This document shows, piece by piece, positions 1 through 64,000 of a DNA stretch of 64,000 nt. How positions within the stretch are numbered: the first letter of the stretch is position 1; the number at the start of each line of letters is the position of its first letter. Made by a program: the position numbers and the translations under genes. The notes under the pieces were generated by a model. The model was not told the DNA's origin. It ran no database searches and worked only from the letters and a program-made list of their open reading frames with translations. This DNA comes from Desmonostoc muscorum LEGE 12446 (GTDB taxonomy: Bacteria; Cyanobacteriota; Cyanobacteriia; Cyanobacteriales; Nostocaceae): contig NZ_JADEXS020000001.1 of NCBI RefSeq assembly GCF_015207005.2, positions 4,278,001 through 4,342,000 on the forward strand, in the 5' to 3' direction.

Positions 1-1145
1 AAGCACAGGCAGGCAATCGGCCTCAAGATATTGCCCAAGCACAGGCACAACTTGATGAAGCCCAAGCGAATCTTGAAAAGGTACAAGCAGGCAATCGCTC
101 TCAAGATATTGCCCAAGCACAGGCACGTTTACAAAGCGCTCAAGCAAACTTGAGCAAAGCCGAAGATGATTTTCAGCGCAATCAACAACTTTACAATGCA
201 CGGGGTATTTCTCTTCAGGCCCTAAATCAAAGCCGCGCCGACAAGGATAGCGCCCAAGGTGCTGTCAATGAAGCACAGCAAGCACTAGCTCTGCAAAAAG
301 CTGGATCGCGCCCAGAAGACATCGAACAAGCACGAGCTGTGGTCAAGCAAAGACAACAAGCTTTGGCACTCCTCAAAGCCGGAACCCGCCAAGAAGATAT
401 AGACGTAGCCCGCGCCCAGGTGACATCTGCTCAGGGTTCACTGCAAAACATCCAAGCCGAAATCAATGACACGATTATTCGTGCCCCTTTTGATGGCGTG
501 GTGACGAAAAAGTATGCCGATCCCGGCGCTTTCGTAACTCCCACAACTGCTAGTAGTGAGATATCTTCTGCTACTTCTTCTTCAATCTTGGCTCTGGCTT
601 CCACAAATGAAGTTGTCGCCAATTTAGCAGAAACCAATATTTCCAAAATTAGCCTTGGTCAAAAAGTTACCATTCAGGCAGATGCCTACCCAGGAAAAAC
701 CTTTGAAGGAAAAGTCAGGCAAATTGCTGCCCAATCCGTAGTAGAGCAAAACGTTACCAGTTTTGAAGTCAGAGTGTCACTTTCAGATCCTGAAAGGGTA
801 CTACGGTCTGGGATGAATGTGGAAGCAGATTTTCAAGTTGGTGAAGTGAAAAATGCCCTGGTGGTGCCAACAGCCTCGGTGGTGCGTCAAGAGAATGCTA
901 CAGGTGTGTTTGTACCAGGAAACAATAACAGACCTGTGTTCACTCCCATTGAGACAGGGGTCACCGCAAATAACTTTACTGAAGTTAAGTCTGGGTTAAC
1001 AGGAAACGAAAGGGTGTTGCTCAGTTTCCCACCAGGATCGCGTCCCCAATCAACACCACGAGGAGGAGTTTTTCCAGGCCTCGGAGGTGGCGGTGGTGGT
1101 GGCGGTGGAAGAGGAGGTCGTGGTGGTGGTGGTGGTTCCCCTTAA
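1..1145 (+). CDS. Efflux membrane-fusion (HlyD/MacA-like) adaptor, 5'-truncated
   Basis: Periplasmic adaptor subunit of a tripartite exporter, bridging an inner-membrane ABC transporter to a TolC-type channel. The reading frame is open at the window edge (first full codon at base 3), so signal anchor and N-terminus are missing. The visible part starts in an Ala/Gln/Glu-rich alpha-helical hairpin made of near-repeats of 'AGNRPQDIAQAQAQ' and 'LLKAGTRQEDID', followed by the barrel-sandwich lipoyl half (TIIRAPFDGVVTKKYADPGA) and the beta-barrel domain. The C-terminus is a low-complexity Gly/Arg tail. The MacB-like permease starts 22 bases downstream and an ATPase and a TolC-like gene follow, so this is the first visible gene of one export operon. 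DevB of the heterocyst glycolipid exporter is a related alternative; the substrate cannot be told from sequence. Confidence 0.9.
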   Translation, partial: AQAGNRPQDIAQAQAQLDEAQANLEKVQAGNRSQDIAQAQARLQSAQANLSKAEDDFQRNQQLYNARGISLQALNQSRADKDSAQGAVNEAQQALALQKAGSRPEDIEQARAVVKQRQQALALLKAGTRQEDIDVARAQVTSAQGSLQNIQAEINDTIIRAPFDGVVTKKYADPGAFVTPTTASSEISSATSSSILALASTNEVVANLAETNISKISLGQKVTIQADAYPGKTFEGKVRQIAAQSVVEQNVTSFEVRVSLSDPERVLRSGMNVEADFQVGEVKNALVVPTASVVRQENATGVFVPGNNNRPVFTPIETGVTANNFTEVKSGLTGNERVLLSFPPGSRPQSTPRGGVFPGLGGGGGGGGGRGGRGGGGGSP

Positions 1146-1167
1146 AGAGAGTTTTAAATACAACGTT

Positions 1168-2448
1168 ATGTTTAAGATATTTAAGGGTTTTTACAAAGCT
1201 AAGAATAGCCGCACAGTGCCGCTGTTGGAAATATTGTCAATGGCGGTAGAAACGCTGTGGAGTAATAAATTACGCACAGGATTAACTATGTTGGGCGTAA
1301 TTATTGGCATTTCCTCAGTAATTGCCATTACCTCAGTTGGTCAAGGGGTGCAAAAGGGAGTTGAACAACAGATCCAAGCATTGGGCACAGATGTGCTGCA
1401 AATTTTAGCTGGTGCAGCCAGAAGCGGGAATGTCCGTCAAGGAGTAGGTTCTAGCAGCACGTTGACCTGGGAAGACGCCAAAGCGATCGCCACACAAGCC
1501 CCATCAGTTCAACTTGTTTCTGCCTACCTACAACGAAGTGCCCAAGTTGTCTATGCAGGACAGAACACTTCAACAACAATTTATGGTACAGATTTAAACT
1601 ACCCAGAAGTCAGAAATACCCACCCCCAGCAGGGGAGATATTTTACTGAAGAAGAACTAAATGGCGCCGCCCAAGTTGCCATTCTTGGCCCTACAGTCCA
1701 ACGCACACTTTTTGGACAGAGTGGCAATGTTATAGGCGAGAGAATTCGGATTCAGGGAGAAGCTTACGAAGTCATCGGCGTAATGGAACCTAAAGGTTCT
1801 CAAGGACCGATCGATCGAGATGACCAAATTTTCATTCCTCTAACTAGTATGTCGGCAAGGCTAGTTGGTAATAATGCTTTGGTAGGCGTTTCTGTAACCG
1901 GGATTTTAGTTAAATCTCCGAATCAAGAAGATTTAGAAGCGGCTCAGTTTCAAGTCACCAATTTATTACGCTTGCGGCATAATATTTACCCGCCCCAAGT
2001 TGATGATTTCCGACTCACCAACCAAGCTGATATTGTTAGTACCTTCACTAATGTTGTCGGTTTATTTACAGTAATGGTAGTGGCGATCGCTGGCATCTCT
2101 TTAGTAGTTGGCGGCATTGGTATTGCCAACATCATGTTAGTTTCCGTAGTCGAACGCACACGAGAAATCGGCATTCGTAAAGCCGTAGGTGCCACCAACT
2201 CAGCAATCCTCAATCAATTTTTAGCGGAAGCGATCGTCATTTCTATTCTTGGCGGGGGTATTGGTATGGTAAGTGGTATTGTGATTGCTTACGGAGCAGC
2301 AAATATTTTTAAGTTTCCATTCGTAATTTCTTTATTATCAATAATTGCTGGATTTGGACTTTCAATAACAGTTGGCTTACTTGCTGGAGTGATTCCCGCA
2401 CGCAACGCATCAAAATTAGATCCAATTACTGCTTTACGTAGTGATTAA
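1168..2448 (+). CDS. MacB/FtsX-family ABC transporter permease
   Basis: Inner-membrane permease subunit of the exporter. From the ATG chosen here the protein has 426 residues: a first membrane helix around residues 45-65 (LTMLGVIIGISSVIAITSV), a large periplasmic MacB-type core domain (about 70-280), then three C-terminal FtsX-type helices with the conserved VVERTREIGIRKAVGAT segment. A longer frame begins at base 1087 but that part only reads the previous gene's glycine repeat in another frame (a poly-Val stretch), so ATG 1168 is preferred; ATG 1240 is also possible. Unlike classical MacB, the ATPase is a separate gene at 2658. The DevC permease is a related alternative; context with a TolC gene supports macrolide-exporter-like architecture. 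Confidence 0.9.
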   Translation: MFKIFKGFYKAKNSRTVPLLEILSMAVETLWSNKLRTGLTMLGVIIGISSVIAITSVGQGVQKGVEQQIQALGTDVLQILAGAARSGNVRQGVGSSSTLTWEDAKAIATQAPSVQLVSAYLQRSAQVVYAGQNTSTTIYGTDLNYPEVRNTHPQQGRYFTEEELNGAAQVAILGPTVQRTLFGQSGNVIGERIRIQGEAYEVIGVMEPKGSQGPIDRDDQIFIPLTSMSARLVGNNALVGVSVTGILVKSPNQEDLEAAQFQVTNLLRLRHNIYPPQVDDFRLTNQADIVSTFTNVVGLFTVMVVAIAGISLVVGGIGIANIMLVSVVERTREIGIRKAVGATNSAILNQFLAEAIVISILGGGIGMVSGIVIAYGAANIFKFPFVISLLSIIAGFGLSITVGLLAGVIPARNASKLDPITALRSD

Positions 2449-2506
2449 TTAAAAGTTAAAAGCCTGAGGTTTGTAATTAGTAGCTAAATGTGCATTTTAA
2501 CAAATC

Positions 2507-2618
2507 AGGACTTACCCAAAATCATGAAAAAACGAACCGCAAAGGACGCAAAGGACACATTCGCGCAGCGTCTCGCAGAGAAGAAATAAGAGTTTTAGAG
2601 AGTTTTTGCGTAAGTCCT
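2507..2618. repeat. Small inverted-repeat (MITE-like) element
   Basis: A 112-bp non-coding unit between permease and ATPase genes is bounded by imperfect inverted ends: 'aggacttacccaaaa' on the left and 'ttttgcgtaagtcct' on the right. The interior contains 'cgcaaaggacgcaaagg' and ends in 'agttttagagagttttt'. A relative sits at 58258-58350 with the same order of landmarks (aggacttac, accgcagaggacgcagag, aggagtttaagagagtt), so it is a dispersed element. No coding capacity. Confidence 0.6.
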
Positions 2619-2657
2619 ACAAATTACTAATGACCAATAATTAATGACTAATGACCA

Positions 2658-3329
2658 ATGACTACAATGATTTGGATGGAATCTATCACCAAAACCTACT
2701 ACTTAGGAGAAGTTAGTGTTCCGATTCTTAAGGGAATTCAACTCTCCATTGATGAAGGGGAATACGTCTCTATTATGGGTGCATCAGGTTCGGGTAAATC
2801 TACGCTCATGAATATTTTAGGATGTCTGGATAGACCTACAACTGGACACTATATTTTTGAAGGCAGAAACCTAACGACTTTTGATGATGATGAATTAGCT
2901 TATATCCGTAATCAAAGGATAGGTTTTGTTTTTCAACAATTTAATTTATTAGCGCGGGCGACAGCATTAGAAAATGTGATGTTGCCAATGGTTTATGCTA
3001 ACTTACCCAAACCAAAACGCCGCGAAAGGGCATTAGAAGCTTTGGAAAAGGTAGGGCTAGGAGAACGCATTTCTAACCGTCCCAGTCAACTCTCTGGTGG
3101 ACAACAACAACGGGTAGCTATTGCTCGTGCTTTAGTCAATCGACCTGCATTAGTTTTGGCAGATGAGCCAACAGGTGCTTTAGATACAGAGACTTCTCAT
3201 GAAGTGATGAATTTATTGACAGAACTTAATGAGCAAGGCATCACAATTGTAATTGTTACTCATGAACCAGATATTGCTGCTCAAACTAAAAGAATTATCC
3301 GAGTTCAAGATGGTTTAATTGTTGGTTGA
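2658..3329 (+). CDS. ABC transporter ATP-binding protein (MacB/LolD type)
   Basis: ATPase subunit that powers the permease at 1168. The 223-residue protein is a single nucleotide-binding domain: Walker [10 protein letters not shown] (residues 41-49), Q-loop in FVFQQFNLL (about 90-98), signature LSGGQQQR (145-152), Walker B with [12 protein letters not shown] (165-176) and the switch His in VTHEPD. Length and the [19 protein letters not shown]-terminus are typical of the LolD/MacB/FtsE group. It is separated from the permease by 209 bases that carry a small repeat element, but strand, order and family make membership in one operon likely. Confidence 0.95.
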
Positions 3330-3435
3330 GTCATTTGTCATTTGTCATTTGTCATTTATTATTCTCCGCGTCCCCGCATCCCCGCGTCCTCCACTCCCCA
3401 TTCCCTACTCCCCATTCCCCATTCCCATTACAAAT
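3330..3435. repeat. Intergenic short tandem repeats
   Basis: Repeats of 'gtcattt' followed by runs of 'ccgcgtcccc' and 'ccccattcccc' fill the gap between the ATPase and TolC-like genes. The same low-complexity families recur elsewhere (for example 7365-7390, 43135-43230, 50345-50385). No gene is seen here. Confidence 0.6.
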
Positions 3436-4848
3436 ATGAGTTTGATTTTTTGGTGTGTAAATTCTACCTGGATTGTCTTGGCAATCGCTATTTTTTTTCC
3501 AACTTTAGCAAGTGCAACAACTCCCCCAAAACCACAAAATTCCTCAAGCTCTTTACAGGTTCCTGATTACCTCAATCCCAATCCCAATCCTCTACAATTT
3601 CCTACCAAGCCAGAGGAAGTGAAGGTTCAGCAAACTGTGTCAATTAGTTTGACACAAGCTTTGGAATTAGCACAACGCAATAATCGAGATTTACAAATAG
3701 CCATCTTACAACTAGAACGCAGTCGTTCTGCACTCCGCGAATCTCAAGCTGCCTTATTTCCTACTCTTGGAATCAACGGAAATGTGACTAACAGTGGTAA
3801 CGGTTTTAGGAGCAATTCATCTCAAGCTAGCACTTCTTTTAATGGTTCAGCACAACTGAATTATGATTTGTATACCTCTGGTAACCGAGAAGCTACTATC
3901 CGAGCAGCCGAGGAACAGTTACGGATAGATGAATTAAATGTTGAAAGCAGCTCTCTGGAAATTGAGCTGAATGTCACGACTCAATATTATGATTTGCAAC
4001 AGGCTGATGAACAAGTACGAATTAATCAGTCTGCTGTAGATAATGCCCAGGCTAGTTTGCGGGATACTGAAGCTAGAGAAAACGCTGGAGTGGGTACGGG
4101 ATTTGATGTACTGCAAGCTCAGGTAAATTTAGCTAACGCTCAACAAGAACTGACTAATGCTATTTACCAGCAGCAAATTGCCCGTCGGCAACTTGCAACT
4201 GTGTTAAGTTTAGCCCAATCAGTTAATATCACTGCCTCAGATCCTGTAAAATTAGCAGGTCTTTGGCAGCCGACACTGGAAGAAACAATTATCCAAGCTT
4301 TTCAAAATCGTCCAGAATTGCAACAACAATTAGCACAACGTAATATTAGCGAGCAACAGCGACGACAAGCGCTTTCACAGTTGGGACCACAAATTAGTTT
4401 AGCAGGTAGCTACAGCGTGCGCGATCGCTATGATGATGGCGTTAGTTCTAGTGATAGCTATTCTGTGGGACTGCAAGCAAGTCTCAATTTGTTCGATGGG
4501 GGAGCAGCAAGAGCGCGTGCAGCTCAATCGAAAGCTAATATTGCGATCGCAGAAGTTCAATTTGCTACCCAGCGCGACCAAATTCGCTTTAATGTAGAAC
4601 AGTACTATTCTCAATTACAATCCAATTTAAATAATGTGCAAACTTCTAGTGTGGCTTTAAATCAAGCTACCCAGGCTTTGGATTTAGCCAGGTTGAGATT
4701 CCAAGCTGGTGTCGGAACTCAAACAGAGGTAATTGCTGCGGAAAACGACCTCACAAGAGCAGAAGGAAATCGAGTCACAGCTATCTTGGATTACAATCGC
4801 GCTCTAGCTAATTTACAAAGATCCGTCACTTCCAGGGCTTCGCGCTAA
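3436..4848 (+). CDS. TolC-family outer-membrane efflux protein
   Basis: Outer-membrane channel of the tripartite exporter. The ATG at 3436 gives 470 residues with a signal peptide (hydrophobic WIVLAIAIFFPTLASA); the frame is open further upstream only through the low-complexity repeat, so that extension is rejected. Two homologous OEP repeats are visible: the first begins at SISLTQALELAQRNNRDLQIA, the second at LEETIIQAFQNRPELQQQLAQ. Both are rich in Gln/Ala/Asn heptads that form the long alpha-barrel, and glycine motifs such as YSVGLQASLNLFDGG mark membrane strands. It ends the export operon and is followed by about 250 bases of repeat-rich DNA. Confidence 0.92.
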   Translation: MSLIFWCVNSTWIVLAIAIFFPTLASATTPPKPQNSSSSLQVPDYLNPNPNPLQFPTKPEEVKVQQTVSISLTQALELAQRNNRDLQIAILQLERSRSALRESQAALFPTLGINGNVTNSGNGFRSNSSQASTSFNGSAQLNYDLYTSGNREATIRAAEEQLRIDELNVESSSLEIELNVTTQYYDLQQADEQVRINQSAVDNAQASLRDTEARENAGVGTGFDVLQAQVNLANAQQELTNAIYQQQIARRQLATVLSLAQSVNITASDPVKLAGLWQPTLEETIIQAFQNRPELQQQLAQRNISEQQRRQALSQLGPQISLAGSYSVRDRYDDGVSSSDSYSVGLQASLNLFDGGAARARAAQSKANIAIAEVQFATQRDQIRFNVEQYYSQLQSNLNNVQTSSVALNQATQALDLARLRFQAGVGTQTEVIAAENDLTRAEGNRVTAILDYNRALANLQRSVTSRASR

Positions 4849-5103
4849 AGTCAACCGATTTTCGATTTTAAATTTTGGATTTTGGATTGAAACAGACCAC
4901 TCTGGGTAGGTTGCTCAAGGATTTTGAATTTTGGATTTGTTCCGCCCTAACGTTGCGGGGCATGTAGCTTGCTTCTTTGTTCGCGTAGCGTTCCGTAGGA
5001 AAAGAGTACCAAAATAATCTAAAATCTAAAATCTAAAATTGGTACGGTCAAATTATTGCAGAAAAGTTTGTTGCCTTCTACTTAATTGGTGTCAATAGTT
5101 TTG

Positions 5104-5667
5104 ATGAAGCTGTATCCCCATGTTTACCTAGCAATTGCTGTTCTTTTTCTTGGATCTTGTCAATCAACCGAGATTTCACCAAAATCACAACCCAATACTA
5201 CTGAGACAAGCACATCTCAAAAGAGAGTGAATCTGGATAAAAATTTCCAGATTGCAATGGGTCAAAGTATCTATGTTCCTGTCTATTCCCATATTTATCA
5301 TCACAATCGCCAGGAAATTTTTGAGTTAGCCGTTACCCTGAGTATTCGGAATACAGATTTGAACAATCCAATGGTTGTGACTTCCGTGCGCTACTATAAC
5401 TCAGACGGTAAATTAGTTAAGCAATATTTAGAGCATCCGATTCAACTTGATGCCCTAGCTTCCACAGAATTTTTTATTAATAGAAATGACACTAGTGGAG
5501 GTTTAGGAGCAAATTTTATTGTTGACTGGGTAGCGCAAACAGAAATATCTGAACCTATAGTAGAAGCAGTAATGATTGGTACTGATTTTCAGCAAGGAAT
5601 TTCTTTTACTAGTAGTGGTAGGGTGATTAAAAGTCAAAAGAACGATAAGCGATCGCTTTCAAAATAG
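5104..5667 (+). CDS. DUF3124 family lipoprotein
   Basis: Predicted exported lipoprotein of unknown function. From ATG 5104 the 187-residue protein has a short basic start, a hydrophobic stretch and a lipobox ending in LGSC, so cleavage and lipidation at that Cys is expected. The mature part holds the DUF3124 signature: GQSIYVPVYSHIY, then LAVTLSIRNTDLNNPMVVTS and the RYYNSDGKLVKQYL segment. The frame is open six codons further upstream, but those residues would spoil the lipoprotein signal. It stands alone between repeat-filled gaps. The family name is from memory of conserved blocks; no enzymatic function is known to me. Confidence 0.75.
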   Translation: MKLYPHVYLAIAVLFLGSCQSTEISPKSQPNTTETSTSQKRVNLDKNFQIAMGQSIYVPVYSHIYHHNRQEIFELAVTLSIRNTDLNNPMVVTSVRYYNSDGKLVKQYLEHPIQLDALASTEFFINRNDTSGGLGANFIVDWVAQTEISEPIVEAVMIGTDFQQGISFTSSGRVIKSQKNDKRSLSK

Positions 5668-5953
5668 TGGAAAATCAGGCATAATTAAGTCACTCGATTT
5701 TAGATTTTGGATTTACGATAGCGCAGCGTTAGCGAGTCATCGATAGCGGAGCGTTAGCGAGTACTCGAGCGTCGCGTCTTTTGGATTAACCCCATGCATG
5801 AATGCAGGGGCTTGAATAATGAAATTGTTTGATTCTCACTCGCGTCTGAAATCAGTGGCTTGAAACCTTTTTTAGATTCTATATTTTGATTTTAATCCAA
5901 AATCTAAAATCTAAAATCTAAAATTGTCTCGGTCAATATTAACCAGAAACTTA
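5668..5953. repeat. Repeat-rich intergenic gap
   Basis: The gap contains 'gcgcagcgttagcgagt' and 'gcggagcgttagcgagt' in tandem (about 5718-5763) and the heptamer 'aaaatct' repeated from about 5898. Both belong to dispersed repeat families of this genome; no gene or clear promoter is seen. Confidence 0.5.
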
Positions 5954-6499
5954 ATGTTGAAAACCCTGTACATTGTGCGACATTGCCAAGCAGCTGGACA
6001 GGAACCTAACGCGCCTCTGACAGCAGAAGGCTACCTGCAAGCGATCGCTCTTAGTGATTTGTTATTCGATTTTGGAATCGAGCGATTTATCTCCAGTCCA
6101 TTCACTAGAGCATATCAGTCAATTGCTCCTCTGGCTGAACGTCTGGGCTTCTCAATCGAGATTGACAAGAGACTTGCTGAGCGCGTCTTGTGTGGAATAC
6201 CGCTTGCTGATTGGCGCCAGCGATTGGCCCAGTCATTTACCAATCTTGATTTATGTCTGGATGGTGGTGAGTCAAGTCGTGATGCTATGGCGCGGGGAAT
6301 AGCTGTTGTAGATGAAGCATTGCAGCAAAAAGCAAACACAATTGCGATCGTCACGCATGGTAATTTAATGGCGTTGATCCTAAAACATTTTGACGATCGC
6401 ATTGGTTATCCTGAATGGGAAAAATTGAGCAATCCAGATGTGTATCGCGTACAGTTTCTCAACAGTGCAACACATGTAGAGCGAATGATATTTTTCTAA
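5954..6499 (+). CDS. Histidine phosphatase family protein (SixA/phosphoglycerate-mutase-like)
   Basis: Member of the histidine-phosphatase superfamily, which transfers phosphate through an active-site His. From ATG 5954 the protein has 181 residues and begins directly with the core strand and catalytic motif LYIVRHCQA, a variant of RHGxA with Cys for Gly. It continues with ISSPFTRAYQSIAPLA (second Arg), a central acidic residue in LDGGES, and the second catalytic His in IAIVTHGNLMALIL. The frame extends ten codons upstream to base 5924 without a good start context. The substrate is not identifiable. It converges with xisI on the other strand (19 bases between stops). Confidence 0.85.
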   Translation: MLKTLYIVRHCQAAGQEPNAPLTAEGYLQAIALSDLLFDFGIERFISSPFTRAYQSIAPLAERLGFSIEIDKRLAERVLCGIPLADWRQRLAQSFTNLDLCLDGGESSRDAMARGIAVVDEALQQKANTIAIVTHGNLMALILKHFDDRIGYPEWEKLSNPDVYRVQFLNSATHVERMIFF

Positions 6500-6518
6500 A
6501 TAGTTTAGCAACAAGCCT

Positions 6519-6854
6519 TTAACTCACAGCATAATCTGTGTACTCCCGTACATAGGGCGGGTGAAAACCAACTACAATATCGTGTTTTGGTACTCCCATT
6601 GCCACCAATTGCTCACCTACATCCTCTTCTGTACCATTCCACTGAATCCAAATCTTGCCGTTTTTAATATCAAAGTGCATCACAGGACCAAAAACCCGAC
6701 GTTTATTTTGCCAGCCAATATATATCAGTTGGTAATGGTCTTGTTCTAAATCAAAAATTGTTTGAGCTTCAATTTCATTATTAGATGAGGCAAGCTGAGC
6801 ATATTCTGTAATTATTTTCCGAATACATTCCCGATATTTTTCTAAATTTGCCAT
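6519..6854 (-). CDS. xisI: XisI-type fdxN-element excision controlling factor
   Basis: Small protein (111 residues) of the XisI family, first described with XisF and XisH as needed for developmentally controlled excision of the fdxN element in Anabaena/Nostoc. Family hallmarks visible are an N-terminal KYRECIRKIITEYA helix, DHYQLIYIGWQNKRRVFG, IWIQWNGTEEDVGEQLV and the C-terminal GFHPPYVREYTDYAVS. It overlaps the end of xisH by 13 bases, implying translational coupling. No xisF recombinase is in the window. Many cyanobacterial genomes carry such orphan pairs; their role outside fdxN excision is unresolved. Confidence 0.92.
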   Translation of the reverse strand: MANLEKYRECIRKIITEYAQLASSNNEIEAQTIFDLEQDHYQLIYIGWQNKRRVFGPVMHFDIKNGKIWIQWNGTEEDVGEQLVAMGVPKHDIVVGFHPPYVREYTDYAVS

Positions 6855-7261
6855 CGGATAATTTCCCCCTTTTCCACATCATAAACTACCAGATTAATTT
6901 GACTTCGCTCGATAATAGTTTTAATAAACGGTTTAGTTAAAAAGTCGTTATAAGTGTTTAAGGGCACTGCTAAATACAAACTTAGCTCAGAACCTATTTC
7001 TTCTAACGCATATCGATAATTAATAAACTGCCCCACCGCTGTATGAAACTCATAAATAGTTGAAGTACCGATAAAACTTTTAACTTCGACTGCTATTTTT
7101 TGTCCTTCTCTTTCTGCCGCAATAATTTTCTCTGCACCTAAATCAACATACATATCGGCAATATTTTCTATGCGAATTAGCAAAGGGTCATGAGTAATTC
7201 GCCACCCGTCTTTTTCTAATGCCAATTTCACAACATCGTGAAATTTATCTCTAGCTGACAT
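6842..7261 (-). CDS. xisH: XisH-type fdxN-element excision controlling factor
   Basis: First gene of the xisH-xisI pair, 139 residues. The protein begins MSARDKFHDVVKLALEKDGW and contains an endonuclease-fold core: YVDLGAEKIIAAEREGQKIAVEVKSF, where the Asp and the Glu-Val-Lys of IAVEVKSF match a PD-(D/E)xK-like active site. It ends with NLVVYDVEKGEIIRW. XisH and XisI are an obligate pair in known genomes; XisH is thought to be the nuclease-like partner, though catalysis is inference from fold. A 129-base gap with 'ccctactcccc' repeats separates it from the metalloprotease stop downstream of it on the sequence. Confidence 0.92.
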   Translation of the reverse strand: MSARDKFHDVVKLALEKDGWRITHDPLLIRIENIADMYVDLGAEKIIAAEREGQKIAVEVKSFIGTSTIYEFHTAVGQFINYRYALEEIGSELSLYLAVPLNTYNDFLTKPFIKTIIERSQINLVVYDVEKGEIIRWQI

Positions 7262-7390
7262 AAACTTTTTTCTCAGCCTGTATAGGCATTCTATATATAT
7301 TTAGTCAAAGTGGTGATAGAAGAAGAGAAAGGAGAGAGAAAAAATTAAAAATTATTTCCCTACTCTCCATTCCCTACTCCCCACTCCCTT

Positions 7391-10300
7391 TTAATTCCCT
7401 TGCAACGGCGCATTCAAGATTTTCTCAATGCGATCGCGTGTTTCTAGTAAGTGTGCTTTGGTATATTCATCCTCGGAATTAACGTCCTTGAGTTTCTCAT
7501 CGAGTTGTTTTAGTTTATACCACGCCAGAGTGCGAGCATCTTCTGGGACATTTTGTTTTCGCAACACCATACTACTTAAAATGTCTAAGTATTGTCGCTG
7601 CAAGCCTCGCCGCAAACTGGCAATCTTCATTGGTTTATCTTTTGGTTTGATCACTTCCGTCCAAATACCAGACTGTAATGTGTCAAATAATTCTGGTAAA
7701 GTCAGTGCATTTTCTGCTTTAGTTTTGAGTTCGATATCCTTGAGACGGGAAAGGCGATCGCCTGAGAGTAAATCCCGCAGCACAGAACCCTGCAACAGCA
7801 GCACCAAATCATGAATTGGATAATCCAAACGACCAATTTGCGGAGAACTACCCCAATGTCGCCAACGCGAAGGTGCTAATTTATTCAGTAGTTCTGGTGA
7901 AAAGCTGAGGGCATCTTCGGCAAATAGATATTTTTGCAGTGTTTCTAAAGCCTGTCGTTGTTGTTCAACTGGTACTGGTTCAAATGGTAATCGGCGTTGG
8001 TTTACTCCAGAGGGTATTTCGCTGGGGTGGACGCGGTAGAAAGACTGTCCGCCGATGTATTTTGTGGTGTAATATATTTGCTGGAAATAGTTACCCAAGA
8101 CTGTGCTAAAACGTTCGCTGACATCGCTGTAACTATCTCCATCCATTGGGAAACGTTTATCGAGACGTTCCCACATCACACGGGAATTATTCAACTGCCA
8201 CTGAGAATAAAGCAGCACATTGCCGCTGTTATCCCAAGCATCGGCTGTGGGGTCAAGGTCATACACATCTTCGTCGGTGGAATAACTCAACTCAGGTTTG
8301 TAAGATTGGGCGGCAATTTCCTCTAAAATTGGCTTTTCCGCTAGAGGAGTTGATGTCTGAATTGGTATGTAGCCGTACTTAATCGCCCATTCATCATAAA
8401 CCCCCACCATACTGGGAAAATAATCTCCCTGTTTCGTACCTTGGGGGGCAATATTTGGGGGAATGTAGTCCATCACGGAACTTGTCAAACCTTTAGTTTT
8501 AGTAATTTCCGTATTATTCATTTCTTCTGGTGGTAGCAAAGTACTACCACGGAAGTTATGGCGCAAACCAAGGGTATGTCCAACTTCGTGGGCGATGATT
8601 AAACGTAAATATTGATTAATGTATTCTTTCACCTGGTCTTGATTGGGCATGTTATCTGGCAGTAATGACATTGCCAGAGAACCAAAGGCAAACTGATTAG
8701 CAGCTTCCATGCCGTAGCACAAATCGTACTCACCTGCCATTTTAGATAAATTATTCAACAAACCTTGTTGTTCTTGCGTTTGCTGGGGTAGATTCTCGTC
8801 TTTAGCATTTAAACCATTGGCACAAAGTAAACGATTTTGCATCAATGCCGATAAAGTAGTGGTATTTTGTGCTTGGTTGGGTTGAACGATTTTGCGATAT
8901 TCATTTTTGAGTGCCCTTACAAAGCTAGCGTCTACGAGAATATCTGCGTCTAAAATTTCTCCAGTCAACGGGTTAACGCGGGATGGCCCCATTGCAAAGT
9001 ATCCATCTACTGTGTTAATCCAGCGAATCGTGTTGTAACGAATATCTGCTGGGTCCCATGTGGCGTCATCTGGCATTTGCTGGACTTCAATTGCATCCTT
9101 GAATCCGGCTTTGAGAAAGGCTTTGTTCCACATCAGGACGCCTTCTTTGATGGCATCGCGGTATTCTAAGGGTACAGCGTTATCAATCCAAAAAACAATC
9201 GGTTTTTTGGGACGAGAAATTGCTGCTTTTGGGTCTTGTTTTTCCAAATCCCAGCGGTTAATGTAACGAACAAAAGAATCGCCGCGATCGTCTTTGGATA
9301 AATCTTGGTAGGCGGTGATGAAATAGCCGATGCGATCGTCGGCAAGACGGGGGCGAAAATTTTTATCGGGTAGTTGGGAGAGACTGTAGTGGACGCGTAA
9401 GGTAAAGCCACGGCTGTCAGCTAGCGACGTAAAGCTAAAGTTTGGCACTTTACTGTCTCGACCACCGGCACCAGAGAAATTTAAAACTGACTCAACTTCT
9501 ATATTGTTGGGAAAGGCTTTAGAAGTACCAAAATATGACTGGTCTGTGCTTCCTGGAACTCCTAAACTGAAAGATAATCCAGCCAAGTCTGTCAGTAATA
9601 AATCCCCCAAGTCGATGAGAAGGGTTTTGCGTTCTGGATGAATGCTTTTAATGGAAATATTATAGAGAACAGAGTCACTAAAAGAACGGGCAAGCGATCG
9701 CACTTGTGGATCTCCCTCACGAGTCCGAAAATTGACATTGCGTATCACAAACTGTAAATTATTATCCACTCGCCGGAAATAAAACAAAAAATCTTGCAAA
9801 GGCATACCGCTGTAAATCCCTCGTTCCCCAATGCCTGATTCCAACGTTGCCGCAGCTAGAAAATTTTTATTTAGTTGCTCTGGTTTAATTTCTAAATAAA
9901 TTTTATTCTTTTCTTTATTGCGATAAAGGGTGAACAATCCCCCCTGTTTTACAGTATCTTTTACTACTTCATCAAATGCCTGTAAATCATCCTTTGTTGC
10001 TGGTTTAGCACTAGGATTCGGCTTAGAATCAGGTTTTTGTGGTGGTTTGGCAACTTGCAAAAATGGTTGCTGTGCTGCTTTTTTTGGATCTTTTACTACC
10101 CACATAAACGGTTGAGGCTGTACCTGTTTATTTTGATTAACCACCCAAACTTGTCCTGCTGCCAGCCTGTGTTGAGGGTGGGTATTAATATTATCTGGCG
10201 TTAAAACTGAGGTTTTGGTTGAAGAAGTTTTTTTCGTTAAGGGACTATTCGATTTGTCTTTACTTGTGGCTGTCACTAAGACTGTCTGGTGGCTACTAGA

Positions 10301-10420
10301 CAATTCTGGATCAATTCCATTAACAGACAATGACTTGGCGCTAGCCGTTGCTATTCCTAAAAACAAACCGTGTAACAAAATTATATAGAAGCTTAATCTG
10401 TTCATCGCATTCATCCCCAA
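7391..10420 (-). CDS. Secreted zinc-dependent metalloprotease (DUF5117/DUF5118 type)
   Basis: Large exported zincin-type protease, 1009 residues. A signal peptide is visible (MNRLSFYIILLHGLFLGIA, with alternative ATGs at codons 1, 3 and 6), followed by a disordered Lys/Pro/Ser-rich stretch to about residue 150. A DUF5117-like beta-rich domain follows, then the metzincin zinc motif HEVGHTLGLRH starting at about residue 611 (His, Glu, His, Gly, His all present). Near the motif lie GSTLLPPEEMN and SSVMDYIPPNIA, which fits the Met-turn expected after the zinc site. The C-terminal 250 residues are helical and charged. It is not visibly in an operon. Natural substrate unknown; homologues occur across bacteria as large exported proteins. 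Confidence 0.88.
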   Translation of the reverse strand: MGMNAMNRLSFYIILLHGLFLGIATASAKSLSVNGIDPELSSSHQTVLVTATSKDKSNSPLTKKTSSTKTSVLTPDNINTHPQHRLAAGQVWVVNQNKQVQPQPFMWVVKDPKKAAQQPFLQVAKPPQKPDSKPNPSAKPATKDDLQAFDEVVKDTVKQGGLFTLYRNKEKNKIYLEIKPEQLNKNFLAAATLESGIGERGIYSGMPLQDFLFYFRRVDNNLQFVIRNVNFRTREGDPQVRSLARSFSDSVLYNISIKSIHPERKTLLIDLGDLLLTDLAGLSFSLGVPGSTDQSYFGTSKAFPNNIEVESVLNFSGAGGRDSKVPNFSFTSLADSRGFTLRVHYSLSQLPDKNFRPRLADDRIGYFITAYQDLSKDDRGDSFVRYINRWDLEKQDPKAAISRPKKPIVFWIDNAVPLEYRDAIKEGVLMWNKAFLKAGFKDAIEVQQMPDDATWDPADIRYNTIRWINTVDGYFAMGPSRVNPLTGEILDADILVDASFVRALKNEYRKIVQPNQAQNTTTLSALMQNRLLCANGLNAKDENLPQQTQEQQGLLNNLSKMAGEYDLCYGMEAANQFAFGSLAMSLLPDNMPNQDQVKEYINQYLRLIIAHEVGHTLGLRHNFRGSTLLPPEEMNNTEITKTKGLTSSVMDYIPPNIAPQGTKQGDYFPSMVGVYDEWAIKYGYIPIQTSTPLAEKPILEEIAAQSYKPELSYSTDEDVYDLDPTADAWDNSGNVLLYSQWQLNNSRVMWERLDKRFPMDGDSYSDVSERFSTVLGNYFQQIYYTTKYIGGQSFYRVHPSEIPSGVNQRRLPFEPVPVEQQRQALETLQKYLFAEDALSFSPELLNKLAPSRWRHWGSSPQIGRLDYPIHDLVLLLQGSVLRDLLSGDRLSRLKDIELKTKAENALTLPELFDTLQSGIWTEVIKPKDKPMKIASLRRGLQRQYLDILSSMVLRKQNVPEDARTLAWYKLKQLDEKLKDVNSEDEYTKAHLLETRDRIEKILNAPLQGN

Positions 10421-10905
10421 TAACTATCTTTAGTTAAGTTTTAACTTTTGCAAAGGTATGCAGCTTGTCCCATGTTGATTCATTACCTGCTTTATATCAA
10501 GCCGCAAACTTTGACTTCAATTTTAATTGTCATTTTTCCAATTTTTTGCGCTGTTTTACAGTAGGATTTTTTCTAACAATTGCATCTCTGACAAAGAGTA
10601 AGTATTATTTTTACATCAGAGTAGTCAATATCTTGGGAAAAAAATATAACGAATTCGCCAACGCGGCAAAATTATGTCATTTTGGAAATAATTTTTCACT
10701 TAACATTTTTTTTACATCATCAGTATCAGTTTCAGGCTGAAAGCACTATTTAACAATGCCTATGACAAATGCCATTACTAATTCATTGGCACATATTGTA
10801 TTTATTTATACTAATAATTTAGGAATGGAAAGCAAACTAGCAGAGAAAAAATTTTAGTTCAGGATTATCAAAACAATTACTTTAAATGTATCAACGGGCA
10901 CAGAA
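10421..10905. other. Intergenic gap, AT-rich
   Basis: Divergent gap between the metalloprotease start and the pentapeptide-repeat gene, so it must hold promoters for both. A 91-codon plus-strand frame at 10465-10740 has an amino-acid content unlike a real protein (Phe/Asn-rich, no domain) and is not called. No strong hairpin or repeat was seen. Confidence 0.5.
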
Positions 10906-12675
10906 ATGTCAACATATTTATTTCAAGTCTGGAAACTGCTGACAAATTATGTGAGGGGTACAAGGTTACAAGAGATGTCAAAAACCACATCTGTGGAAAC
11001 CGAAGCAGTTTTGCCTCTAGGAAAAAGTATTAAAGAAGCAGATAAAAGCGTTAAATTTGCTCAAGATAATTTGCCGGAATATTTATTGTGTGAAAAACTG
11101 CAAAAAAGCTTAGAAAAATGGACAGTCACAGGGAGTAGTTGGAATTCTAAGATAGACGAGAAAGCATTGAATAGGCAACCTGGCGGGCTTTGCTTTGGAG
11201 TGTGCGATCGCCAGATGCATGAAGAGATTTATGATTTACTGGGTAACGGTGCGCTCAAACCAGAAATAGTCCAAGAACTTATAGAATTTCTGGCGACAGG
11301 TAAAAAGATTCGGCTAGAACTACTTTTCTGGCGGCTAGAAGATTTTTATCATCGCTGGTGTCGGGGAGAATTTATCGATGCCACACCAGAGGATAACCTG
11401 CCTCAGAAAAAAATGTTACAGTTGGCAGCAAAAAATATTGCGATCGGACTGAGACAGGTAGATATATATACAGGGCTAAACGTATTGATCTTACTATTAG
11501 AGCTACACCGCTACGCCCAAGGACAAGATCAACTCAAACAAAAAATCACCTTCTATCCATCTGCCAAACCAGACACAGACAATTTTTTCACATCCCAACT
11601 ACTGCGGATTGTTAACTATAGCGATGCCCTAGAAATTGGCAACTTTAGCAGTATAATCGGGCAATTTCTCAAAGGCGGCAACTTTACCGGTGCTTACCTC
11701 GGCGACGCTAACCTGACTGGGGTAGACTTTAGCGACGCCAACCTCAGCGGTGCTTACCTTGGCGATGCCAACTTAACAGGAGTCAACTTCAGCGGTGTCA
11801 ACCTTAGCGCCGCTAACCTTGGTGATGCCAACCTCAGCGGTGCCAACCTCAGCGGTGCCAACCTCACCCGCGCCGACCTCAGCAGCGCCAACCTCAGCGG
11901 TGCCAACCTCAGCGGTGCCAATCTCAGCGGTGCCAACCTCAGCCGCGCCGACCTTAGCAGTGCCGACCTCAGTCGCGCCATCCTCAACCGTGCTGACCTC
12001 AACCGCGCCGACCTCAGCAGCACCAACCTAAACCGTGCTGACCTCAGCAACGCCATCCTTTTCGGTGCCAATTTGAGTGACGCCAACCTCAGCAACACCA
12101 ACTTTAGTCATGCCGACCTTTGCCGTGGCGACCTCAGCGGTGCTGATTTGAGTCACGCCATCCTCAACGGTACAAACCTCAGTGACACAATACTTTTCAG
12201 TACCAACCTCAACAGCGCCATCCTCATCGCCGCCGACCTCAGTTACGCCAAACTTAATGGCGCCAAGCTGAACGATGCCAGACTTAACGGTGCGATGTTT
12301 TTAGGCGCTGACCTCAGCGGCGTAGATTTGAGTCGAGTGACTCTCAACGAAGCCGACCTCAGCGGCGTAATTCTCAACGACGCCGACCTCAGTGGTGCAG
12401 ACCTCAGCGACGCCATACTTTTCGGCACAGACCTCAGCTATGCCAACTTAAATAGCGCTAACCTCAGCGGCAGTAACCTCAGTGGTGCGATCCTCAATGG
12501 TGCAAATCTCAGCCACAGTAATCTCAGCAGCGCCATTCTCTCCGGTGCCGACCTCAGCGACGCCAATATGGAACAAATGACCTGGGGTAAAAAGCAGCAG
12601 TGGGAAAGTGTGCGGGGACTAGAGACAGCAGTTAATATGCCGGAGGGGTTGAAGGAAGAATTGGGGCTGAGGTGA
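10906..12675 (+). CDS. Pentapeptide-repeat protein, paralogous to the C-terminal half of the NACHT protein downstream
   Basis: Protein of 589 residues (ATG 10975 would shorten it by 23). Residues about 55-260 match, block for block, the post-NTPase helical region of the NACHT protein at 12997: EEIYDLLGNGALKPEIVQEL against WQIYDLLGFGKLTPEIVEYL, RQVDIYTGLNVLILLLELHR against RQVDIYAGLNVMILLLELHR, and LLRIVNYSDALEI against LLRIINYSDCFQL. Residues about 254-555 are roughly 60 pentapeptide repeats, A(N/D)LSx, expected to fold as a right-handed quadrilateral beta-helix. The C-terminal cap (TWGKKQQWESVRGLETAVNMPEGLKEELGLR region) is shared with the downstream protein. No P-loop is present, so it lacks the NACHT module entirely. 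It may be a decayed or dedicated partner of the downstream protein; function unknown. Confidence 0.85.
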   Translation: MSTYLFQVWKLLTNYVRGTRLQEMSKTTSVETEAVLPLGKSIKEADKSVKFAQDNLPEYLLCEKLQKSLEKWTVTGSSWNSKIDEKALNRQPGGLCFGVCDRQMHEEIYDLLGNGALKPEIVQELIEFLATGKKIRLELLFWRLEDFYHRWCRGEFIDATPEDNLPQKKMLQLAAKNIAIGLRQVDIYTGLNVLILLLELHRYAQGQDQLKQKITFYPSAKPDTDNFFTSQLLRIVNYSDALEIGNFSSIIGQFLKGGNFTGAYLGDANLTGVDFSDANLSGAYLGDANLTGVNFSGVNLSAANLGDANLSGANLSGANLTRADLSSANLSGANLSGANLSGANLSRADLSSADLSRAILNRADLNRADLSSTNLNRADLSNAILFGANLSDANLSNTNFSHADLCRGDLSGADLSHAILNGTNLSDTILFSTNLNSAILIAADLSYAKLNGAKLNDARLNGAMFLGADLSGVDLSRVTLNEADLSGVILNDADLSGADLSDAILFGTDLSYANLNSANLSGSNLSGAILNGANLSHSNLSSAILSGADLSDANMEQMTWGKKQQWESVRGLETAVNMPEGLKEELGLR

Positions 12676-12996
12676 GGGGATGCGGGGACGCGGGGACATT
12701 TTTAGTCTTTGCGTCCTTTGTAGTTGGTTATTCTCGTAGAAAAATTTTCCAGTTCAGAACGCAAGTACTTTGGTTCAGAACACAAGTGCTTTGGTTCAGA
12801 ACACCAACTTTCGAGTTTGGAACTTGAATGATGAACTTAGAAACAGCAAACATCTAAATTAATAGGATAATGCGATCGCCATTTCTCTTCCTCCGTGTCC
12901 TCTCTTCCCTGGGCGGTTCGTCATTCTTAATACACCCCATTAACCGTAAAGTTTACACTAGACTCTAAATAGTAGTAATTATACGAATCCAAGCGA
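12676..12996. other. Gap between the two pentapeptide-repeat genes
   Basis: Contains 'gcggggacgcgggga' low complexity just after the first gene, four degenerate 21-bp repeats (12753-12836), and a stretch with a HIP1 site before the NACHT gene start. No gene is seen. Confidence 0.5.
12753..12836. repeat. Four degenerate 21-bp tandem repeats, upstream side of NACHT gene
   Basis: Units of 21 bp start at 12753, 12774, 12795 and 12816, with core 'ttcagaacacaagt'. They resemble the 21-bp units at 16142-16351 on the other side of the NACHT gene (core 'ttccgaacacgaat'). The period is the same and the first 12-13 positions are nearly the same. Confidence 0.7.
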
Positions 12997-15864
12997 ATGA
13001 AAAAGCGCTTATCAGAAATCTGGGAGCAGTTTAGGACATCTTTCTCAGTGGGAGACGCTGTAAGCAACACAGTTGAGACTGGCAAGGCAGTTTTAGAAGC
13101 CGCAAAAACTCTTCAAGAACAAGGTGCCAGCATAGAACTGTTAAAACCTCTATTACAAAACTCATCTTCACTGCTAGACGTGTTGTGTTCACCCTCAGCA
13201 CAGTTAGTGGGTGCGGGTTTGCCGTTCGTGCCGCTGGGAATTGCCTTGCTGAAGTTTTCCCGCGACATAACTAAGCAAGATCCTTCTTTAGTAGACTGTG
13301 TATTTATAGTTAGTCAAGTAGCTTATTTAGAAAGCGCCAAAGAAATTTTCTCCTTATATGCATCTATTAAATCGAATGGTGAACCAAGTATTAATCAAGC
13401 ACTAACCAAACAACTAAAAAAACTCAACGATCTTGAATTAGATTATGACAGTGCAAGCAATGCTATAGCCTGTTTCCACGAATCAGAATTAGCCACAGCA
13501 TTTAATCAAGTATTATTAGCACGACTAGCAGCAGCAAATATCGGCGATCGCGCTGCTAAGATTGTGACTCAACGAGTAGCTTGTAATACTCAACGCTACA
13601 TAATTAAAGCCTGGATAGAGTCAAACGATGCCATCAAAAATATAATTCAACCTTCCTTTGGAGACTGGCAGAAAGAACATCAACTATTCTCTAGCATTGA
13701 TCAATATCTCAAAAATGATATTGCTAAGAAGCCTTTAGAGAAAGTTTTTTCCGAGAATTTCTCATTTAAAGATATTTACGTACCTTTAAAAGTCAAACTT
13801 GTAGATAAAAATGATGAAAAAGATTTAGAAACATGGGCTAGAGAAATTCTCCTAAATCCAAATAACCTAGAAAAAGTGATGTTTGTTCAAGGAGGTCCAG
13901 GAAGAGGGAAAAGCGTCTTCTGTAGAATATTCTCTGATTGGGTACGGCAGAATTTACATCCTATTTGGACACCAATTTTGATTAGGTTACGAGATATAAA
14001 CTCCTTTGATGAATGGCGTTTAGAAAAAACTTTAGAAGCAGAACTAAAATTAAGTTTTATTAAAAATGATCAAAACTGGTTAACAAATAAAAAAACCCGC
14101 TTCTTATTTATCCTTGATGGTTTTGATGAATTGCATATTGAGGCTAGAACCAACGTCAACCTAGAAGCATTTATCAAACAAGTATCTGAATTTCAGAAAG
14201 AGTGTAAAAGTTACCCTGACATGGGACATCGGGTATTAATTACTGGTAGGTCAATGTCTTTACAAGGTATTCCTAACTTGCCTCGTAATTTAGAGCGGGT
14301 GGAAATTATCGAAATGGATGGACAAATCCAACAACAATGGTTAGATAAGTGGAAAGAATTACCAGCTAACAAAGGAAAAATCACAGCCTTTGGGCAGTTC
14401 TTACAAAGTAATAAATGTCCATCTGAGGTGAAAAAGTTAGCCCAAGAGCCGCTGTTACTTTATTTGTTAGCGGCAATGTATCGTGATGGAAAATTGGGAA
14501 TCGATAAATTAGAGGAAACAAGTCAACGCACAGCCAAAATTGTAATTTACCAGGAGGCTTTAAACTGGGTACTGAGAGAACAGCGTTCCGACCCGGATGG
14601 AACTAATTTAAATACTGAGTTAACCCAACACAAACCCGAAGATTTAGAACGTATTCTCAGAGAAGCTGCTGTTTGTGTTGTGCAGTCGGGAGGCGAATTT
14701 GCTTCCATGTCAATGTTAGAGGCACGTTTACAACATGATGAAAAAGCAAAAGCCTTAATTGATGAAGCTAGAAAAAAACTGAGTGACGAAGCTCTCAAAA
14801 CAGCTTTAGCTGCTTTTTACATTCGTCGTGCTGATAAACAAGAGGGTGGAGTTGAGTTTTTTCATAAGAGTTTTGGCGAATTTCTCTTTGCGGAACGCTT
14901 GAAAGGATGCCTGGAAGCTTGGACACAATATTACGAAGCAGAAGACGGAAAACAACTAGTTATTTCTGAAGCCCAAATGAATTGGCAAATTTATGATTTA
15001 CTGGGTTTTGGCAAACTCACACCAGAAATTGTGGAATACTTGATGGGGTTGCTGACTAAAAATCAAGATTTCCCTTGGGAGGAGTTATTTAAACGCTTAG
15101 AAAAGTTTTACACTAACTGGTGTAAGGGGAAATTTATTGACTCTGCCGAAGAGACTTTGCCCCAGCAAAAGTTACGACAGTTGCAAAACTATGGAATTCA
15201 AGGGCTAGGTCAGCGTCAGGTAGATATTTATGCAGGGTTGAATGTGATGATTTTGCTTTTGGAGTTGCACCGTTATGCTCAAGAGCGAGATGATCTCAGG
15301 CAAGAAATTATCTTCTATCCGTCTGGCCAACCAGAAGGAACTTCTAACACTATTCAACTTCTTCGTATCATCAATTACAGCGATTGTTTTCAGCTTAGAA
15401 CTTTTAATAATGTAGTTGGGCAATTTCTCAGGAGCGCAAACCTCATTCGTGCAGACCTCAGCGGCAGTGATCTTACCTGCACAGACCTTAGCGGTGCAAA
15501 CCTTAGTGGCGCATACCTCAACGGTGCAAACCTTAGTGGCGCATACCTCAGCGGTGCAAATCTCAGAGGCGCATACCTCAATTTCGCAGACCTCTGGAGC
15601 GTAAATCTCAGCAGTGTAGACCTCACTAACGCAAATCTCAGCGGCGCAAATCTTAGCCCTGCAAACCTCAGCAATGCAAACCTCAGCAATGCAAACCTCA
15701 GCGGCGCAAACCTCAAGGGTGCATACATTAGTGACGCATACCTCAGCGATGAAGTTTTTGGAGATATCAGCTGGGATAAAAGTACAAATTGGGAGTATGT
15801 GAGAGGGCTGGATAGAGCGAGGAATGTACCTGAAGCCTTAAAACAAGAGTTGGGCTTGAGTTAA
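12997..15864 (+). CDS. STAND-class NACHT NTPase with C-terminal pentapeptide repeats
   Basis: Signal-transducing P-loop ATPase of 955 residues. Layout: an all-helical N-terminal domain (about 1-250, including SAQLVGAGLPFVPLGIALLK); a NACHT module with Walker A GGPGRGKS (299-306), Walker B LFILDGFDEL (370-379; Asp374, Asp377, Glu378) and sensor-like VLITGRS; a winged-helix/helical part ending in the STAND motif FFHKSFGEFLFAERL (His623); a helical linker; and about 21 pentapeptide repeats (about 811-918). Bacterial NACHT proteins include characterised anti-phage genes (bNACHT) that work as single proteins, so defence is a fair inference but not shown. No classical effector domain (nuclease, TIR, protease) is visible at the N-terminus. 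The upstream gene is a paralog of its C-terminal half. Confidence 0.92.
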   Translation: MKKRLSEIWEQFRTSFSVGDAVSNTVETGKAVLEAAKTLQEQGASIELLKPLLQNSSSLLDVLCSPSAQLVGAGLPFVPLGIALLKFSRDITKQDPSLVDCVFIVSQVAYLESAKEIFSLYASIKSNGEPSINQALTKQLKKLNDLELDYDSASNAIACFHESELATAFNQVLLARLAAANIGDRAAKIVTQRVACNTQRYIIKAWIESNDAIKNIIQPSFGDWQKEHQLFSSIDQYLKNDIAKKPLEKVFSENFSFKDIYVPLKVKLVDKNDEKDLETWAREILLNPNNLEKVMFVQGGPGRGKSVFCRIFSDWVRQNLHPIWTPILIRLRDINSFDEWRLEKTLEAELKLSFIKNDQNWLTNKKTRFLFILDGFDELHIEARTNVNLEAFIKQVSEFQKECKSYPDMGHRVLITGRSMSLQGIPNLPRNLERVEIIEMDGQIQQQWLDKWKELPANKGKITAFGQFLQSNKCPSEVKKLAQEPLLLYLLAAMYRDGKLGIDKLEETSQRTAKIVIYQEALNWVLREQRSDPDGTNLNTELTQHKPEDLERILREAAVCVVQSGGEFASMSMLEARLQHDEKAKALIDEARKKLSDEALKTALAAFYIRRADKQEGGVEFFHKSFGEFLFAERLKGCLEAWTQYYEAEDGKQLVISEAQMNWQIYDLLGFGKLTPEIVEYLMGLLTKNQDFPWEELFKRLEKFYTNWCKGKFIDSAEETLPQQKLRQLQNYGIQGLGQRQVDIYAGLNVMILLLELHRYAQERDDLRQEIIFYPSGQPEGTSNTIQLLRIINYSDCFQLRTFNNVVGQFLRSANLIRADLSGSDLTCTDLSGANLSGAYLNGANLSGAYLSGANLRGAYLNFADLWSVNLSSVDLTNANLSGANLSPANLSNANLSNANLSGANLKGAYISDAYLSDEVFGDISWDKSTNWEYVRGLDRARNVPEALKQELGLS

Positions 15865-15931
15865 GAAGAGGTGGAAGCAAAGGAGCTGGAGAGAATAATT
15901 TATTGCGATTCTCGTTTGGATGCAACACGCT

Positions 15932-15959
15932 GTAGGGGCACACAGCTGTGCGCCTCTAC
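15932..15959. repeat. 28-bp palindromic dispersed repeat
   Basis: Near-perfect palindrome starting 'gtaggggcacaca' and ending 'gcctctac'. Relatives occur at 21609-21636, 24531-24553, 29601-29628 and 49765-49793, all intergenic. Confidence 0.7.
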
Positions 15960-16127
15960 AAATCGGCGTATTTGACTCAATTGAGAACTCCTACATAACT
16001 CAATACGGTTCAGTTAAGGCCTACTGGCAAAAATTTTGGGTTTTCGAGACGCGATAAATCGCCGTCTCTACAAGTGTTTTGGTTTTATCTGAACTGTATT
16101 GCTACATAACTGTAATTGAGAAAATTT

Positions 16128-16168
16128 GAACTCCATTGTTCGAGTTCCGAACACGAACAATGGAGTTC
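16128..16168. repeat. 15-bp perfect inverted repeat (hairpin) at head of the 21-bp array
   Basis: Left arm 'gaactccattgttcg' (16128-16142) is exactly complementary to the right arm at 16154-16168, with an 11-base loop. The right arm includes the variable tail of the first 21-bp unit. Confidence 0.75.
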
Positions 16169-16351
16169 CGAACACGAACCGCCGAGTTCCGAACACGAAT
16201 CGCCGAGTTCCGAACACGAATCGCCGAGTTCCGAACACGAATCGCCGAGTTCCGAACACGAACTGCCGAGTTCCGAACACGAATCGCCGAGTTCTGAACA
16301 CGAACTGCCAAGTTCTGAAGACGAACTGCCAAGTTCCGAACACGATTTTTC
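16142..16351. repeat. Ten 21-bp tandem repeats
   Basis: Ten contiguous 21-bp units without spacers; most start 'gagttccgaacacgaa' and vary mainly in the next two to five bases (tcgcc, ctgcc, ccgcc). The last three units decay (ttctg, aagacg). The lack of unique spacers excludes a CRISPR array. Confidence 0.9.
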
Positions 16352-16512
16352 TACTTCCAATCTCAAAAGATGACTATCTCAGCTTGAGCAATGACCAATA
16401 CTACCTCAAAGCCGGCTCTCAGAATGCTAACTGCACATCAGAGGGGTATATCCCGCTTGCTAGAGTGTAAGCCATTCACGTAAAATATAGTGCCATTGTT
16501 CCGGCAGTTCTC

Positions 16513-17583
16513 ATGACTTCATCTGCGTCGTTTGACACATTAGAGTCTTTACAGGCGGATATCGCTGAATTGATCGTTCGTCTACCGACATTAAAAAATC
16601 GGCAACTTATTCAGCAAGCACTTGCTACTATTGTTCGCCTCGCTGATAGCGAAATTGAGCGTCTCGATTGGAAAATCTTGTCGGCTGCGCTAGCAGATAT
16701 GGAGCGCGGTTTCCAGCTGTTTTATGATTACCGACACGTCCGCAAAGTCACCATTTTTGGTTCTGCTCGCCTTGCGCCAGATACACCAGAATACCAAATG
16801 GCGCTGGAGTTTGCTCGCGCTGTGACTAAATTGGGATTTATGGTGATGACCGGCGGCGGCGGTGGAATCATGCAGGCGGGTCACGAAGGTGCAGGGCGAG
16901 AAAATTCTTTTGGGTTAAACATTCAGTTACCCTTTGAGCAGGAAGCCAACCCCTTTATAGATGGCGATCCCAAGCTAATTCACTTCAAATATTTCTTCAC
17001 CCGCAAGCTGTTTCTCCTCAAAGAAAGTGATGCTGTGGCCTTGTTTCCTGGCGGCTTTGGCACCCAAGATGAAGCTTTTGAATGTATGACATTAAGCCAA
17101 ACTGGTAAATTTGGCCCAGTACCTTTAGTTTTAATTGACCACCCTGGCGGTGATTATTGGCGCTCTTGGAGCGAATATATTGATAAGCAATTAGTCCATA
17201 AAGGTCTTGTCAGTCCTGATGACCCCAGCCTTTACACGGTGACAGATAACTTGGATGTAGCTTGCGATGCCATTACCCGTTTTTACCAGGTTTATCATTC
17301 TAGCCGCTATGTAGGGGATCAATTAGTCATCCGTCTGAAGACAGATTTATCAGATGCTCAAGTTGAGCAACTCAATGCTGATTTCAGCGACATTATTATT
17401 CAAGGAAAGATTGAAAAAAGTCAGGCGTTACCCCAAGAAGCCCAAGATGAAACTGTTGGACTACCCCGCTTAATTTTTTACTTCAATCAACGGGATTTGG
17501 GGCGTTTGTATCAGATGATTGCAGTAATTAACCAGATGGGTATTCCTTCACCAGAGGATGCAGCACATCCAGAAAGAAAGTAG
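16513..17583 (+). CDS. LOG family protein (lysine-decarboxylase-like fold)
   Basis: Rossmann-like protein of the LOG/YgdH group, many of which are nucleoside 5'-monophosphate phosphoribohydrolases. The 356-residue protein has the binding motif GGGGGIMQAG (114-123) and the family signature PGGFGTQDE (179-187) with its catalytic Glu. Before these lies a helical N-terminal region of about 75 residues, and after them an extra C-terminal domain (about 265-345), so it is longer than the 180-200-residue plant-type LOG enzymes. The start ATG at 16513 is the first in frame. Whether it makes cytokinin-like bases or degrades other nucleotides cannot be told. Confidence 0.88.
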   Translation: MTSSASFDTLESLQADIAELIVRLPTLKNRQLIQQALATIVRLADSEIERLDWKILSAALADMERGFQLFYDYRHVRKVTIFGSARLAPDTPEYQMALEFARAVTKLGFMVMTGGGGGIMQAGHEGAGRENSFGLNIQLPFEQEANPFIDGDPKLIHFKYFFTRKLFLLKESDAVALFPGGFGTQDEAFECMTLSQTGKFGPVPLVLIDHPGGDYWRSWSEYIDKQLVHKGLVSPDDPSLYTVTDNLDVACDAITRFYQVYHSSRYVGDQLVIRLKTDLSDAQVEQLNADFSDIIIQGKIEKSQALPQEAQDETVGLPRLIFYFNQRDLGRLYQMIAVINQMGIPSPEDAAHPERK

Positions 17584-17765
17584 AGTTTATGGGTGGATGT
17601 TTCCACCCGCATCCGAATTTATAACGCAGGCGATCGCAACAAATTTCCAACCATCTCAAATAGTTAGCTCGCCACAGTCGAATCGTACCATCTTCACTAG
17701 CGCTAGCGAGAATTCCCCATCTGGGCTGAAATTCACTAAATATACTGGTTTTTCGGCTCAATTGG
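17584..17765 (-). pseudogene. Remnant of a WD40-repeat protein C-terminus
   Basis: Read on the minus strand, one frame gives KPVYLVNFSPDGE and the next frame gives ILASASEDGTIRLW followed by LRWLEICCDRLRY. Together they form a typical WD40 blade end (FSPDGx-ILASASEDGTIRLW), split by a frameshift near 17708-17715. There is no start and nothing upstream of the fragment, so it is a decayed leftover of a longer beta-propeller gene, ending against the LOG gene. Confidence 0.7.
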
Positions 17766-17771
17766 GTAAAT

Positions 17772-17807
17772 AAAAAATTCCCGTTGCTATCACAAGCGAC
17801 AACGGGA
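17772..17807 (-). terminator. Rho-independent terminator of the 17833-19155 gene
   Basis: On the minus strand an 8-bp stem (tcccgttg / caacggga, plus-strand bases 17779-17786 and 17800-17807) is followed by a T-run (plus-strand aaaaaa at 17772-17777). It lies 26 bases after the stop codon of the minus-strand gene. Confidence 0.75.
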
Positions 17808-17832
17808 GTTATAAGTAAGATTTTCTATCAAC

Positions 17833-19155
17833 TTATCGATAAGCAACCTGTGGACCTGCCCAAATTTCTGTAACCTGTTTACCAAAAGTAATAGGCTGAT
17901 CGTCGTCTGTTGTAGTGACGGTGTTGCCATCATTAGCAACTTTCACCAAAGGCCAGTTTTCCTCGCCTAGTTCCCCTGCACGAAATAGCACGTGATCGGG
18001 TTGACTTTTACTCCAACCTAACAATACTGCAATCTTCTCATCCTCATTTTCTTGATTAGCAGGAGCAACAATATTAGCGTGATTGTTTTGCCGATCCCAA
18101 ATCACCGCACTATCTGTAGAATCACCTGTGTTAAATATGCCTTCAAACTTGCGTGCCAAAAAGCGATCGCCTTTTTCTGACCAACTAACAGGAACTAACA
18201 CCCCAATCTGACCGCTGGTATCAGTTTCTTCTGATGACGCCGCCTTCACAGCTTTGGTTTTTAATAGGGGATCGCTAACAGGAGTAGTTGAAGCCATCAC
18301 CCACAATTTCTTAGTTTGCATATCTTGTACAAACAGAACACTGGTGACACGGCTGTTGTACATTTGGGGTTTTACCTCTAGTTGCACCCTGCTATAAACA
18401 GCATACTTGCCATCTGGAGAAACCACAGGTACGCTGCGGTAGTGGCGCACTCCGGAACCACCGTTAGAACCAATAGCCTCTTGAGTTGCTGTGATCCATT
18501 TCCAAGGAATAGGATGAGGACTGCCGATGGGATCTATTTGTTCTGCTTGGGATTCATCGATTGGTTCAGTAGTAGGTATTTCCGTTGTTATGCTTGGTTG
18601 TGATTCTCCTAGAACTGGTGCTATTTGAGCCGCCGCCAATGATTCAGTAAAAGGTTTTTCTCTAGAGAAAGAATTTTTTTCTTCTTTCAAAGATTTGATA
18701 TTAGCAGCTTTGAGTTTTTGCACTAAATTAAGTTGACTAACAGGAACATCTGTTAATGGTGCAAGTTCAACTGCTGCTAAAGGATCGGGAACGTTTAAAT
18801 CGCTGCTTGAGAGAGAACTATCTGCTTGATCTAAAGACTCAAATTTATCCTCTGGTAATACTTGCGGTTCCTGAATAGCGCTGCTTTGTGTTGGTACAGA
18901 GTCAAATTCTTCTTTCAATGAGTTGATTTGATCTACTGTTAATGTTTCAACTATTTCAGGTTCCCCAACTAAAGCTATTTCCTTTGACACAGGGTCAGAC
19001 TCTTCAGTAATAGAAGTTTGTTTAACTACTTCGGATTTTACTGAATCCGAGTGACCGGATGCCCCTAATAAGGGTGCGATCAATATCACAACGACAACGT
19101 AATTGAGAAATGGTTGCGCGCGGAACCATCCTGACAGCAAAAGGGGTTTAAGCAT
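17833..19155 (-). CDS. Membrane-anchored protein of unknown function with beta-propeller-like C-terminus
   Basis: Protein of 440 residues that I do not recognise by name. The N-terminus has a membrane segment (FLNYVVVVILIAPLLGA). About 180 residues of acidic, Ser/Glu/Pro-rich low-complexity linker follow, then a globular C-terminal part beginning near IPWKWITATQEA. There, VVSPDGKYAVYSRVQ and VLFVQDMQTKKLWVMA resemble TolB/WD-type propeller blades (SPDG motif). This suggests a periplasmic binding or scaffold domain tethered to the cytoplasmic membrane. It is single-gene, with its own terminator. Similar proteins seem common in Nostocales (from memory). Confidence 0.7.
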   Translation of the reverse strand: MLKPLLLSGWFRAQPFLNYVVVVILIAPLLGASGHSDSVKSEVVKQTSITEESDPVSKEIALVGEPEIVETLTVDQINSLKEEFDSVPTQSSAIQEPQVLPEDKFESLDQADSSLSSSDLNVPDPLAAVELAPLTDVPVSQLNLVQKLKAANIKSLKEEKNSFSREKPFTESLAAAQIAPVLGESQPSITTEIPTTEPIDESQAEQIDPIGSPHPIPWKWITATQEAIGSNGGSGVRHYRSVPVVSPDGKYAVYSRVQLEVKPQMYNSRVTSVLFVQDMQTKKLWVMASTTPVSDPLLKTKAVKAASSEETDTSGQIGVLVPVSWSEKGDRFLARKFEGIFNTGDSTDSAVIWDRQNNHANIVAPANQENEDEKIAVLLGWSKSQPDHVLFRAGELGEENWPLVKVANDGNTVTTTDDDQPITFGKQVTEIWAGPQVAYR

Positions 19156-20043
19156 TTGTAGACTCTCTAGAGGGGCGGTTGCTTATGTGAGGAGCAATAC
19201 CTATGCAGCAATGGAGCAGGCGATAATTATATGTATAACAAGAAACTAAAAGCTTTTACTAAATAATTTCTTCATTTGCGGAGCTTTACAAAAAATATGC
19301 ATCATTATTTACACCTTTTACTTTTGCGGTACTGAATATTTTTTTACGAGAATATGCGAGTATAGTAACTGTGCTGATAACTCAGTAGTTACTACAGATA
19401 TCTAATTTCGGTGTAGGTAGACTCAAACACACCATAATAACCCATTGTCAAGGGGTATTTGGCTTATAGTTATACCTAATGTATAGTGCAAACTAAGAGC
19501 AAGCAAACTGCTATGGTTAAAATGGTGCTAACTATGGCTAACACGCATCAATTAAAGCAGTTTACACACTATAAGAGTGCAAACCCCGAAAATGGTAAAC
19601 GTGAGGCGTTACGTGAAAAGCTGGGAAAGCGGACACATAATACATAATACTCAGAAAATATTGCTGCCAGCAACCCTAAGTTAGAAATTGCAATCTAAAC
19701 TACAGAAACACTTGGAACGCAACGCTATTTTACAAAAGCAACTGCGCTGAGTGCTAAGTTTCGGGAAAATCATCAGCAAAACAGCAACATGTGGGTAGAT
19801 GATCTAGAGACTCGTAAGCACACAGAACCTGTTTAGGGTAACTAGAGCCAGATGCAGTTGATACGAACTTTTATCTTGGGTAACTTATATAGTTAAGTTA
19901 ATCACGCAGCCTATAGTTTCAGCAAATACGAGAATATTGTACCATCAAACAACCAAACTATAAATATCTAACTTAAAAGTTGTCAGTTATCAGGGGCGCA
20001 CTTACGATTAACTAGTGACTAGTGACTAAATGATTAATGACTA
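19156..20043. other. Long intergenic gap
   Basis: 888 bases between a minus-strand gene start and fmt. The best small frame is 19513-19647 (+, 44 codons, Lys-rich, ending in GKREALREKLGKRTHNT), which has no visible ribosome-binding site or family and is only weakly supported. The last 70 bases carry 'actagtgact' and 'attaatgactaatg' repeats just before fmt. No hairpin terminator or RNA gene was recognised. Confidence 0.4.
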
Positions 20044-21039
20044 ATGAAAATCGTATTTTTTGGTACTCCCCAGTTTGCTGTCCCAACTTTAGAAAAGTTA
20101 TTAAATAATTCCAAATTTGAGGTGTTGGCGGTAGTCACCCAACCAGATAAACGTCGAGAGCGTGGAAATAAACTTACTCCAACACCAGTAAAAGCGATCG
20201 CCACAGCTCACAATTTGCCAGTATGGCAACCAGAACGGGTGAAAAAAGACACCGAAACTTTGAATCTACTCAAACAATCAGACGCAGATGTGTTTGTGGT
20301 TGTTGCCTATGGACAGATTTTGTCCTCAAAAATCCTCAATATGCCAAAATTGGGCTGCATTAATGTACATGGCTCGATTTTACCCAAATATCGGGGTGCA
20401 GCGCCGATTCAGTGGTGTTTGTATAACGGTGAACAAGAAACCGGGATCACCACCATGTTAATGGATGCAGGGATGGATACCGGGGCAATGCTACAAATTG
20501 CCACTACACCCATTGGATTACTGGATAATGCCCAAGATGTAGCCGAAAGACTGGCTACAATTGGTGGGGATTTGTTGGTGGAAACTCTGTTGAAGTTGGA
20601 AACTAAAGAAATTCAACCAATACCCCAAGATAATTTAGAAGCTACTTATGCACCTCTGATTCAAAAACAAGATTATGGTTTGGATTGGTCAAAAAGCGCC
20701 ATCCAATTACACAATCAAATTAGAGGCTTTTACCCTAACTGCACAGCTACCTTTCGTGACAAAGAGCTAAAAATCACCGCTTCTGCTCCCCTTGGCACAG
20801 AAGGCGATCGCAATCTACCACCAGAATTACTGCACAAGTTACCTGATTTGTCAAATAGATCAGACAGACCGGGAGTTGTAGTGAGTATTGCTAAAGGAAT
20901 TGGGGCAATTGTCCAAACTGGGGAAGGTTTGTTGGTGTTGCGAGAAGTTCAGCTAGCTGGTAAACGTCCCCAGTCCGGATGGGATTTTGTTAATGGTAGT
21001 CGGTTAACGGTGGGGGAAGTGTTTGGTATGGGGAGTTGA
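20044..21039 (+). CDS. fmt: Methionyl-tRNA formyltransferase
   Basis: Cytoplasmic enzyme that transfers a formyl group from 10-formyl-tetrahydrofolate to Met-tRNA(fMet) for translation initiation. The 331-residue length fits the family. Seen: the N-terminal formyl-transferase start [20 protein letters not shown], the active-site block [19 protein letters not shown] (Asn and His), the third catalytic residue in MDAGMDTG, and the C-terminal OB-like domain from about residue 210 ([19 protein letters not shown]). The ATG at 20044 starts the conserved strand exactly. No def gene is adjacent. Confidence 0.97.
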
Positions 21040-21154
21040 GGGAGATGAGGGAGATGAGGGGGATGAGGGAGATGGGGAGATGGGGAGCAGAGGGAGAATA
21101 ATAACTTCTGGCTCCTAACTCCTAACTCCTAACTCCTAACTCCTAACTCCTAAC
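21040..21154. repeat. Tandem short repeats after fmt
   Basis: About seven copies of 'gggagatga'-like units (21040-21090), then seven copies of 'ctcctaa' (about 21112-21155) running up to the stop codon of the next minus-strand gene. Confidence 0.7.
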
Positions 21155-21505
21155 TCAGCACTCATAAAAGCGGCAAGATTCACAAGGGCCATCTGGGTTG
21201 ACTGCACAGCGAATGATTTCTGAATGAGCATTGTAGCAGCAGGTAGCATCACCGATTACCCAACGTCCTTCTACCAAACTTTTCTCAGATGGTCGTTTTG
21301 CAGACTGGACGTAAATGGCAATATTATGCAAACGGTAGCGTCCTGCTTTAAGTTGGTATCGATGGCGGCGTTCTAGAACCGCGTAGGTTTTACCTTCAAA
21401 ATCGAGATAGTTTCCAGGTTGGGGTGTCCAATCAAGTTGCACTCTACCGAGGGACTCACGCGGATGCGTGAGAATCACCTCAGTTTGTAAAGAGTCTGGC
21501 TCCAT
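21155..21505 (-). CDS. DUF6464 family protein (cyanobacterial)
   Basis: Small protein of 116 residues, conserved in cyanobacteria and of unknown function. The N-terminal half (RVQLDWTPQPGNYLDFEGKTYAVLERRHRYQ) looks beta-rich. The C-terminal half has five cysteines (ATCCYN, RCAVN, and the closing PCESCRFYEC) that could bind a metal or an Fe-S centre. The assignment to DUF6464 is from memory of these blocks. No operon partner; the downstream 'ctcctaa' repeats begin at its stop codon. Confidence 0.7.
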   Translation of the reverse strand: MEPDSLQTEVILTHPRESLGRVQLDWTPQPGNYLDFEGKTYAVLERRHRYQLKAGRYRLHNIAIYVQSAKRPSEKSLVEGRWVIGDATCCYNAHSEIIRCAVNPDGPCESCRFYEC

Positions 21506-21608
21506 AAGCTTATGTGATTTGATTTACATTACAAGGATGTTATCGCAATAACTTTCTTTAGCTTACCGAATTTAGATTACAATTAATAATTCACTATATT
21601 TGCAAGAA

Positions 21609-21636
21609 GTAGGGATGCACGGCTGTGCATCCCTAC
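21609..21636. repeat. 28-bp palindromic dispersed repeat
   Basis: Perfect 12-bp arms (gtagggatgcac and its complement) around a 4-base centre. It lies directly after the stop of the minus-strand FAD oxidoreductase gene and may act as a transcript-end hairpin. Same family as 15932-15959. Confidence 0.7.
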
Positions 21637-21639
21637 CAA

Positions 21640-23151
21640 TTAAGGCAGCCAAAATTCAGGCAGGATAGATTTGCTAAAATCGCGTACTGTTTGGTTGAGC
21701 GATCGCGCCACTTGTATATGCGCTTCGTCTTCTTCCACAGGTAAAATCTGAGATGGCTGACCTTCTCCGAAATAAGACACTACCAAATTCGCCGCCTCCA
21801 AACCAGTAACGTAAGCCTTTTCTTGAGACCAAGAACCATGACGGTTAACAATCCAATCCCCACTCATAAACACGTTCTTAAAACTAGTCAAAGCTGGTAA
21901 CATATGACGGTAACTACCAGGTGCAAAGTGAGTTACCGCCTGAGGTAGGCGAATTACACTGCTATCAATTAGCTTTGCGTTGCAAAATCCTGACACGCAA
22001 GTTGTTAAATAACGCTGAACTATTGGTAAAATCTCCTCATCACTCAAATTCAGAAATTGATTTGCGTGATAAAAATCAGCTTCAATCACCGTTCCTGGTT
22101 CATGGCGATATTCGTCATGTAGGGCATTCAAATCAAAAAATGTCCAACCTGTAGTTGCGTCGAATCCGAAGCAGGCATTAGAAGGACGAGGAATATCAAT
22201 TTTGCGATCGAACCATAAGCGCGTTGCTAAAACATCAATTGCTCCTAAATTGCTCAAATTCCGAAATTCTTCACGACTTTGTAAACTTGGACTAGTTGAA
22301 ACAATTTTCTTCATGCCTGTGATTCCAACCGCAAAAATCACAGCATCAGCATCAAAAACTTCATCACCACAAACTACGCTCTTTGCTCGATCATTACTAT
22401 CAACAATTAAGTCTGTCACCCGCCGTTTAGGTAATACTCGCGCACCAGCTTTTTCAATACGTTCTACCCAAGGACGAAATATTTTTTCTCCCACAGTTCC
22501 CCGACACCAAACCACATCAAAATCTGGTTGATGAGCCAAAATAAAATAGTAAAGCATTCCTAAAGTTGCTGCGGCTGAACATTGTTCGCCAGGGGCAAAT
22601 AAACCCACCAATAACATTGGTTCAAAAGCCTCGCGGTAAAGCCGGAAAGAAACATTAAAATCTTTGAACAATTCACGGGCAGTGACAAAATCATAGCGCC
22701 GCCAAGCTGCATCAGAATTATCAAAATCAACAACAGCATAAAGTAAAGGTAGGGCGCTAAGACGGTCAATTAGTGGCAGCCGTTTAAACTGAGTGTAGAG
22801 AAAAGTTCCTAAAGGTGCGGGAAGTCGTGGTAAGTCTTGAAAAATTGGTGATTCAACTTCTAACCCCGCAGGCGAATATTGGGAAGAACGAGTCCAACTA
22901 GTAAAAGGATTAATTCCTAATTCATTAATGAGGGAAAAAATATTTCTGTAAGGATACCAAAAGCCATGAATGCCGGCTTCTACAGATTTTCCTGCGGCTG
23001 TTTGCCAACCTGCCACCAGTCCGCCGGGATAAGAACCTGCTTCTAGAAGTGTCACATCATAGCCTTGCTTTGCCAAATGGTAGGTTGCCCCTAAACCTGC
23101 CCAACCTGCACCTACAACTACTACCCGTTTTTGTTGTGACCCTTCTACCAT
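21640..23151 (-). CDS. FAD-dependent amine-oxidase/carotenoid-desaturase-like oxidoreductase
   Basis: Flavoprotein of the phytoene-desaturase/amine-oxidase superfamily, 503 residues from the ATG at 23151. The Rossmann dinucleotide motif VVVVGAGWAGLGATYHLA and the following acidic strand end VTLLEAG come directly after the start, which is why the in-frame extension to 23223 is rejected. The YPGGLVAGW block and the C-terminal FAD motif VFMSGDWIVNRHGSWSQEKAYVTG are also seen. It resembles zeta-carotene-desaturase-like proteins of cyanobacteria, but which substrate it dehydrogenates cannot be read from the sequence. It is transcribed alone, away from the methyltransferase at 23416. Confidence 0.85.
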   Translation of the reverse strand: MVEGSQQKRVVVVGAGWAGLGATYHLAKQGYDVTLLEAGSYPGGLVAGWQTAAGKSVEAGIHGFWYPYRNIFSLINELGINPFTSWTRSSQYSPAGLEVESPIFQDLPRLPAPLGTFLYTQFKRLPLIDRLSALPLLYAVVDFDNSDAAWRRYDFVTARELFKDFNVSFRLYREAFEPMLLVGLFAPGEQCSAAATLGMLYYFILAHQPDFDVVWCRGTVGEKIFRPWVERIEKAGARVLPKRRVTDLIVDSNDRAKSVVCGDEVFDADAVIFAVGITGMKKIVSTSPSLQSREEFRNLSNLGAIDVLATRLWFDRKIDIPRPSNACFGFDATTGWTFFDLNALHDEYRHEPGTVIEADFYHANQFLNLSDEEILPIVQRYLTTCVSGFCNAKLIDSSVIRLPQAVTHFAPGSYRHMLPALTSFKNVFMSGDWIVNRHGSWSQEKAYVTGLEAANLVVSYFGEGQPSQILPVEEDEAHIQVARSLNQTVRDFSKSILPEFWLP

Positions 23152-23415
23152 CTTAGCCTCCGATTCTTCCAGTCCAACAACTAATGTATAGCGTAGCTTC
23201 TCTCTAGGACTACACAATCTCAAATCTGGGTTGAAAAAGGGAGTAGGGAGTGGGGAGTAGGGAGTAGAGGGAGGAAAACTGAAGCCCTAACTCCGACTCT
23301 CGGCAAAATCTCAAATTTTATTATGGTAAGCAGTTGAGTAAAAATTGCTTGCGGTTAATGCTGAGTTAAGAGTATAACAGAAAACAGATTTAATTATTTA
23401 TGGGGAATAATCCTA

Positions 23416-24318
23416 ATGACTCAATTAGCAAATGTAAAATTTAGTCTCGATGACTATGAATTACGAGACGGCATTTATTTTCCTGGCGACTACAAACAGT
23501 TGAACAGTACTCAACACAAAAAAACCTGGGATAAAATTGGTAAAACATACTATGGTTCCCAGAAAATTGAAACAGTCGCAGATCAATCACCCATCAAACA
23601 AGATTACACTCTGCTAACTGGTACGCCTGGAGGTACTTGGAATAAATTTCCGTTGAATAAATCTGTTGATTCTATTCTGGAGATTGGTTGCGGTTATGGT
23701 CGGGCACCTTTACATCTTTCTAAAGCGAAAAATTTGAGATGTGAAAAATATTACGGTATTGATATTTCTGAAACTTTATTGCGGCGATTAATCAAGGTTA
23801 AACAAGAGTACGATTTTTTCCCAGAAGCTGAGTTTAACATAATTTGCAATTCTGCTGAAACATTACCTTTAGCAGATAATTCCATAGATTTAGTAATTTC
23901 TAATTGTGTATTTATGCATATACCGGATGCACAATTAAAAAAGTTATTAGCTGATATATCTCGCGTACTCAAGCCTGGTGGAATTTTTGTTTTTAATCAC
24001 TCTTTTCACAATAAATCTTGTCCTTCTCACATCATCCACAATTTTGTGAGAAAGTTGAATCCATTTGTGAGAAATCCAGTTTATCTTAAGCAATATTCAT
24101 CTGCTGAAATACAGGAAATGTTGGCAACTGCTGGGATGAAAACCAAATGTCCAGAGTATATTGTTGAACCAACCCAAGAATATGCAATTTTACCGGAAAC
24201 GATTAAAGGAATTCGGATACCGTTTGCTAAAGCCATCAATCAAAGTCTCAAGCCGTCAGGTAGTTTAAAAGAAACTTTGGCTTATGGTTTTAGCGCTTAC
24301 AGCACTCAACTGGATTAA
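23416..24318 (+). CDS. Class I SAM-dependent methyltransferase
   Basis: Methyltransferase of 300 residues with the SAM-binding motif I ILEIGCGYGRAPLHLSK (88-103), motif II acid in YYGIDISETLL, motif post-III LVISNCVFMHIPD and the typical LKPGGIFVFNHSF. The first 85 residues are a separate N-terminal region without a known domain. The acceptor substrate is unknown. A hairpin terminator follows at 24380. It is divergent from the FAD oxidoreductase. Confidence 0.9.
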   Translation: MTQLANVKFSLDDYELRDGIYFPGDYKQLNSTQHKKTWDKIGKTYYGSQKIETVADQSPIKQDYTLLTGTPGGTWNKFPLNKSVDSILEIGCGYGRAPLHLSKAKNLRCEKYYGIDISETLLRRLIKVKQEYDFFPEAEFNIICNSAETLPLADNSIDLVISNCVFMHIPDAQLKKLLADISRVLKPGGIFVFNHSFHNKSCPSHIIHNFVRKLNPFVRNPVYLKQYSSAEIQEMLATAGMKTKCPEYIVEPTQEYAILPETIKGIRIPFAKAINQSLKPSGSLKETLAYGFSAYSTQLD

Positions 24319-24379
24319 TTCAGAAATTAATAGCTCTGTTGTAATCCTATCCGATTTGTAAAAATTAGCGATCGCCAAC

Positions 24380-24409
24380 ATCCCCGATTTCTTACCAGAA
24401 GTCGGGGAT
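24380..24409 (+). terminator. Rho-independent terminator of methyltransferase gene
   Basis: Thirteen-base arms (atccccgatttct 24380-24392; agaagtcggggat 24397-24409) pair with one G-U and are followed by 'ctaattttt'. It lies 62 bases after the stop. Confidence 0.8.
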
Positions 24410-24530
24410 CTAATTTTTCATCCCCAGGACTTACGTACTGTACAAATTACTCATGGTATGTATTCAGAAAAATAGGTCGTTTCAGGCTTTGATTAATCAT
24501 TCTTTGATGAGACATAAACCCGCGCGATGG

Positions 24531-24553
24531 AGGGCACAGCACTGCTGTGCCCT
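24531..24553. repeat. Palindromic dispersed repeat
   Basis: 'agggcacagc' and its exact complement separated by three bases; same family as the 28-bp palindromes elsewhere in the window. Confidence 0.65.
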
Positions 24554-24723
24554 TACGACATATCTGGTTTTTCCCAAAATACATATTTTGTATTTCGTGT
24601 CAATGCGTAAGTCATAATCCCATATCGAAAACCTGCCTCCAAACATCTCCCCTACTAGGGAAGGGTACTATGGGGTTAGGTTTCGCGTTAGTTTTTCCAC
24701 ATGACGTGAAAAGTCAAATTCAG

Positions 24724-25824
24724 TTAGACAATAAAGTCTAAAGAGGCATAGACGTTCGTAGTATCTTGCACAACAGCAATTAGGTTACCATATCTGTAGA
24801 TCAGGGTATCTAACGCTGCGCTACCGCTGAAATTCGAGGTTTTTTGGAGAGTGTAATCACTAATACTACCACCAATTCTAATCTTGTCCCCTTCCGACCA
24901 CTTAAAGTCTGTGATGATGGCATATCCACTGCCCGAATAGTCAATGGTGGTATAAGAACCGTTGTAACCAAGGCTGAATGTGTCCGCCCCAGTACCGCCA
25001 GTATATCTATCTACTTCGCCACTAGTGCTACCGTAGCCATTGAGGAAATCATTGCCTGTGCCACCGATCATTGTGTCATTTCCACGTCCCCCGTAGAGGA
25101 GATCGTTACCACTTTCACCACTTAGGTAGTCATTTGCAGGGGTGCCGCTATCAATCGCGATTTCGTCACCGAAGAGAACATCACCACCTGTCCCTCCATA
25201 AAGTGAGTCATTACCAGCCCCACCGATGAGGTTGTCAAGGCCATCACCACCGTAGATGTAATCGTTCCCACCCTTACCCTCAAGGTAATCATCTCCTCCA
25301 AAACCACTCAGATAGTTTGAGAAATCATTTCCTGTAATTGTATTGTTGAGGCTGTTACCGCCGCCATAGTAAGCAGTATTGGCATAGAGTAAAGTCAAAT
25401 TTTCTAGGTTAGCTCCAAGAGTGTAGCTAGTATAAGATAAAACTGTGTCAGTGCCTTGGTTACTAAATTCAGTAATGGTGTCAGCAGTATCCCCTGTCAA
25501 TGCAGAAATGACGTAACGATCATTGCCTGTGCCTCCAAGTAAAGTATCAGTGCCTGCTCCACCCCATATAAAGTCATCACCTGCTTCACCGAAAATAACA
25601 TCATTGCCAGCATCTCCGTAGAGAACATCATTGCCTTTGCGACCCAGGATAGTGTCGTTACCGTTGCCACCGGAAACCAAATCGTCTCCCTCTCCAGCAT
25701 CGATGATGTCGCCTCCACCTTTGCCATAAATAGCGTCGTTGCCTTCATAGCCAAAAATAGAAATGTCAGCAGATTCAGTACCGTTTAGCTTGTCATTACC
25801 AGATGTGCCATAGATAGCCGCCAT
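24724..25824 (-). CDS. RTX-type (hemolysin-type) calcium-binding repeat protein
   Basis: Protein of 366 residues built from glycine/aspartate nonapeptides (GGxGxDxxx), which form a calcium-binding parallel beta-roll. Two blocks are seen: about residues 7-105 (GNDVLYGDAGNDVIFGEAGDD and similar) and about 155-275 (GNDYIYGGDGLDNLIGGAG and similar), separated by a non-repeat segment (ISALTGDTADTITEFSNQGTD). The C-terminal 80 residues (from DTFSLGYNGSY, with AIITDFKWSEGDKIRI) match the usual ending of type I-secreted proteins; there is no N-terminal signal peptide. No enzyme domain is present, so it is a pure repeat protein, probably secreted. No type I secretion genes adjoin it, but the exporter at 1-4848 is in the same window. 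Confidence 0.9.
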   Translation of the reverse strand: MAAIYGTSGNDKLNGTESADISIFGYEGNDAIYGKGGGDIIDAGEGDDLVSGGNGNDTILGRKGNDVLYGDAGNDVIFGEAGDDFIWGGAGTDTLLGGTGNDRYVISALTGDTADTITEFSNQGTDTVLSYTSYTLGANLENLTLLYANTAYYGGGNSLNNTITGNDFSNYLSGFGGDDYLEGKGGNDYIYGGDGLDNLIGGAGNDSLYGGTGGDVLFGDEIAIDSGTPANDYLSGESGNDLLYGGRGNDTMIGGTGNDFLNGYGSTSGEVDRYTGGTGADTFSLGYNGSYTTIDYSGSGYAIITDFKWSEGDKIRIGGSISDYTLQKTSNFSGSAALDTLIYRYGNLIAVVQDTTNVYASLDFIV

Positions 25825-26204
25825 AAACTAATGTCCTTTTGCGATTTTTTGGGGTTGAGGTGAGGTCATATTTATTTAGGTTGTGGAGACTCAAAACATA
25901 GACTCCACTTTAGACCCCATAAAAGAAGAATATAAGTAAATCGGCGTAAATAATTATTATTGGGATAAGACAGGGAGCAGGGGGCAGGGGGAGAAAGAGT
26001 TTGAGCCTTATTTACTTTTCTTCACACAGTTTGGTTTTATTGCACCGACTTACTTATTTTTGTCCTGAGATATTTTCCAATATGAACATTCTATTTTTTG
26101 GATTTTCTTAATTGTTTGTCATGTAATTTACCAACTTTTCCCAACTTTTGGAAACCAAAGTTGGTAAATTAGGGATTAGTTGAGCTAATTTTGCCTACGC
26201 AACT
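25825..26204. other. Divergent promoter region of the RTX and modBC genes
   Basis: Holds both promoters, a short 'agggagcagggggcaggggga' type run near 25973, and a strong inverted repeat at 26124-26171 directly before modBC. No gene is seen. Confidence 0.5.
26124..26171 (+). promoter_or_regulatory. 15-bp perfect inverted repeat upstream of modBC
   Basis: Arms 'taatttaccaacttt' (26124-26138) and its exact complement (26157-26171) are separated by 18 bases and end 33 bases before the modBC ATG. The position fits an operator or a leader hairpin. It has no T-run, so it is not a simple terminator. I do not recognise it as a known Moco riboswitch or ModE site. Confidence 0.55.
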
Positions 26205-28028
26205 ATGCCATTGGATTTATCGCCTCTTTGGATATCACTCAAAACTTCATTACTTGCCACATTTATTACTTTCTTCTTGGGCATTGCTGCTGCCTACTGG
26301 ATGCTGGGATATGGTGGCAGAGGTAAATCGTTGATTGAGGGTATCTTTATTGCTCCTCTAATTTTACCGCCCACAGTAGTCGGTTTCTTGTTGTTGCTAT
26401 TTTTTGGTAAAAATGGCCCTGTAGGGAAATTGATGCAGACTTTTGACTTCACCATCGTCTTTACTTGGTATGGTGCAGCGATCGCAGCTACAGTTGTTTC
26501 TTTCCCGTTAATGTATAAAACTGCACTGGGAGCCTTTGAACAAATAGACGGCAATCTGCTGCGAGTAGCCAGAACCCTTGGTGCAAAAGAAGCGACAATC
26601 TTTTGGCGTATTAGTTTACCCCTAGCACTACCTGGGATTTTAGCTGCCACGACTCTCGCTTTTGCCCGTGCTTTGGGTGAATTCGGCGCGACATTAATGC
26701 TAGCTGGTAACATTCCCGGACAAACGCAGACAATCCCAATGGCAATTTATTTTGCTGTGGAAGCGGGAGCGATGAACGAAGCCTGGTTTTGGGCGATCGC
26801 AATTATGGTGATTTCTCTATCTGGAATTATTGGGGTTAACTTCTGGCAAGAAGTGAGGGAGAAGAGGAGGGCAGGGGGAGCAGGGGGAGCAGGGGGAGCA
26901 GGGGGAGCAGGGGGAGCAGGGGGAGAAATTTTTTATGGGCTGGACTCTGCTTTTGAGTCCCGTGGGTTGTTTGTAGACATTGAAAAAATACTTCCTAGCT
27001 TTGATTTAAAAGTTGGTTTCAGTACTGATGAGGAACCTCTGGGATTATTGGGGGGTTCCGGGGCGGGTAAAAGTATGATTTTACGCTGTCTTGCGGGGAT
27101 CGAAACGCCGACAAGAGGACGGATAGTTTTAAATGGTAGAGTGTTGTTTGACTCGGAAAAAGGAATTAATGTACCTAGCTGCGATCGCCGCATTGGTTTT
27201 TTAGTGCAGAATTACGCTCTGTTCCCACACATGAGTGTGGCGCAAAACATCGCTTTTGGTTTGCCCAAAGGATTATCTGCTGGGAGTATTAGAGTACAGG
27301 TAGAAGAACTATTATTAAATATGCAGTTGCAGGGATTAGGCGATCGCTATCCACACCAACTCTCAGGAGGTCAACAACAACGGGTAGCCTTGGCAAGAGC
27401 ATTGGCAAGTAAACCAGAAGCATTGCTTTTGGATGAACCTTTTTCGGCACTCGATACCCATTTGCGTAGTCAATTAGAGCAGCAAATGACAGAAACTCTG
27501 GCTGACTACCAAGGCGTGACTTTATTTGTCACCCACAATATAGAAGAAGCTTATCGGCTTTGCCCAAATCTATTAGTATTGGAGCATGGTAGAGCCGTTC
27601 ATCATGGTAGTAAATACGATATTTTCGAGCGTCCTACCACTGTGGGTATTGCCCAAATCACCGGGTGCAAAAACTTTTCCCGGATTATTCTTCAGTCGCC
27701 GCAACAGGTGGAAGCAACTGATTGGGGTTGTACTCTCCAAGTCGTTGAACCAATCAATAGCCAATTATCCCACGTCGGCATTCGTGCCCATCAGTTCATT
27801 TTTACCAACGACTCATCGCAGGACAATACTTTTCCCTGTTGGGTAGTACGAACAAGTGAAACGCCTCATCGAATAACGTTGTTTCTCAAATTACATTCGG
27901 CTGGCAATAATTCTCAAGATTACCATCTCCAAGCTGAAGTCTTCAAAGAAAAATGGGTGACAATCAAAGACCAACCTTTTCCTTGGTATGTGCGTTTAGA
28001 TCCTCTGCGCTTGATTTTGATGGAGTGA
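26205..28028 (+). CDS. modBC: Fused molybdate ABC transporter permease-ATPase (ModB-ModC)
   Basis: Single 607-residue protein with the permease and ATPase of the molybdate importer. Residues 1-215 are ModB: five membrane segments and the loop [15 protein letters not shown] region [20 protein letters not shown] that contacts the ATPase. A Gly/Ala linker of repeated AGG (about 223-243) follows, then ModC: Walker A GGSGAGKS (about 284-291), signature LSGGQQQR (386-393), Walker [12 protein letters not shown] (about 406-416), switch His in [11 protein letters not shown], and a C-terminal TOBE/Mop-like domain. ModBC fusion is known in Nostoc-type cyanobacteria. The ModA binding protein is not in the window. 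An inverted repeat precedes the start. Molybdate supply matters for nitrogenase and nitrate reductase. Confidence 0.93.
26872..26925. repeat. Six 9-bp tandem repeats coding the ModB-ModC linker
   Basis: Six exact copies of 'cagggggag' inside modBC encode the repeated Ala-Gly-Gly linker. The same motif is a common intergenic repeat in this window (29460-29500, 39080-39150, 52135-52155). Confidence 0.9.
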
Positions 28029-28195
28029 ACGCACAGATGCACGTCGCAATCTCAATTCCACAAACACAACCAATATGGTGTACTGTCACGCTTCCAGATT
28101 TGGATACGCTCAACCCAAACTACTATTCTAATGTTAAGGGCGCGATTGCCCTGTGGTAAGCTCGTGACAGCAAATAAAAGCATTGAATGAAAAAT

Positions 28196-28224
28196 GCGAT
28201 ACCTTCGGTAAGGTTCGCTTTTTT
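28196..28224 (+). terminator. Rho-independent terminator between modBC and the patatin gene
   Basis: Stem 'gcga-acctt / aaggt-tcgc' with one bulged T and a 'cgg' loop is followed by TTTTTT (28219-28224). On the minus strand an A-rich/T-rich flank is also present (aaaaat at 28189-28195), so it may serve both converging genes. Confidence 0.75.
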
Positions 28225-28240
28225 GCCGACAGCTTAATGC

Positions 28241-29389
28241 TTAATGAGACTCTATAAACTGTTCAATTGCAGACCGAACTTTAATGTTTGGGTCTTTATT
28301 AAATGTAACTTTTCCGTACTCAAGATAGCATTCAGCTGCCTCTATCAGGTCTTGACATTTTTCGGGATCGTCCATTTCTTCGCTGATGTATTTATAATTA
28401 GAGTTGTCCTTTTCTAAAATGTACTTGTTATAGGGCTTATTTAGCAGTTTTCGCAGTCTACCTGGTTGTCTTTTTCCCTCAAACCGTTCGTTTAGATCGA
28501 AATCCAAACGCAGATAATTTTGACTATCGATGCTATTAAATATGCGCCGAGAAATATATTTTGAATTTTCCGCAGAAGGGTCTAGGAAAATATTTGGTAT
28601 GTTTGTTGCCCAATCCAGGAGTCCCCATTTTTTGATGTCGCTATATTCATAAGGACGAGTTGTTCGACCAGTTCCAATGGATAGAACAGCAATTTTGTCT
28701 ATCTTGGGATTGGTTTTGTCTTTGCCTCTTATTTGCATAGATAAAGCATGGGCGATCGCAGCTAACTCTGGATTATTAGCCGCTACCCCTCCATCAATGT
28801 GGGGAAGACCTTCCTCGGAGTTGTAGGCGAATTCGTAAGGAGGGAAAAATGTTGGTGCTGAAGCTGAGGCGGTGCATATTTCCCATAGTTCAATATTCTT
28901 CTTATAGTACCATTCTTCTGGGTCGTCATTCGCAAACCACGTTGTGTTTCGGGATAAAACGTCATAAGCAAGAATCAAGAGATTTGTCTGCTTAATATCT
29001 GCAAGTGTCGCGGGTTTACCCTGATAAATCAAGTTTCTTTTCAAGACCTGAGCCAACCCCTGATTTCCATCCTTGTGGGGATATAAAACATAACCTCCCA
29101 GAATTTGACTCAACCACCGCCATTTTCGCTGGGAACGTACCGACTCTAGGAAGATATTTTTTCCATCTTCCTGGTAGAGATCAATCAGTTTCTGAGCATC
29201 CTTCTCACAGGCAATTGCCGCAGCCAGAATTGAGCCAGTGGATGTCCCAGCAATCAAGTCGAAATATTGATGTAATTTCTGCTTCTTTTTTTCTTTCAGT
29301 GTTGTCTCTATCTCCTTGAGAATGACTGCGGATATAACTCCACGGATGCCACCACCATCTAAGCTGAGAATTTTAAACGTCTCTGACAT
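28241..29389 (-). CDS. Patatin-like phospholipase
   Basis: Lipid acyl hydrolase with a Ser-Asp dyad, 382 residues. The oxyanion-hole motif SLDGGGIRG (residues 9-17), the nucleophile elbow GTSTGS (Ser50) and the catalytic Asp in IDGGVAANNP (Asp199) are all intact. There is no signal peptide or added domain, so it is a cytosolic, stand-alone patatin of the type also used as CBASS effector (CapV). However, no cyclic-nucleotide synthase lies beside it. It is equally likely to act in membrane lipid turnover. Confidence 0.92.
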   Translation of the reverse strand: MSETFKILSLDGGGIRGVISAVILKEIETTLKEKKKQKLHQYFDLIAGTSTGSILAAAIACEKDAQKLIDLYQEDGKNIFLESVRSQRKWRWLSQILGGYVLYPHKDGNQGLAQVLKRNLIYQGKPATLADIKQTNLLILAYDVLSRNTTWFANDDPEEWYYKKNIELWEICTASASAPTFFPPYEFAYNSEEGLPHIDGGVAANNPELAAIAHALSMQIRGKDKTNPKIDKIAVLSIGTGRTTRPYEYSDIKKWGLLDWATNIPNIFLDPSAENSKYISRRIFNSIDSQNYLRLDFDLNERFEGKRQPGRLRKLLNKPYNKYILEKDNSNYKYISEEMDDPEKCQDLIEAAECYLEYGKVTFNKDPNIKVRSAIEQFIESH

Positions 29390-29672
29390 ATCGAATTCCT
29401 TGTTAATTTAGTTGGTTCTGTATCTAATACCGTTTCACTTTAAGACTGATACAGATGGCAGGCAGGGGAAGCAGGGGAGGCAGGGGAGGCAGGGGAAGTA
29501 ATTTGTATCAATAATTGAGTGAAATGGTATAAGACGATGTTTGAAAAGTCATGATTGATGTGTCAAATATTTTTACCCTACCCTAATTATTTGTACATTT
29601 GTAAGGGCGCACAGCTGTGCGCCCCTACGTTAGTTGAATTTTTGTCAACTTTTATGTTTGCTAGTAAATCTA
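29390..29672. other. Gap with purine-rich repeats and palindrome
   Basis: 'gcaggggaggcaggggagg' type repeats around 29461-29495 and a palindromic repeat at 29601-29628 occupy the gap between two minus-strand genes. Confidence 0.5.
29601..29628. repeat. 28-bp palindromic dispersed repeat
   Basis: Arms 'gtaagggcgcaca' and 'tgtgcgcccctac' pair almost fully. It lies 45 bases beyond the stop of the minus-strand protease gene. Same family as 15932, 21609, 24531 and 49765. Confidence 0.7.
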
Positions 29673-30890
29673 TTAAGAAGCGTTTTGCAATTCACCTGTG
29701 CGTACTGAAATTTGCTGTGTCTGATTACCCCGTTGCACTTTTACCTGTAGTACTTGACCAAGGCGACTGTCTTCCACAAGATTCTGCAATTGTTCAGCAC
29801 TGGTAATTGCTTTACCATCGACTTGAACAATTACATCCCCGCGCCGGATACCCGCAGATGCAGCTGGAGAATTGGGAAGAACTTGCATGACAAAAACACC
29901 ATTAATTTCTGGTATCTGAATGGGAGAGTTGGGATCGGTGTTATTTTGCTGGGCAAGATCGGGTGTCAAGGTTAGCATTTGCACACCTAAATATGGGTGA
30001 ACAACTTTACCTTCACGTTGCAGCACAGATGCGATCGCTTTGGCTTTATCGATGGGAATGGCAAAGCCAATACCCATTGCGTCAGGGCGAATGGCTGTGT
30101 TAATACCAATTACTTCACCTCGTCCATTTAACAGTGGTCCGCCAGAGTTACCGGGGTTAATGGCGGCGTCTGTTTGAATGAAGTCTAGGCGTTTGTCACT
30201 AATGCCGACTTGGGCGCTGGAACGTTTGAGGGTACTGACAATTCCTAAAGTAACTGTGTTATCAAATCCCAAAGGATTACCAACTGCGATCGCCCAATCT
30301 CCCACCTGCACATTACTTGAAGAACCCAAGGGCGCCACTGGTAAATCGTTACCAGCGTTAATCTTCACCACTGCCAAATCTGTGACTTCATCAATCCCTT
30401 GGACTTTGCCTTCAAAGGTGCGGCCATCTTTAAGCCTGACTGTTACCTTATCAGCTTTATCTACCACATGAGCATTAGTCAAAACTAATCCACTCTTGTC
30501 GATAATGAAACCTGAGCCTAAACCGCGTAACTGCTGTTCAGAAGGTATCTGTTGGGGGAAACCATCGCCGAAAAAACGACGGAAAAAGGGGTCTTGAAGA
30601 AATGGATCGATGCGGCGAGTAATTGTGCGCTCAGTATCAATACGGACAACTGCTGTGCCCACACGATTGACTGCTGCTGTGACAAAGCTACTGCTACCGA
30701 TGGCAGAAGTTGCTGGTGATTGTCGTTGGGCAATGATTTCTGAGGTATCCACAGCAGGTGCAACGGGCGCAGGTTCGGCTTGGGAGGGCAACACCTGTAA
30801 TGTACTGATTGTGAGTACAATTCCTAGCGCGATCGCTAATACATGAGTAGAGAATTGACGCATAGACCTGGGTAATTTGGGAAATCGCAT
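29673..30890 (-). CDS. HtrA/Deg-family serine protease with PDZ domain
   Basis: Periplasmic or thylakoid-lumen trypsin-like protease of the HhoA/HhoB/HtrA group, 405 residues. The N-terminus has an export signal ([18 protein letters not shown]). The catalytic triad is intact: His141 in LTNAHVVD, Asp171 in VTDLAVVKI and Ser249 in NPGNSGGPL. One PDZ domain fills the C-terminus (from about 300; [29 protein letters not shown]). The family degrades or refolds damaged envelope and photosystem proteins. It is in the same direction as the dacB-like gene 261 bases upstream, but an operon is not obvious. Confidence 0.94.
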
Positions 30891-31151
30891 AATCGCAACC
30901 TAAATTTATAAGCTCAATTGTTACTTAGTCGTGACAAATCCATTTACAATTATTTTTACAAATTTGACGTTGGCTTTTGGTTTGGCTTACTCTAGCCACC
31001 ATTAGGATGAGGGTATTTTGCAAGCTACCTTTAATCAACTTAATGGAAAATTTACCCCAAAAGCTATTATGGGGATTTACACTTTACAAGTTCGGTTTTT
31101 ACCCAGAATTCCGAATTCCGAATTCAGAAGTCAGAATTTAGGAATCTGCAA

Positions 31152-32474
31152 CTAGCTTTTGAATAAGATTTCATTACGACTGGCTGCGCCTAGCTGGGGT
31201 AAAGAGTTGATTGCTGAGTGGGGAGTGAGGGCAGTAGGAACGGTTTGAGGTACTTGTAATTGTTGGACAACACGTTGCAAAAGTTGGTCTTGTCCAGTAC
31301 GTAAACCCCAGACATTTGTACCACGGTTGATAATAGCAAACCAAACCAAACCGCGATCGCGGGTGGGCATGACTCCGGCTAAAGCGCTGACATCGCGGAG
31401 AGTCCCTGTTTTAATTACAGTAGCAGAGGGGATGTGTCTGGCGTGCAGTGTTCCCCGGCGATCGAATCCAGACATGGGAAACAAGTCAGCTAGATTCAGT
31501 TGATGAGCAGCAGCTTCCCCTTGAATAGCCATGAGCATGGAACAAGCAGCCCTGGGGGAAATGCGATTTTCTGGCCCTAGTCCAGAACCATTGATTAACT
31601 GAATTTCCGATTGCGGCACCCTAGCAAGATAAGCAGCAGTTGATTGTACAATAGCAGCTCCTCCCACTGACTCTGCTAGCATCTCTGCCATATCGTTGTT
31701 ACTGTAAACGTTCATTTCCTTGAGCAGTTGCTTCAGGGGTAACGAGCGATGACGGACTAACAAAGTTTGTCGGGGGTTTGGTTGTGCCTCAAATTTGACA
31801 GCACCCGCAATTACGACTTTCGGCTTGGGTGTTCCCTTGGGCATGATTGAGTGCGTGTAAATAGCGGGGCGACCCCAAGTCGCAGAATTTAGTGTTTGCT
31901 TGAGTAATAGACCCGCTAGCATCGGCTGACGTTGGAAATTCATTGCGAAATTGCCAGTAATTACCAAATTTCCCTTTACTTGCTTGATACCCATTTGATT
32001 TAGAGTATTACCAAGGGCGATCGCTTCTTCCCAAACAAACATCGGATCGCCGCCACCAGTAATCACCAAATCCCCTTGCACAACGCCATTTACCATTGGG
32101 CCGGTGACACTCACCAAAGTATCAAATTGGTGGTCTGGTCCCCAAGTTTTCAAAGCAACCAAAGAAGTAGCAATTTTAGTTAAAGAGGCAGCTGGTAGAG
32201 GTGTTGTACCTTGGTGATTTGCCATCAGCATCGGCCCTGACTGCATCCAAATTCCCTGACTTTCAGCCAGATTTTGCCCTACGATCTTTGATGTCACTAA
32301 CTCCTTCAGATATACCTGCACTGTAGTCGCCCCAGCTGGATTTGGATCGGGCGCAAGAACTAAGCCAGGGCTGCTTTGCCAAGCCAATGCTTCTATTGCA
32401 TCTGAAGGCTTGATGTGTACCCCAGCCATTTCCAGCCAAAGTGACACCAAACCTGAACCCAGTATTTCCAGCAT
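31152..32474 (-). CDS. dacB: D-alanyl-D-alanine carboxypeptidase/endopeptidase (PBP4, S13 family)
   Basis: Peptidoglycan-trimming penicillin-binding protein, 440 residues. The three active-site motifs of the family are present: SLTK (Ser97-Lys100), SNN in NVYSNNDMAEML, and KTGTL near residue 370. The N-terminus (MLEILGSGLVSLWLEMAGV) is hydrophobic but is not a textbook signal peptide, so export may use an uncleaved anchor. Length is close to the usual 450-480. The gene is alone; a 603-base gap precedes it. Confidence 0.9.
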   Translation of the reverse strand: MLEILGSGLVSLWLEMAGVHIKPSDAIEALAWQSSPGLVLAPDPNPAGATTVQVYLKELVTSKIVGQNLAESQGIWMQSGPMLMANHQGTTPLPAASLTKIATSLVALKTWGPDHQFDTLVSVTGPMVNGVVQGDLVITGGGDPMFVWEEAIALGNTLNQMGIKQVKGNLVITGNFAMNFQRQPMLAGLLLKQTLNSATWGRPAIYTHSIMPKGTPKPKVVIAGAVKFEAQPNPRQTLLVRHRSLPLKQLLKEMNVYSNNDMAEMLAESVGGAAIVQSTAAYLARVPQSEIQLINGSGLGPENRISPRAACSMLMAIQGEAAAHQLNLADLFPMSGFDRRGTLHARHIPSATVIKTGTLRDVSALAGVMPTRDRGLVWFAIINRGTNVWGLRTGQDQLLQRVVQQLQVPQTVPTALTPHSAINSLPQLGAASRNEILFKS

Positions 32475-33077
32475 GTTTTATTCCTCTATGTCTGTTTAGG
32501 ATGTTCTATATTATTTCCTGTGCTAATATACAGGTTTTTTTATGCTGATCAGCATTGAGTCATAATAACTGGTGTTTTTGCCATCTGGAAGTAAGTTAAA
32601 TTACTTGATTTTTGTGACGCCTTTTACCAAAAAAGAGGGACTGTAACAGCCAGGTCTCTTGAAAGCCAGTATAAAGGAGGCAAGGCAAATTTTATTGCCA
32701 TATTGAATCATTTGTTTGGTAAATTTTGACAATGATTTATGTACAGCCGAAATTGACTCTTCAACATCTCTTTTAAAGTCTTACTAAAACAGATTTACAA
32801 TTTTTTAGCCGAATAAATTCGGCTCTTTGCTTATATCCCTTGAATACAATTCGGGGGATATAAGGATCGCGTCTGGTAAAATATTGAGTTTCGGCGCATG
32901 AAGTATTTTACTGATTTTTCCTGATGGATTGGGTTTGGGCTAAGGATTTGGGTCAATTCTACTTTAGTGCCGAGTTACTTCCGTTTACACAATTAGACAA
33001 AACTTAAGTTTTTGTTAGAGAAAGTAGCAGTAACCTGGGAATTGTGACTTAATTTCTCTACTCCGGGGAGTCTGCTG
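32475..33077. other. Divergent gap with small hairpins
   Basis: No gene. Two hairpins stand out: 'ccgaat-aa-attcgg' (about 32809-32822) and 'ttatatccc ... gggatataa' (32831-32839 with 32855-32863), which could be leader structures for the radical-SAM gene at 33078 or a small RNA. Neither is followed by a T-run. Confidence 0.4.
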
Positions 33078-34661
33078 ATGAAAGCTTTACTACTCTGGCC
33101 CATAATGCCCAATTCTTTCTGGTCTTACCAGGAAACCCTTGATTTGGCAGGGTTACGTTCAACAAACCCGCCATTGGGCTTAATTACAGTAGCAGCAATG
33201 CTACCAAGTGATTGGGAAATTAGACTAGTCGATCGCAATGTCCGTCTAGAGACAGATGAAGACTGGGATTGGTGTGAGCTAGTAATCATCTCTGCAATGA
33301 TTATCCAGAAAAAAGATTTGTGGGAGTTAATTCAAAAAGGGGTAACGTTAGGTAAAAAAGTTGCAGTTGGTGGTCCTTTTGCAACATCAGTACCAGAATT
33401 TGTTTTAGAAGCAGGAGCTAATTATTTAATTTTGGATGAGGGAGAATGTACTGTCCCCTTGTTTTTAGAAGCATTAGCGCGGGGAGAAACTTCTGGGGTT
33501 TTCCGGGCTACAGAAAAACCTGATGTCACTCAAACACCCATACCGCGCTTTGACTTACTAGATTTAGATGCTTACTTAGCAATTACCGTGCAATTTTCGC
33601 GGGGCTGTCCATTTCAGTGTGAATTTTGCGACATTATCACCTTATTTGGTCGCAAGCCGCGCACCAAAACACCAGAACAAATGCTGGCTGAGATGGAAGT
33701 CTTATATCAAATGGGCTGGCGGCGATTGGTATTTGTCGTAGATGACAATTTTATTGGCAATAAACGCAGTGCTAAAGTGTTTTTGCGATCGCTAATTCCT
33801 TGGATGCAAGAGCGTAGCTATCCATTTATGTTACTCACAGAAGCGTCCTTAAATCTCGCGGAGGACGACGAGTTGATTGAGTTGATGGTGCAAGCTGGTT
33901 TTAGGATGGTATTTATGGGCATTGAAACGCCAGATGTGGAAAGTCTAGCGGTAGCCAATAAAGAACAAAATACCCGCCAATCGCTATCAGAATCTTGCTA
34001 CAAAATTACACGAGCCGGACTACAAATTATGTCTGGGTTTATTATTGGTTTTGATGGTGAAAAAAAAGCAGCAGGACAACGCATTCAAACATTTGTAGAA
34101 GAGACTGGTATTCCCCAAGCTCATCTTGGTTTGCTGCAAGCATTACCAAATACAGCGATGTGGAATCGTCTCAAGCAAGAAGGACGCCTCAAAGAAGGCT
34201 CGATGGATTTTATGGGTTCTCAAAAAGGGTTGATGAACTTTGTACCTACCCGCCCATTAGAAGAAGTTATTAGGGAGTATATTGAGACTTTTTGGAATTT
34301 GTATGAGCCGATGCTTTATCTCAAGCGCACCTTTTACCACTTTAACTTGATGCAAGGTAAGCGTCCCAAAGGTAAACGTCCTCTGACATGGCATGAATTA
34401 CGATTATTTCCGGTAATTGTTTGGCGACAGGGTATTGTTCGGTCAACTCGTTGGCGTTTTTGGTGGCAATTAATGGCGATCGCTCTCCAAAAACCGGATT
34501 TATTGTATGATTACCTCGTGGCATTGGGTTTTGGTGAACACTTCTTCAGCTTCCGTCATGAAGTCAAGGCGGAACTAGAAACACAACTAGAAATATTAAA
34601 GCAACAGCAACAAGCACAACAGATAGAAAACGCAAATTACCAGTTGTCGGCTGTGAATTGA
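33078..34661 (+). CDS. B12-binding-domain radical SAM protein (DUF4070-type)
   Basis: Radical S-adenosylmethionine enzyme of 527 residues. An N-terminal cobalamin-binding-like Rossmann domain (about 1-140; contains the LVIISAMIIQKKD segment) precedes the radical SAM core with the cluster motif CPFQCEFC (Cys177, Cys181, Cys184). A long C-terminal extension follows (from about 400; LMQGKRPKGKRPLTWHELRLFP) as in the DUF4070 group. The ATG at 33078 has 'ggggag' ten bases upstream. The reaction is unknown; related enzymes do methylations and C-C bond formation. A strong hairpin ends the transcript. Confidence 0.9.
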   Translation: MKALLLWPIMPNSFWSYQETLDLAGLRSTNPPLGLITVAAMLPSDWEIRLVDRNVRLETDEDWDWCELVIISAMIIQKKDLWELIQKGVTLGKKVAVGGPFATSVPEFVLEAGANYLILDEGECTVPLFLEALARGETSGVFRATEKPDVTQTPIPRFDLLDLDAYLAITVQFSRGCPFQCEFCDIITLFGRKPRTKTPEQMLAEMEVLYQMGWRRLVFVVDDNFIGNKRSAKVFLRSLIPWMQERSYPFMLLTEASLNLAEDDELIELMVQAGFRMVFMGIETPDVESLAVANKEQNTRQSLSESCYKITRAGLQIMSGFIIGFDGEKKAAGQRIQTFVEETGIPQAHLGLLQALPNTAMWNRLKQEGRLKEGSMDFMGSQKGLMNFVPTRPLEEVIREYIETFWNLYEPMLYLKRTFYHFNLMQGKRPKGKRPLTWHELRLFPVIVWRQGIVRSTRWRFWWQLMAIALQKPDLLYDYLVALGFGEHFFSFRHEVKAELETQLEILKQQQQAQQIENANYQLSAVN

Positions 34662-34707
34662 GTTTGGCAAGTAGAGACAAAATTAATCTTGTCTCTACTT
34701 ACCAAAC
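34662..34707 (+). terminator. Long hairpin after radical SAM gene
   Basis: Nineteen-base arms (34662-34680 and 34689-34707) pair with one mismatch around an 8-base loop and begin at the base after the stop codon. No long T-run follows, so it may be a terminator or a stabilising 3' structure. It also contains the 'gtagagacaa' motif found in dispersed repeats. Confidence 0.65.
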
Positions 34708-34802
34708 ATACCATTCTCAAATTCATGATTTTTCATTTATTTGCTCTGAAAAAACTATGCAGTAAGTATTGCATAATCCAAAATCTAAAATCCAAAATGG
34801 TA

Positions 34803-35669
34803 TTACCTTTCTGCCAAACCTACTTGTCCTCCAATTAACCCCAAAAATCCTGTTCCAAAGTGCTGAATTTCCAAAAAACTTGCTTGTTGTGGTGAAGTTT
34901 TATACACTCGAAATGTTTTCATAATTCCCAAAGTAGCAGCACTTTCCAGAGGCCCGACAAAGCTAGTATCTCGGTCGAGAAAATAAGGTTGATTAGCCCA
35001 TTGAGCCATCTGGTTTGCATTCAAAAAATAGCAGCCTGCATGGGGATTAAGGGCACGGACAAAAGTAATTGGTGTATTCATAATTGTACCCTTGAGTTGC
35101 TGTTGCTCCTGCACATTTTGAAAAGCAGCAGTGACTCGCAAAGCTAAATCTCCATCAATATAAGCTTTGTTAACCAAACCATGAGGAGAGATTTCATAAC
35201 GATTTGGCTGGAGTAAATTAGAGTCACCCGCTTGTTGGGTAAACCAGTTTAATTTTATAAAAAACCAGGGATCATGAATGATTAAATCATCTTCTAGAAA
35301 GCAGTAGTAATCATATTGACCAAGACAACTTTTGAGAACAGCTTGACATTCAAATCCTAAAAGCATAGGTTCTGCGTTGCTAGAATAATGCTTATAAAAA
35401 TGGGATGGTACAGCAAGCTGATTTAAAAGATGATTATTTTGGGTTGTACAAATAACAATATCTAATTCGTGAGATTGGGGTTGATTAGCAGGAAAGGCTA
35501 ATCGCTGAGCAATGTTAATGATACTTTGAGATTTACCAAATAATTGGTGTAAAGCAGCAAGGCTTTGACTTAAGGCTTGCAAACGAGGTTGGGGGTCTTT
35601 GCGTTGGGAAGCATGACGACCTTCATCGCTAGGTTTAAAAAAGTGAGCAAGAGTAAGAAGAATTCGCAT
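34803..35669 (-). CDS. Putative glycosyltransferase-like protein (GT-A type features)
   Basis: Protein of 288 residues I do not firmly recognise. It starts MRILLTLAHFFKPSD like sugar-transfer enzymes and has the segment YDYYCFLEDDLIIHDPWFF, where LEDDL resembles the DxD nucleotide-sugar/metal motif of GT-A folds, and later GCYFLNANQMAQWA. The gene lies 70 bases downstream of the GT4 glycosyltransferase on the same strand, so the two likely form one operon acting on the same polysaccharide or glycolipid. Substrate unknown. Confidence 0.6.
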   Translation of the reverse strand: MRILLTLAHFFKPSDEGRHASQRKDPQPRLQALSQSLAALHQLFGKSQSIINIAQRLAFPANQPQSHELDIVICTTQNNHLLNQLAVPSHFYKHYSSNAEPMLLGFECQAVLKSCLGQYDYYCFLEDDLIIHDPWFFIKLNWFTQQAGDSNLLQPNRYEISPHGLVNKAYIDGDLALRVTAAFQNVQEQQQLKGTIMNTPITFVRALNPHAGCYFLNANQMAQWANQPYFLDRDTSFVGPLESAATLGIMKTFRVYKTSPQQASFLEIQHFGTGFLGLIGGQVGLAER

Positions 35670-35739
35670 TTCAAATATCGCTTTTCTTAGTCATTTGTTA
35701 TTTATCATTGGTCATTTGTGAATGTTCCATACCTAATAG

Positions 35740-37005
35740 CTAATTTCCGCCAAATCCTTTAGAAGTTTTAGGAGTTTGGCGCTTTTTAATATCAGAATTT
35801 TTAGTAGCTAACATCCATTGCAAATGCTGTGGTAAAAGTTTCGCCACATCATAATACTTAAGAATTGTTGCTCGCGCGTTGGCACGAATTGCATTCATTT
35901 CCTGAGGATTATTCAGCGCTTCTTCAACCCGATTAGCAATATTTTGGGGAGAAAAGAAATCTACCAGTAGGCCATTAACGCCATCTTGTACAACCTCTAA
36001 CACTGGCGCAGTCCTGGAAGTTACCAGCACACATCCCACTGACATTGCCTCTAACATTGACCAGGATAAAACAAAAGGACGGGTTAAATAAATATGAGCA
36101 GAAGAAGCTTGTAATACCTGAAGATATTCATGGTAAGGCAGGCTGTCTGTAAAGTGCAACCTTGATAAATCTAAAGATAATTTTTCCAGCATTAATTGTT
36201 TATAAGTCTTGCCATCGGGGAGATTTTTACCATAAGCAACTCTATCTTCTCCCACAACTACTACATGGCATTTGGGTCGCCGTTGCTGAATTAGCGCTAC
36301 AGCTTCCATAAACTGCGGAAAACCTCTATAAGGTTCCATTCCTCGCCCCACATAAGTTACTAACTCTTCCACATGGGAAAGGTCGAGATTTATTCTTGGT
36401 AAAACTAATTTTGCGTCTGGTTTGGGAACAAAAAATTTCGTATCAACACCATCATGACATACGGTGATTTTCTCATGATATTCTTTAGGAAACTGTTGCC
36501 GCTGCCAATAGGTAGGAGAAAGCCCGCGATCGCAGCTATATAAATCAGTCAAAATCGGCGTATTTTTGACGCGAATTCGGCATACATCATCAGCATTTAA
36601 TGGTTCGTTGGGATCAAAATCTGCATCGGAACCATGAGCATGGTAAAACCACTCGAAATAACATAACAATTCTGCTTTGGGAAACACATCTTTCATAAAC
36701 AAAGTCGGTCCCCAACCAGAATGACCATAAACTATATCTGGAACAAAACCCTCAGATTTTAATTTTTCTGCTATGCGATAAACAGCTTGACCAGTGAGTA
36801 CAGCATTTTCCAGACTGCGAACGTAGTGATGGGTTTGGGGAGCAGGTTCACGAGAAGGAGTATAAATGGCTTTATTAACACCAAATATTTCTCCTTCCCG
36901 ACGATTTGTGCCAAAAACAACTTTGAAGTTATTATCCTTACCCAAAAACATAGCGAGATTGCGAAATTGGGCAGGGAAGTTGGGATGTAAAAATAAAATT
37001 TGCAT
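35740..37005 (-). CDS. Glycosyltransferase family 4 protein
   Basis: GT-B-fold enzyme of 421 residues. N-terminal acceptor domain begins MQILFLHPNFPAQFRNLA, with YGHSGWGPTLFMKDVFP. The C-terminal donor domain holds VTYVGRGMEPYRGFPQFMEA and the E-x7-E motif region (RPFVLSWSMLEAMSVGCVLVTS) that binds the nucleotide sugar. It is transcribed first, with the GT-A-like gene downstream. Product unknown; cell-wall or exopolysaccharide sugar addition is likely. Confidence 0.9.
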   Translation of the reverse strand: MQILFLHPNFPAQFRNLAMFLGKDNNFKVVFGTNRREGEIFGVNKAIYTPSREPAPQTHHYVRSLENAVLTGQAVYRIAEKLKSEGFVPDIVYGHSGWGPTLFMKDVFPKAELLCYFEWFYHAHGSDADFDPNEPLNADDVCRIRVKNTPILTDLYSCDRGLSPTYWQRQQFPKEYHEKITVCHDGVDTKFFVPKPDAKLVLPRINLDLSHVEELVTYVGRGMEPYRGFPQFMEAVALIQQRRPKCHVVVVGEDRVAYGKNLPDGKTYKQLMLEKLSLDLSRLHFTDSLPYHEYLQVLQASSAHIYLTRPFVLSWSMLEAMSVGCVLVTSRTAPVLEVVQDGVNGLLVDFFSPQNIANRVEEALNNPQEMNAIRANARATILKYYDVAKLLPQHLQWMLATKNSDIKKRQTPKTSKGFGGN

Positions 37006-37410
37006 GGGAATAATTTTAATTAAATTCTTGTGAAATCAAAGAAAACAGCAGTCATAATTCAGAATTTAGAAGTTGTAATTATTTTAGAATGATTAGTATA
37101 TGACAAACCTATTTAATTTGTAAAAATTAAAAATTATATATCCCCTAATTTTTAAATATGCAGGGAATTTTTATCTCTCACGAAAATTAATTATGTTTAT
37201 CTTGATTCATCATAATTTCTCTCCATTCTTCAAGCATTCTGGCTCCTGAATTTTGACAAGGTTTTTAAGATTATAAGATTATTTGCGATGATTTTTTGGC
37301 AATTAAATATTAGTTTACCTAAATTGTTCTTGAATACTCAGCACTTGCAACTGGGTGCTGTTTTGGTGAACCGTTGCCGCGAAATGCGAAAATAATCACA
37401 AATTCGTGTG
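37006..37410. other. Divergent AT-rich gap
   Basis: Promoter region between the GT4 gene and the DUF429 gene. An unusually long AT-rich stretch (37075-37320); no hairpin, repeat family or gene recognised. Confidence 0.4.
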
Positions 37411-38148
37411 ATGTTCATGAAATTTATTGGCATTGATTTAGGCTGGAAATCCCAACCAAGCGGACTATGCTGCTTAGAATGGATAGATGGACAATTACAA
37501 TTACTGGATTTAGACCGCAAAGAAGCCATTGCAGATATCTTGACATGGATTGATGACAGGGTACAACCAGACGAACCAGCCATCATCGCCGTAGATGCAC
37601 CCACCCTCATACCTAATGACACTGGAAGTCGCCTCCCCGACAAACTCACCCACAAATACTTTGGTAAATATCACGCCGGATGTTACCCAGCTAACAAAAA
37701 TCTACCCTTTGCCGATCGCACTATCAACTTTGGCTTAGAATTAGAATCTCGTGGCTATATACACGCCCCCACCATCGAACCGCAAAAACTTGGCAGATAT
37801 CAAATAGAAGTCTTTCCCCACCCAGCAATTGTTCATCTCTTCAACTTAGAACGCATCCTCAAATACAAAAAAGGACGCCTCAGCGAACGCCGCTTGGAAT
37901 TAATCAAACTTCAAAATTATCTTCTTGATATCCTCCCTTCTCTTTCTCCTCCCGTGCGTCTGTGCGATTCGTTTTTTCTGGAAATTCCTACCACAGGCGC
38001 AGCCCTGAAAGCAACTGAAGATAAACTAGATGGCCTAGTTTGCGCTTATGTTGGTGCATACTGGTGGTATTGGGGAGAACAACGTAATTTAGTACTTGGC
38101 GATCGCACCACTGGCTACATTGTTATTCCTCAAAGAATTTTAGCTTAA
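37411..38148 (+). CDS. DUF429 domain-containing protein
   Basis: Protein of 245 residues of the DUF429 family, whose fold is RNase-H/actin-like by published family descriptions; its biochemical role is not established. The N-terminal strand FIGIDLGWKS carries the conserved Asp, IIAVDAPTL the second acidic strand, and ALKATEDKLDGLVCAYVGAYW the third (Asp in DKLDGL). The start may be ATG 37411 or ATG 37417; a GTG at 37408 is also in frame. It converges with the DUF2887 gene (20 bases between stops). Confidence 0.82.
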   Translation: MFMKFIGIDLGWKSQPSGLCCLEWIDGQLQLLDLDRKEAIADILTWIDDRVQPDEPAIIAVDAPTLIPNDTGSRLPDKLTHKYFGKYHAGCYPANKNLPFADRTINFGLELESRGYIHAPTIEPQKLGRYQIEVFPHPAIVHLFNLERILKYKKGRLSERRLELIKLQNYLLDILPSLSPPVRLCDSFFLEIPTTGAALKATEDKLDGLVCAYVGAYWWYWGEQRNLVLGDRTTGYIVIPQRILA

Positions 38149-38168
38149 AATGGGCGTTCGTCCTAACT

Positions 38169-39029
38169 TTAAAGTGCTTCTAACCAAACTTGCAAATCAG
38201 CCAAGCTGGTAAAATCAAGCAATGCTTCGCCCAGATTTTCTAATTTTTCTAAGGAGAGAGTTTCAATAGATTCACGGATATCTTGAGGTAATTCTCCCAC
38301 CCGTCTTTGTAGTAATCGGAAAATGAGCGATCGCTCTCCCTCAATTCGTCCTTCTTCTCGTCCTTCTTCTCGTCCCTCTTCCTTAATTTCTCGATAAACT
38401 CTCGTTTCCTTAAGCGTTATTCCTAACATCTGTTCTACCTCCTCTCGGCTTAATTGTTCAAATTTGTACACTAAGATTGTGGTTACTAACTCAATTATGG
38501 CGCGACTTGCAGTTTCTGGCTGTTCCACAGAGGAACGCTCAAGTAAATATCTCGCCTCGACGGGTGCAAGTTCATCGTCTACCGTAGTTAATACCATCAA
38601 TGCCACCCACACAGGTAGGGAGCGAATATCTCCCAATTCATTTAGATAAACCCGATGTACTTGATCGCCATTGAGTTGATTTCGATGGGGATAAATATCA
38701 CTTTGTTCAATACTGCGTGAAGGGTAAATTATCACTACCTGCCAATCGTTAAATCTGTCACGATTGCGGTAGAAATATAAAGATGATTCTGCAAATACCC
38801 TTTCATAGAGCCTTTCATCCTTCTGAAATTGTACCTCACAGAAATACACAACACCCGGACTTGCATTTTCTGGTGGTAAAAATACCCCATCGATTTCAAA
38901 TTTCGGTTCTTTGATAGCGACTGAATCAAATCGATAAGCTTCTGCATTTGTGGGAGGATTTGTTAATAGTTCAAATAGCAAAGTCGGGGATTGTTGAAAT
39001 AGTTTGTAAAATATCGAGTCTCGACGCAT
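38169..39029 (-). CDS. DUF2887/Rpn-family nuclease-like protein
   Basis: Protein of 286 residues of the cyanobacterial DUF2887 family, related to Rpn/PDDEXK transposase-like nucleases. The N-terminal domain shows the active-site pattern FEIDGVFLP followed by VYFCEVQFQKD (Asp, then Glu-x-Gln). Residues around 215-232 are the tandem EGREEGREEGRIEGE coiled stretch, and the C-terminus has the helical block FRLLQRRVGELPQDIRESI common to these proteins. The family is highly multiplied in Nostocales and may act in recombination or defence; activity here is inference. Confidence 0.85.
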   Translation of the reverse strand: MRRDSIFYKLFQQSPTLLFELLTNPPTNAEAYRFDSVAIKEPKFEIDGVFLPPENASPGVVYFCEVQFQKDERLYERVFAESSLYFYRNRDRFNDWQVVIIYPSRSIEQSDIYPHRNQLNGDQVHRVYLNELGDIRSLPVWVALMVLTTVDDELAPVEARYLLERSSVEQPETASRAIIELVTTILVYKFEQLSREEVEQMLGITLKETRVYREIKEEGREEGREEGRIEGERSLIFRLLQRRVGELPQDIRESIETLSLEKLENLGEALLDFTSLADLQVWLEAL

Positions 39030-39067
39030 TTTAATTTTGGGTTGTCAATCGCTTTGTGTGTCTGGGT

Positions 39068-39189
39068 CAATACTGCTCGGATAAGCAGGGGAGGCTGGCG
39101 TGGGAGGCAAAACTCTTCCCCTGCCTCCATTTCTCCCCCTGCTCCCCCTGCTTGCCTCAACCAAAAAATTCTTTAACCGAGCAGTATTG
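39068..39189. repeat. Inverted-repeat-bounded intergenic element
   Basis: Ends 'caatactgctcgg' (39068-39080) and its exact complement (39177-39189) enclose about 96 bases of 'gcaggggaggc' type repeats. Both ends are next to a 'gtctgggt' direct repeat (39060-39067 and 39192-39199, the second inside the outer flank). It looks like a small hairpin-forming or MITE-like unit. Confidence 0.6.
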
Positions 39190-39242
39190 GTGTCTGGGTT
39201 GGTGTGAATCAATCTGTCACAATCATTTTTCTAATTGTCTTA

Positions 39243-39277
39243 TAAAAGGCGTTGCTAAATTGAAATCAGCAACGCCT
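39243..39277 (-). terminator. Rho-independent terminator of glgP
   Basis: Ten-base arms 'aggcgttgct' (39247-39256) and its complement (39268-39277) pair perfectly. On the minus strand they are followed by TTTTAT (plus-strand ataaaa). Lies 33 bases after the glgP stop. Confidence 0.8.
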
Positions 39278-39309
39278 AATCTTGAGTATTCAAAAATTAT
39301 TCAGTAGTC

Positions 39310-41892
39310 TTATTCTGCCCAAGCAATCAACCTTGGCTCATAAGGGTTAGCCAGATGTTGATTTTTCGGTAATACCCGCAAAGACAAGCCTTGCAAACCA
39401 GAGTTGGTGTAGGTAATGTTAGCAGTGTAAGTACTCAATCCTTGGGTATCTTCGCCTTGGTAATCCATCACCACTGGTATAGCGTTGACAATATCACCAT
39501 TGGCATCGATCGCACCTTGATATAATTCCACCTGCACATCATCATTGTTCAAAGTTGCCAAATCAACCTTAGCTTTGACAGCTACAGTTTGGTTAACTTC
39601 AATATCCGCAGGTGTGGATACGTCAATATCTTTGATTCTGATGTTGAACCAGTGTTCGCTGAGTTTTGCTTTCCAAGCGGCTAGTTCTTTGGCTGGGGCA
39701 TAGTTATCAACGGTCAGGGTATGATAGCGATCGCTAGCTGGAAAATAAGCCCTTTGTGCATATTCTCCTACCATCCGCGCTGTATTAAAGAATGGACAAT
39801 TCAAGCGAATTGCATCCTTCATTTTGGCAACCCACGGCCGCGGTAAGCCATCACTATCCCGATCTTCATAAAACAGCGGTACAACTTCCTTATCTAGCAA
39901 ATCGTAGAGGGCGTTTGCTTCTACTTCATCTTGATAGTTGGGATCGTCGTAATTTTCTCCATGTCCAATTGCCCAGCCTGTGCGGACGTAATCAGCTTCA
40001 TCCCACCAACCATCTAGTACGCTTAAATTTGGCAATCCATTCATTGACGCTTTCATGCCACTGGTACCAGATGCTTCCCGTGGACGACGCGGTGTGTTTA
40101 ACCAAATATCACAACCTGCTACCATCAACCGGGAAATGTGAATGTCGTAATTAGGAACAAACACTACCTGCTTTTCTAAATGCTGTTCGCGGATAAAGTG
40201 ATTGATGTCGCGGATGAGTTCTTTACCGGGAATATCTTTAGGATGTGCTTTCCCAGCGATGACAAATTGCACCTTGCGGTCTTTATTGGCTAATAAAATC
40301 CGCTTGATGCGTTCTACATCGCGCATCCACAAAGTAGCGCGTTTGTAGGTGGCAAAGCGACGAGCAAAGCCAATGGTGAAAGCGTAAGGGTCTAAAACTT
40401 CTTGGGCTTGGACGATTTCTGAGGGCGAAGCGCCGCGATCGCGTAAATGCTTCACCATGTGATCGCGCACATACAGTATCATGTCTAAGCGACAGCGTTC
40501 GTGATTCCGCCACAATTCCTCATCGGGTATGGCGTCCATCCGCTCCCACAGTGGGCTATCTACTGGTGCTGACGACCAATTTGGCCCCAGGTAGCGATCG
40601 TATAACTCTTGAGTTGATTTGGCAACACAACTCCGAGCATGAACACCGTTGGTAATGGCGGCGATGGGCACTTCTTCCACTGGCACTTTCTTCCACAAGC
40701 CCTGGAACATTTGCCGCGACACTACGCCGTGTAGTTGTGCTACGCCATTAGAAAATGTTGCCATTTTCAGCGCCAGTACTGCCATACTGAAAGGCGCAGA
40801 TAAATCACCTGTATTTTCGCGCCCCAGTCCTAAAAATTGTTCTTTGGGCAAGCCAAAGATTTCTGCATAGTACCCCAGGTAGTACAAAACTTTATCAGGA
40901 GAAAACAGGTCAATCCCTGCTGGTACTGGGGTGTGAGTGGTGAAGATATTACTGGAAGCCACTACCTGTTTAGCTTCGGCATAATCCAATCCCTCTTCCT
41001 GAATCAGCAGCCGGATGCGTTCTAGGGCAGAGAAGGCGGCGTGACCTTCATTCATGTGGTAGGCGGTAACGTTCAACCCCAAGGCCTTGAGCATTTGCAC
41101 GCCACCGATCCCCAGCATAATTTCCTGGTGGATACGCATATCGATGTCGCCACCATAGAGTTGGTCTGTGATGTCGTGGTCGTAGGGATTGTTAGGTTCA
41201 ATGTTGGTGTCTAGCAGATATAAAGGCACCATTCCCACCTGTACGCGCCAAACTCTGGCGTACACCTTGCGTCCTGGATAATCGACCGCAATTCGCAGTT
41301 CTGAGCCATCTGGATTGCGTTCTAGGTGCAAAGGCATGTTGTAGAAATCGTTGATGGGGTAGCGTTCCTGCTGCCAACCATCAGCATTGAGATACTGGGC
41401 AAAGTAGCCTTGCTGGTAGAGTAAACCTACACCTACAAGTGGTAGCCCCAAGTCACTAGCAGATTTGAGGTGATCTCCCGCCAGAACGCCCAAGCCTCCA
41501 GAATAGACGGGCAAACAATCCACAAGTCCAAATTCCGCCGAAAAATAGGCGTAGCATTCTTTTGGCTTATGTTCGCGTTGTTTCTGATACCAGGTGCGCT
41601 CTTGCAAATAATCTTCTAACTGACGGTTAGCTCGATCCATTTGCGCCAGGAAGCCTTCATCTTCGACAACTTCCAAAAGCCGAGCCTGAGAAATAGTACC
41701 CAGCATCAACACCGGGTTATGGCGGCTAGACTCCCACAGGTCGGAATCCAAGCGACGAAATAAATCTTTAGTCTCAACGTTCCAATCCCAGTGCAAGTTA
41801 TATGCCAGCCGCCGCAGCGGTTCGAGTCGCTGCGGTAGTGAGGGGGAGACGTTAAATGTGCGAATTGGCTGCATAGGTTGGCAAAACTCCAA
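39310..41892 (-). CDS. glgP: Alpha-glucan (glycogen) phosphorylase
   Basis: PLP-dependent enzyme that releases glucose-1-phosphate from glycogen or maltodextrins, 860 residues. It is of the 'short/bacterial-archaeal' type, with the N-terminal DUF3417 domain (LEPLRRLAYNLHWDWNVETKDLFRRLD). Core marks: YFSAEFGLVDCLPVYSGGLGVLAGDH, HMNEGHAAFSALE, the phosphate/PLP region FAYNDGR-equivalent GFARRFATYKRATL, and the PLP-Lys motif EASGTSGMKASMNG. The last 90 residues are a beta-sandwich extension (IDVSTPADIEVNQTVAVKAKV), usual for this subfamily. The gene has its own terminator. It supplies carbon at night or in nitrogen-fixing cells. Confidence 0.96.
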   Translation of the reverse strand: MEFCQPMQPIRTFNVSPSLPQRLEPLRRLAYNLHWDWNVETKDLFRRLDSDLWESSRHNPVLMLGTISQARLLEVVEDEGFLAQMDRANRQLEDYLQERTWYQKQREHKPKECYAYFSAEFGLVDCLPVYSGGLGVLAGDHLKSASDLGLPLVGVGLLYQQGYFAQYLNADGWQQERYPINDFYNMPLHLERNPDGSELRIAVDYPGRKVYARVWRVQVGMVPLYLLDTNIEPNNPYDHDITDQLYGGDIDMRIHQEIMLGIGGVQMLKALGLNVTAYHMNEGHAAFSALERIRLLIQEEGLDYAEAKQVVASSNIFTTHTPVPAGIDLFSPDKVLYYLGYYAEIFGLPKEQFLGLGRENTGDLSAPFSMAVLALKMATFSNGVAQLHGVVSRQMFQGLWKKVPVEEVPIAAITNGVHARSCVAKSTQELYDRYLGPNWSSAPVDSPLWERMDAIPDEELWRNHERCRLDMILYVRDHMVKHLRDRGASPSEIVQAQEVLDPYAFTIGFARRFATYKRATLWMRDVERIKRILLANKDRKVQFVIAGKAHPKDIPGKELIRDINHFIREQHLEKQVVFVPNYDIHISRLMVAGCDIWLNTPRRPREASGTSGMKASMNGLPNLSVLDGWWDEADYVRTGWAIGHGENYDDPNYQDEVEANALYDLLDKEVVPLFYEDRDSDGLPRPWVAKMKDAIRLNCPFFNTARMVGEYAQRAYFPASDRYHTLTVDNYAPAKELAAWKAKLSEHWFNIRIKDIDVSTPADIEVNQTVAVKAKVDLATLNNDDVQVELYQGAIDANGDIVNAIPVVMDYQGEDTQGLSTYTANITYTNSGLQGLSLRVLPKNQHLANPYEPRLIAWAE

Positions 41893-42463
41893 GTTTAGCT
41901 ATGGTTATTGTTTACTTTCTTTACCAATGTTGCCAATTCTCTATAGTTTAGTTTGTGAAAAAGCGATGACTTTGTTAAGCATTGAGAATTTTTCTTAACC
42001 TCGTTGCTGTAGTTTACACCAAGGTGTTTTTTATTCTATGTCTTACTTTCAGCCATGTACTTGGTATATTAAGATTTAATCATTGACTGGTGTGTATCAT
42101 TTAAAAGAATCTTAGTTTTCAAGAAATATTTTATATTTATTTTAGTATTCATTCAGGGGATCAATTCTCGCGTCTTAGCTGAGGCTGAAAATTTACCATA
42201 GCCAATCCCATGAGCCGTTAAAATTTTAATTATTTTTTAATATCTTGATGCTGACATAGAGTCACTATAATGGGTGGGTTCAGGTTAACCTATGTTTATG
42301 CGAACCCATAAGATTGTTTCGTCTAGCTAAAAATTCTCGCTGACGAAAACTGTAGCAAGGGGTTAAGCAGAAAAAGCGATGTCTACGACGGGATACGCCT
42401 ACGCTAACCACCTAGTATCAAACATTGATACTACAACAAAAAAACAATTTAATAGGTGTTATT
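41893..42463. other. Intergenic gap
   Basis: 571 bases upstream of glgP on its promoter side. Near 42265-42315 'gggttcaggttaacc' and 'gcgaaccc' form a short inverted pair; no gene, terminator or known RNA seen. Confidence 0.4.
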
Positions 42464-42787
42464 TTATGCACCTAGTGAAGGCTGATCCTTAGTATTTTTG
42501 GACATTGTGAGAGCTATGGCTGCTGCATAAGCAATCTCCGCTGCCATTTGATAAGCATGTTTAATACCCGATGAAGCGTCCTTAGTTTTAGGAGAAGGAG
42601 AAACTTTTTTGCGACGCGATTCTTGCTTGACATCACCCGCTACAACCGATCGCTGTAATAAGATCCAAGCATCTAGATCATCAGAATCATAATCACTTTG
42701 AATGAGCGATCGCACTTCGTCTTCAGCTACAATACTCAGATAGCCGGTAGCTAGAGCTTTTTCCACAATTTCTTTAATTAAAGCCAT
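42464..42787 (-). CDS. Small conserved hypothetical protein
   Basis: Protein of 107 residues from ATG 42787 (four residues longer from 42799). The N-terminal half MALIKEIVEKALATGYLSIVAEDEVRSLI followed by an acidic YDSDDLDAW segment is helical; a basic stretch (ESRRKKVSPSPKTK) leads to a C-terminal helix rich in Ala (AYQMAAEIAYAAAIALT). I do not recognise a named family, but the composition and codon use are those of a real gene and HIP1 sites lie inside it. No operon partner. Confidence 0.6.
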   Translation of the reverse strand: MALIKEIVEKALATGYLSIVAEDEVRSLIQSDYDSDDLDAWILLQRSVVAGDVKQESRRKKVSPSPKTKDASSGIKHAYQMAAEIAYAAAIALTMSKNTKDQPSLGA

Positions 42788-43380
42788 AATTTGAACCAAG
42801 TGTGTGAGTTAAAAGCGATACCTCAATTTCAGCATTACATATTGCTTTGTCAACTTTTCCCTGAAACTCAGATACGTTTTAGCTTTCCATAAAATTTATA
42901 ACAACCAATCCCAAGCACGCATCACCCGCTTGGCTCACCCATTTGGGTGATTTACAAATTTTCAGATATAAGTAACAGGGAAGAAGATAATTTTTAGCTT
43001 TTTGGTTTTCAAGAGAAAGAGGGTGTCATTAAGTATAGTAGATATCAATCTGAATTTAACACGAACCGCAAATTTTTTTAGAATTAAGTAACGGTATAAA
43101 TATCAACAAAAAAGCCGACAAACTGTCATTAGTCATTAGTCATTAGTCATTAGTACCCCTACCTCCCCCATCTCCCCCATCTCCCTCATCTCCCTCATCT
43201 CCCTCATCTCCCCACTCCCCACTCCCCATTCCCTAATTCCCGTAAAAAACTTAGCTGATTTGCCTAATTTTTATCAGTAAATAGCCGGAAAATCAACTGA
43301 TTTAAGAATATTGCGCCACTAAAAATAAAATGTGTTATCGTTAAAAACAATTGTAATTAAAAGCCGTTCATCTAATTACA

Positions 43381-43548
43381 ATGATGAATTGGTTGGTCTA
43401 TAAATCATCCGTGTGCAACATGATTGGAGCAGCATACTCTAGAAATTCGTTGCAAGAAAGCCGTCATAGCAGTCGGGGAAGCGCTTACTTGTTTGCACCG
43501 ATGGTTAACTTCAATGTGATGGCTGATGTAGGAGATAATCCACCTTAA
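43381..43548 (+). CDS. Candidate small ORF, 55 residues
   Basis: Frame begins with two ATGs and reads MMNWLVYKSSVCNMIGAA, with a Ser/Arg-rich middle (HSSRGSAYLF) and an acidic end (MADVGDNPP). No clear ribosome-binding site and no family recognised. It could be a secreted or signalling peptide or simply a chance frame; listed because it is one of two small frames in a row in an otherwise empty region. Confidence 0.25.
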   Translation: MMNWLVYKSSVCNMIGAAYSRNSLQESRHSSRGSAYLFAPMVNFNVMADVGDNPP

Positions 43549-43738
43549 TTGGATTTTATTTGGGCACAAGTACCCATCAAAATCCAACAATATTACATTA
43601 TCTTGCTAGACAGAGATTGTCTCTGGTCATTAAAAGAGTCTAGTTAAATGTATTTTGTTGTCAAATAGCTTGTGGGACTGAGTTGTTTTAACACGCTAAA
43701 ACTGCCTGAGAAGAAGTAACCTTCAGGTAAACAACTCT

Positions 43739-43864
43739 ATGCGTAATCGTGTAACAAGCTTTAAAAATTTTTTGCCCAATAACCAAAACAGTAGCCTATC
43801 TCAACCTGCAAATATTCCCATCAGACAATTTAATAGTCTGAGCTTTGGCTCTGCAATGCACTGA
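43739..43864 (+). CDS. Candidate small ORF, 41 residues
   Basis: Frame MRNRVTSFKNFLPNNQNS continuing to FNSLSFGSAMH, basic at the N-terminus and Asn/Ser/Gln-rich. An 'aagaagtaa' lies about 25 bases upstream, too far for a strong ribosome-binding site. The hexapeptide acyltransferase gene starts 655 bases downstream. No family recognised; could be a precursor-like peptide or chance. Confidence 0.25.
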   Translation: MRNRVTSFKNFLPNNQNSSLSQPANIPIRQFNSLSFGSAMH

Positions 43865-43927
43865 TGTTGTTTTGTTAATTCAGCCTAGTGAAAAGAAACA
43901 AAACTTTGATGTAACTTGACCGCGCCA

Positions 43928-43965
43928 ATTTTAGATTTTAGATTTTAGATTTTAGATTTTAGATT
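43928..43965. repeat. TTTTAGA heptamer array
   Basis: Four to five copies of 'ttttaga' in tandem. The same heptamer (as aaaatct) occurs at about 5020-5040, 5898-5922 and 34778-34797: a short tandemly repeated repetitive sequence typical of heterocystous cyanobacteria. Confidence 0.85.
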
Positions 43966-44519
43966 ATTTCGGTTCATGCCCCGATGCCACTTGCTTTATG
44001 CAGGGTTTCCCGTCCACCGCAGTGGCTCCCCCTTGTGGGCGGAATAAATCCAAAATTTAAAATTCTTGCATCCCCAAGTCCCGTACCGCAAGTGGCGCGG
44101 GGTCAATCCAAAAGACGCTCGTGACGCTCGTTGCGCTAAAGCGTCTCCCCTTGGGAGATGACTCGCTTGCCGCCGGCGCTATCGCCCTTGGCGTCTCCCC
44201 TTGGGAGAAGACTCGGCTTAGCTGCGCTATCGTAAATCTAAAATCCAAAATTCGCTGACTGCTGCAAAAGCTTCTAGTTACCAAGGTAATTGTCCATATC
44301 AATTGAGTGTTCATACCACATCAAAGTTAAAAAATTGCTCACATAGTCAAAGCCAGACTTTGGTTTGTCCAAAAAAAATCTTGGGAAATATAGTAATACC
44401 GCTAATCTAAATCAGGTATTAAGACATACCGAGAATACTGGTATGGGCAGGAGATTAGGATACAACCCAAAAAAAGCTTCAAAACTGTCAACAACACTTG
44501 ATTGAAGAGATATGTAACC

Positions 44520-45218
44520 ATGCATAACGACCAATATTCTTCAAAATTGCAACGCGCCCAAGAACTTTTAGTAACTACTGTGTTAGGAGATATTCCTACA
44601 CTCATTCTCGGACCAAAGTTGCGAAATTTGGTATATCGTACTATTTTTGCCCAAATAGGTAGCCAAGTTTATATTCAAAATGGTGTTGAATTTAACGGTA
44701 CTTCTTGTATTGAAATTGGCAGTGGAGTATATATTTTCCAAGGTGTGCGGTTGGATGCTAGAGGACACAAAAATAATAGAATTCATCTAGGGAATAGAGT
44801 CGCTATTGAACGTTACGTTGATATCGGGTGTTTGTCAGATACGTCTATACATATTGATGAAGACACCTTTATTGCTCCCAACGTGTGTATTGAAGGTCCA
44901 GGAGACATTAAAATTGGCAAACACTGTATGATTGCTGCCCACTCAGGGATATATGCCAATAATCATAATTTTGCCGACCCAATACAACCGATAAAATACC
45001 AAGGTGTGACTCGCAAGGGAATTGTAATTGAGGATGACTGTTGGCTAGGACACGGAGTAACAGTATTAGATGGCGTTACCATCGGTCAAGGCTGTGTGAT
45101 TGGTGCGGGAGCAGTTGTCAATAAAGATATTCCTCCTTTCTCCGTTGCTGTAGGCATACCTGCACGAGTCATCAAAAACCGAATCGGGAAGAATTTAGCA
45201 ACACTTCAGGAGAAATAG
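44520..45218 (+). CDS. Left-handed beta-helix acyltransferase (hexapeptide repeat, WcaF/LacA-like)
   Basis: O-acetyltransferase-like protein of 232 residues from ATG 44520 (a TTG at 44502 is also in frame). Hexapeptide repeats run from about residue 60 to 200: IEIGSGVYIFQGVRL, IHLGNRVAIERYVDIG, IHIDEDTFIAPNVCI, IKIGKHCMIAAHSGI and VIEDDCWLGHGVTVLDGVTIGQGCVIGAGAVV. The HSGIYANNHNF segment carries the catalytic-type His pair, and FSVAVGIPARVIK is the usual family ending. It likely acetylates a sugar or polysaccharide. Stand-alone gene. Confidence 0.9.
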   Translation: MHNDQYSSKLQRAQELLVTTVLGDIPTLILGPKLRNLVYRTIFAQIGSQVYIQNGVEFNGTSCIEIGSGVYIFQGVRLDARGHKNNRIHLGNRVAIERYVDIGCLSDTSIHIDEDTFIAPNVCIEGPGDIKIGKHCMIAAHSGIYANNHNFADPIQPIKYQGVTRKGIVIEDDCWLGHGVTVLDGVTIGQGCVIGAGAVVNKDIPPFSVAVGIPARVIKNRIGKNLATLQEK

Positions 45219-45594
45219 GGGATTGGGGATTGGGGATTGGGGATTGGGGTATGGGAAGTGTTCCCTGTAACCTCTACTTTTTGGGAAACTTATACTGTTA
45301 GTTAACGTCACGAGAATAGCTAGTCTCTGAGTTATTTTTTAGGGACATCTATCAAGTTAGACATGCACGATTCTCAATAAACTTGGGCATTGGGAGTGAG
45401 TAGAGACGCGATTAATCGCCTCTGTATCATCTTCTTTGCCTCTCATTTACCCGCGTCCCCAGTCCCCAGTCCCCAATCCCCAGAAAGTCGTCTCAAAAAG
45501 GGACGAGATGTGGGTAATATAAAGTAGCTACCTTTTCTGCATGGCAGATACTGAAAGAAAAGCTCTCTTTGTCATACCCGTTGGAGATATTTGT
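45219..45594. other. Gap upstream of psbI
   Basis: Begins with four to five copies of 'ggggattg' (45219-45250), later 'cccagtccccagtcccc' (about 45452-45482), then about 110 bases holding the psbI promoter and leader. A frame from ATG 45541 reads only a few codons into a leader with no recognised product. Confidence 0.45.
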
Positions 45595-45711
45595 ATGGTG
45601 ACTTTAAAAATCGCTGTTTATATTGTTGTTGCCTTCTTTGTAGCTATCTTCGTCTTCGGATTTTTGTCGAACGACCCAGCTCGTAACCCCGGCCGTCGGG
45701 ACTTGGAGTAA
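45595..45711 (+). CDS. psbI: Photosystem II reaction centre protein I
   Basis: Short gene, 38 residues. The protein reads [19 protein letters not shown] followed by [19 protein letters not shown]: one membrane helix and the conserved C-terminal stroma-facing tail [13 protein letters not shown] of PsbI, with Val instead of the usual Leu at position 2. PsbI is a thylakoid subunit bound near D1/CP43 and needed for stable PSII assembly. 'ttggagat' lies about 6-14 bases before the ATG as a ribosome-binding site. Confidence 0.97.
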
Positions 45712-45892
45712 AAGAGCGATAAATCATCCACAACTTTGGAAGGCGGAAAATACTCAACGCCACGGAAACTTACTAGGCTAAAGTTAGTAAGTTTCCTGCT
45801 CAAAGTAGCAGAAGGCGACAGTCAGAAGGCAAAATGTATATTCATGCTTTTGTTCGTCATTTGGCTGTTTGTTAGCTCGGTTTTGCCCAAAT

Positions 45893-46549
45893 ATGCTTCA
45901 TCCAGTTCTGCCGCCCGATCCGCCTCCTATCCTCGAACCTTTACAAGCTGCCAATCCCGTCTCGTCTGTTAGTGATACAAAGTCTGCTTCAGGTGTCAAG
46001 ACTGGGATAGACTTAAACACAGACAAATCCAAGGATCGCAATGATTTGGCTCAGTTGGCGATCGCAGGTGACACGAAAAGCGATCCGCGATCGCCAACTG
46101 AGAGCGAATCAACTCGTCATAAGTTGCTATTCGCCGAAACTCCATCTGTACCCGATCCACCAAAAACTTTCCCCCCAGAATTTTCCTCTGTCACCGCCCC
46201 CCCAAGTGCAGCACTTCTGGGGCAATCTCTAGAAGTTGGTTATCCCACCCAGCAATTTCAAATTTCTAATTTAGGCGAAAAACAAGATACAAAGGTACAG
46301 GGACAGGAAGACGCGCAGCTTGAACTATCTCAAGAATTTCAAGAGCGATCGCCAAATCCCAACTCTAGTAATGAAGAAAAACAAACCTCATTAGACTCTC
46401 CTACCTCTAACTCTAGTCTGTCCTCCCCGCGTCCCCCCTCCCCGCGTCCCCCCTCCTGCTTCTGCATCAAATTCTCAATCAGTACAAAATTTAATACAAT
46501 TCAAATCTCGCAACCCCACAAAGCAACTCTGGGCCGCCCATCACCGTAG
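45893..46549 (+). pseudogene. N-terminal part of DUF3769 (LptD-like) gene, frame-disrupted
   Basis: Plus-strand frame of 218 residues from ATG 45893 (MLHPVLPPDPPPILEPLQ), Pro/Ser/Glu-rich and disordered like the N-terminal region of cyanobacterial DUF3769 proteins. It runs into a 'ccccgcgtcccccct' repeat at 46422-46455. Beyond the repeat natural-looking sequence continues in a second frame (PPASASNSQSVQNLIQF, 46449 on) and then in a third (GPPITVEFYSQ, 46531 on), which leads into the main domain at 46495-48492. So the 5' part is out of frame with its body by at least one, probably two, shifts. This may be a sequencing error in the repeat, a real mutation or slippage-prone phase variation. Confidence 0.6.
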
Positions 46550-48492
46550 AATTTTATTCCCAAAGCCAAGCACCAACACCTACGCCACAAGTAGACACCA
46601 CCAATCAGCCACAAGCGCCAGCTACCACAACGCCACCCGCTGCGCCCAGAATTGTGGAAGTGACTTCAGATCGCCAAGAGTACGACGAACAACAGCGGAT
46701 TATTACGGCTGTTGGTAATGTAGTTGTCCGATTTGATGGAGCGGTAGTGGATGCCGATCGCTTGCAAGTTAATTTAAATAACTTGATTGCTGCGGGAGAA
46801 GGTAATGTAACTCTCACACGGGGCGACCAGGTACTGCGAGGACAACGTTTTACCTATAATTTTGTTCAAGATAGCGGCGAAATGTTAAATGGTAGGGGAG
46901 AAATTTATTTACCCTCAACCGATACAGATTTTGCCTTCTCATCCACAGATATAAGAGCTGGTGGAGTACCAAAACGTCCACCAAGCGATCGCGTTATAGC
47001 CAATCAGCCGCTTTCAGGAGTCAGCAGTCCTGGAGGAATTAATGTCACAGTTGGTGGTGGTGAAGCACAAGCTACCAACATTGCGCCCCCCATAGCTGGC
47101 GGTTCAGTCAAGCGGGTGAGATTTGAAGCCCAACAGATTGACTTCTATCCCCAAGGCTGGCAAGCAAGGGATGTCCGTATTACCAATGACCCTTTTTCAC
47201 CCCCAGAACTAGAGTTACGTGCAGATAAAGTCACTTTGACGCGGGAATCACCCTTGGTAGACCGCATCCGGACACAGAGTCAGCGTTTAGTATTAGATCA
47301 AAGCATCTCCTTACCAATTCCGGTGGATGAGCAGAAAATTGACCGCCGGGAGCGCGACGTTACACCCTTTATAGTCTCTCCTGGCTATGATGGAGAAGAC
47401 CGGGGTGGTTTCTATGTTGAGCGTGGCTTTCAAGTCATCGATACAGAGCAGACACGTTGGACAATAACGCCCCAGTTCTTAGTACAGAAAGCTGTGCAAG
47501 GAACGGATAACTTAGGCGCACTGTTTGGCGTCAAAACAAAGATAAATTCTGTTTTAAGCCCACGAACTATACTTCAAGGTACTGGAGAGTTAAGCAGTTT
47601 TGACCTGAACAATGTGGAAGACAGTTTCCGGGCGAATTTCGCATTGCGCCAAAAAATAGGCGATCGCCTTCCTCATCTCTTGAATGTGCAATATAATTAC
47701 CGCGATCGTCTATACAACGGTACCCTTGGCTTTCAAACCGTCCAGAGTAGTTTTGGTGGTCTAATTACTTCTCCTGTGATTCCTCTAGGGAAAAGTGGCA
47801 TCAACCTCAGCTATCAAGCAAGTGCCCAGTATATCGATGCCAACACCGATCGCCCAGATTTACTAGAACTGGGGCGGCAAAACGATCGCATTTCACTAGG
47901 CCGCCTACAAGGCAGTGCTGCCCTCAGTACTGGGTTCTTACTCTGGCAGGGAAAACCATTACCACCCACAGCCAGTGAGGGATTACGATACACAGCTAGC
48001 CCTGTAGTTCCTTACTTGCAAGCGGTTACTGGACTCACAGGCACCAGCAGTTATTATACCAATGGAGATAGCCAAAGCACCCTAACTGGTACGATTGGTT
48101 TACAAGGGCAGATTGGTCATTTTTCTCGACCCTTTTTAGACTATACCGCCTTTAACATTACTTACTCTCAAGGTTTAAATAACGGATTATCGCCTTTTTT
48201 ATTCGATCGCTCCGTTGATAACAAAGTCTTAAGTGCTGGAATTACACAGCAAATCTACGGACCTCTGCGCTTAGGATTTCAAACATCAATTAACTTAGAT
48301 ACAGGTAAAGAATCCAGCACTGACTACATTGTGGAATACAGCCGCCGCACCTACGGCATCACCTTGCGTTACAATCCGGTACTGGAATTCGGTGCTTTCA
48401 GCATCCGAATTAGTGATTTTAACTGGAATGGCGGTGCAGATCCATTTTCTGAAGTTAAGCCAGTAGTCGGTGGTGTCCAACAGAACTATTAG
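46495..48492 (+). CDS. DUF3769 domain-containing protein, LptD-like outer-membrane protein (main body)
   Basis: Body of a cyanobacterial LPS-transport-type outer-membrane protein, about 665 residues open from base 46495; the first usable internal start is GTG 46654. An OstA-like region comes first (VTSDRQEYDEQQRIITAVGNVVVRF, LTRGDQVLRGQRFTYNF, GEMLNGRGEIYLP), a DUF3769 domain follows (VKRVRFEAQQIDFYPQGWQ), and the rest is a beta-barrel of amphipathic strands ending in a barrel-type C-terminus. No start with a ribosome-binding site lies in this frame, and a stop at 46492-46494 blocks further extension, so the intact protein must have begun in the fragment at 45893. It is expected to act in LPS insertion into the outer membrane. 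Confidence 0.8.
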   Translation, partial: YNSNLATPQSNSGPPITVEFYSQSQAPTPTPQVDTTNQPQAPATTTPPAAPRIVEVTSDRQEYDEQQRIITAVGNVVVRFDGAVVDADRLQVNLNNLIAAGEGNVTLTRGDQVLRGQRFTYNFVQDSGEMLNGRGEIYLPSTDTDFAFSSTDIRAGGVPKRPPSDRVIANQPLSGVSSPGGINVTVGGGEAQATNIAPPIAGGSVKRVRFEAQQIDFYPQGWQARDVRITNDPFSPPELELRADKVTLTRESPLVDRIRTQSQRLVLDQSISLPIPVDEQKIDRRERDVTPFIVSPGYDGEDRGGFYVERGFQVIDTEQTRWTITPQFLVQKAVQGTDNLGALFGVKTKINSVLSPRTILQGTGELSSFDLNNVEDSFRANFALRQKIGDRLPHLLNVQYNYRDRLYNGTLGFQTVQSSFGGLITSPVIPLGKSGINLSYQASAQYIDANTDRPDLLELGRQNDRISLGRLQGSAALSTGFLLWQGKPLPPTASEGLRYTASPVVPYLQAVTGLTGTSSYYTNGDSQSTLTGTIGLQGQIGHFSRPFLDYTAFNITYSQGLNNGLSPFLFDRSVDNKVLSAGITQQIYGPLRLGFQTSINLDTGKESSTDYIVEYSRRTYGITLRYNPVLEFGAFSIRISDFNWNGGADPFSEVKPVVGGVQQNY

Positions 48493-48948
48493 TCAAAATC
48501 GCTCCCAACTTAATTTTTGCTCTGGAATTTTTGATATTTCTGCAATTAATGGTACAATTATACTACTCAATGCAGAATTCAATGCTCATCCTAGTCAGGC
48601 GGAAGTGGCGAGCGGCATATTTAATGCTGTTCAAAGCGATCGCTTGGCTTTTATGCTAGAAATGACTAAAAAGTAAGAATTCAGAATTCAGAATTCAGGA
48701 GTCAGGAGTCAGGAGTCAGAATTGAATTTGTAACTTCTGGTAGATGAATACAATGGTAAAACACCATCCCCAATTTTCAATTTTGTGGTGCTTCTAGGTG
48801 GCGAATCCCAATCCTCAAGAACAGTGATTCTGAATTCTGTATTCTGAATTCTGTATTCTTCTTCAAACATATTTAGATATTAATTGGCGCTACATAGAAA
48901 AACGCCCTCTATTTCAATCAGCACTTTTTGCAGTCAGGAGTAATTTTA
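48493..48948. other. Gap before ssb with EcoRI-like repeats
   Basis: Contains a weak 68-codon frame (48470-48676, not credited), tandem 'gaattca' units (about 48677-48698), 'caggagt' units (48698-48717) and 'attctgaattctgtattctg' units (about 48829-48858). The two sets are inverted relatives. No other feature. Confidence 0.45.
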
Positions 48949-49518
48949 ATGAACAGCTGCGTTTTAATGGCGGAAATTGTTAACGAGCCGCAACTGCGCT
49001 ACACAGCGGATAATCTGGGAGTCACGGAAATGCTGGTACAGTTTCCCAATTCTCAGAAACCAGAAGATCCGCCAGCTACCCTAAAAGTAGTTGGTTGGGG
49101 GAATTTAGCAACAGAAATTCAGCAAAACTATCACCAAGGCGATCGCGTTATCTTGGTAGGACGTTTAGGTATGACTACTGTTGAGCGTCAAGAAGGTTTT
49201 AAAGAAAAACGCGCTGAATTAACAGTACAACAAATTCAATCTGTTGGAGGTAGTTTTAATACTACATCCTTCTCCGCAACCGTAACTCCATCATTCACCG
49301 AAACATCTCCACGACAACCATCAGCATCTCGTCCGCCGGAGACAAATATTCCCACTTATGAGTCACAACGTCCAGTACCTACCCCAGCGACAAGTCCCGT
49401 TAACGTTACTCCCCCAGCGACAAATTACGAACCCGTACCCCAACCTGCAAATTACGAACGAACCACCTACCCAGCGGTGAAACAAGAAGAACCAGATCCG
49501 GATGATATTCCGTTCTAA
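48949..49518 (+). CDS. ssb: Single-stranded DNA-binding protein
   Basis: SSB of 189 residues from ATG 48949. The OB-fold covers about residues 1-105 (NSCVLMAEIVNEPQLRYTADN, LKVVGWGNLATEIQQNY, GDRVILVGRLGMTTVE). A Pro/Thr/Ser-rich linker follows, then the acidic C-terminal tip PDDIPF, which recruits replication and repair proteins. The in-frame extension to 48928 adds seven residues before the usual start. The sequence differs from the main E. coli-type ssb (for instance the AEIVNEPQLRYT variant), as is common for cyanobacterial SSBs. A hairpin follows 86 bases after the stop. Confidence 0.93.
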   Translation: MNSCVLMAEIVNEPQLRYTADNLGVTEMLVQFPNSQKPEDPPATLKVVGWGNLATEIQQNYHQGDRVILVGRLGMTTVERQEGFKEKRAELTVQQIQSVGGSFNTTSFSATVTPSFTETSPRQPSASRPPETNIPTYESQRPVPTPATSPVNVTPPATNYEPVPQPANYERTTYPAVKQEEPDPDDIPF

Positions 49519-49603
49519 AGTTGGTAGTTTAGCGTGTCTTCAATTTGCTATATTTGTATCATTTTTTCGTGAAATGGTATGAGTCGAAGAGATTCCCAGA
49601 ACT

Positions 49604-49639
49604 AAAGTCGAGGGGAGTGTTACTACTCCTCTCGACTTT
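49604..49639 (+). terminator. Hairpin terminator after ssb
   Basis: Fifteen-base arms 'aaagtcgaggggagt' (49604-49618) and 'actcctctcgacttt' (49625-49639) pair with one G-U and are followed by 'aactttta'. The symmetric A/T flanks could also serve a transcript from the other strand. Confidence 0.75.
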
Positions 49640-49764
49640 AACTTTTATCGTGCCCCCAAATTGCGTATTTGTATTACTGCACTCGATAATATTTTAAACA
49701 TCATCAAGTGCTTGCTAGAGGCGATCGCTACTATAGCGTTTCCCGACAAACGTGAGGTACACCT

Positions 49765-49793
49765 GTAGGGGCACGGCAGTGCCGTGCCCCTAC
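49765..49793. repeat. 29-bp palindromic dispersed repeat
   Basis: Arms 'gtaggggcacggca' and the exact complement around one central base. Same family as 15932, 21609, 24531 and 29601. Confidence 0.75.
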
Positions 49794-49940
49794 ACCTGGC
49801 GATATAATGTTGTACCGCATCTGAATGGGAACCCCTACTACATCTTTCAACTATCAAACATTACCCCATAGCGGCATAATATCACTCATGACATAGACCA
49901 CTAAGCCCCTTAGACAAGTCTATTGCATCTACACATTTGG

Positions 49941-50186
49941 TTACATCTTACCGTGTTGCATCACTTCTTGTAGGTGGTGGCGAATTTCTTTTGCTTGCTC
50001 AATATCAGATTGCCGCAATTTTTGGAACAACTCTACACAAGGTTGGGAACCAACTTGTTGTGCATCTTTAATGTAAGTATCGTAAGCTTTAACAGCTTCA
50101 GCCTTGTTATGCAATACGGTGACAAAATCGTACTCCAAATTGCTAATTGGTTCTTGAGACTGTCCATTACCTGTATTTTTAGCCAT
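49941..50186 (-). CDS. Small helical protein, ferritin-like fragment, unknown function
   Basis: Protein of 81 residues, mostly two amphipathic helices: NLEYDFVTVLHNKAEAVKAYDTYIKDAQ and the C-terminal DIEQAKEIRHHLQEVMQHGK. Helix residues Glu, His and Asp at ferritin-like spacing suggest half of a four-helix bundle, as in small cyanobacterial proteins of this type, but no complete metal site can be claimed. The ATG at 50186 is well placed, with 'gaggttc' (minus strand) upstream. Confidence 0.65.
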   Translation of the reverse strand: MAKNTGNGQSQEPISNLEYDFVTVLHNKAEAVKAYDTYIKDAQQVGSQPCVELFQKLRQSDIEQAKEIRHHLQEVMQHGKM

Positions 50187-50396
50187 TGTTTGAACCTCTT
50201 TGTAGGATTTCTAATTAACTTTATACTCACCCTAAAAGAGCAATTCATCTCCCAAAAAGAGTATACTTGAATACGTCGGAAGTACGTTATAAGGGTAGTT
50301 TATATTAATTCGTATTTCTCATTTGTCATTGGTTATTTCTCTTCCATCTTCCTCATCCCCCACTCCCCACTCCCCACTCCCTAGTTTCATAGCAAT

Positions 50397-50945
50397 TTAT
50401 CCAAGAGGTTGATTTTCATCACATTGACGTGAATACTGGAATTCCAGATCCTTTTGTCGTTCCCTACCTCCTTTATAGACAATAGGACACAACTTAGTGT
50501 TAGCACTCATACAATCCATGTGCGGCGTTTTAGCACAGACTACCAATAACCCACCCAGAATAAACAATAAGCCGCAAATTGCAGCTGTCTGAAAGGAAGA
50601 AATCTCTAATACTCCGTGAACTACTATTTCTCGGAGAACAGAAACAATTGTTACCTCAACTGCTACTCCCACAGAAATACTGTGTTCTTGTAAGTAGACC
50701 ATTAATAGTCGAAATAACTCGACTAAAATCAACACGAATAGTATTTTTGCAGTCACATGTTTATAGTCTAATGGCTGCGTGAGGGCAATACCTATACCCC
50801 ACAATTGGATCAGCATGACGGCGAACAAACCCAAACACAAGACAATCACAATTAAGTCTTGGAAGGCTTCCATGTTGCGAACTATTGAGTGGCGATCTAG
50901 CCAGCGATCGCAAAATAAAAATCGACTCTTCAGGCGCTTTTGCAT
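50397..50945 (-). CDS. PsiE-family membrane protein
   Basis: Phosphate-starvation-inducible PsiE family protein, 182 residues. Four membrane segments are visible: AFQDLIVIVLCLGLFAVMLIQ, the AKILFVLILVELFRLLMVYL helix, the VGVAVEVTIVSVLREIVVHG helix, and AAICGLLFILGGLLVVCA. The invariant PsiE block is LVELFRLLMVYLQEHSISV. The tail (from about 145) is a short hydrophilic segment with Cys residues. Function is unknown even in model species; phosphate regulation here is not shown. Confidence 0.85.
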   Translation of the reverse strand: MQKRLKSRFLFCDRWLDRHSIVRNMEAFQDLIVIVLCLGLFAVMLIQLWGIGIALTQPLDYKHVTAKILFVLILVELFRLLMVYLQEHSISVGVAVEVTIVSVLREIVVHGVLEISSFQTAAICGLLFILGGLLVVCAKTPHMDCMSANTKLCPIVYKGGRERQKDLEFQYSRQCDENQPLG

Positions 50946-51307
50946 GTACGTTTCATTCCTATCAGGACAACTTCAGACAACACCAGCGAGTCAACCCAAT
51001 AGTTTTATGTTACGCAATATTAAACTTTTATGCCTCAGGGAGGTTGATAATTTATCAGTTACAGCAGAATTCATAATTCAAGAGTCAGAATTTATAAGGA
51101 ATCTAGTAGGATTGGTATATTGACTCATCAACATATTCTCGTGATTAGTTAACTATTCTGACCCCTGAATTATTACAGCGTATTTCAAGGAAAGTGAAGT
51201 ACACAACCAAAATCTCAAACCCTCGTGTAAAGGCTGTTTTCATTCTGTTAGCGCAGCGGGGCGTAGCCCATTCTGAATTATAAATTCTTATGTTCACTAC
51301 TCACTAT
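50946..51307. other. Gap with short repeats
   Basis: Contains 'gcgcagcggggcgtagccca' type element near 51250 and 'cataattcaagagtcagaat'. A 114-codon frame on the plus strand at 50779-51123 is a shadow of the PsiE gene and is not credited. No gene. Confidence 0.4.
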
Positions 51308-52243
51308 TCATCGATTTAAGTTTTGTGCTTGCTGCAACAATTGTTCGGCATTTTTTGCCCATTGAGAATTACCCTGAGCCTTGTATAAATCTCTGGCAAA
51401 TTGCAATACTTGTACAGCATCGCTATATTGTTGTAACTGCATAAAAACTAACCCAGCGCCATAATAAGCGTTGGGATAGTTGGAGTTAGCTTCGGCTGAT
51501 TTTCTAAAAGCCTCTAACGCTTCTTGTAATTTGCGTTGATTAAACGAAATTGAACCCAGATTATAATAAGCTTCTGGATATTTGGGATTAATTTTTACCG
51601 CTTGATTAAAAGCATCTCTAGCTTGATCGAGTTTGCCTTGTTGCAGATAACACATCCCGATATGATAAGGAGGTTCTGGTGCATTTTTGCTATATTGTAT
51701 GGCTTTTTTAAAAGATGCGATCGCCCGATCGCAATCTCGTTTTTGTTCTCGTAGCAACCCTAAGTTATAGTGAGCAAATCCTAGTTTGGGATCGAGTTCT
51801 AACGCACGTAGCAAGTAATCGTTAGCTAACTCTAAATTATTGCCTTCTAACAACGCACCGCCTAAATTAGCAAAAGCTGGAGCAAATTTAGGATCGGCTT
51901 GGGTTGCTCGATAAAATGCATCCGCAGAGGGTTGTAATTGTCCTGTTTGTCGTAATGCTAGCCCTAAGTTATAGTGGGCTGCTGCTAATGTCGGATCTAA
52001 TTGACTTGCTTGTTTAAAAGCAGCGATCGCATCTTGGACTTTTCCCGCCTGAATTGCTTGTAAGCCTTGGTTTAACCAGTCTACAGCAGTTCGACTATTA
52101 GATTGTGCCAGCTTTGAAGGAAGAGGAGCAGGGGAAGCAGGGGGAGAGGGGGGGAAGATGATACCCACTAATATCAAACTGACTAAAGTTGCTATGGGAT
52201 ATTTATAGGGTGATAATCTCATGGATTTTCTCAATCGGGACAA
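51308..52243 (-). CDS. Membrane-anchored TPR-repeat protein
   Basis: Protein of 311 residues. The N-terminus has a signal-anchor (YPIATLVSLILVGIIFPPSPP); about six tetratricopeptide repeats follow from residue 50 to 290, each with the W/LG-Y-A-A/P pattern (AHYNLGLALRQTGQLQPSADAF, FAPAFANLGGALLEGNNLELA, FAHYNLGLLREQKRDCDRAIA, EAYYNLGSISFNQRKLQEALEAF). Such proteins assemble complexes on the periplasmic or cytoplasmic face. A specific partner cannot be named. The gene is divergent from the EF-G-like gene. Confidence 0.9.
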   Translation of the reverse strand: MSRLRKSMRLSPYKYPIATLVSLILVGIIFPPSPPASPAPLPSKLAQSNSRTAVDWLNQGLQAIQAGKVQDAIAAFKQASQLDPTLAAAHYNLGLALRQTGQLQPSADAFYRATQADPKFAPAFANLGGALLEGNNLELANDYLLRALELDPKLGFAHYNLGLLREQKRDCDRAIASFKKAIQYSKNAPEPPYHIGMCYLQQGKLDQARDAFNQAVKINPKYPEAYYNLGSISFNQRKLQEALEAFRKSAEANSNYPNAYYGAGLVFMQLQQYSDAVQVLQFARDLYKAQGNSQWAKNAEQLLQQAQNLNR

Positions 52244-52504
52244 TTTTCAGTTACGTTTACTTCACAAAAAGTTTGGTGAATGCTGAAGTTTTTTACAAAA
52301 CTTGTTGATTGAGTATTAAACTTTGTGTTGCTTAACTTTTCTTAAGATAAATCTTACAACAGGCTACAATTTTTTTAACTTTGGATTAAAGGTAGGATAA
52401 TAACAAATTAAAGAAGGGGTAATTTTGACTCCAGAGAACCATTTTTTATCCCTGATATACATAGCGTAATGCGGTTGGGAATCAATTACCGCAAGGGAGG
52501 TTTT

Positions 52505-54553
52505 ATGAACGAAAAAGTAAAATCGGGTTCGCGGAATGTTGCAATTGTTGGTCCTTATTTAAGTGGAAAAACTACTTTACTAGAAAGTTTGTTATTTGTC
52601 ACAGGAGCGATTTCTCGCAAAGGAAGTATTAAAGACAGCAATACAGTGGGAGATAGTGCTGCTGAGTCGCGCGATCGCCACATGAGTGTAGAAGTCAGCG
52701 CTGCTAGCACTGAGTATAACGGTACTCGTTTCACTTTTGTTGATTGTCCTGGAAGTGTAGAATTTGCCCAAGAAACATACAATGCTTTAATAGGAGTCGA
52801 TGCCGCAATTGTAGTTTGCGAACCGATACGCGATCGCGTCCTCACCCTCGCCCCTCTATTTAAATTCCTCGACGATTGGGAAATTCCCCACATAGTCTTT
52901 GTCAACAAAATGGATCGGGCAAATATCCATGTCCTTGAAACATTACACGCCCTGAAAGCAGTTTCCAGCCGTCCCCTAGTAGCCCACCAATATCCCATCA
53001 TGCAAGGGGAACAACTCACCGGCTTTATCGACATGGTGAGCGAACAAGCATATCAATATCATCCCGGCGCACCCGCTGACCCCATCCCCTTCCCCGAAAG
53101 CTTAAAAGAAGAAGAACATACAGCACGGGCAGAAATGCTCGAAGCCCTAGCAAATTTTGACGATCATTTACTCGAAGAACTTTTAGAAGATATCGAACCA
53201 CCCCAAGAGGAAATTCTCAAAGATTTAAAAATGGAATTAGGGGCAGATTTAGTAGTCCCAGTTTTCTTTGGTGTGGCAGAACAAGATTATGGTGTTAGAC
53301 CTTTAATAGAAGCCTTGTTACGGGAAGCCCCCGAACCAGAAACCACAGCAGAACGCCGCTTAAAAAACTTCAAAGGCAATACACCCATAGCCCAGATACT
53401 CAAAACTTACTACACTCCCCAAGGTGGCAAACTCTCCCTCGTGCGGGTTTGGCGGGGCAAATTAACCGATGGTCTTGTCCTCAATGGTGTTCGCACAGGT
53501 GGAATTTATCGTCTTATGGGACAACAACAGCAGTTTGTTAATGAAGCTGCTGCTGGTGAAATAGTTGCATTGAGCCGTTTAGAAGGAATCAAGACCGGAG
53601 ATACAATTTCCACAGAACAACCTTCAGCAATGCAATTACCCAAAGCTGAACAGTTGGAACCTGTGTATGCCCTCGCCATTACACCCGAAAAGCGCAACGA
53701 TGAAGTTAAGCTCAGCGGTGCTATTACTAAGCTATTAGAAGAAGACTGTTCGCTGGCTTGGGAACAACACGGCGACACTCACGAAGTTATCCTCTGGGGC
53801 CAAGGCGAAATTCATTTACAAGTCGCCTTGGATAGACTGCGCCGCAAATATAACTTGCCGATGACAACCCACTTACCGCAAGTGCCTTACAAAGAAACCA
53901 TCCGCAAAACAGTGGCTTCAGTTCATGGACGGTACAAACACCAAAGCGGTGGCCACGGTCAATTTGGTGATGTTTTCCTCGAAATCAAGCCTCTACCACG
54001 CGGCGAAGGATTTAACTTTAATGAAACCATCGTTGGCGGCGTAGTTCCGAGACAGTACATCCCCGGCGTAGAAATGGGCGTGCGGGAATTTCTGGCACAC
54101 GGGCCTCTCGGCTTCCCTGTGGTGGATGTGGCGGTAACTTTGACCAACGGTTCTTACCACAACGTTGATAGTTCCGAACAAGCCTTTAAGCAAGCCGCCC
54201 GATTAGCAATGCAAACGGGGATACCCCAAGCACAACCCACCTTATTAGAACCGATTCTGCGGATAGAAGTGACCACACCAAGCGAATTTACCTCCAAAGT
54301 GTTGCAACTGCTGAGTGGTAGACGGGGACAAATTTTAGGCTATGAAGGTAGAAACGATTGGCAAGGCTGGGATAATGTAGTTGCATACTTGCCACAAGCA
54401 GAGATGCAAGATTTTATTGTAGAGTTGCGATCGCTCACCTTAGGCGTTGGTTCCTTCCACTGGGCATACGACCATTTGCAGGAAGTTCCGGAAAAACTCG
54501 CCGAACGTGTCTTAGCTGGCAATGGCAACGGTGGTAACGGTAACGGCAAGTAG
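52505..54553 (+). CDS. EF-G-like (EF-G2 type) translation-factor GTPase
   Basis: Elongation-factor-G-like GTPase of 682 residues from ATG 52505; an AAGGGAGG ribosome-binding site lies just before it, so the frame's longer start at 52469 is rejected. G1 is GPYLSGKTTL, G3 is DCPGSVEF, G4 is VNKMDR. Domains II, III/IV (GRYKHQSGGHGQFGDVFLEI) and V (LEPILRIEVTTPSEFTSKVLQLL) are present. The switch II His of EF-G (DTPGH) is Ser here, and switch I reads RDRHMSVE instead of the RGITI consensus, as in the EF-G2 paralog group. The canonical EF-G is expected elsewhere. The last 120 bases are repeated at 55123-55246 beyond a toxin-antitoxin module. Confidence 0.9.
   Translation: MNEKVKSGSRNVAIVGPYLSGKTTLLESLLFVTGAISRKGSIKDSNTVGDSAAESRDRHMSVEVSAASTEYNGTRFTFVDCPGSVEFAQETYNALIGVDAAIVVCEPIRDRVLTLAPLFKFLDDWEIPHIVFVNKMDRANIHVLETLHALKAVSSRPLVAHQYPIMQGEQLTGFIDMVSEQAYQYHPGAPADPIPFPESLKEEEHTARAEMLEALANFDDHLLEELLEDIEPPQEEILKDLKMELGADLVVPVFFGVAEQDYGVRPLIEALLREAPEPETTAERRLKNFKGNTPIAQILKTYYTPQGGKLSLVRVWRGKLTDGLVLNGVRTGGIYRLMGQQQQFVNEAAAGEIVALSRLEGIKTGDTISTEQPSAMQLPKAEQLEPVYALAITPEKRNDEVKLSGAITKLLEEDCSLAWEQHGDTHEVILWGQGEIHLQVALDRLRRKYNLPMTTHLPQVPYKETIRKTVASVHGRYKHQSGGHGQFGDVFLEIKPLPRGEGFNFNETIVGGVVPRQYIPGVEMGVREFLAHGPLGFPVVDVAVTLTNGSYHNVDSSEQAFKQAARLAMQTGIPQAQPTLLEPILRIEVTTPSEFTSKVLQLLSGRRGQILGYEGRNDWQGWDNVVAYLPQAEMQDFIVELRSLTLGVGSFHWAYDHLQEVPEKLAERVLAGNGNGGNGNGK
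54430..54553. repeat. Copy 1 of the 124-bp direct repeat (EF-G-like 3' end)
   Basis: The 3' end of the EF-G-like gene, including its stop codon TAG. It matches 55123-55246 without indels and with nine mismatches, eight of them at synonymous sites or in the stop codon. Confidence 0.95.
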
Positions 54554-54644
54554 TTTTAGATTTTGGATTTTTGATTAATCTAAAATTAACCCTAGCCCGA
54601 AACTTTTAGTTTCGGGCTAATAACTAGTTTCCAATCAATCGTTG

Positions 54645-54848
54645 TTAGTTTATGTCTTCTTCGGTAAGGCCTGCATCCTTGAGTAGTCCTTTGAGTGTTC
54701 CAATCGGTAAATCGCGATTACCATGAACAGGAATAGAGAGAATAACACCTTCCTTGGCATAAATATGGTGACTTCCAGTAATCCGTTTCAGGTTCCAGCC
54801 ATACCGTTCAACGATTTTACATAAGGCTTTGCCGGAAACTGATTTCAT
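54645..54848 (-). CDS. hicA: HicA-family mRNA interferase toxin
   Basis: HicA toxin, 67 residues, double-stranded-RNA-binding-like fold that cuts mRNA. Marks: MKSVSGKALCKIVERYGWNL, the active-site TGSHHIYAK (catalytic His) and IPVHGNRDLPIGTLKGLLKDAGLT. It is second in the operon and overlaps the end of hicB by four bases (ATGA), giving coupled translation. The module is on the strand opposite to the EF-G-like gene, and is bracketed by two copies of that gene's 3' end. Confidence 0.95.
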   Translation of the reverse strand: MKSVSGKALCKIVERYGWNLKRITGSHHIYAKEGVILSIPVHGNRDLPIGTLKGLLKDAGLTEEDIN

Positions 54849-55045
54849 AGGGATAGTTCAATCAGCTGTTTATCGGGTTCAAGTTCTTCCTGCTGGCTAG
54901 CAACTTCAAGCCAACCCTGGATTGCATCTTTAAGCATTTCTAACAGGTGTTCGTAGCTTTCTCCCCAAGTATGACATCCTGGTAAAGCCGGTACAGAAGC
55001 ACACCAAACACCATCTTCTTCCCAGATAACCGCCTTAATTTTCAT
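54845..55045 (-). CDS. hicB: HicB-family antitoxin
   Basis: HicB antitoxin, 66 residues, partial RNase-H-like fold that binds and blocks HicA. Marks: IKAVIWEEDGVWCASVPALPGCHTWGESYEHLLEMLKDAI. It is short and ends in an acidic tail without the ribbon-helix-helix or HTH DNA-binding domain found in longer HicB, so autoregulation must act otherwise. It is first in the operon (hicB-hicA order). Confidence 0.95.
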   Translation of the reverse strand: MKIKAVIWEEDGVWCASVPALPGCHTWGESYEHLLEMLKDAIQGWLEVASQQEELEPDKQLIELSL

Positions 55046-55104
55046 AATAAATCTGTTGTATTCTCGTGTTGTAAATCTTAGCGTAACTACATTTTATAGT
55101 TGCG

Positions 55105-55122
55105 TAGGCGCCCAAGGTAGGC
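55105..55122. repeat. 18-bp insertion splitting a HIP1 site in repeat copy 2
   Basis: Copy 1 of the direct repeat reads 'gttgcgatcgctcacc', copy 2 reads 'gttgcg' + 'taggcgcccaaggtaggc' + 'atcgctcacc'. Removing the 18 bases restores the HIP1 octamer exactly. Confidence 0.75.
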
Positions 55123-55246
55123 ATCGCTCACCTTAGGCGTTGGTTCCTTCCACTGGGCATACGACCATTTGCAGGAGGTACCAGAAAAACTCGCCGAACG
55201 TGTGCTAGCTAGCAATGGTAATGGTGGTAACGGTAACGGCAAGTAA
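55123..55246. repeat. Copy 2 of the 124-bp direct repeat (EF-G-like 3' end)
   Basis: Plus-strand reading gives the C-terminal residues SLTLGVGSFHWAYDHLQEV to the end with only one amino-acid change (Gly to Ser) and a TAA stop. Homology seems to go a little further left, to about 55091, interrupted by an 18-bp insertion. There is no start codon, so it is a gene-end remnant. Confidence 0.95.
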
Positions 55247-55269
55247 TTGTTTTGAATTTCTCTCAAATC

Positions 55270-55299
55270 AAAGCCCTGCATTTCAATATGCAGGGCTTT
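55270..55299. terminator. Hairpin after repeat copy 2
   Basis: Perfect 12-bp arms 'aaagccctgcat' (55270-55281) and 'atgcagggcttt' (55288-55299) with a 6-base loop. This looks like the original transcript end of the EF-G-like gene, now separated from it by the hicBA insertion. It also lies just past the stop of the small minus-strand pseudogene. Confidence 0.75.
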
Positions 55300-55300
55300 G

Positions 55301-55556
55301 TTAGTGAATGTTTAATATGTTTCGGACGTGCTGTTGAAACGCTAATTTTTCTTTACCCCAACGTTCTTGGAATGCGTGTATATTTTCCAATTTTATTGCT
55401 TTTCCAAATCGAGGGAAATTAATAGTGCAATCAAACACTTTATGGTTTTCTGGAGGATCGTCCCAATTATCCGTTATCCAAACTACTTGTACAAGACGAT
55501 AAATATTAAACCCGTCTCCAGTATTTTTTAGTCCAAATTAATCCATTTAAATCCAT
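55301..55556 (-). pseudogene. Small hypothetical gene disrupted at a homopolymer
   Basis: On the minus strand, ATG 55556 reads MDLNGLIWTK and then shifts frame at a run of six A (plus-strand TTTTTT, 55524-55529). With one A removed the reading goes on as NTGDGFNIYRLVQVVWITD and NHKVFDCTINFPRFGKAIKLE to a TAA at 55301-55303, about 85 residues in all. It may be a fresh pseudogene or a sequencing error. Family not recognised. The gap up to the Uma2 gene at 55741 holds no other feature. Confidence 0.55.
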
Positions 55557-55740
55557 AACTATTTCTCAATCTTGTTCTAATAAAGAAGCTATAGACATAG
55601 TTTTCCCTGAAATATAGCTCAAGTAACAGCACTTATTTTTGCAGATATAATCAAAAGTTTGACAGTTCAGGATTATTCCTTGCTACGATAGTTTAATGCT
55701 GGCTTTTGCAAGCTTAAACCTTAAATTTCAATGGTAAGTG

Positions 55741-56322
55741 ATGGTAACACTGCAATTACAACAATTAAGTGTGCCGCCGGGACATAGAGTAATATTCCAC
55801 GATGTTAGCTGGCAAGAATTTGAGGCAATTTTAGAAGAACTTGGCAACCATCGAGCCACTCGATTGGCTTATAGCTACGGAACTTTGGAGATGAGAATGC
55901 CATTACCGAAGCATGAAAAAGCCAAAGTAATCATTGGAGATTTGGTAAAAATTCTGCTGGAAGAGTTAGAAATTGATTGTGAGACATTTGGCTCAACCAC
56001 TTTCAAACGTGAAGATATGGCTGTTGGTGTAGAGCCTGATGATTCTTTCTACATTCAAAATCATACTCGGATGATTGGGAAAGAACGAATAGACTTAAAA
56101 GTTGACCCACCACCTGACCTTGCAATTGAAGTTGATGTTACTTCCAAAACCCAATTAGATGCTTATGAAGCGCTAGGAGTTCCTGAACTTTGGCGATATG
56201 AAAATGGGAAACTACAAATTAATATTCTTCAGTATGGCAAATATATTGAGTCTGAAATTAGTCATAATTTTCCAAAATTGCTTATTTTTGAAGCAATTCC
56301 CAGTTTTGTCGAACAGAGCTGA
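55741..56322 (+). CDS. Uma2-family (DUF820) putative endonuclease
   Basis: Protein of 193 residues of the Uma2 family, a PD-(D/E)xK-like nuclease group very abundant in cyanobacteria. Marks: LSVPPGHRVIFHDVSWQEFE, the acidic residues of VGVEPDDSFYI, and DLAIEVDVTSKTQLDAYEALGVPELWRY (Glu-Val-Asp and Lys). The start is ATG 55741; the GTG at 55738 is in frame. Function is unproven; often multicopy, possibly linked with mobile or defence DNA. Confidence 0.9.
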   Translation: MVTLQLQQLSVPPGHRVIFHDVSWQEFEAILEELGNHRATRLAYSYGTLEMRMPLPKHEKAKVIIGDLVKILLEELEIDCETFGSTTFKREDMAVGVEPDDSFYIQNHTRMIGKERIDLKVDPPPDLAIEVDVTSKTQLDAYEALGVPELWRYENGKLQINILQYGKYIESEISHNFPKLLIFEAIPSFVEQS

Positions 56323-56439
56323 ACTTTAGGTAGAAGTCCAACACTTAGAGCATTTAGGCAATGGGTAAGAGAGGAAATTCAAAATAATTCGTAATTCGTA
56401 ATTCGTAATTCGTAATTAGACCAAAAATATTTACTCATA

Positions 56440-56471
56440 GATACCCGACTTCTTAAAAAAAGTCGGGTATC
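56440..56471. terminator. Hairpin between converging Uma2 and PBP genes
   Basis: Perfect 11-bp arms 'gatacccgact' (56440-56450) and its complement (56461-56471). The loop holds an A-run. Placed 22 bases beyond the PBP stop and 118 beyond the Uma2 stop, so it may serve both. A tandem 'attcgta' array lies just before it (about 56385-56416). Confidence 0.7.
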
Positions 56472-56492
56472 TTGTCTCTCACGAATGATCAA

Positions 56493-57356
56493 TCAATTAT
56501 CCAAAATCATCGCTTGCTGTCCTTGAGCCGAAGTTGCATAACCTAAAAATGCTTGAACTCCAGGACTAGCAGGATTTTTATAGACATAATATAACTGCCG
56601 TTGGTAGGGATAACCACTTGCATCTGGCGTTAACCCGTCAATTGGAACAAATCGCACTGTTTGCTGATTAGCAACCTGTGCAAAAGTAGCATAGCCGATG
56701 CCATCAGTTCCTAAAGCTTGGAGTAGGGGAGTTGTGGCATCTCGTTGCAACGTTGTGATGTTTGGTGCTGCGCCAAAATTAGCTCCTTTTAGCACTATTT
56801 CCTGAAATGCTTGATGAGTTCCACTAACTGCTGGTCGATTAATAACTCGGATAGTTCCATTGTTACCACCTACGGCTGACCAGTTGTTAATTTTGCCCTG
56901 AAAAATATCTGCGGCTTGGGCGCTGGTTAATCCTTGATTGAAAGGATTTGCTTTGCCAACCACAAGAGCGATCGCATCTGTTGTCACAGATACCGCCACT
57001 AATCCCTGACTCTGTTCTTGTGCAGTCAAGGGTCGAGATACCGCTGCAATATCCGTTTTACCTGCTAACAAATCCGCGATACCATTTTGAGAACCATTGG
57101 CACTAGTAATAACATTTGCACCCGGAAATTGCCTCTCAAAAGTTCTTTTGAGATTTTGGTTAATTGTCACCATGCTAGTAGAACCGTCTATTCTTACAGT
57201 AGTACCACTAGGTACTGAATCTGGGCCTGGGGAAAAATTAGTAACTGGTATTACAGGTGCTGATTCCCGGTTGGAAAAGAACCAGTAGCCACCACCGATT
57301 AAAGCGAAAAAAATCAGGATAAAAACAATTGGAGGAGGAGCGTTTTTTTGACTCAT
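56493..57356 (-). CDS. Membrane-anchored PstS-like substrate-binding protein
   Basis: Protein of 287 residues: a membrane anchor (FILIFFALIGGGYWFF, about 12-27) and an extracytoplasmic periplasmic-binding domain of the PstS (PBP_like_2) class. Ligand-loop motifs are VRIDGSTSM, GSQNGIADLLAGKTDIAAVSRPL and the NRPAVSGT loop, at the places where phosphate-binding PstS proteins hold their anion. It has no lipobox and no transporter genes beside it, so it is more likely a sensor than an importer component. The gene follows the PspA-like gene with a six-base gap (one operon), and the same domain type is fused to CHAT proteases in the divergent operon. Confidence 0.88.
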   Translation of the reverse strand: MSQKNAPPPIVFILIFFALIGGGYWFFSNRESAPVIPVTNFSPGPDSVPSGTTVRIDGSTSMVTINQNLKRTFERQFPGANVITSANGSQNGIADLLAGKTDIAAVSRPLTAQEQSQGLVAVSVTTDAIALVVGKANPFNQGLTSAQAADIFQGKINNWSAVGGNNGTIRVINRPAVSGTHQAFQEIVLKGANFGAAPNITTLQRDATTPLLQALGTDGIGYATFAQVANQQTVRFVPIDGLTPDASGYPYQRQLYYVYKNPASPGVQAFLGYATSAQGQQAMILDN

Positions 57357-57362
57357 AACTTT

Positions 57363-58076
57363 TTACTCTGGTACTTTTTCAATACTTGATTCAGCTAACA
57401 TCTGCAAACGACGAGATACTTCGTCATCTACAGTCATACGTTCTATTTCTGCTTGGAGTTTTTCAGTTGGGTTTTCAGATATTTCAGCTAAAGCGCCTGT
57501 TTTTAAATTCCGCCGCTCAACTGCACTTTTAGCTTTTTCAAAGTCACTTTTAGCCGAACCAATGTCAAATTCATTATTGACTTTGGTAATCATTGCTAGT
57601 GCTTCGTTCACCTCTGACATATCTTTCATATTTTGCATGTCAGCTTTGTAGGCTTCTAGCTTCATGCGCTCTCGATTTAGCTTGTCTTTGGAAGCATTTA
57701 CAGCCGATTCGGCTTGCTTGACTAACTCCTCCAACTTCGGCAAGATTTGCTCTGTCTGAATTGCTTTGGTCATTGCCATCCGTGCTGCTTCTGGATTACC
57801 ACTGCGCTGAGCAATATTTGCTTGCTGTTCTAAAGTCCTTAATTCTTTGACTTTTGTCTCATATTTGTTTTTGGCTGTTTTGTAAGAACCTTCTTGCATA
57901 GCAACAGCTTCAGCCAGCTTTTGGACGGATTCTTGCATTGATTGAAGTGATTCTTCAGCTACGGCAACAGCTACTTTACCACCAGATTCTATCGGCATTC
58001 CCCATAGCCAATTCCAAGTACCGACTATGGTTCGTCCGGCTTTTTCACCCATTAACCAGTACATAACTTTTTTCAT
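57363..58076 (-). CDS. PspA/IM30-like coiled-coil protein
   Basis: Protein of 237 residues from ATG 58076 (an in-frame ATG at 58085 adds three). After a short hydrophobic N-terminal part (VMYWLMGEKAGRTIVGTWNWLWG) it is a long coiled coil (about 40-200; EESLQSMQESVQKLAEAVAMQEGS, LRTLEQQANIAQRSGNPEAA) as in PspA/IM30/Vipp1 ESCRT-III-like proteins that protect membranes. The N-terminal amphipathic helix differs from classical PspA, so the family call rests mainly on the coiled-coil pattern. First gene of the operon with the PstS-like protein; 585 bases from the divergent sigma-like gene. Confidence 0.75.
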   Translation of the reverse strand: MKKVMYWLMGEKAGRTIVGTWNWLWGMPIESGGKVAVAVAEESLQSMQESVQKLAEAVAMQEGSYKTAKNKYETKVKELRTLEQQANIAQRSGNPEAARMAMTKAIQTEQILPKLEELVKQAESAVNASKDKLNRERMKLEAYKADMQNMKDMSEVNEALAMITKVNNEFDIGSAKSDFEKAKSAVERRNLKTGALAEISENPTEKLQAEIERMTVDDEVSRRLQMLAESSIEKVPE

Positions 58077-58085
58077 ATAACACAC

Positions 58086-58660
58086 CTATTTCACTAAGAT
58101 TGCTTTGAATCAGATACAGCAAGTTTTATGATTGCGACTCTTATTAGATTTACATCCAGTATTTTTATTTTTATGAAATGACTGAGGATGAATGGCACTA
58201 AAATAAAAGTGAATTTTTAGACTTAATGGAGCGCGATCGCTCTTTTCCCAAAGAACCAGGACTTACTACACACAGGTAACGGAAAATCAAACCGCAGAGG
58301 ACGCAGAGAACACAGAGAAATAGGAGTTTAAGAGAGTTGTTGCCTAAGTTATTGGTTTCCGATTGCTCTTAGTCTTATTAGATTCACATCCAATATTTCT
58401 ATCTTTATGAAATGACTCAGTATAAAGGGCAATAAAATAAACCCAAATCCTTGATAGAAAAGGCTTTTGGGTTTTAGCCTAACGTCGTGCCATGCTATCT
58501 ATGAATTTTCTCTGGCAAGAGTAATAAAAACTTTTTGATATTTGTAACATCCACAAGTAATAACTGAATTAAAAATCAGGTAAACTCAAGCAGCAAAAGC
58601 TTTTTTGTCTTTCGGGTAAGTAGTTAATACCCACTCAAGCAGCTTGGGAGAAAAATCGTT
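58086..58660. other. Divergent regulatory gap between the PspA and CHAT operons
   Basis: Holds both promoters. A small dispersed element lies at 58258-58350. The phrase 'ttattagatt(t/c)acatccaatatttctatctttatgaaatgactcag' is duplicated in near-copies starting about 58141 and 58376, so part of the region is an imperfect direct repeat. No gene. Confidence 0.55.
58258..58350. repeat. Small dispersed element (relative of 2507-2618)
   Basis: Starts 'aggacttactacacacagg', contains 'accgcagaggacgcagag' and ends 'agagagttgttgcctaagt'. Order and words match the element at 2507-2618. Confidence 0.6.
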
Positions 58661-59377
58661 GTGGATGAACAACTTAAAAAACTAATTGATGAGGTATGCT
58701 GCTACCCAGACCCCAGTCCAGCGAGGCAGAAAGCATTAAACAGACTGCTTGTGCTTATTCAACAACTCCCTGGTATTTATAAATCTGGGCACCAAGACTA
58801 TTTAGAAGCGTTAAATCTAACTTGGGAATGGGTGAGCCGGAAGATTTGTGCATTTGAAGCGCGATCACGAAGTGACTCCGAAGGAGTATCGCCTTCTCTG
58901 CAACAAAGCCTAGTAATCTGGATTAATGGCTTTCTCAAGTGGCGGATTAAAGATTTATACATCTCAGACAGTAATTATACTATTAGTTTAGACAGACTTA
59001 CCCGTAACGATGAGGGCGACGAAACAAGCCTGCTGAATATCTTGCCAGACCGTCACTCACAAAGTATTACCTTAGATTTACTGGATATCAAAATTGCCCA
59101 AATTCAGGAAAATCAGCGTCAGTGCCTTGGAAAACGCATCTGGCAATACATTGAGCAAGATGAAGAAGGTAAATTAACAGCTAGTCATCTGCGAAAAAAA
59201 CCAGAATGCCATTGTCAGTTATTGGCAATGCGCTTACTTGTGGAAAATCCACCTCATAAAATCTCTGATATTGCTAGAGATTTAAATATAAGCAATCAAA
59301 CTCTTTACTCTCACTGGAAGAAAAATTGTCTTCCCCTGTTAAGAGAAATTGGGATTAATTTCGGATACGACCAATGA
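58661..59377 (+). CDS. Sigma-70-like transcription regulator of the CHAT operon
   Basis: Protein of 238 residues, GTG start with 'gggag' ten bases before. The central part (YLEALNLTWEWVSRKICAFE and VIWINGFLKWRIKDLYI) fits a divergent sigma-70 region 2. The C-terminus carries a helix-turn-helix of region-4 type, KISDIARDLNISNQTLYSHW. The gene overlaps the DUF1822 gene by four bases (ATGA), so the two are translationally coupled. An eight-codon insertion in frame (58867-58890) lies near residue 70. It may direct RNA polymerase to this operon or be a DNA-binding sensor; sigma activity is inference. Confidence 0.7.
   Translation: MDEQLKKLIDEVCCYPDPSPARQKALNRLLVLIQQLPGIYKSGHQDYLEALNLTWEWVSRKICAFEARSRSDSEGVSPSLQQSLVIWINGFLKWRIKDLYISDSNYTISLDRLTRNDEGDETSLLNILPDRHSQSITLDLLDIKIAQIQENQRQCLGKRIWQYIEQDEEGKLTASHLRKKPECHCQLLAMRLLVENPPHKISDIARDLNISNQTLYSHWKKNCLPLLREIGINFGYDQ
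58867..58890. repeat. 24-bp in-frame insertion in a HIP1 site
   Basis: 'gcgatc' + 24 bases ('acgaagtgactccgaagg' ...) + 'gcc': removal restores a HIP1 octamer and leaves the frame intact. The inserted piece contains the small palindrome 'actccgaaggagt'. Confidence 0.7.
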
Positions 59378-60279
59378 GTAGCACACAATCACATGTTTTA
59401 AGCGTCCCTCTCCCTCCAAATGCCCATCGTTGGGCTGAGGAATTTGCCGCCCAGCAAGATAACCCCCAAAAGGGAAAACAAGTTTATCTTAATACCCTAG
59501 CCGTTTATGCCGTTCACAGTTATCTCAAATGGCTAAACATTCAAACAGCCCTAAATCAAGGCGATAGCTGGCATCGCGGTTTAAGGGCGATTTTTGATGT
59601 TGCTGACTTAGTGTTGCCTGGTGTTGGCAAACTTGAATGTCGTCCGGTGTTACCGGGTGAGGTTGCCATCGTCTTACCTCCGACGATGACACAGGATCGC
59701 ATTGGTTATGTAGCAGTTCAGTTTAATCAGCAGTTAGATTATGTAGAATTACTGGGATTTACCCCAGCAGTGACGATGACTGAATCACCACAAATACTGG
59801 AAATAGGACAATTACAATCTTTTGATGCTCTTTTCGAGATTATACATAGGCGTTCGCTATTGGTAAATCTGCGTCAATGGGTGACGGGAATCTTCCAAGC
59901 AGATTGGCAACCCCCAGAGTTAGTGTTTGCTAACAATTTCAGAAGCAGTACTACAATGACTCGCCCTTCCACAAATTCCATCAGTCGGGCAAAAGTGATT
60001 AACTTAGGCAGACAAGTGCTGTTGTTAGTGCAGTTAACTCCCACCGACAGTGAAGTTTTCGACATTCGCCTGCGGGTTTATCCGGGTGATGATGCTATTC
60101 ATCTACCAGCTTCTTTACAACTGATAGTCCTTGATACAGATGGAAACACTGGCATGGAAGTGCAAGCAAGAAGCTCAGATGATTGGATGCAACTAGAGTT
60201 TAGCTGCCAACACGAGGAAAAATTCAGTGTCAAGATAGTGTTAGGGGAAACAAGTCTGATGGAAGAGTTTGTTGTTTAA
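59374..60279 (+). CDS. DUF1822 family protein
   Basis: Protein of 301 residues of the cyanobacteria-specific DUF1822 family. Marks: LSVPLPPNAHRWAEEFAAQQ, the conserved YLNTLAVYAVHSYLKWLNI helix, LPGVGKLECRPVLPGE, and a C-terminal beta-rich part (QVLLLVQLTPTDSEVFDIRL). DUF1822 genes often lie beside CHAT-protease genes in cyanobacteria (from memory), as here; it may be the substrate or adaptor of the CHAT protease. It sits between the sigma-like gene (4-base overlap) and the first CHAT gene (21-base gap). Confidence 0.88.
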   Translation: MSSTQSHVLSVPLPPNAHRWAEEFAAQQDNPQKGKQVYLNTLAVYAVHSYLKWLNIQTALNQGDSWHRGLRAIFDVADLVLPGVGKLECRPVLPGEVAIVLPPTMTQDRIGYVAVQFNQQLDYVELLGFTPAVTMTESPQILEIGQLQSFDALFEIIHRRSLLVNLRQWVTGIFQADWQPPELVFANNFRSSTTMTRPSTNSISRAKVINLGRQVLLLVQLTPTDSEVFDIRLRVYPGDDAIHLPASLQLIVLDTDGNTGMEVQARSSDDWMQLEFSCQHEEKFSVKIVLGETSLMEEFVV

Positions 60280-60300
60280 AACAAACAAAAGGAGACAACA

Positions 60301-62421
60301 ATGGCGATCGTCAAGTTGAAATTCAGACGCAATTCACCAGATGGATTTCTGGTGATTCTGACGGTGAAGAACTTGGATGAAGAAACAGAAGGGTTTCTAC
60401 CTCCGTTACCAGCAAATTTAGAATCATCCTTTAATGAATGGCAGTCAGCCTATCGCCAAATCGAGGCTGTGCGTTCTTGTGCTACGTTCCGTCTCACACC
60501 CAAAAGTGCCACAATTCATTCCCACGCGGAACAGACTGCCGCAGTCAAAGACCAGCTAAATCAATGGCTGAATACTTCCGATTACAAGTGGCGACCAATT
60601 CGGGATAGACTAATTGCGATCGCTCAGCAATTGCATCAGTCAAATGAAGAAATTCGCGTCATCATCGATGCCAAAGATATCGACTTACGCCGCCTTCCTT
60701 GGCAAGAATGGAATTTATTTGAAGAACACTATCCCAACGCCGAAATTGCTCTCAGTGCGCCCAAAAATAAAAATAAACAGAGCGATAAACTAGTTCCTCA
60801 AAGCCAACATATCAGAATTTTAGTTGCTGTTGGTAGGAGCGATGGTATTAATACAAAAGATGACTTAAAACTAATTCAGGATTTAGAAAAAGATGGAGTG
60901 GAAGTACTCTGTTTAATGCAGCCTAGCCGCAAAGATTTGTGTGAAGCGCTTTGGGATGACCAAGGTTATCATATTTTTGTGTTTACAGGGCACAGTGGAA
61001 GTCAAGAAGATGGACAGATAGGTTGGATTGAACTCAATGACAAAGATAGGTTGAGTATTGAAGATTTTAAGGAGGCTTTAAAGCAAGCTATTGATAAAGG
61101 ATTACAGTTAGCAATTTTTAATTCCTGCGATGGTCTGGGATTAGCTAACGAACTTGCACAACTACATTTGCCTCAAGTTATTGTCATGCGGGAACCAGTA
61201 CCTGACCCCGTAGCAATAGACTTTTTAAGGTACTTTTTCAAAGAATTTACCCATAATCATAAATCACTATTTACTTCTGTTAAAAAAGCACGGAAACGCC
61301 TAGAACATTTTAAGTCAGATTACCCTGGTGCAATTTGGTTGCCAACAATTTGTATCCAAGCCAATATTGAACCATTGACTTGGGAAGAATTGCGCGGAAT
61401 TTCTCCGCCAAAGCCGATTAAAATCGAGCCAGAGAATTCAAATCATAAACTCAAAAAAAACATTAAGCCGTGGTTATTAATTGGTTTGGTTGGTGTGGTT
61501 GTTAGCGGTGGTGTATTATATTCTTTGATTAGCAAAAAACACGACTCCGATTTTAGTTCCATCACTGCTCCCGAAGGAACATGGTTTTATGGTGGTAGTA
61601 CATCTTGGGCATCAATTCGCAAATATATAGATCCTGAAATCAAAAAAGCCCATCCGAAATTTGAATTACGTTATACCGATCCAATTAAGGGTACACCAGG
61701 TTCTGGTATGGGAATTCGGATGTTGTTGGAAGGACAATTGACCTTTTCTCAATCGTCCCGCCCGATCGCAGAAAGAGAGTATCAACAATCTCAACAACGG
61801 GGATTGCTAAAACAAATTCCAGTGGGTTTGGAAGGATTAGCGATCGCTGTTCACCCCAATCTGCAAATTCCAGGGTTAACTCTAACACAAATCAAAGATA
61901 TTTATACAGGTAAAATAACTAACTGGAAACAAGTCGGCGGTCCCGATCTAAAAATTACTGCCTACTCACGTCACTTTGAAGACGGAGGCACTGTCGAGTT
62001 TTTAGTTGACAATATTCTCGGTGAAGAAAAACTCGGAAGTAACGTAGTATACGTTTACAATACAACAGATGGTCTGAGAAAATTAGCAAGCGATCGCAGC
62101 GGTATTTACTATGCTTCGGCACCAGAAGTTGTTCCCCAATGTACGGTTAAGTCATTGCCAATCGCCAAAGAAGGCAACAATTTTGTAGCTCCTTACATAG
62201 AACCTTTGATTAAAGGCGATCAATGTCTAAATCAGCGCAACAAGTTAAACATCGATGCTTTCAAAACAGGTGAGTATCCAATTACACGTCAGATGTTTGT
62301 CATAGTTAAGCAAGATAATGGCAATTTAGAACAACAAGCGGGCGAAGCATACGCCAAAATGCTACTAACAAATCAAGGACAAAAACTGATGAATGAAGCT
62401 GGATTTGTGCGTATCCGTTGA
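60301..62421 (+). CDS. CHAT protease - transmembrane - PstS-like binding domain fusion, paralog 1
   Basis: Protein of 706 residues with three parts. Residues about 1-375 are cytosolic: an N-terminal alpha/beta region, then a CHAT (caspase-like) protease with the dyad His231 in FVFTGHSGSQEDG and Cys276 in AIFNSCDGLGLANELA. A single membrane helix (about 390-409, PWLLIGLVGVVVSGGVLYSL, preceded by lysines, so N-in) follows. Residues about 418-706 are an extracytoplasmic PstS-like binding domain: YGGSTSWASIR, GSGMGIRMLLEGQLTFSQSSRPI, GLTLTQIKDIYTGKITNWK and a DGGT ligand loop in SRHFEDGGTVEF. A strong AAGGAGA site lies nine bases before ATG. The design suggests outside ligand sensing coupled to inside proteolysis. 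Confidence 0.92.
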   Translation: MAIVKLKFRRNSPDGFLVILTVKNLDEETEGFLPPLPANLESSFNEWQSAYRQIEAVRSCATFRLTPKSATIHSHAEQTAAVKDQLNQWLNTSDYKWRPIRDRLIAIAQQLHQSNEEIRVIIDAKDIDLRRLPWQEWNLFEEHYPNAEIALSAPKNKNKQSDKLVPQSQHIRILVAVGRSDGINTKDDLKLIQDLEKDGVEVLCLMQPSRKDLCEALWDDQGYHIFVFTGHSGSQEDGQIGWIELNDKDRLSIEDFKEALKQAIDKGLQLAIFNSCDGLGLANELAQLHLPQVIVMREPVPDPVAIDFLRYFFKEFTHNHKSLFTSVKKARKRLEHFKSDYPGAIWLPTICIQANIEPLTWEELRGISPPKPIKIEPENSNHKLKKNIKPWLLIGLVGVVVSGGVLYSLISKKHDSDFSSITAPEGTWFYGGSTSWASIRKYIDPEIKKAHPKFELRYTDPIKGTPGSGMGIRMLLEGQLTFSQSSRPIAEREYQQSQQRGLLKQIPVGLEGLAIAVHPNLQIPGLTLTQIKDIYTGKITNWKQVGGPDLKITAYSRHFEDGGTVEFLVDNILGEEKLGSNVVYVYNTTDGLRKLASDRSGIYYASAPEVVPQCTVKSLPIAKEGNNFVAPYIEPLIKGDQCLNQRNKLNIDAFKTGEYPITRQMFVIVKQDNGNLEQQAGEAYAKMLLTNQGQKLMNEAGFVRIR

Positions 62422-62435
62422 GTAAGGAGACAGCA

Positions 62436-64000
62436 ATGGCGGTGGTCAACTTAAAACTCAGACGCACCTCAGAAAAGGGATTTTTAGTGATTCTGAGGGC
62501 AAAGAATTTGGATGAAGAAACAGAAGGGTTTCTGCCTCCATTATTACCAGAATTAGAATTATCTTTCAATCAATGGCAGACAGCTTATCGTCAAATTGAG
62601 GCTGTGCGGTCTTGTGTTGCTCCTGCACCGGGGTTACGTCTGACACCTAAAAGTGTCACCATTCATTCTCATGCAGAACACACAGGAGCAGTCAAAGATT
62701 ACCTGAATCAATGGCTCAACTCTGGGGATAGCAAGTGGCGACCAATTCGGGATAGATTAATTGCGATCGCTCAACAATTGCATCAATCAAATGATGAAAT
62801 TCGTGTAATAATTGATGCCATAGATATTGATTTACGCCGCCTTCCTTGGCAAGCATGGAACTTATTTGAAGAACATTATCCCCAAACCGAAATTGCCCTG
62901 AGTACCCCCAAAAGCGCAAATCAACAGAGCAATAAACTAGTTCCCAAAAGTACAAAAGTTAGAATATTAGTTGCTGTCGGTAGAAGTGACGGCATTAATA
63001 CAAAAGATGACTTAAAGGTAATTCAAGATTTAGAGAAACATGGGGTAGAAGTAGTCTGTTTAATTCAGCCTAGCCGCAAGGAATTGTGTGAAGCGCTTTG
63101 GGATGAAAAAGGCTACCATATTTTCGTCTTTACGGGACACAGTGGCAGTCAAGAAGATGGACAAATAGGTTGGATTGAACTGAACAATAAAGAGAGTTTG
63201 ACTATTGAGGAGTTTAAGGAAGCTTTCAAGCAAGCTATTCATAAAGGATTGCAATTAGGAATTTTTAATTCCTGCGATGGTTTGGGATTAGCTAACCAAA
63301 TTGCCCAACTACATTTACCTCAAATTATTATCATGCGGGAACCCGTCCCAGACCCCGTAGCTGTAGAGTTTTTAAAGTACTTTTTTCAAGAGTTTTCCCG
63401 TAACAACTCCCTGTTTACTTCTGTGCAAAAAGCACGTAAACGCCTAGAACATTTTAAGTCTGATTACCCAGGTGCAATTTGGTTGCCAACAATTTGTATT
63501 GAACCAAATTTTGAGCCGTTGAATTGGCAGGGATTGTGTGGAGTTTCCCCCCGAATATTGCCTCCTGTAAAGCCAGATAATTCAATTCATCAACCTCAGA
63601 AAAATATTAAGCCGTGGTTGTTAACTGGCTTAATTAGTGTAGCGATCGGTAGTGCTGCATATATTGGTTGGAATATATTCTTACCATCGCCTCCTACGGG
63701 AACATTTCGGGATGGTGGTAGTACATCATACGCACCAATTAGAGCATTAGTTAATGAGAAGATTAAAAAAAAGTGGCCTCAATTTAAATTGATATACTGG
63801 AAGCATCCTAGTCTGCCACAAAATTCGGGAACAGGAATCAAGATGTTACTAGAAGGTCAAATATCTTTTGCTGAGTCTTCAAGATTTGTAAATGATGACG
63901 AGTCTGAACGTGCGACTACGAAAAGAATAAAGTTGAAGCAGGTTGCTGTAGCAATGGATGCAATTGCGATCGTTGTTAATCGTGATTTAAATATTCCTGG
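62436..64000 (+). CDS. CHAT protease - transmembrane - PstS-like binding domain fusion, paralog 2 (3'-truncated)
   Basis: Tandem paralog of the preceding gene, 14 bases after its stop with the same AAGGAGA site; 521 codons are visible and the frame is open at the window edge. The same parts in the same order: CHAT His235 in FVFTGHSGSQEDG, Cys280 in GIFNSCDGLGLANQIA, a membrane helix (about 392-412, PWLLTGLISVAIGSAAYIGW) and the start of the binding domain (DGGSTSYAPIRALVNE). The binding part differs more than the protease part (for example FAESSRFVNDDESERATTKR against FSQSSRPIAEREYQQSQQRG), so the two copies may sense different ligands. Confidence 0.92.
   Translation, partial: MAVVNLKLRRTSEKGFLVILRAKNLDEETEGFLPPLLPELELSFNQWQTAYRQIEAVRSCVAPAPGLRLTPKSVTIHSHAEHTGAVKDYLNQWLNSGDSKWRPIRDRLIAIAQQLHQSNDEIRVIIDAIDIDLRRLPWQAWNLFEEHYPQTEIALSTPKSANQQSNKLVPKSTKVRILVAVGRSDGINTKDDLKVIQDLEKHGVEVVCLIQPSRKELCEALWDEKGYHIFVFTGHSGSQEDGQIGWIELNNKESLTIEEFKEAFKQAIHKGLQLGIFNSCDGLGLANQIAQLHLPQIIIMREPVPDPVAVEFLKYFFQEFSRNNSLFTSVQKARKRLEHFKSDYPGAIWLPTICIEPNFEPLNWQGLCGVSPRILPPVKPDNSIHQPQKNIKPWLLTGLISVAIGSAAYIGWNIFLPSPPTGTFRDGGSTSYAPIRALVNEKIKKKWPQFKLIYWKHPSLPQNSGTGIKMLLEGQISFAESSRFVNDDESERATTKRIKLKQVAVAMDAIAIVVNRDLNIP

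Follow-up and report, generated by a model that had tools for sequence, protein, structure and literature searches.

A predicted CHAT receptor-protease locus with PBP-type sensors and a recurrent association of CHAT loci with PspA-PBP pairs in cyanobacteria

The window, a stretch of 64,000 nucleotides from the genome of Desmonostoc muscorum LEGE 12446, ends in a locus that is a PBP-sensing variant of a receptor-protease class, the protease core of which was already predicted in the main text of PMC8195603. CHAT loci also have a recurrent, unexplained tie to pairs of PspA and PBP genes, and the best reading of the locus is a membrane receptor-protease that controls transcription and is loosely linked with a PspA arm for the envelope. 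The features are:

56493..57356, minus strand: PstS-like PBP of the Sll0540 type, anchored in the membrane, 287 aa, TM helix near residues 10-28, partner of PspA
57363..58085, minus strand: PspA/IM30-like protein, 240 aa, Trp-rich conserved N-terminal helix, PF04012
58086..58660, no strand: divergent intergenic region with two copies of a ~58-bp repeat and, ahead of the sigma-like gene, a conserved block
58661..59377, plus strand: sigma-like/HTH regulator, 238 aa, HTH matches below cut-off
59374..60279, plus strand: DUF1822 protein, 301 aa, PF08852 with 223.5 bits
60301..62421, plus strand: CHAT-TM-PBP1, 706 aa, from Pfam, model and structural matches
62436..64000, onward to the equivalent of 64544, plus strand: CHAT-TM-PBP2, from Pfam on the whole-genome sequence

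A sequence-only reading of the window had proposed an operon of a sigma-like gene, DUF1822 and two CHAT-TM-PBP genes, divergent from genes for a PspA-like protein and an anchored PBP, and all of these genes were found as placed. The sigma-like and DUF1822 ORFs share 4 bases, CHAT-PBP1 follows DUF1822 after a gap of 21, and CHAT-PBP2 starts either at an ATG at 62436 (gap of 14) or at a TTG at 62418 (overlap of 4); with overlaps of 4 bases and gaps of 14-21, the plus-strand layout is like that of a single operon. The source genome is 9.6 Mb in size, with 53 CHAT matches, and in it CHAT-PBP2 is complete (708 aa from the TTG start, with a complete PBP_like_2 domain of 101.6 bits by Pfam). When synteny was followed past base 64000, the gene was found to end at the equivalent of 64544, with a Band_7/SPFH gene 207 bases later. 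This Band_7 gene (L021:14752-15687) was rejected as a conserved part of the locus, since a single-sequence profile matched just the window's copy in the first locus set; the profile also has weak matches near two PspA loci. Among the matches listed, the nearest named CHAT-PBP homologue is that of Desmonostoc muscorum CCALA 125, with 92% identity. In relatives the CHAT-PBP paralogues occur singly: judged by higher identity, the PBP1 type is found in L043, L044, L151 and L231, and the PBP2 type alone in L042 and L229.

Between the divergent operons, two copies of the ~58-bp repeat, 86% identical, lie at 58136-58196 and 58373-58430; elsewhere in the genome the repeat has matches at E 0.02 or worse only. 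The first copy and a block ahead of the sigma-like gene are conserved in an alignment of five loci. A search of this block for an RNA hairpin gave z-scores of -0.2 to -1.6 across the five aligned loci, and promoter and terminator scans returned site numbers about equal to those of shuffled sequence.

Both CHAT domains are above the Pfam cut-off (40-42 bits vs 24). CHAT-PBP1 is composed of an alpha+beta domain (~1-165), CHAT (~170-362), a TM helix (~391-410) and a PBP domain (425-706). Its predicted structure (pLDDT 84) has the alpha+beta domain followed by CHAT, with structural matches to separase/CHAT and PstS, including CHAT proteases of CRISPR and SAVED systems. In an alignment of 63 of the best 120 homologues listed, the candidate dyad His (GHS) is kept in 62 and the Cys (NSCDG) in all 63, the exception being P0096, where Asp replaces the His. 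Together with the CHAT fold matches of the model, these counts bear out the intact His-Cys dyad that had been proposed, and Pfam and the predicted structure support a receptor-like build of PBP, one helix and CHAT protease. CHAT and PBP_like_2 are both present in 119 of the best 120 homologues listed, the query counted. From this anatomy we infer a PBP domain outside, a CHAT domain inside and ligand-driven activation.

The earlier proposal that the three PBPs of the locus share a fold was right as to the fold, but they belong to two subfamilies, with the PspA-paired PBP apart: the two CHAT PBPs are 46% identical to each other and 29-31% identical to it. That the three are recent copies of one receptor was rejected, because the PspA-paired PBP is of the other subfamily and lacks a Cys pair, which is invariant in all 63 CHAT-fused PBPs and there fits a non-cytoplasmic location of the domain. 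The PspA-paired PBP (PF12849, PBP_like_2, 131.5 bits, one TM) matches PDB 9l8j Sll0540 with 296.8 bits over residues 48-283 and retains the pocket Asp, Arg and SGT. The binding fold had been called PstS-like as well, and it does match phosphate-bound PstS structures. However, CHAT-fused PBPs differ from the PstS binding protein of phosphate transport at the pocket Asp, a position that is Ser or Thr in 46/63 of them and Thr or Ser in both CHAT PBPs of the window. The Arg and (S/G)GT positions are mostly retained among fused PBPs; the Arg is kept in CHAT-PBP1 and lost in CHAT-PBP2, which may therefore bind nothing anionic. Neither CHAT-PBP1 (123 bits) nor the free PBP (131 bits) reaches the cut-off of the NCBIfam PstS-family model TIGR02136 (206.6).

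The same PBP subfamily and one-TM topology are found in Ser/Thr kinase-TM-PBP_like_2 receptors (L155, L156, L162), where the output is a kinase and not a CHAT protease; the sensor would therefore be a swappable input module. Both sensor classes meet in two loci, L149 and L163, where a kinase, a TM-PBP_like_2, a TM-Peripla_BP_6 and a second TM-PBP lie in one cluster (domains assigned by Pfam in L149, and by similar gene sizes and the PBP profile in L163). Another ORF with this sensor (L165:5931-7556, 541 aa) has an N-terminal region of ~260 aa with no Pfam match, possibly a different output domain.

The EACC2-caspase systems predicted by Kaur et al. 2021 (PMC8195603) have an ECF sigma factor and DUF1822 as neighbours and vary in their sensors; the EACC2 kind is described there as a constant alpha+beta plus caspase-like N-terminus with a variable C-terminal sensor. 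The window has the same DUF1822 neighbour, but its sigma-like protein lacks a sigma Pfam match. The variable sensor behind a TM helix is also seen here, with PBP_like_2, CHASE2 and Peripla_BP_6 on related N-termini. The terms pbp, sbp, periplasmic and pspa have no occurrence in the main text of PMC8195603, where the PBP sensor, PspA and the PspA-paired PBP are thus unnamed, although PBPs may be among its 'several small-molecule-binding domains' in figures or source data. DUF1822 is called a TPR protein in that text; our model of the 301-aa protein combines helices and strands with an Ig-like beta sandwich at the C-terminus, and no TPR was seen in it, at a mean pLDDT of just 71.7. As for the supposed sigma-like regulator, the operon link to an HTH/sigma-like gene stood, but the protein has no Pfam sigma match and its HTH matches are below cut-off; Sigma70_r4_2 is matched by 5/16 proteins at this operon position.

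DUF1822 lies upstream of 65/84 CHAT ORFs, across sensor types. Its co-occurrence with CHAT-PBP is partial: among 17 CHAT-PBP loci with 4 kb of room, pooled from several searches (CHAT, PBP and PspA queries) and so not one sample, DUF1822 is upstream at 12, but none was found within 4 kb upstream at the other five. CHAT-TM-CHASE2 operons of the same genome share the protease/DUF1822 layout (Pfam-checked in L022 and L026) and differ in the CHASE2 sensor and in having DUF928 next, which is the case for 36/41 CHAT-CHASE2, 0/13 CHAT-PBP and 0/30 other CHAT ORFs. The same genome also encodes, at L028:5216-9266, a CHAT protein of 424 aa, DUF1822 and, last, a subtilase (Peptidase_S8) for which TM helices are predicted; this set is a further protease variant of the module.

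The PspA-like protein of the window has diverged within its family (PF04012, PspA_IM30, 44 bits vs a cut-off of 33.9), and its gene is apart from the PspA cluster of the genome near 5.64 Mb. The Trp-rich N-terminal helix was identified in a subfamily alignment of nine PspA proteins, and the subfamily is present in 78/291 genomes of the order (E 1e-20) and 38/386 of the phylum (alignment query, E 1e-25). We compared 89 PspA loci, comprising 80 of 81 order matches (the dropped one, in G047, L189, has no readable PspA ORF), seven loci for eight extra phylum matches, and L043 and L044, which entered through their CHAT gene. About 16 kb around each PspA gene was fetched and CHAT was searched up to 9 kb away, so that the absence of CHAT usually refers to 7-8 kb on each side, and to less at contig ends; beyond the Pfam scans, genes were labelled with profiles built from window and relative proteins. 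The next downstream partner of PspA is PBP_like_2 at 52 loci, Peripla_BP_6 (~450 aa) at 21 and neither at 16. Within the limits of the fetched DNA, 23/89 loci (21/87 without L043 and L044) have CHAT no more than 9 kb from PspA, namely 5/52, 15/21 and 3/16 of these groups, respectively, and in this respect the suspected link to PspA proved recurrent. The idea that the CHAT operon must include PspA-PBP was rejected, since CHAT is absent from the fetched DNA (usually 7-8 kb to either side) at 47 of the 52 PspA/PBP_like_2 pairs; for the same reason, and because the pair forms a conserved operon by itself, its description as the 'protective arm' of a CHAT system was not supported.

Where Peripla_BP_6 (a type-I PBP) serves as both CHAT sensor and PspA partner, PspA is often within the CHAT operon. 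Nine genomes of one genus have the order sigma, DUF1822, CHAT-TM-Peripla_BP_6, PspA, Peripla_BP_6, with PspA ~107 bases after CHAT (domains Pfam-checked in L187, L190 and L193). The same five genes of the window block adjoin in L043 and L151, where no other window-locus gene matches (in L151 the block encloses one further ORF, of 598 aa), and again in L229, where the Uma2 gene is kept too. The presence of the five genes together in these three loci argues that the association is not due to chance, and maintenance is suggested by L043 and L151, which retain the block although the DNA fetched there shares no other gene with the window locus. A 466-aa ORF (L231:7440-8840, G489) fuses the first ~185 PspA-like residues in frame to the PBP, with 98% and 93% identity to the respective window proteins; it is either a natural fusion or an assembly deletion.

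The sensor class of CHAT equals the class of the PspA partner at 20/20 loci (5 PBP_like_2, 15 Peripla_BP_6). In the window the two sensors share 29-31% identity, and in three Peripla_BP_6 loci they share 32-42%, so the matched sensors are not a simple recent copy. In the PspA tree (83 of the 89 rows, each at least 215 aa, six being too short), the six CHAT-linked Nostoc-group rows form one clade (94/94), and a clade of 23 (100/98) holds the remaining 17 CHAT-linked rows, with a long-branch warning for the Peripla_BP_6 clade. The CHAT-link label needs four changes on the tree, at least three of them forced by well-supported branches, which suggests about two origins of the association, possibly three; the 20/20 agreement in fold thus rests on about two events. 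PspA is near CHAT in 8/37 genera, a strong excess over the expected 0.5-0.9 if genera are independent, with DUF1822 counts standing in for CHAT density; under this null, at least two linked genera have P 0.08-0.24 and at least three P 0.01-0.06. The sensor class would switch in both arms together, PstS-like in Nostoc and Peripla_BP_6 elsewhere, and we propose that protease and membrane repair may share a signal class. A two-armed envelope sensing, with the same fold fused to a CHAT protease and, as an anchored protein, paired with the PspA/ESCRT-III-like arm, is a tentative idea that we place rather below an even chance.

From the observed genes, domains, dyad, predicted fold and conserved neighbourhood, a topology, ligand, signalling path, substrate, transcriptional output and joint action with PspA can be proposed. 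The periplasmic PBP domain would bind an anion-like ligand, and its opening or closing would be relayed through one TM helix to the cytoplasmic separase/caspase-like CHAT protease. The protease might then cut a local partner, at a guess DUF1822, the sigma-like protein or itself, and cleavage would shift transcription through the sigma-like factor; the tandem CHAT-PBP copies may read two ligands or ligand states. The PspA-like/anchored-PBP pair would be an independent envelope-maintenance unit, which probably answers the same kind of periplasmic signal. That a receptor-protease switch of the EACC2/CHAT kind controls transcription, with the independent PspA-PBP unit recruited as a neighbour, seems to us an even call. 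Somewhat short of that, yet a serious contender, is a real receptor-protease operon next to which PspA-PBP lies by chance and has stayed through common descent in the Nostoc group. The many pairs with no CHAT in the fetched DNA (47/52), the single PspA clade of the Nostoc-group cases and the divergence of the two operons, which are not one transcript, are consistent with it; the intact block of L043 and L151 argues against it, as does the other PspA clade, in six genera of which PspA and CHAT are no more than 9 kb apart, often on the same strand in the same operon.

Structural matches to CRISPR and SAVED CHAT proteases, and the filing of EACC2 among conflict systems in the main text of PMC8195603, would suit an anti-phage or cell-death system in which the CHAT protease is a killer triggered by envelope disturbance. 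We consider this unlikely, as PADLOC gave no family and no match better than E 0.015 for six proteins (CHAT-PBP2 up to the window end), the HTH/sigma-like gene points to regulation and the sensor is common to kinases. Equally improbable is a regulator of phosphate status, with CHAT-PBP as a true phosphate receptor and the PspA-PBP as an accessory phosphate binder: phosphate-binding proteins are the best structural matches and most Arg and (S/G)GT positions are kept, but the replaced Asp, the scores under the TIGR02136 cut-off and the missing Arg of CHAT-PBP2 speak against it.

Separase, Csx29 and SAVED-CHAT, which are activated by securin loss, RNA and a cyclic nucleotide, respectively, are not one-TM receptors, unlike the proposed CHAT-TM-PBP receptors. 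HetF is a membrane-anchored CHAT protein and putative protease of a filamentous cyanobacterium that is reported in PMC8406250 to act in cell division and heterocyst formation, an example of a regulatory role for CHAT proteins anchored in the membrane of such bacteria; HetF carries TPR where CHAT-PBP carries PBP, and CHAT-PBP scores only about 21 bits against the HetF model. Our literature search found no open-licence paper joining CHAT, PspA and periplasmic binding proteins in cyanobacterial operons; in the same literature EACC2 is mentioned by three papers, of which one is relevant, and DUF1822 by two.

To our knowledge, the signals of CHAT/caspase-like proteins are mostly unknown, and the input of CHAT-PBP is approachable through its soluble PBP domain. 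The locus also gives a comparative hint that the same sensor classes serve both these proteases and PspA-type membrane repair. If the proposed switch is true, a bacterial one-helix receptor would signal by proteolysis and not by phosphorylation, with a sensor domain that is used by kinases.
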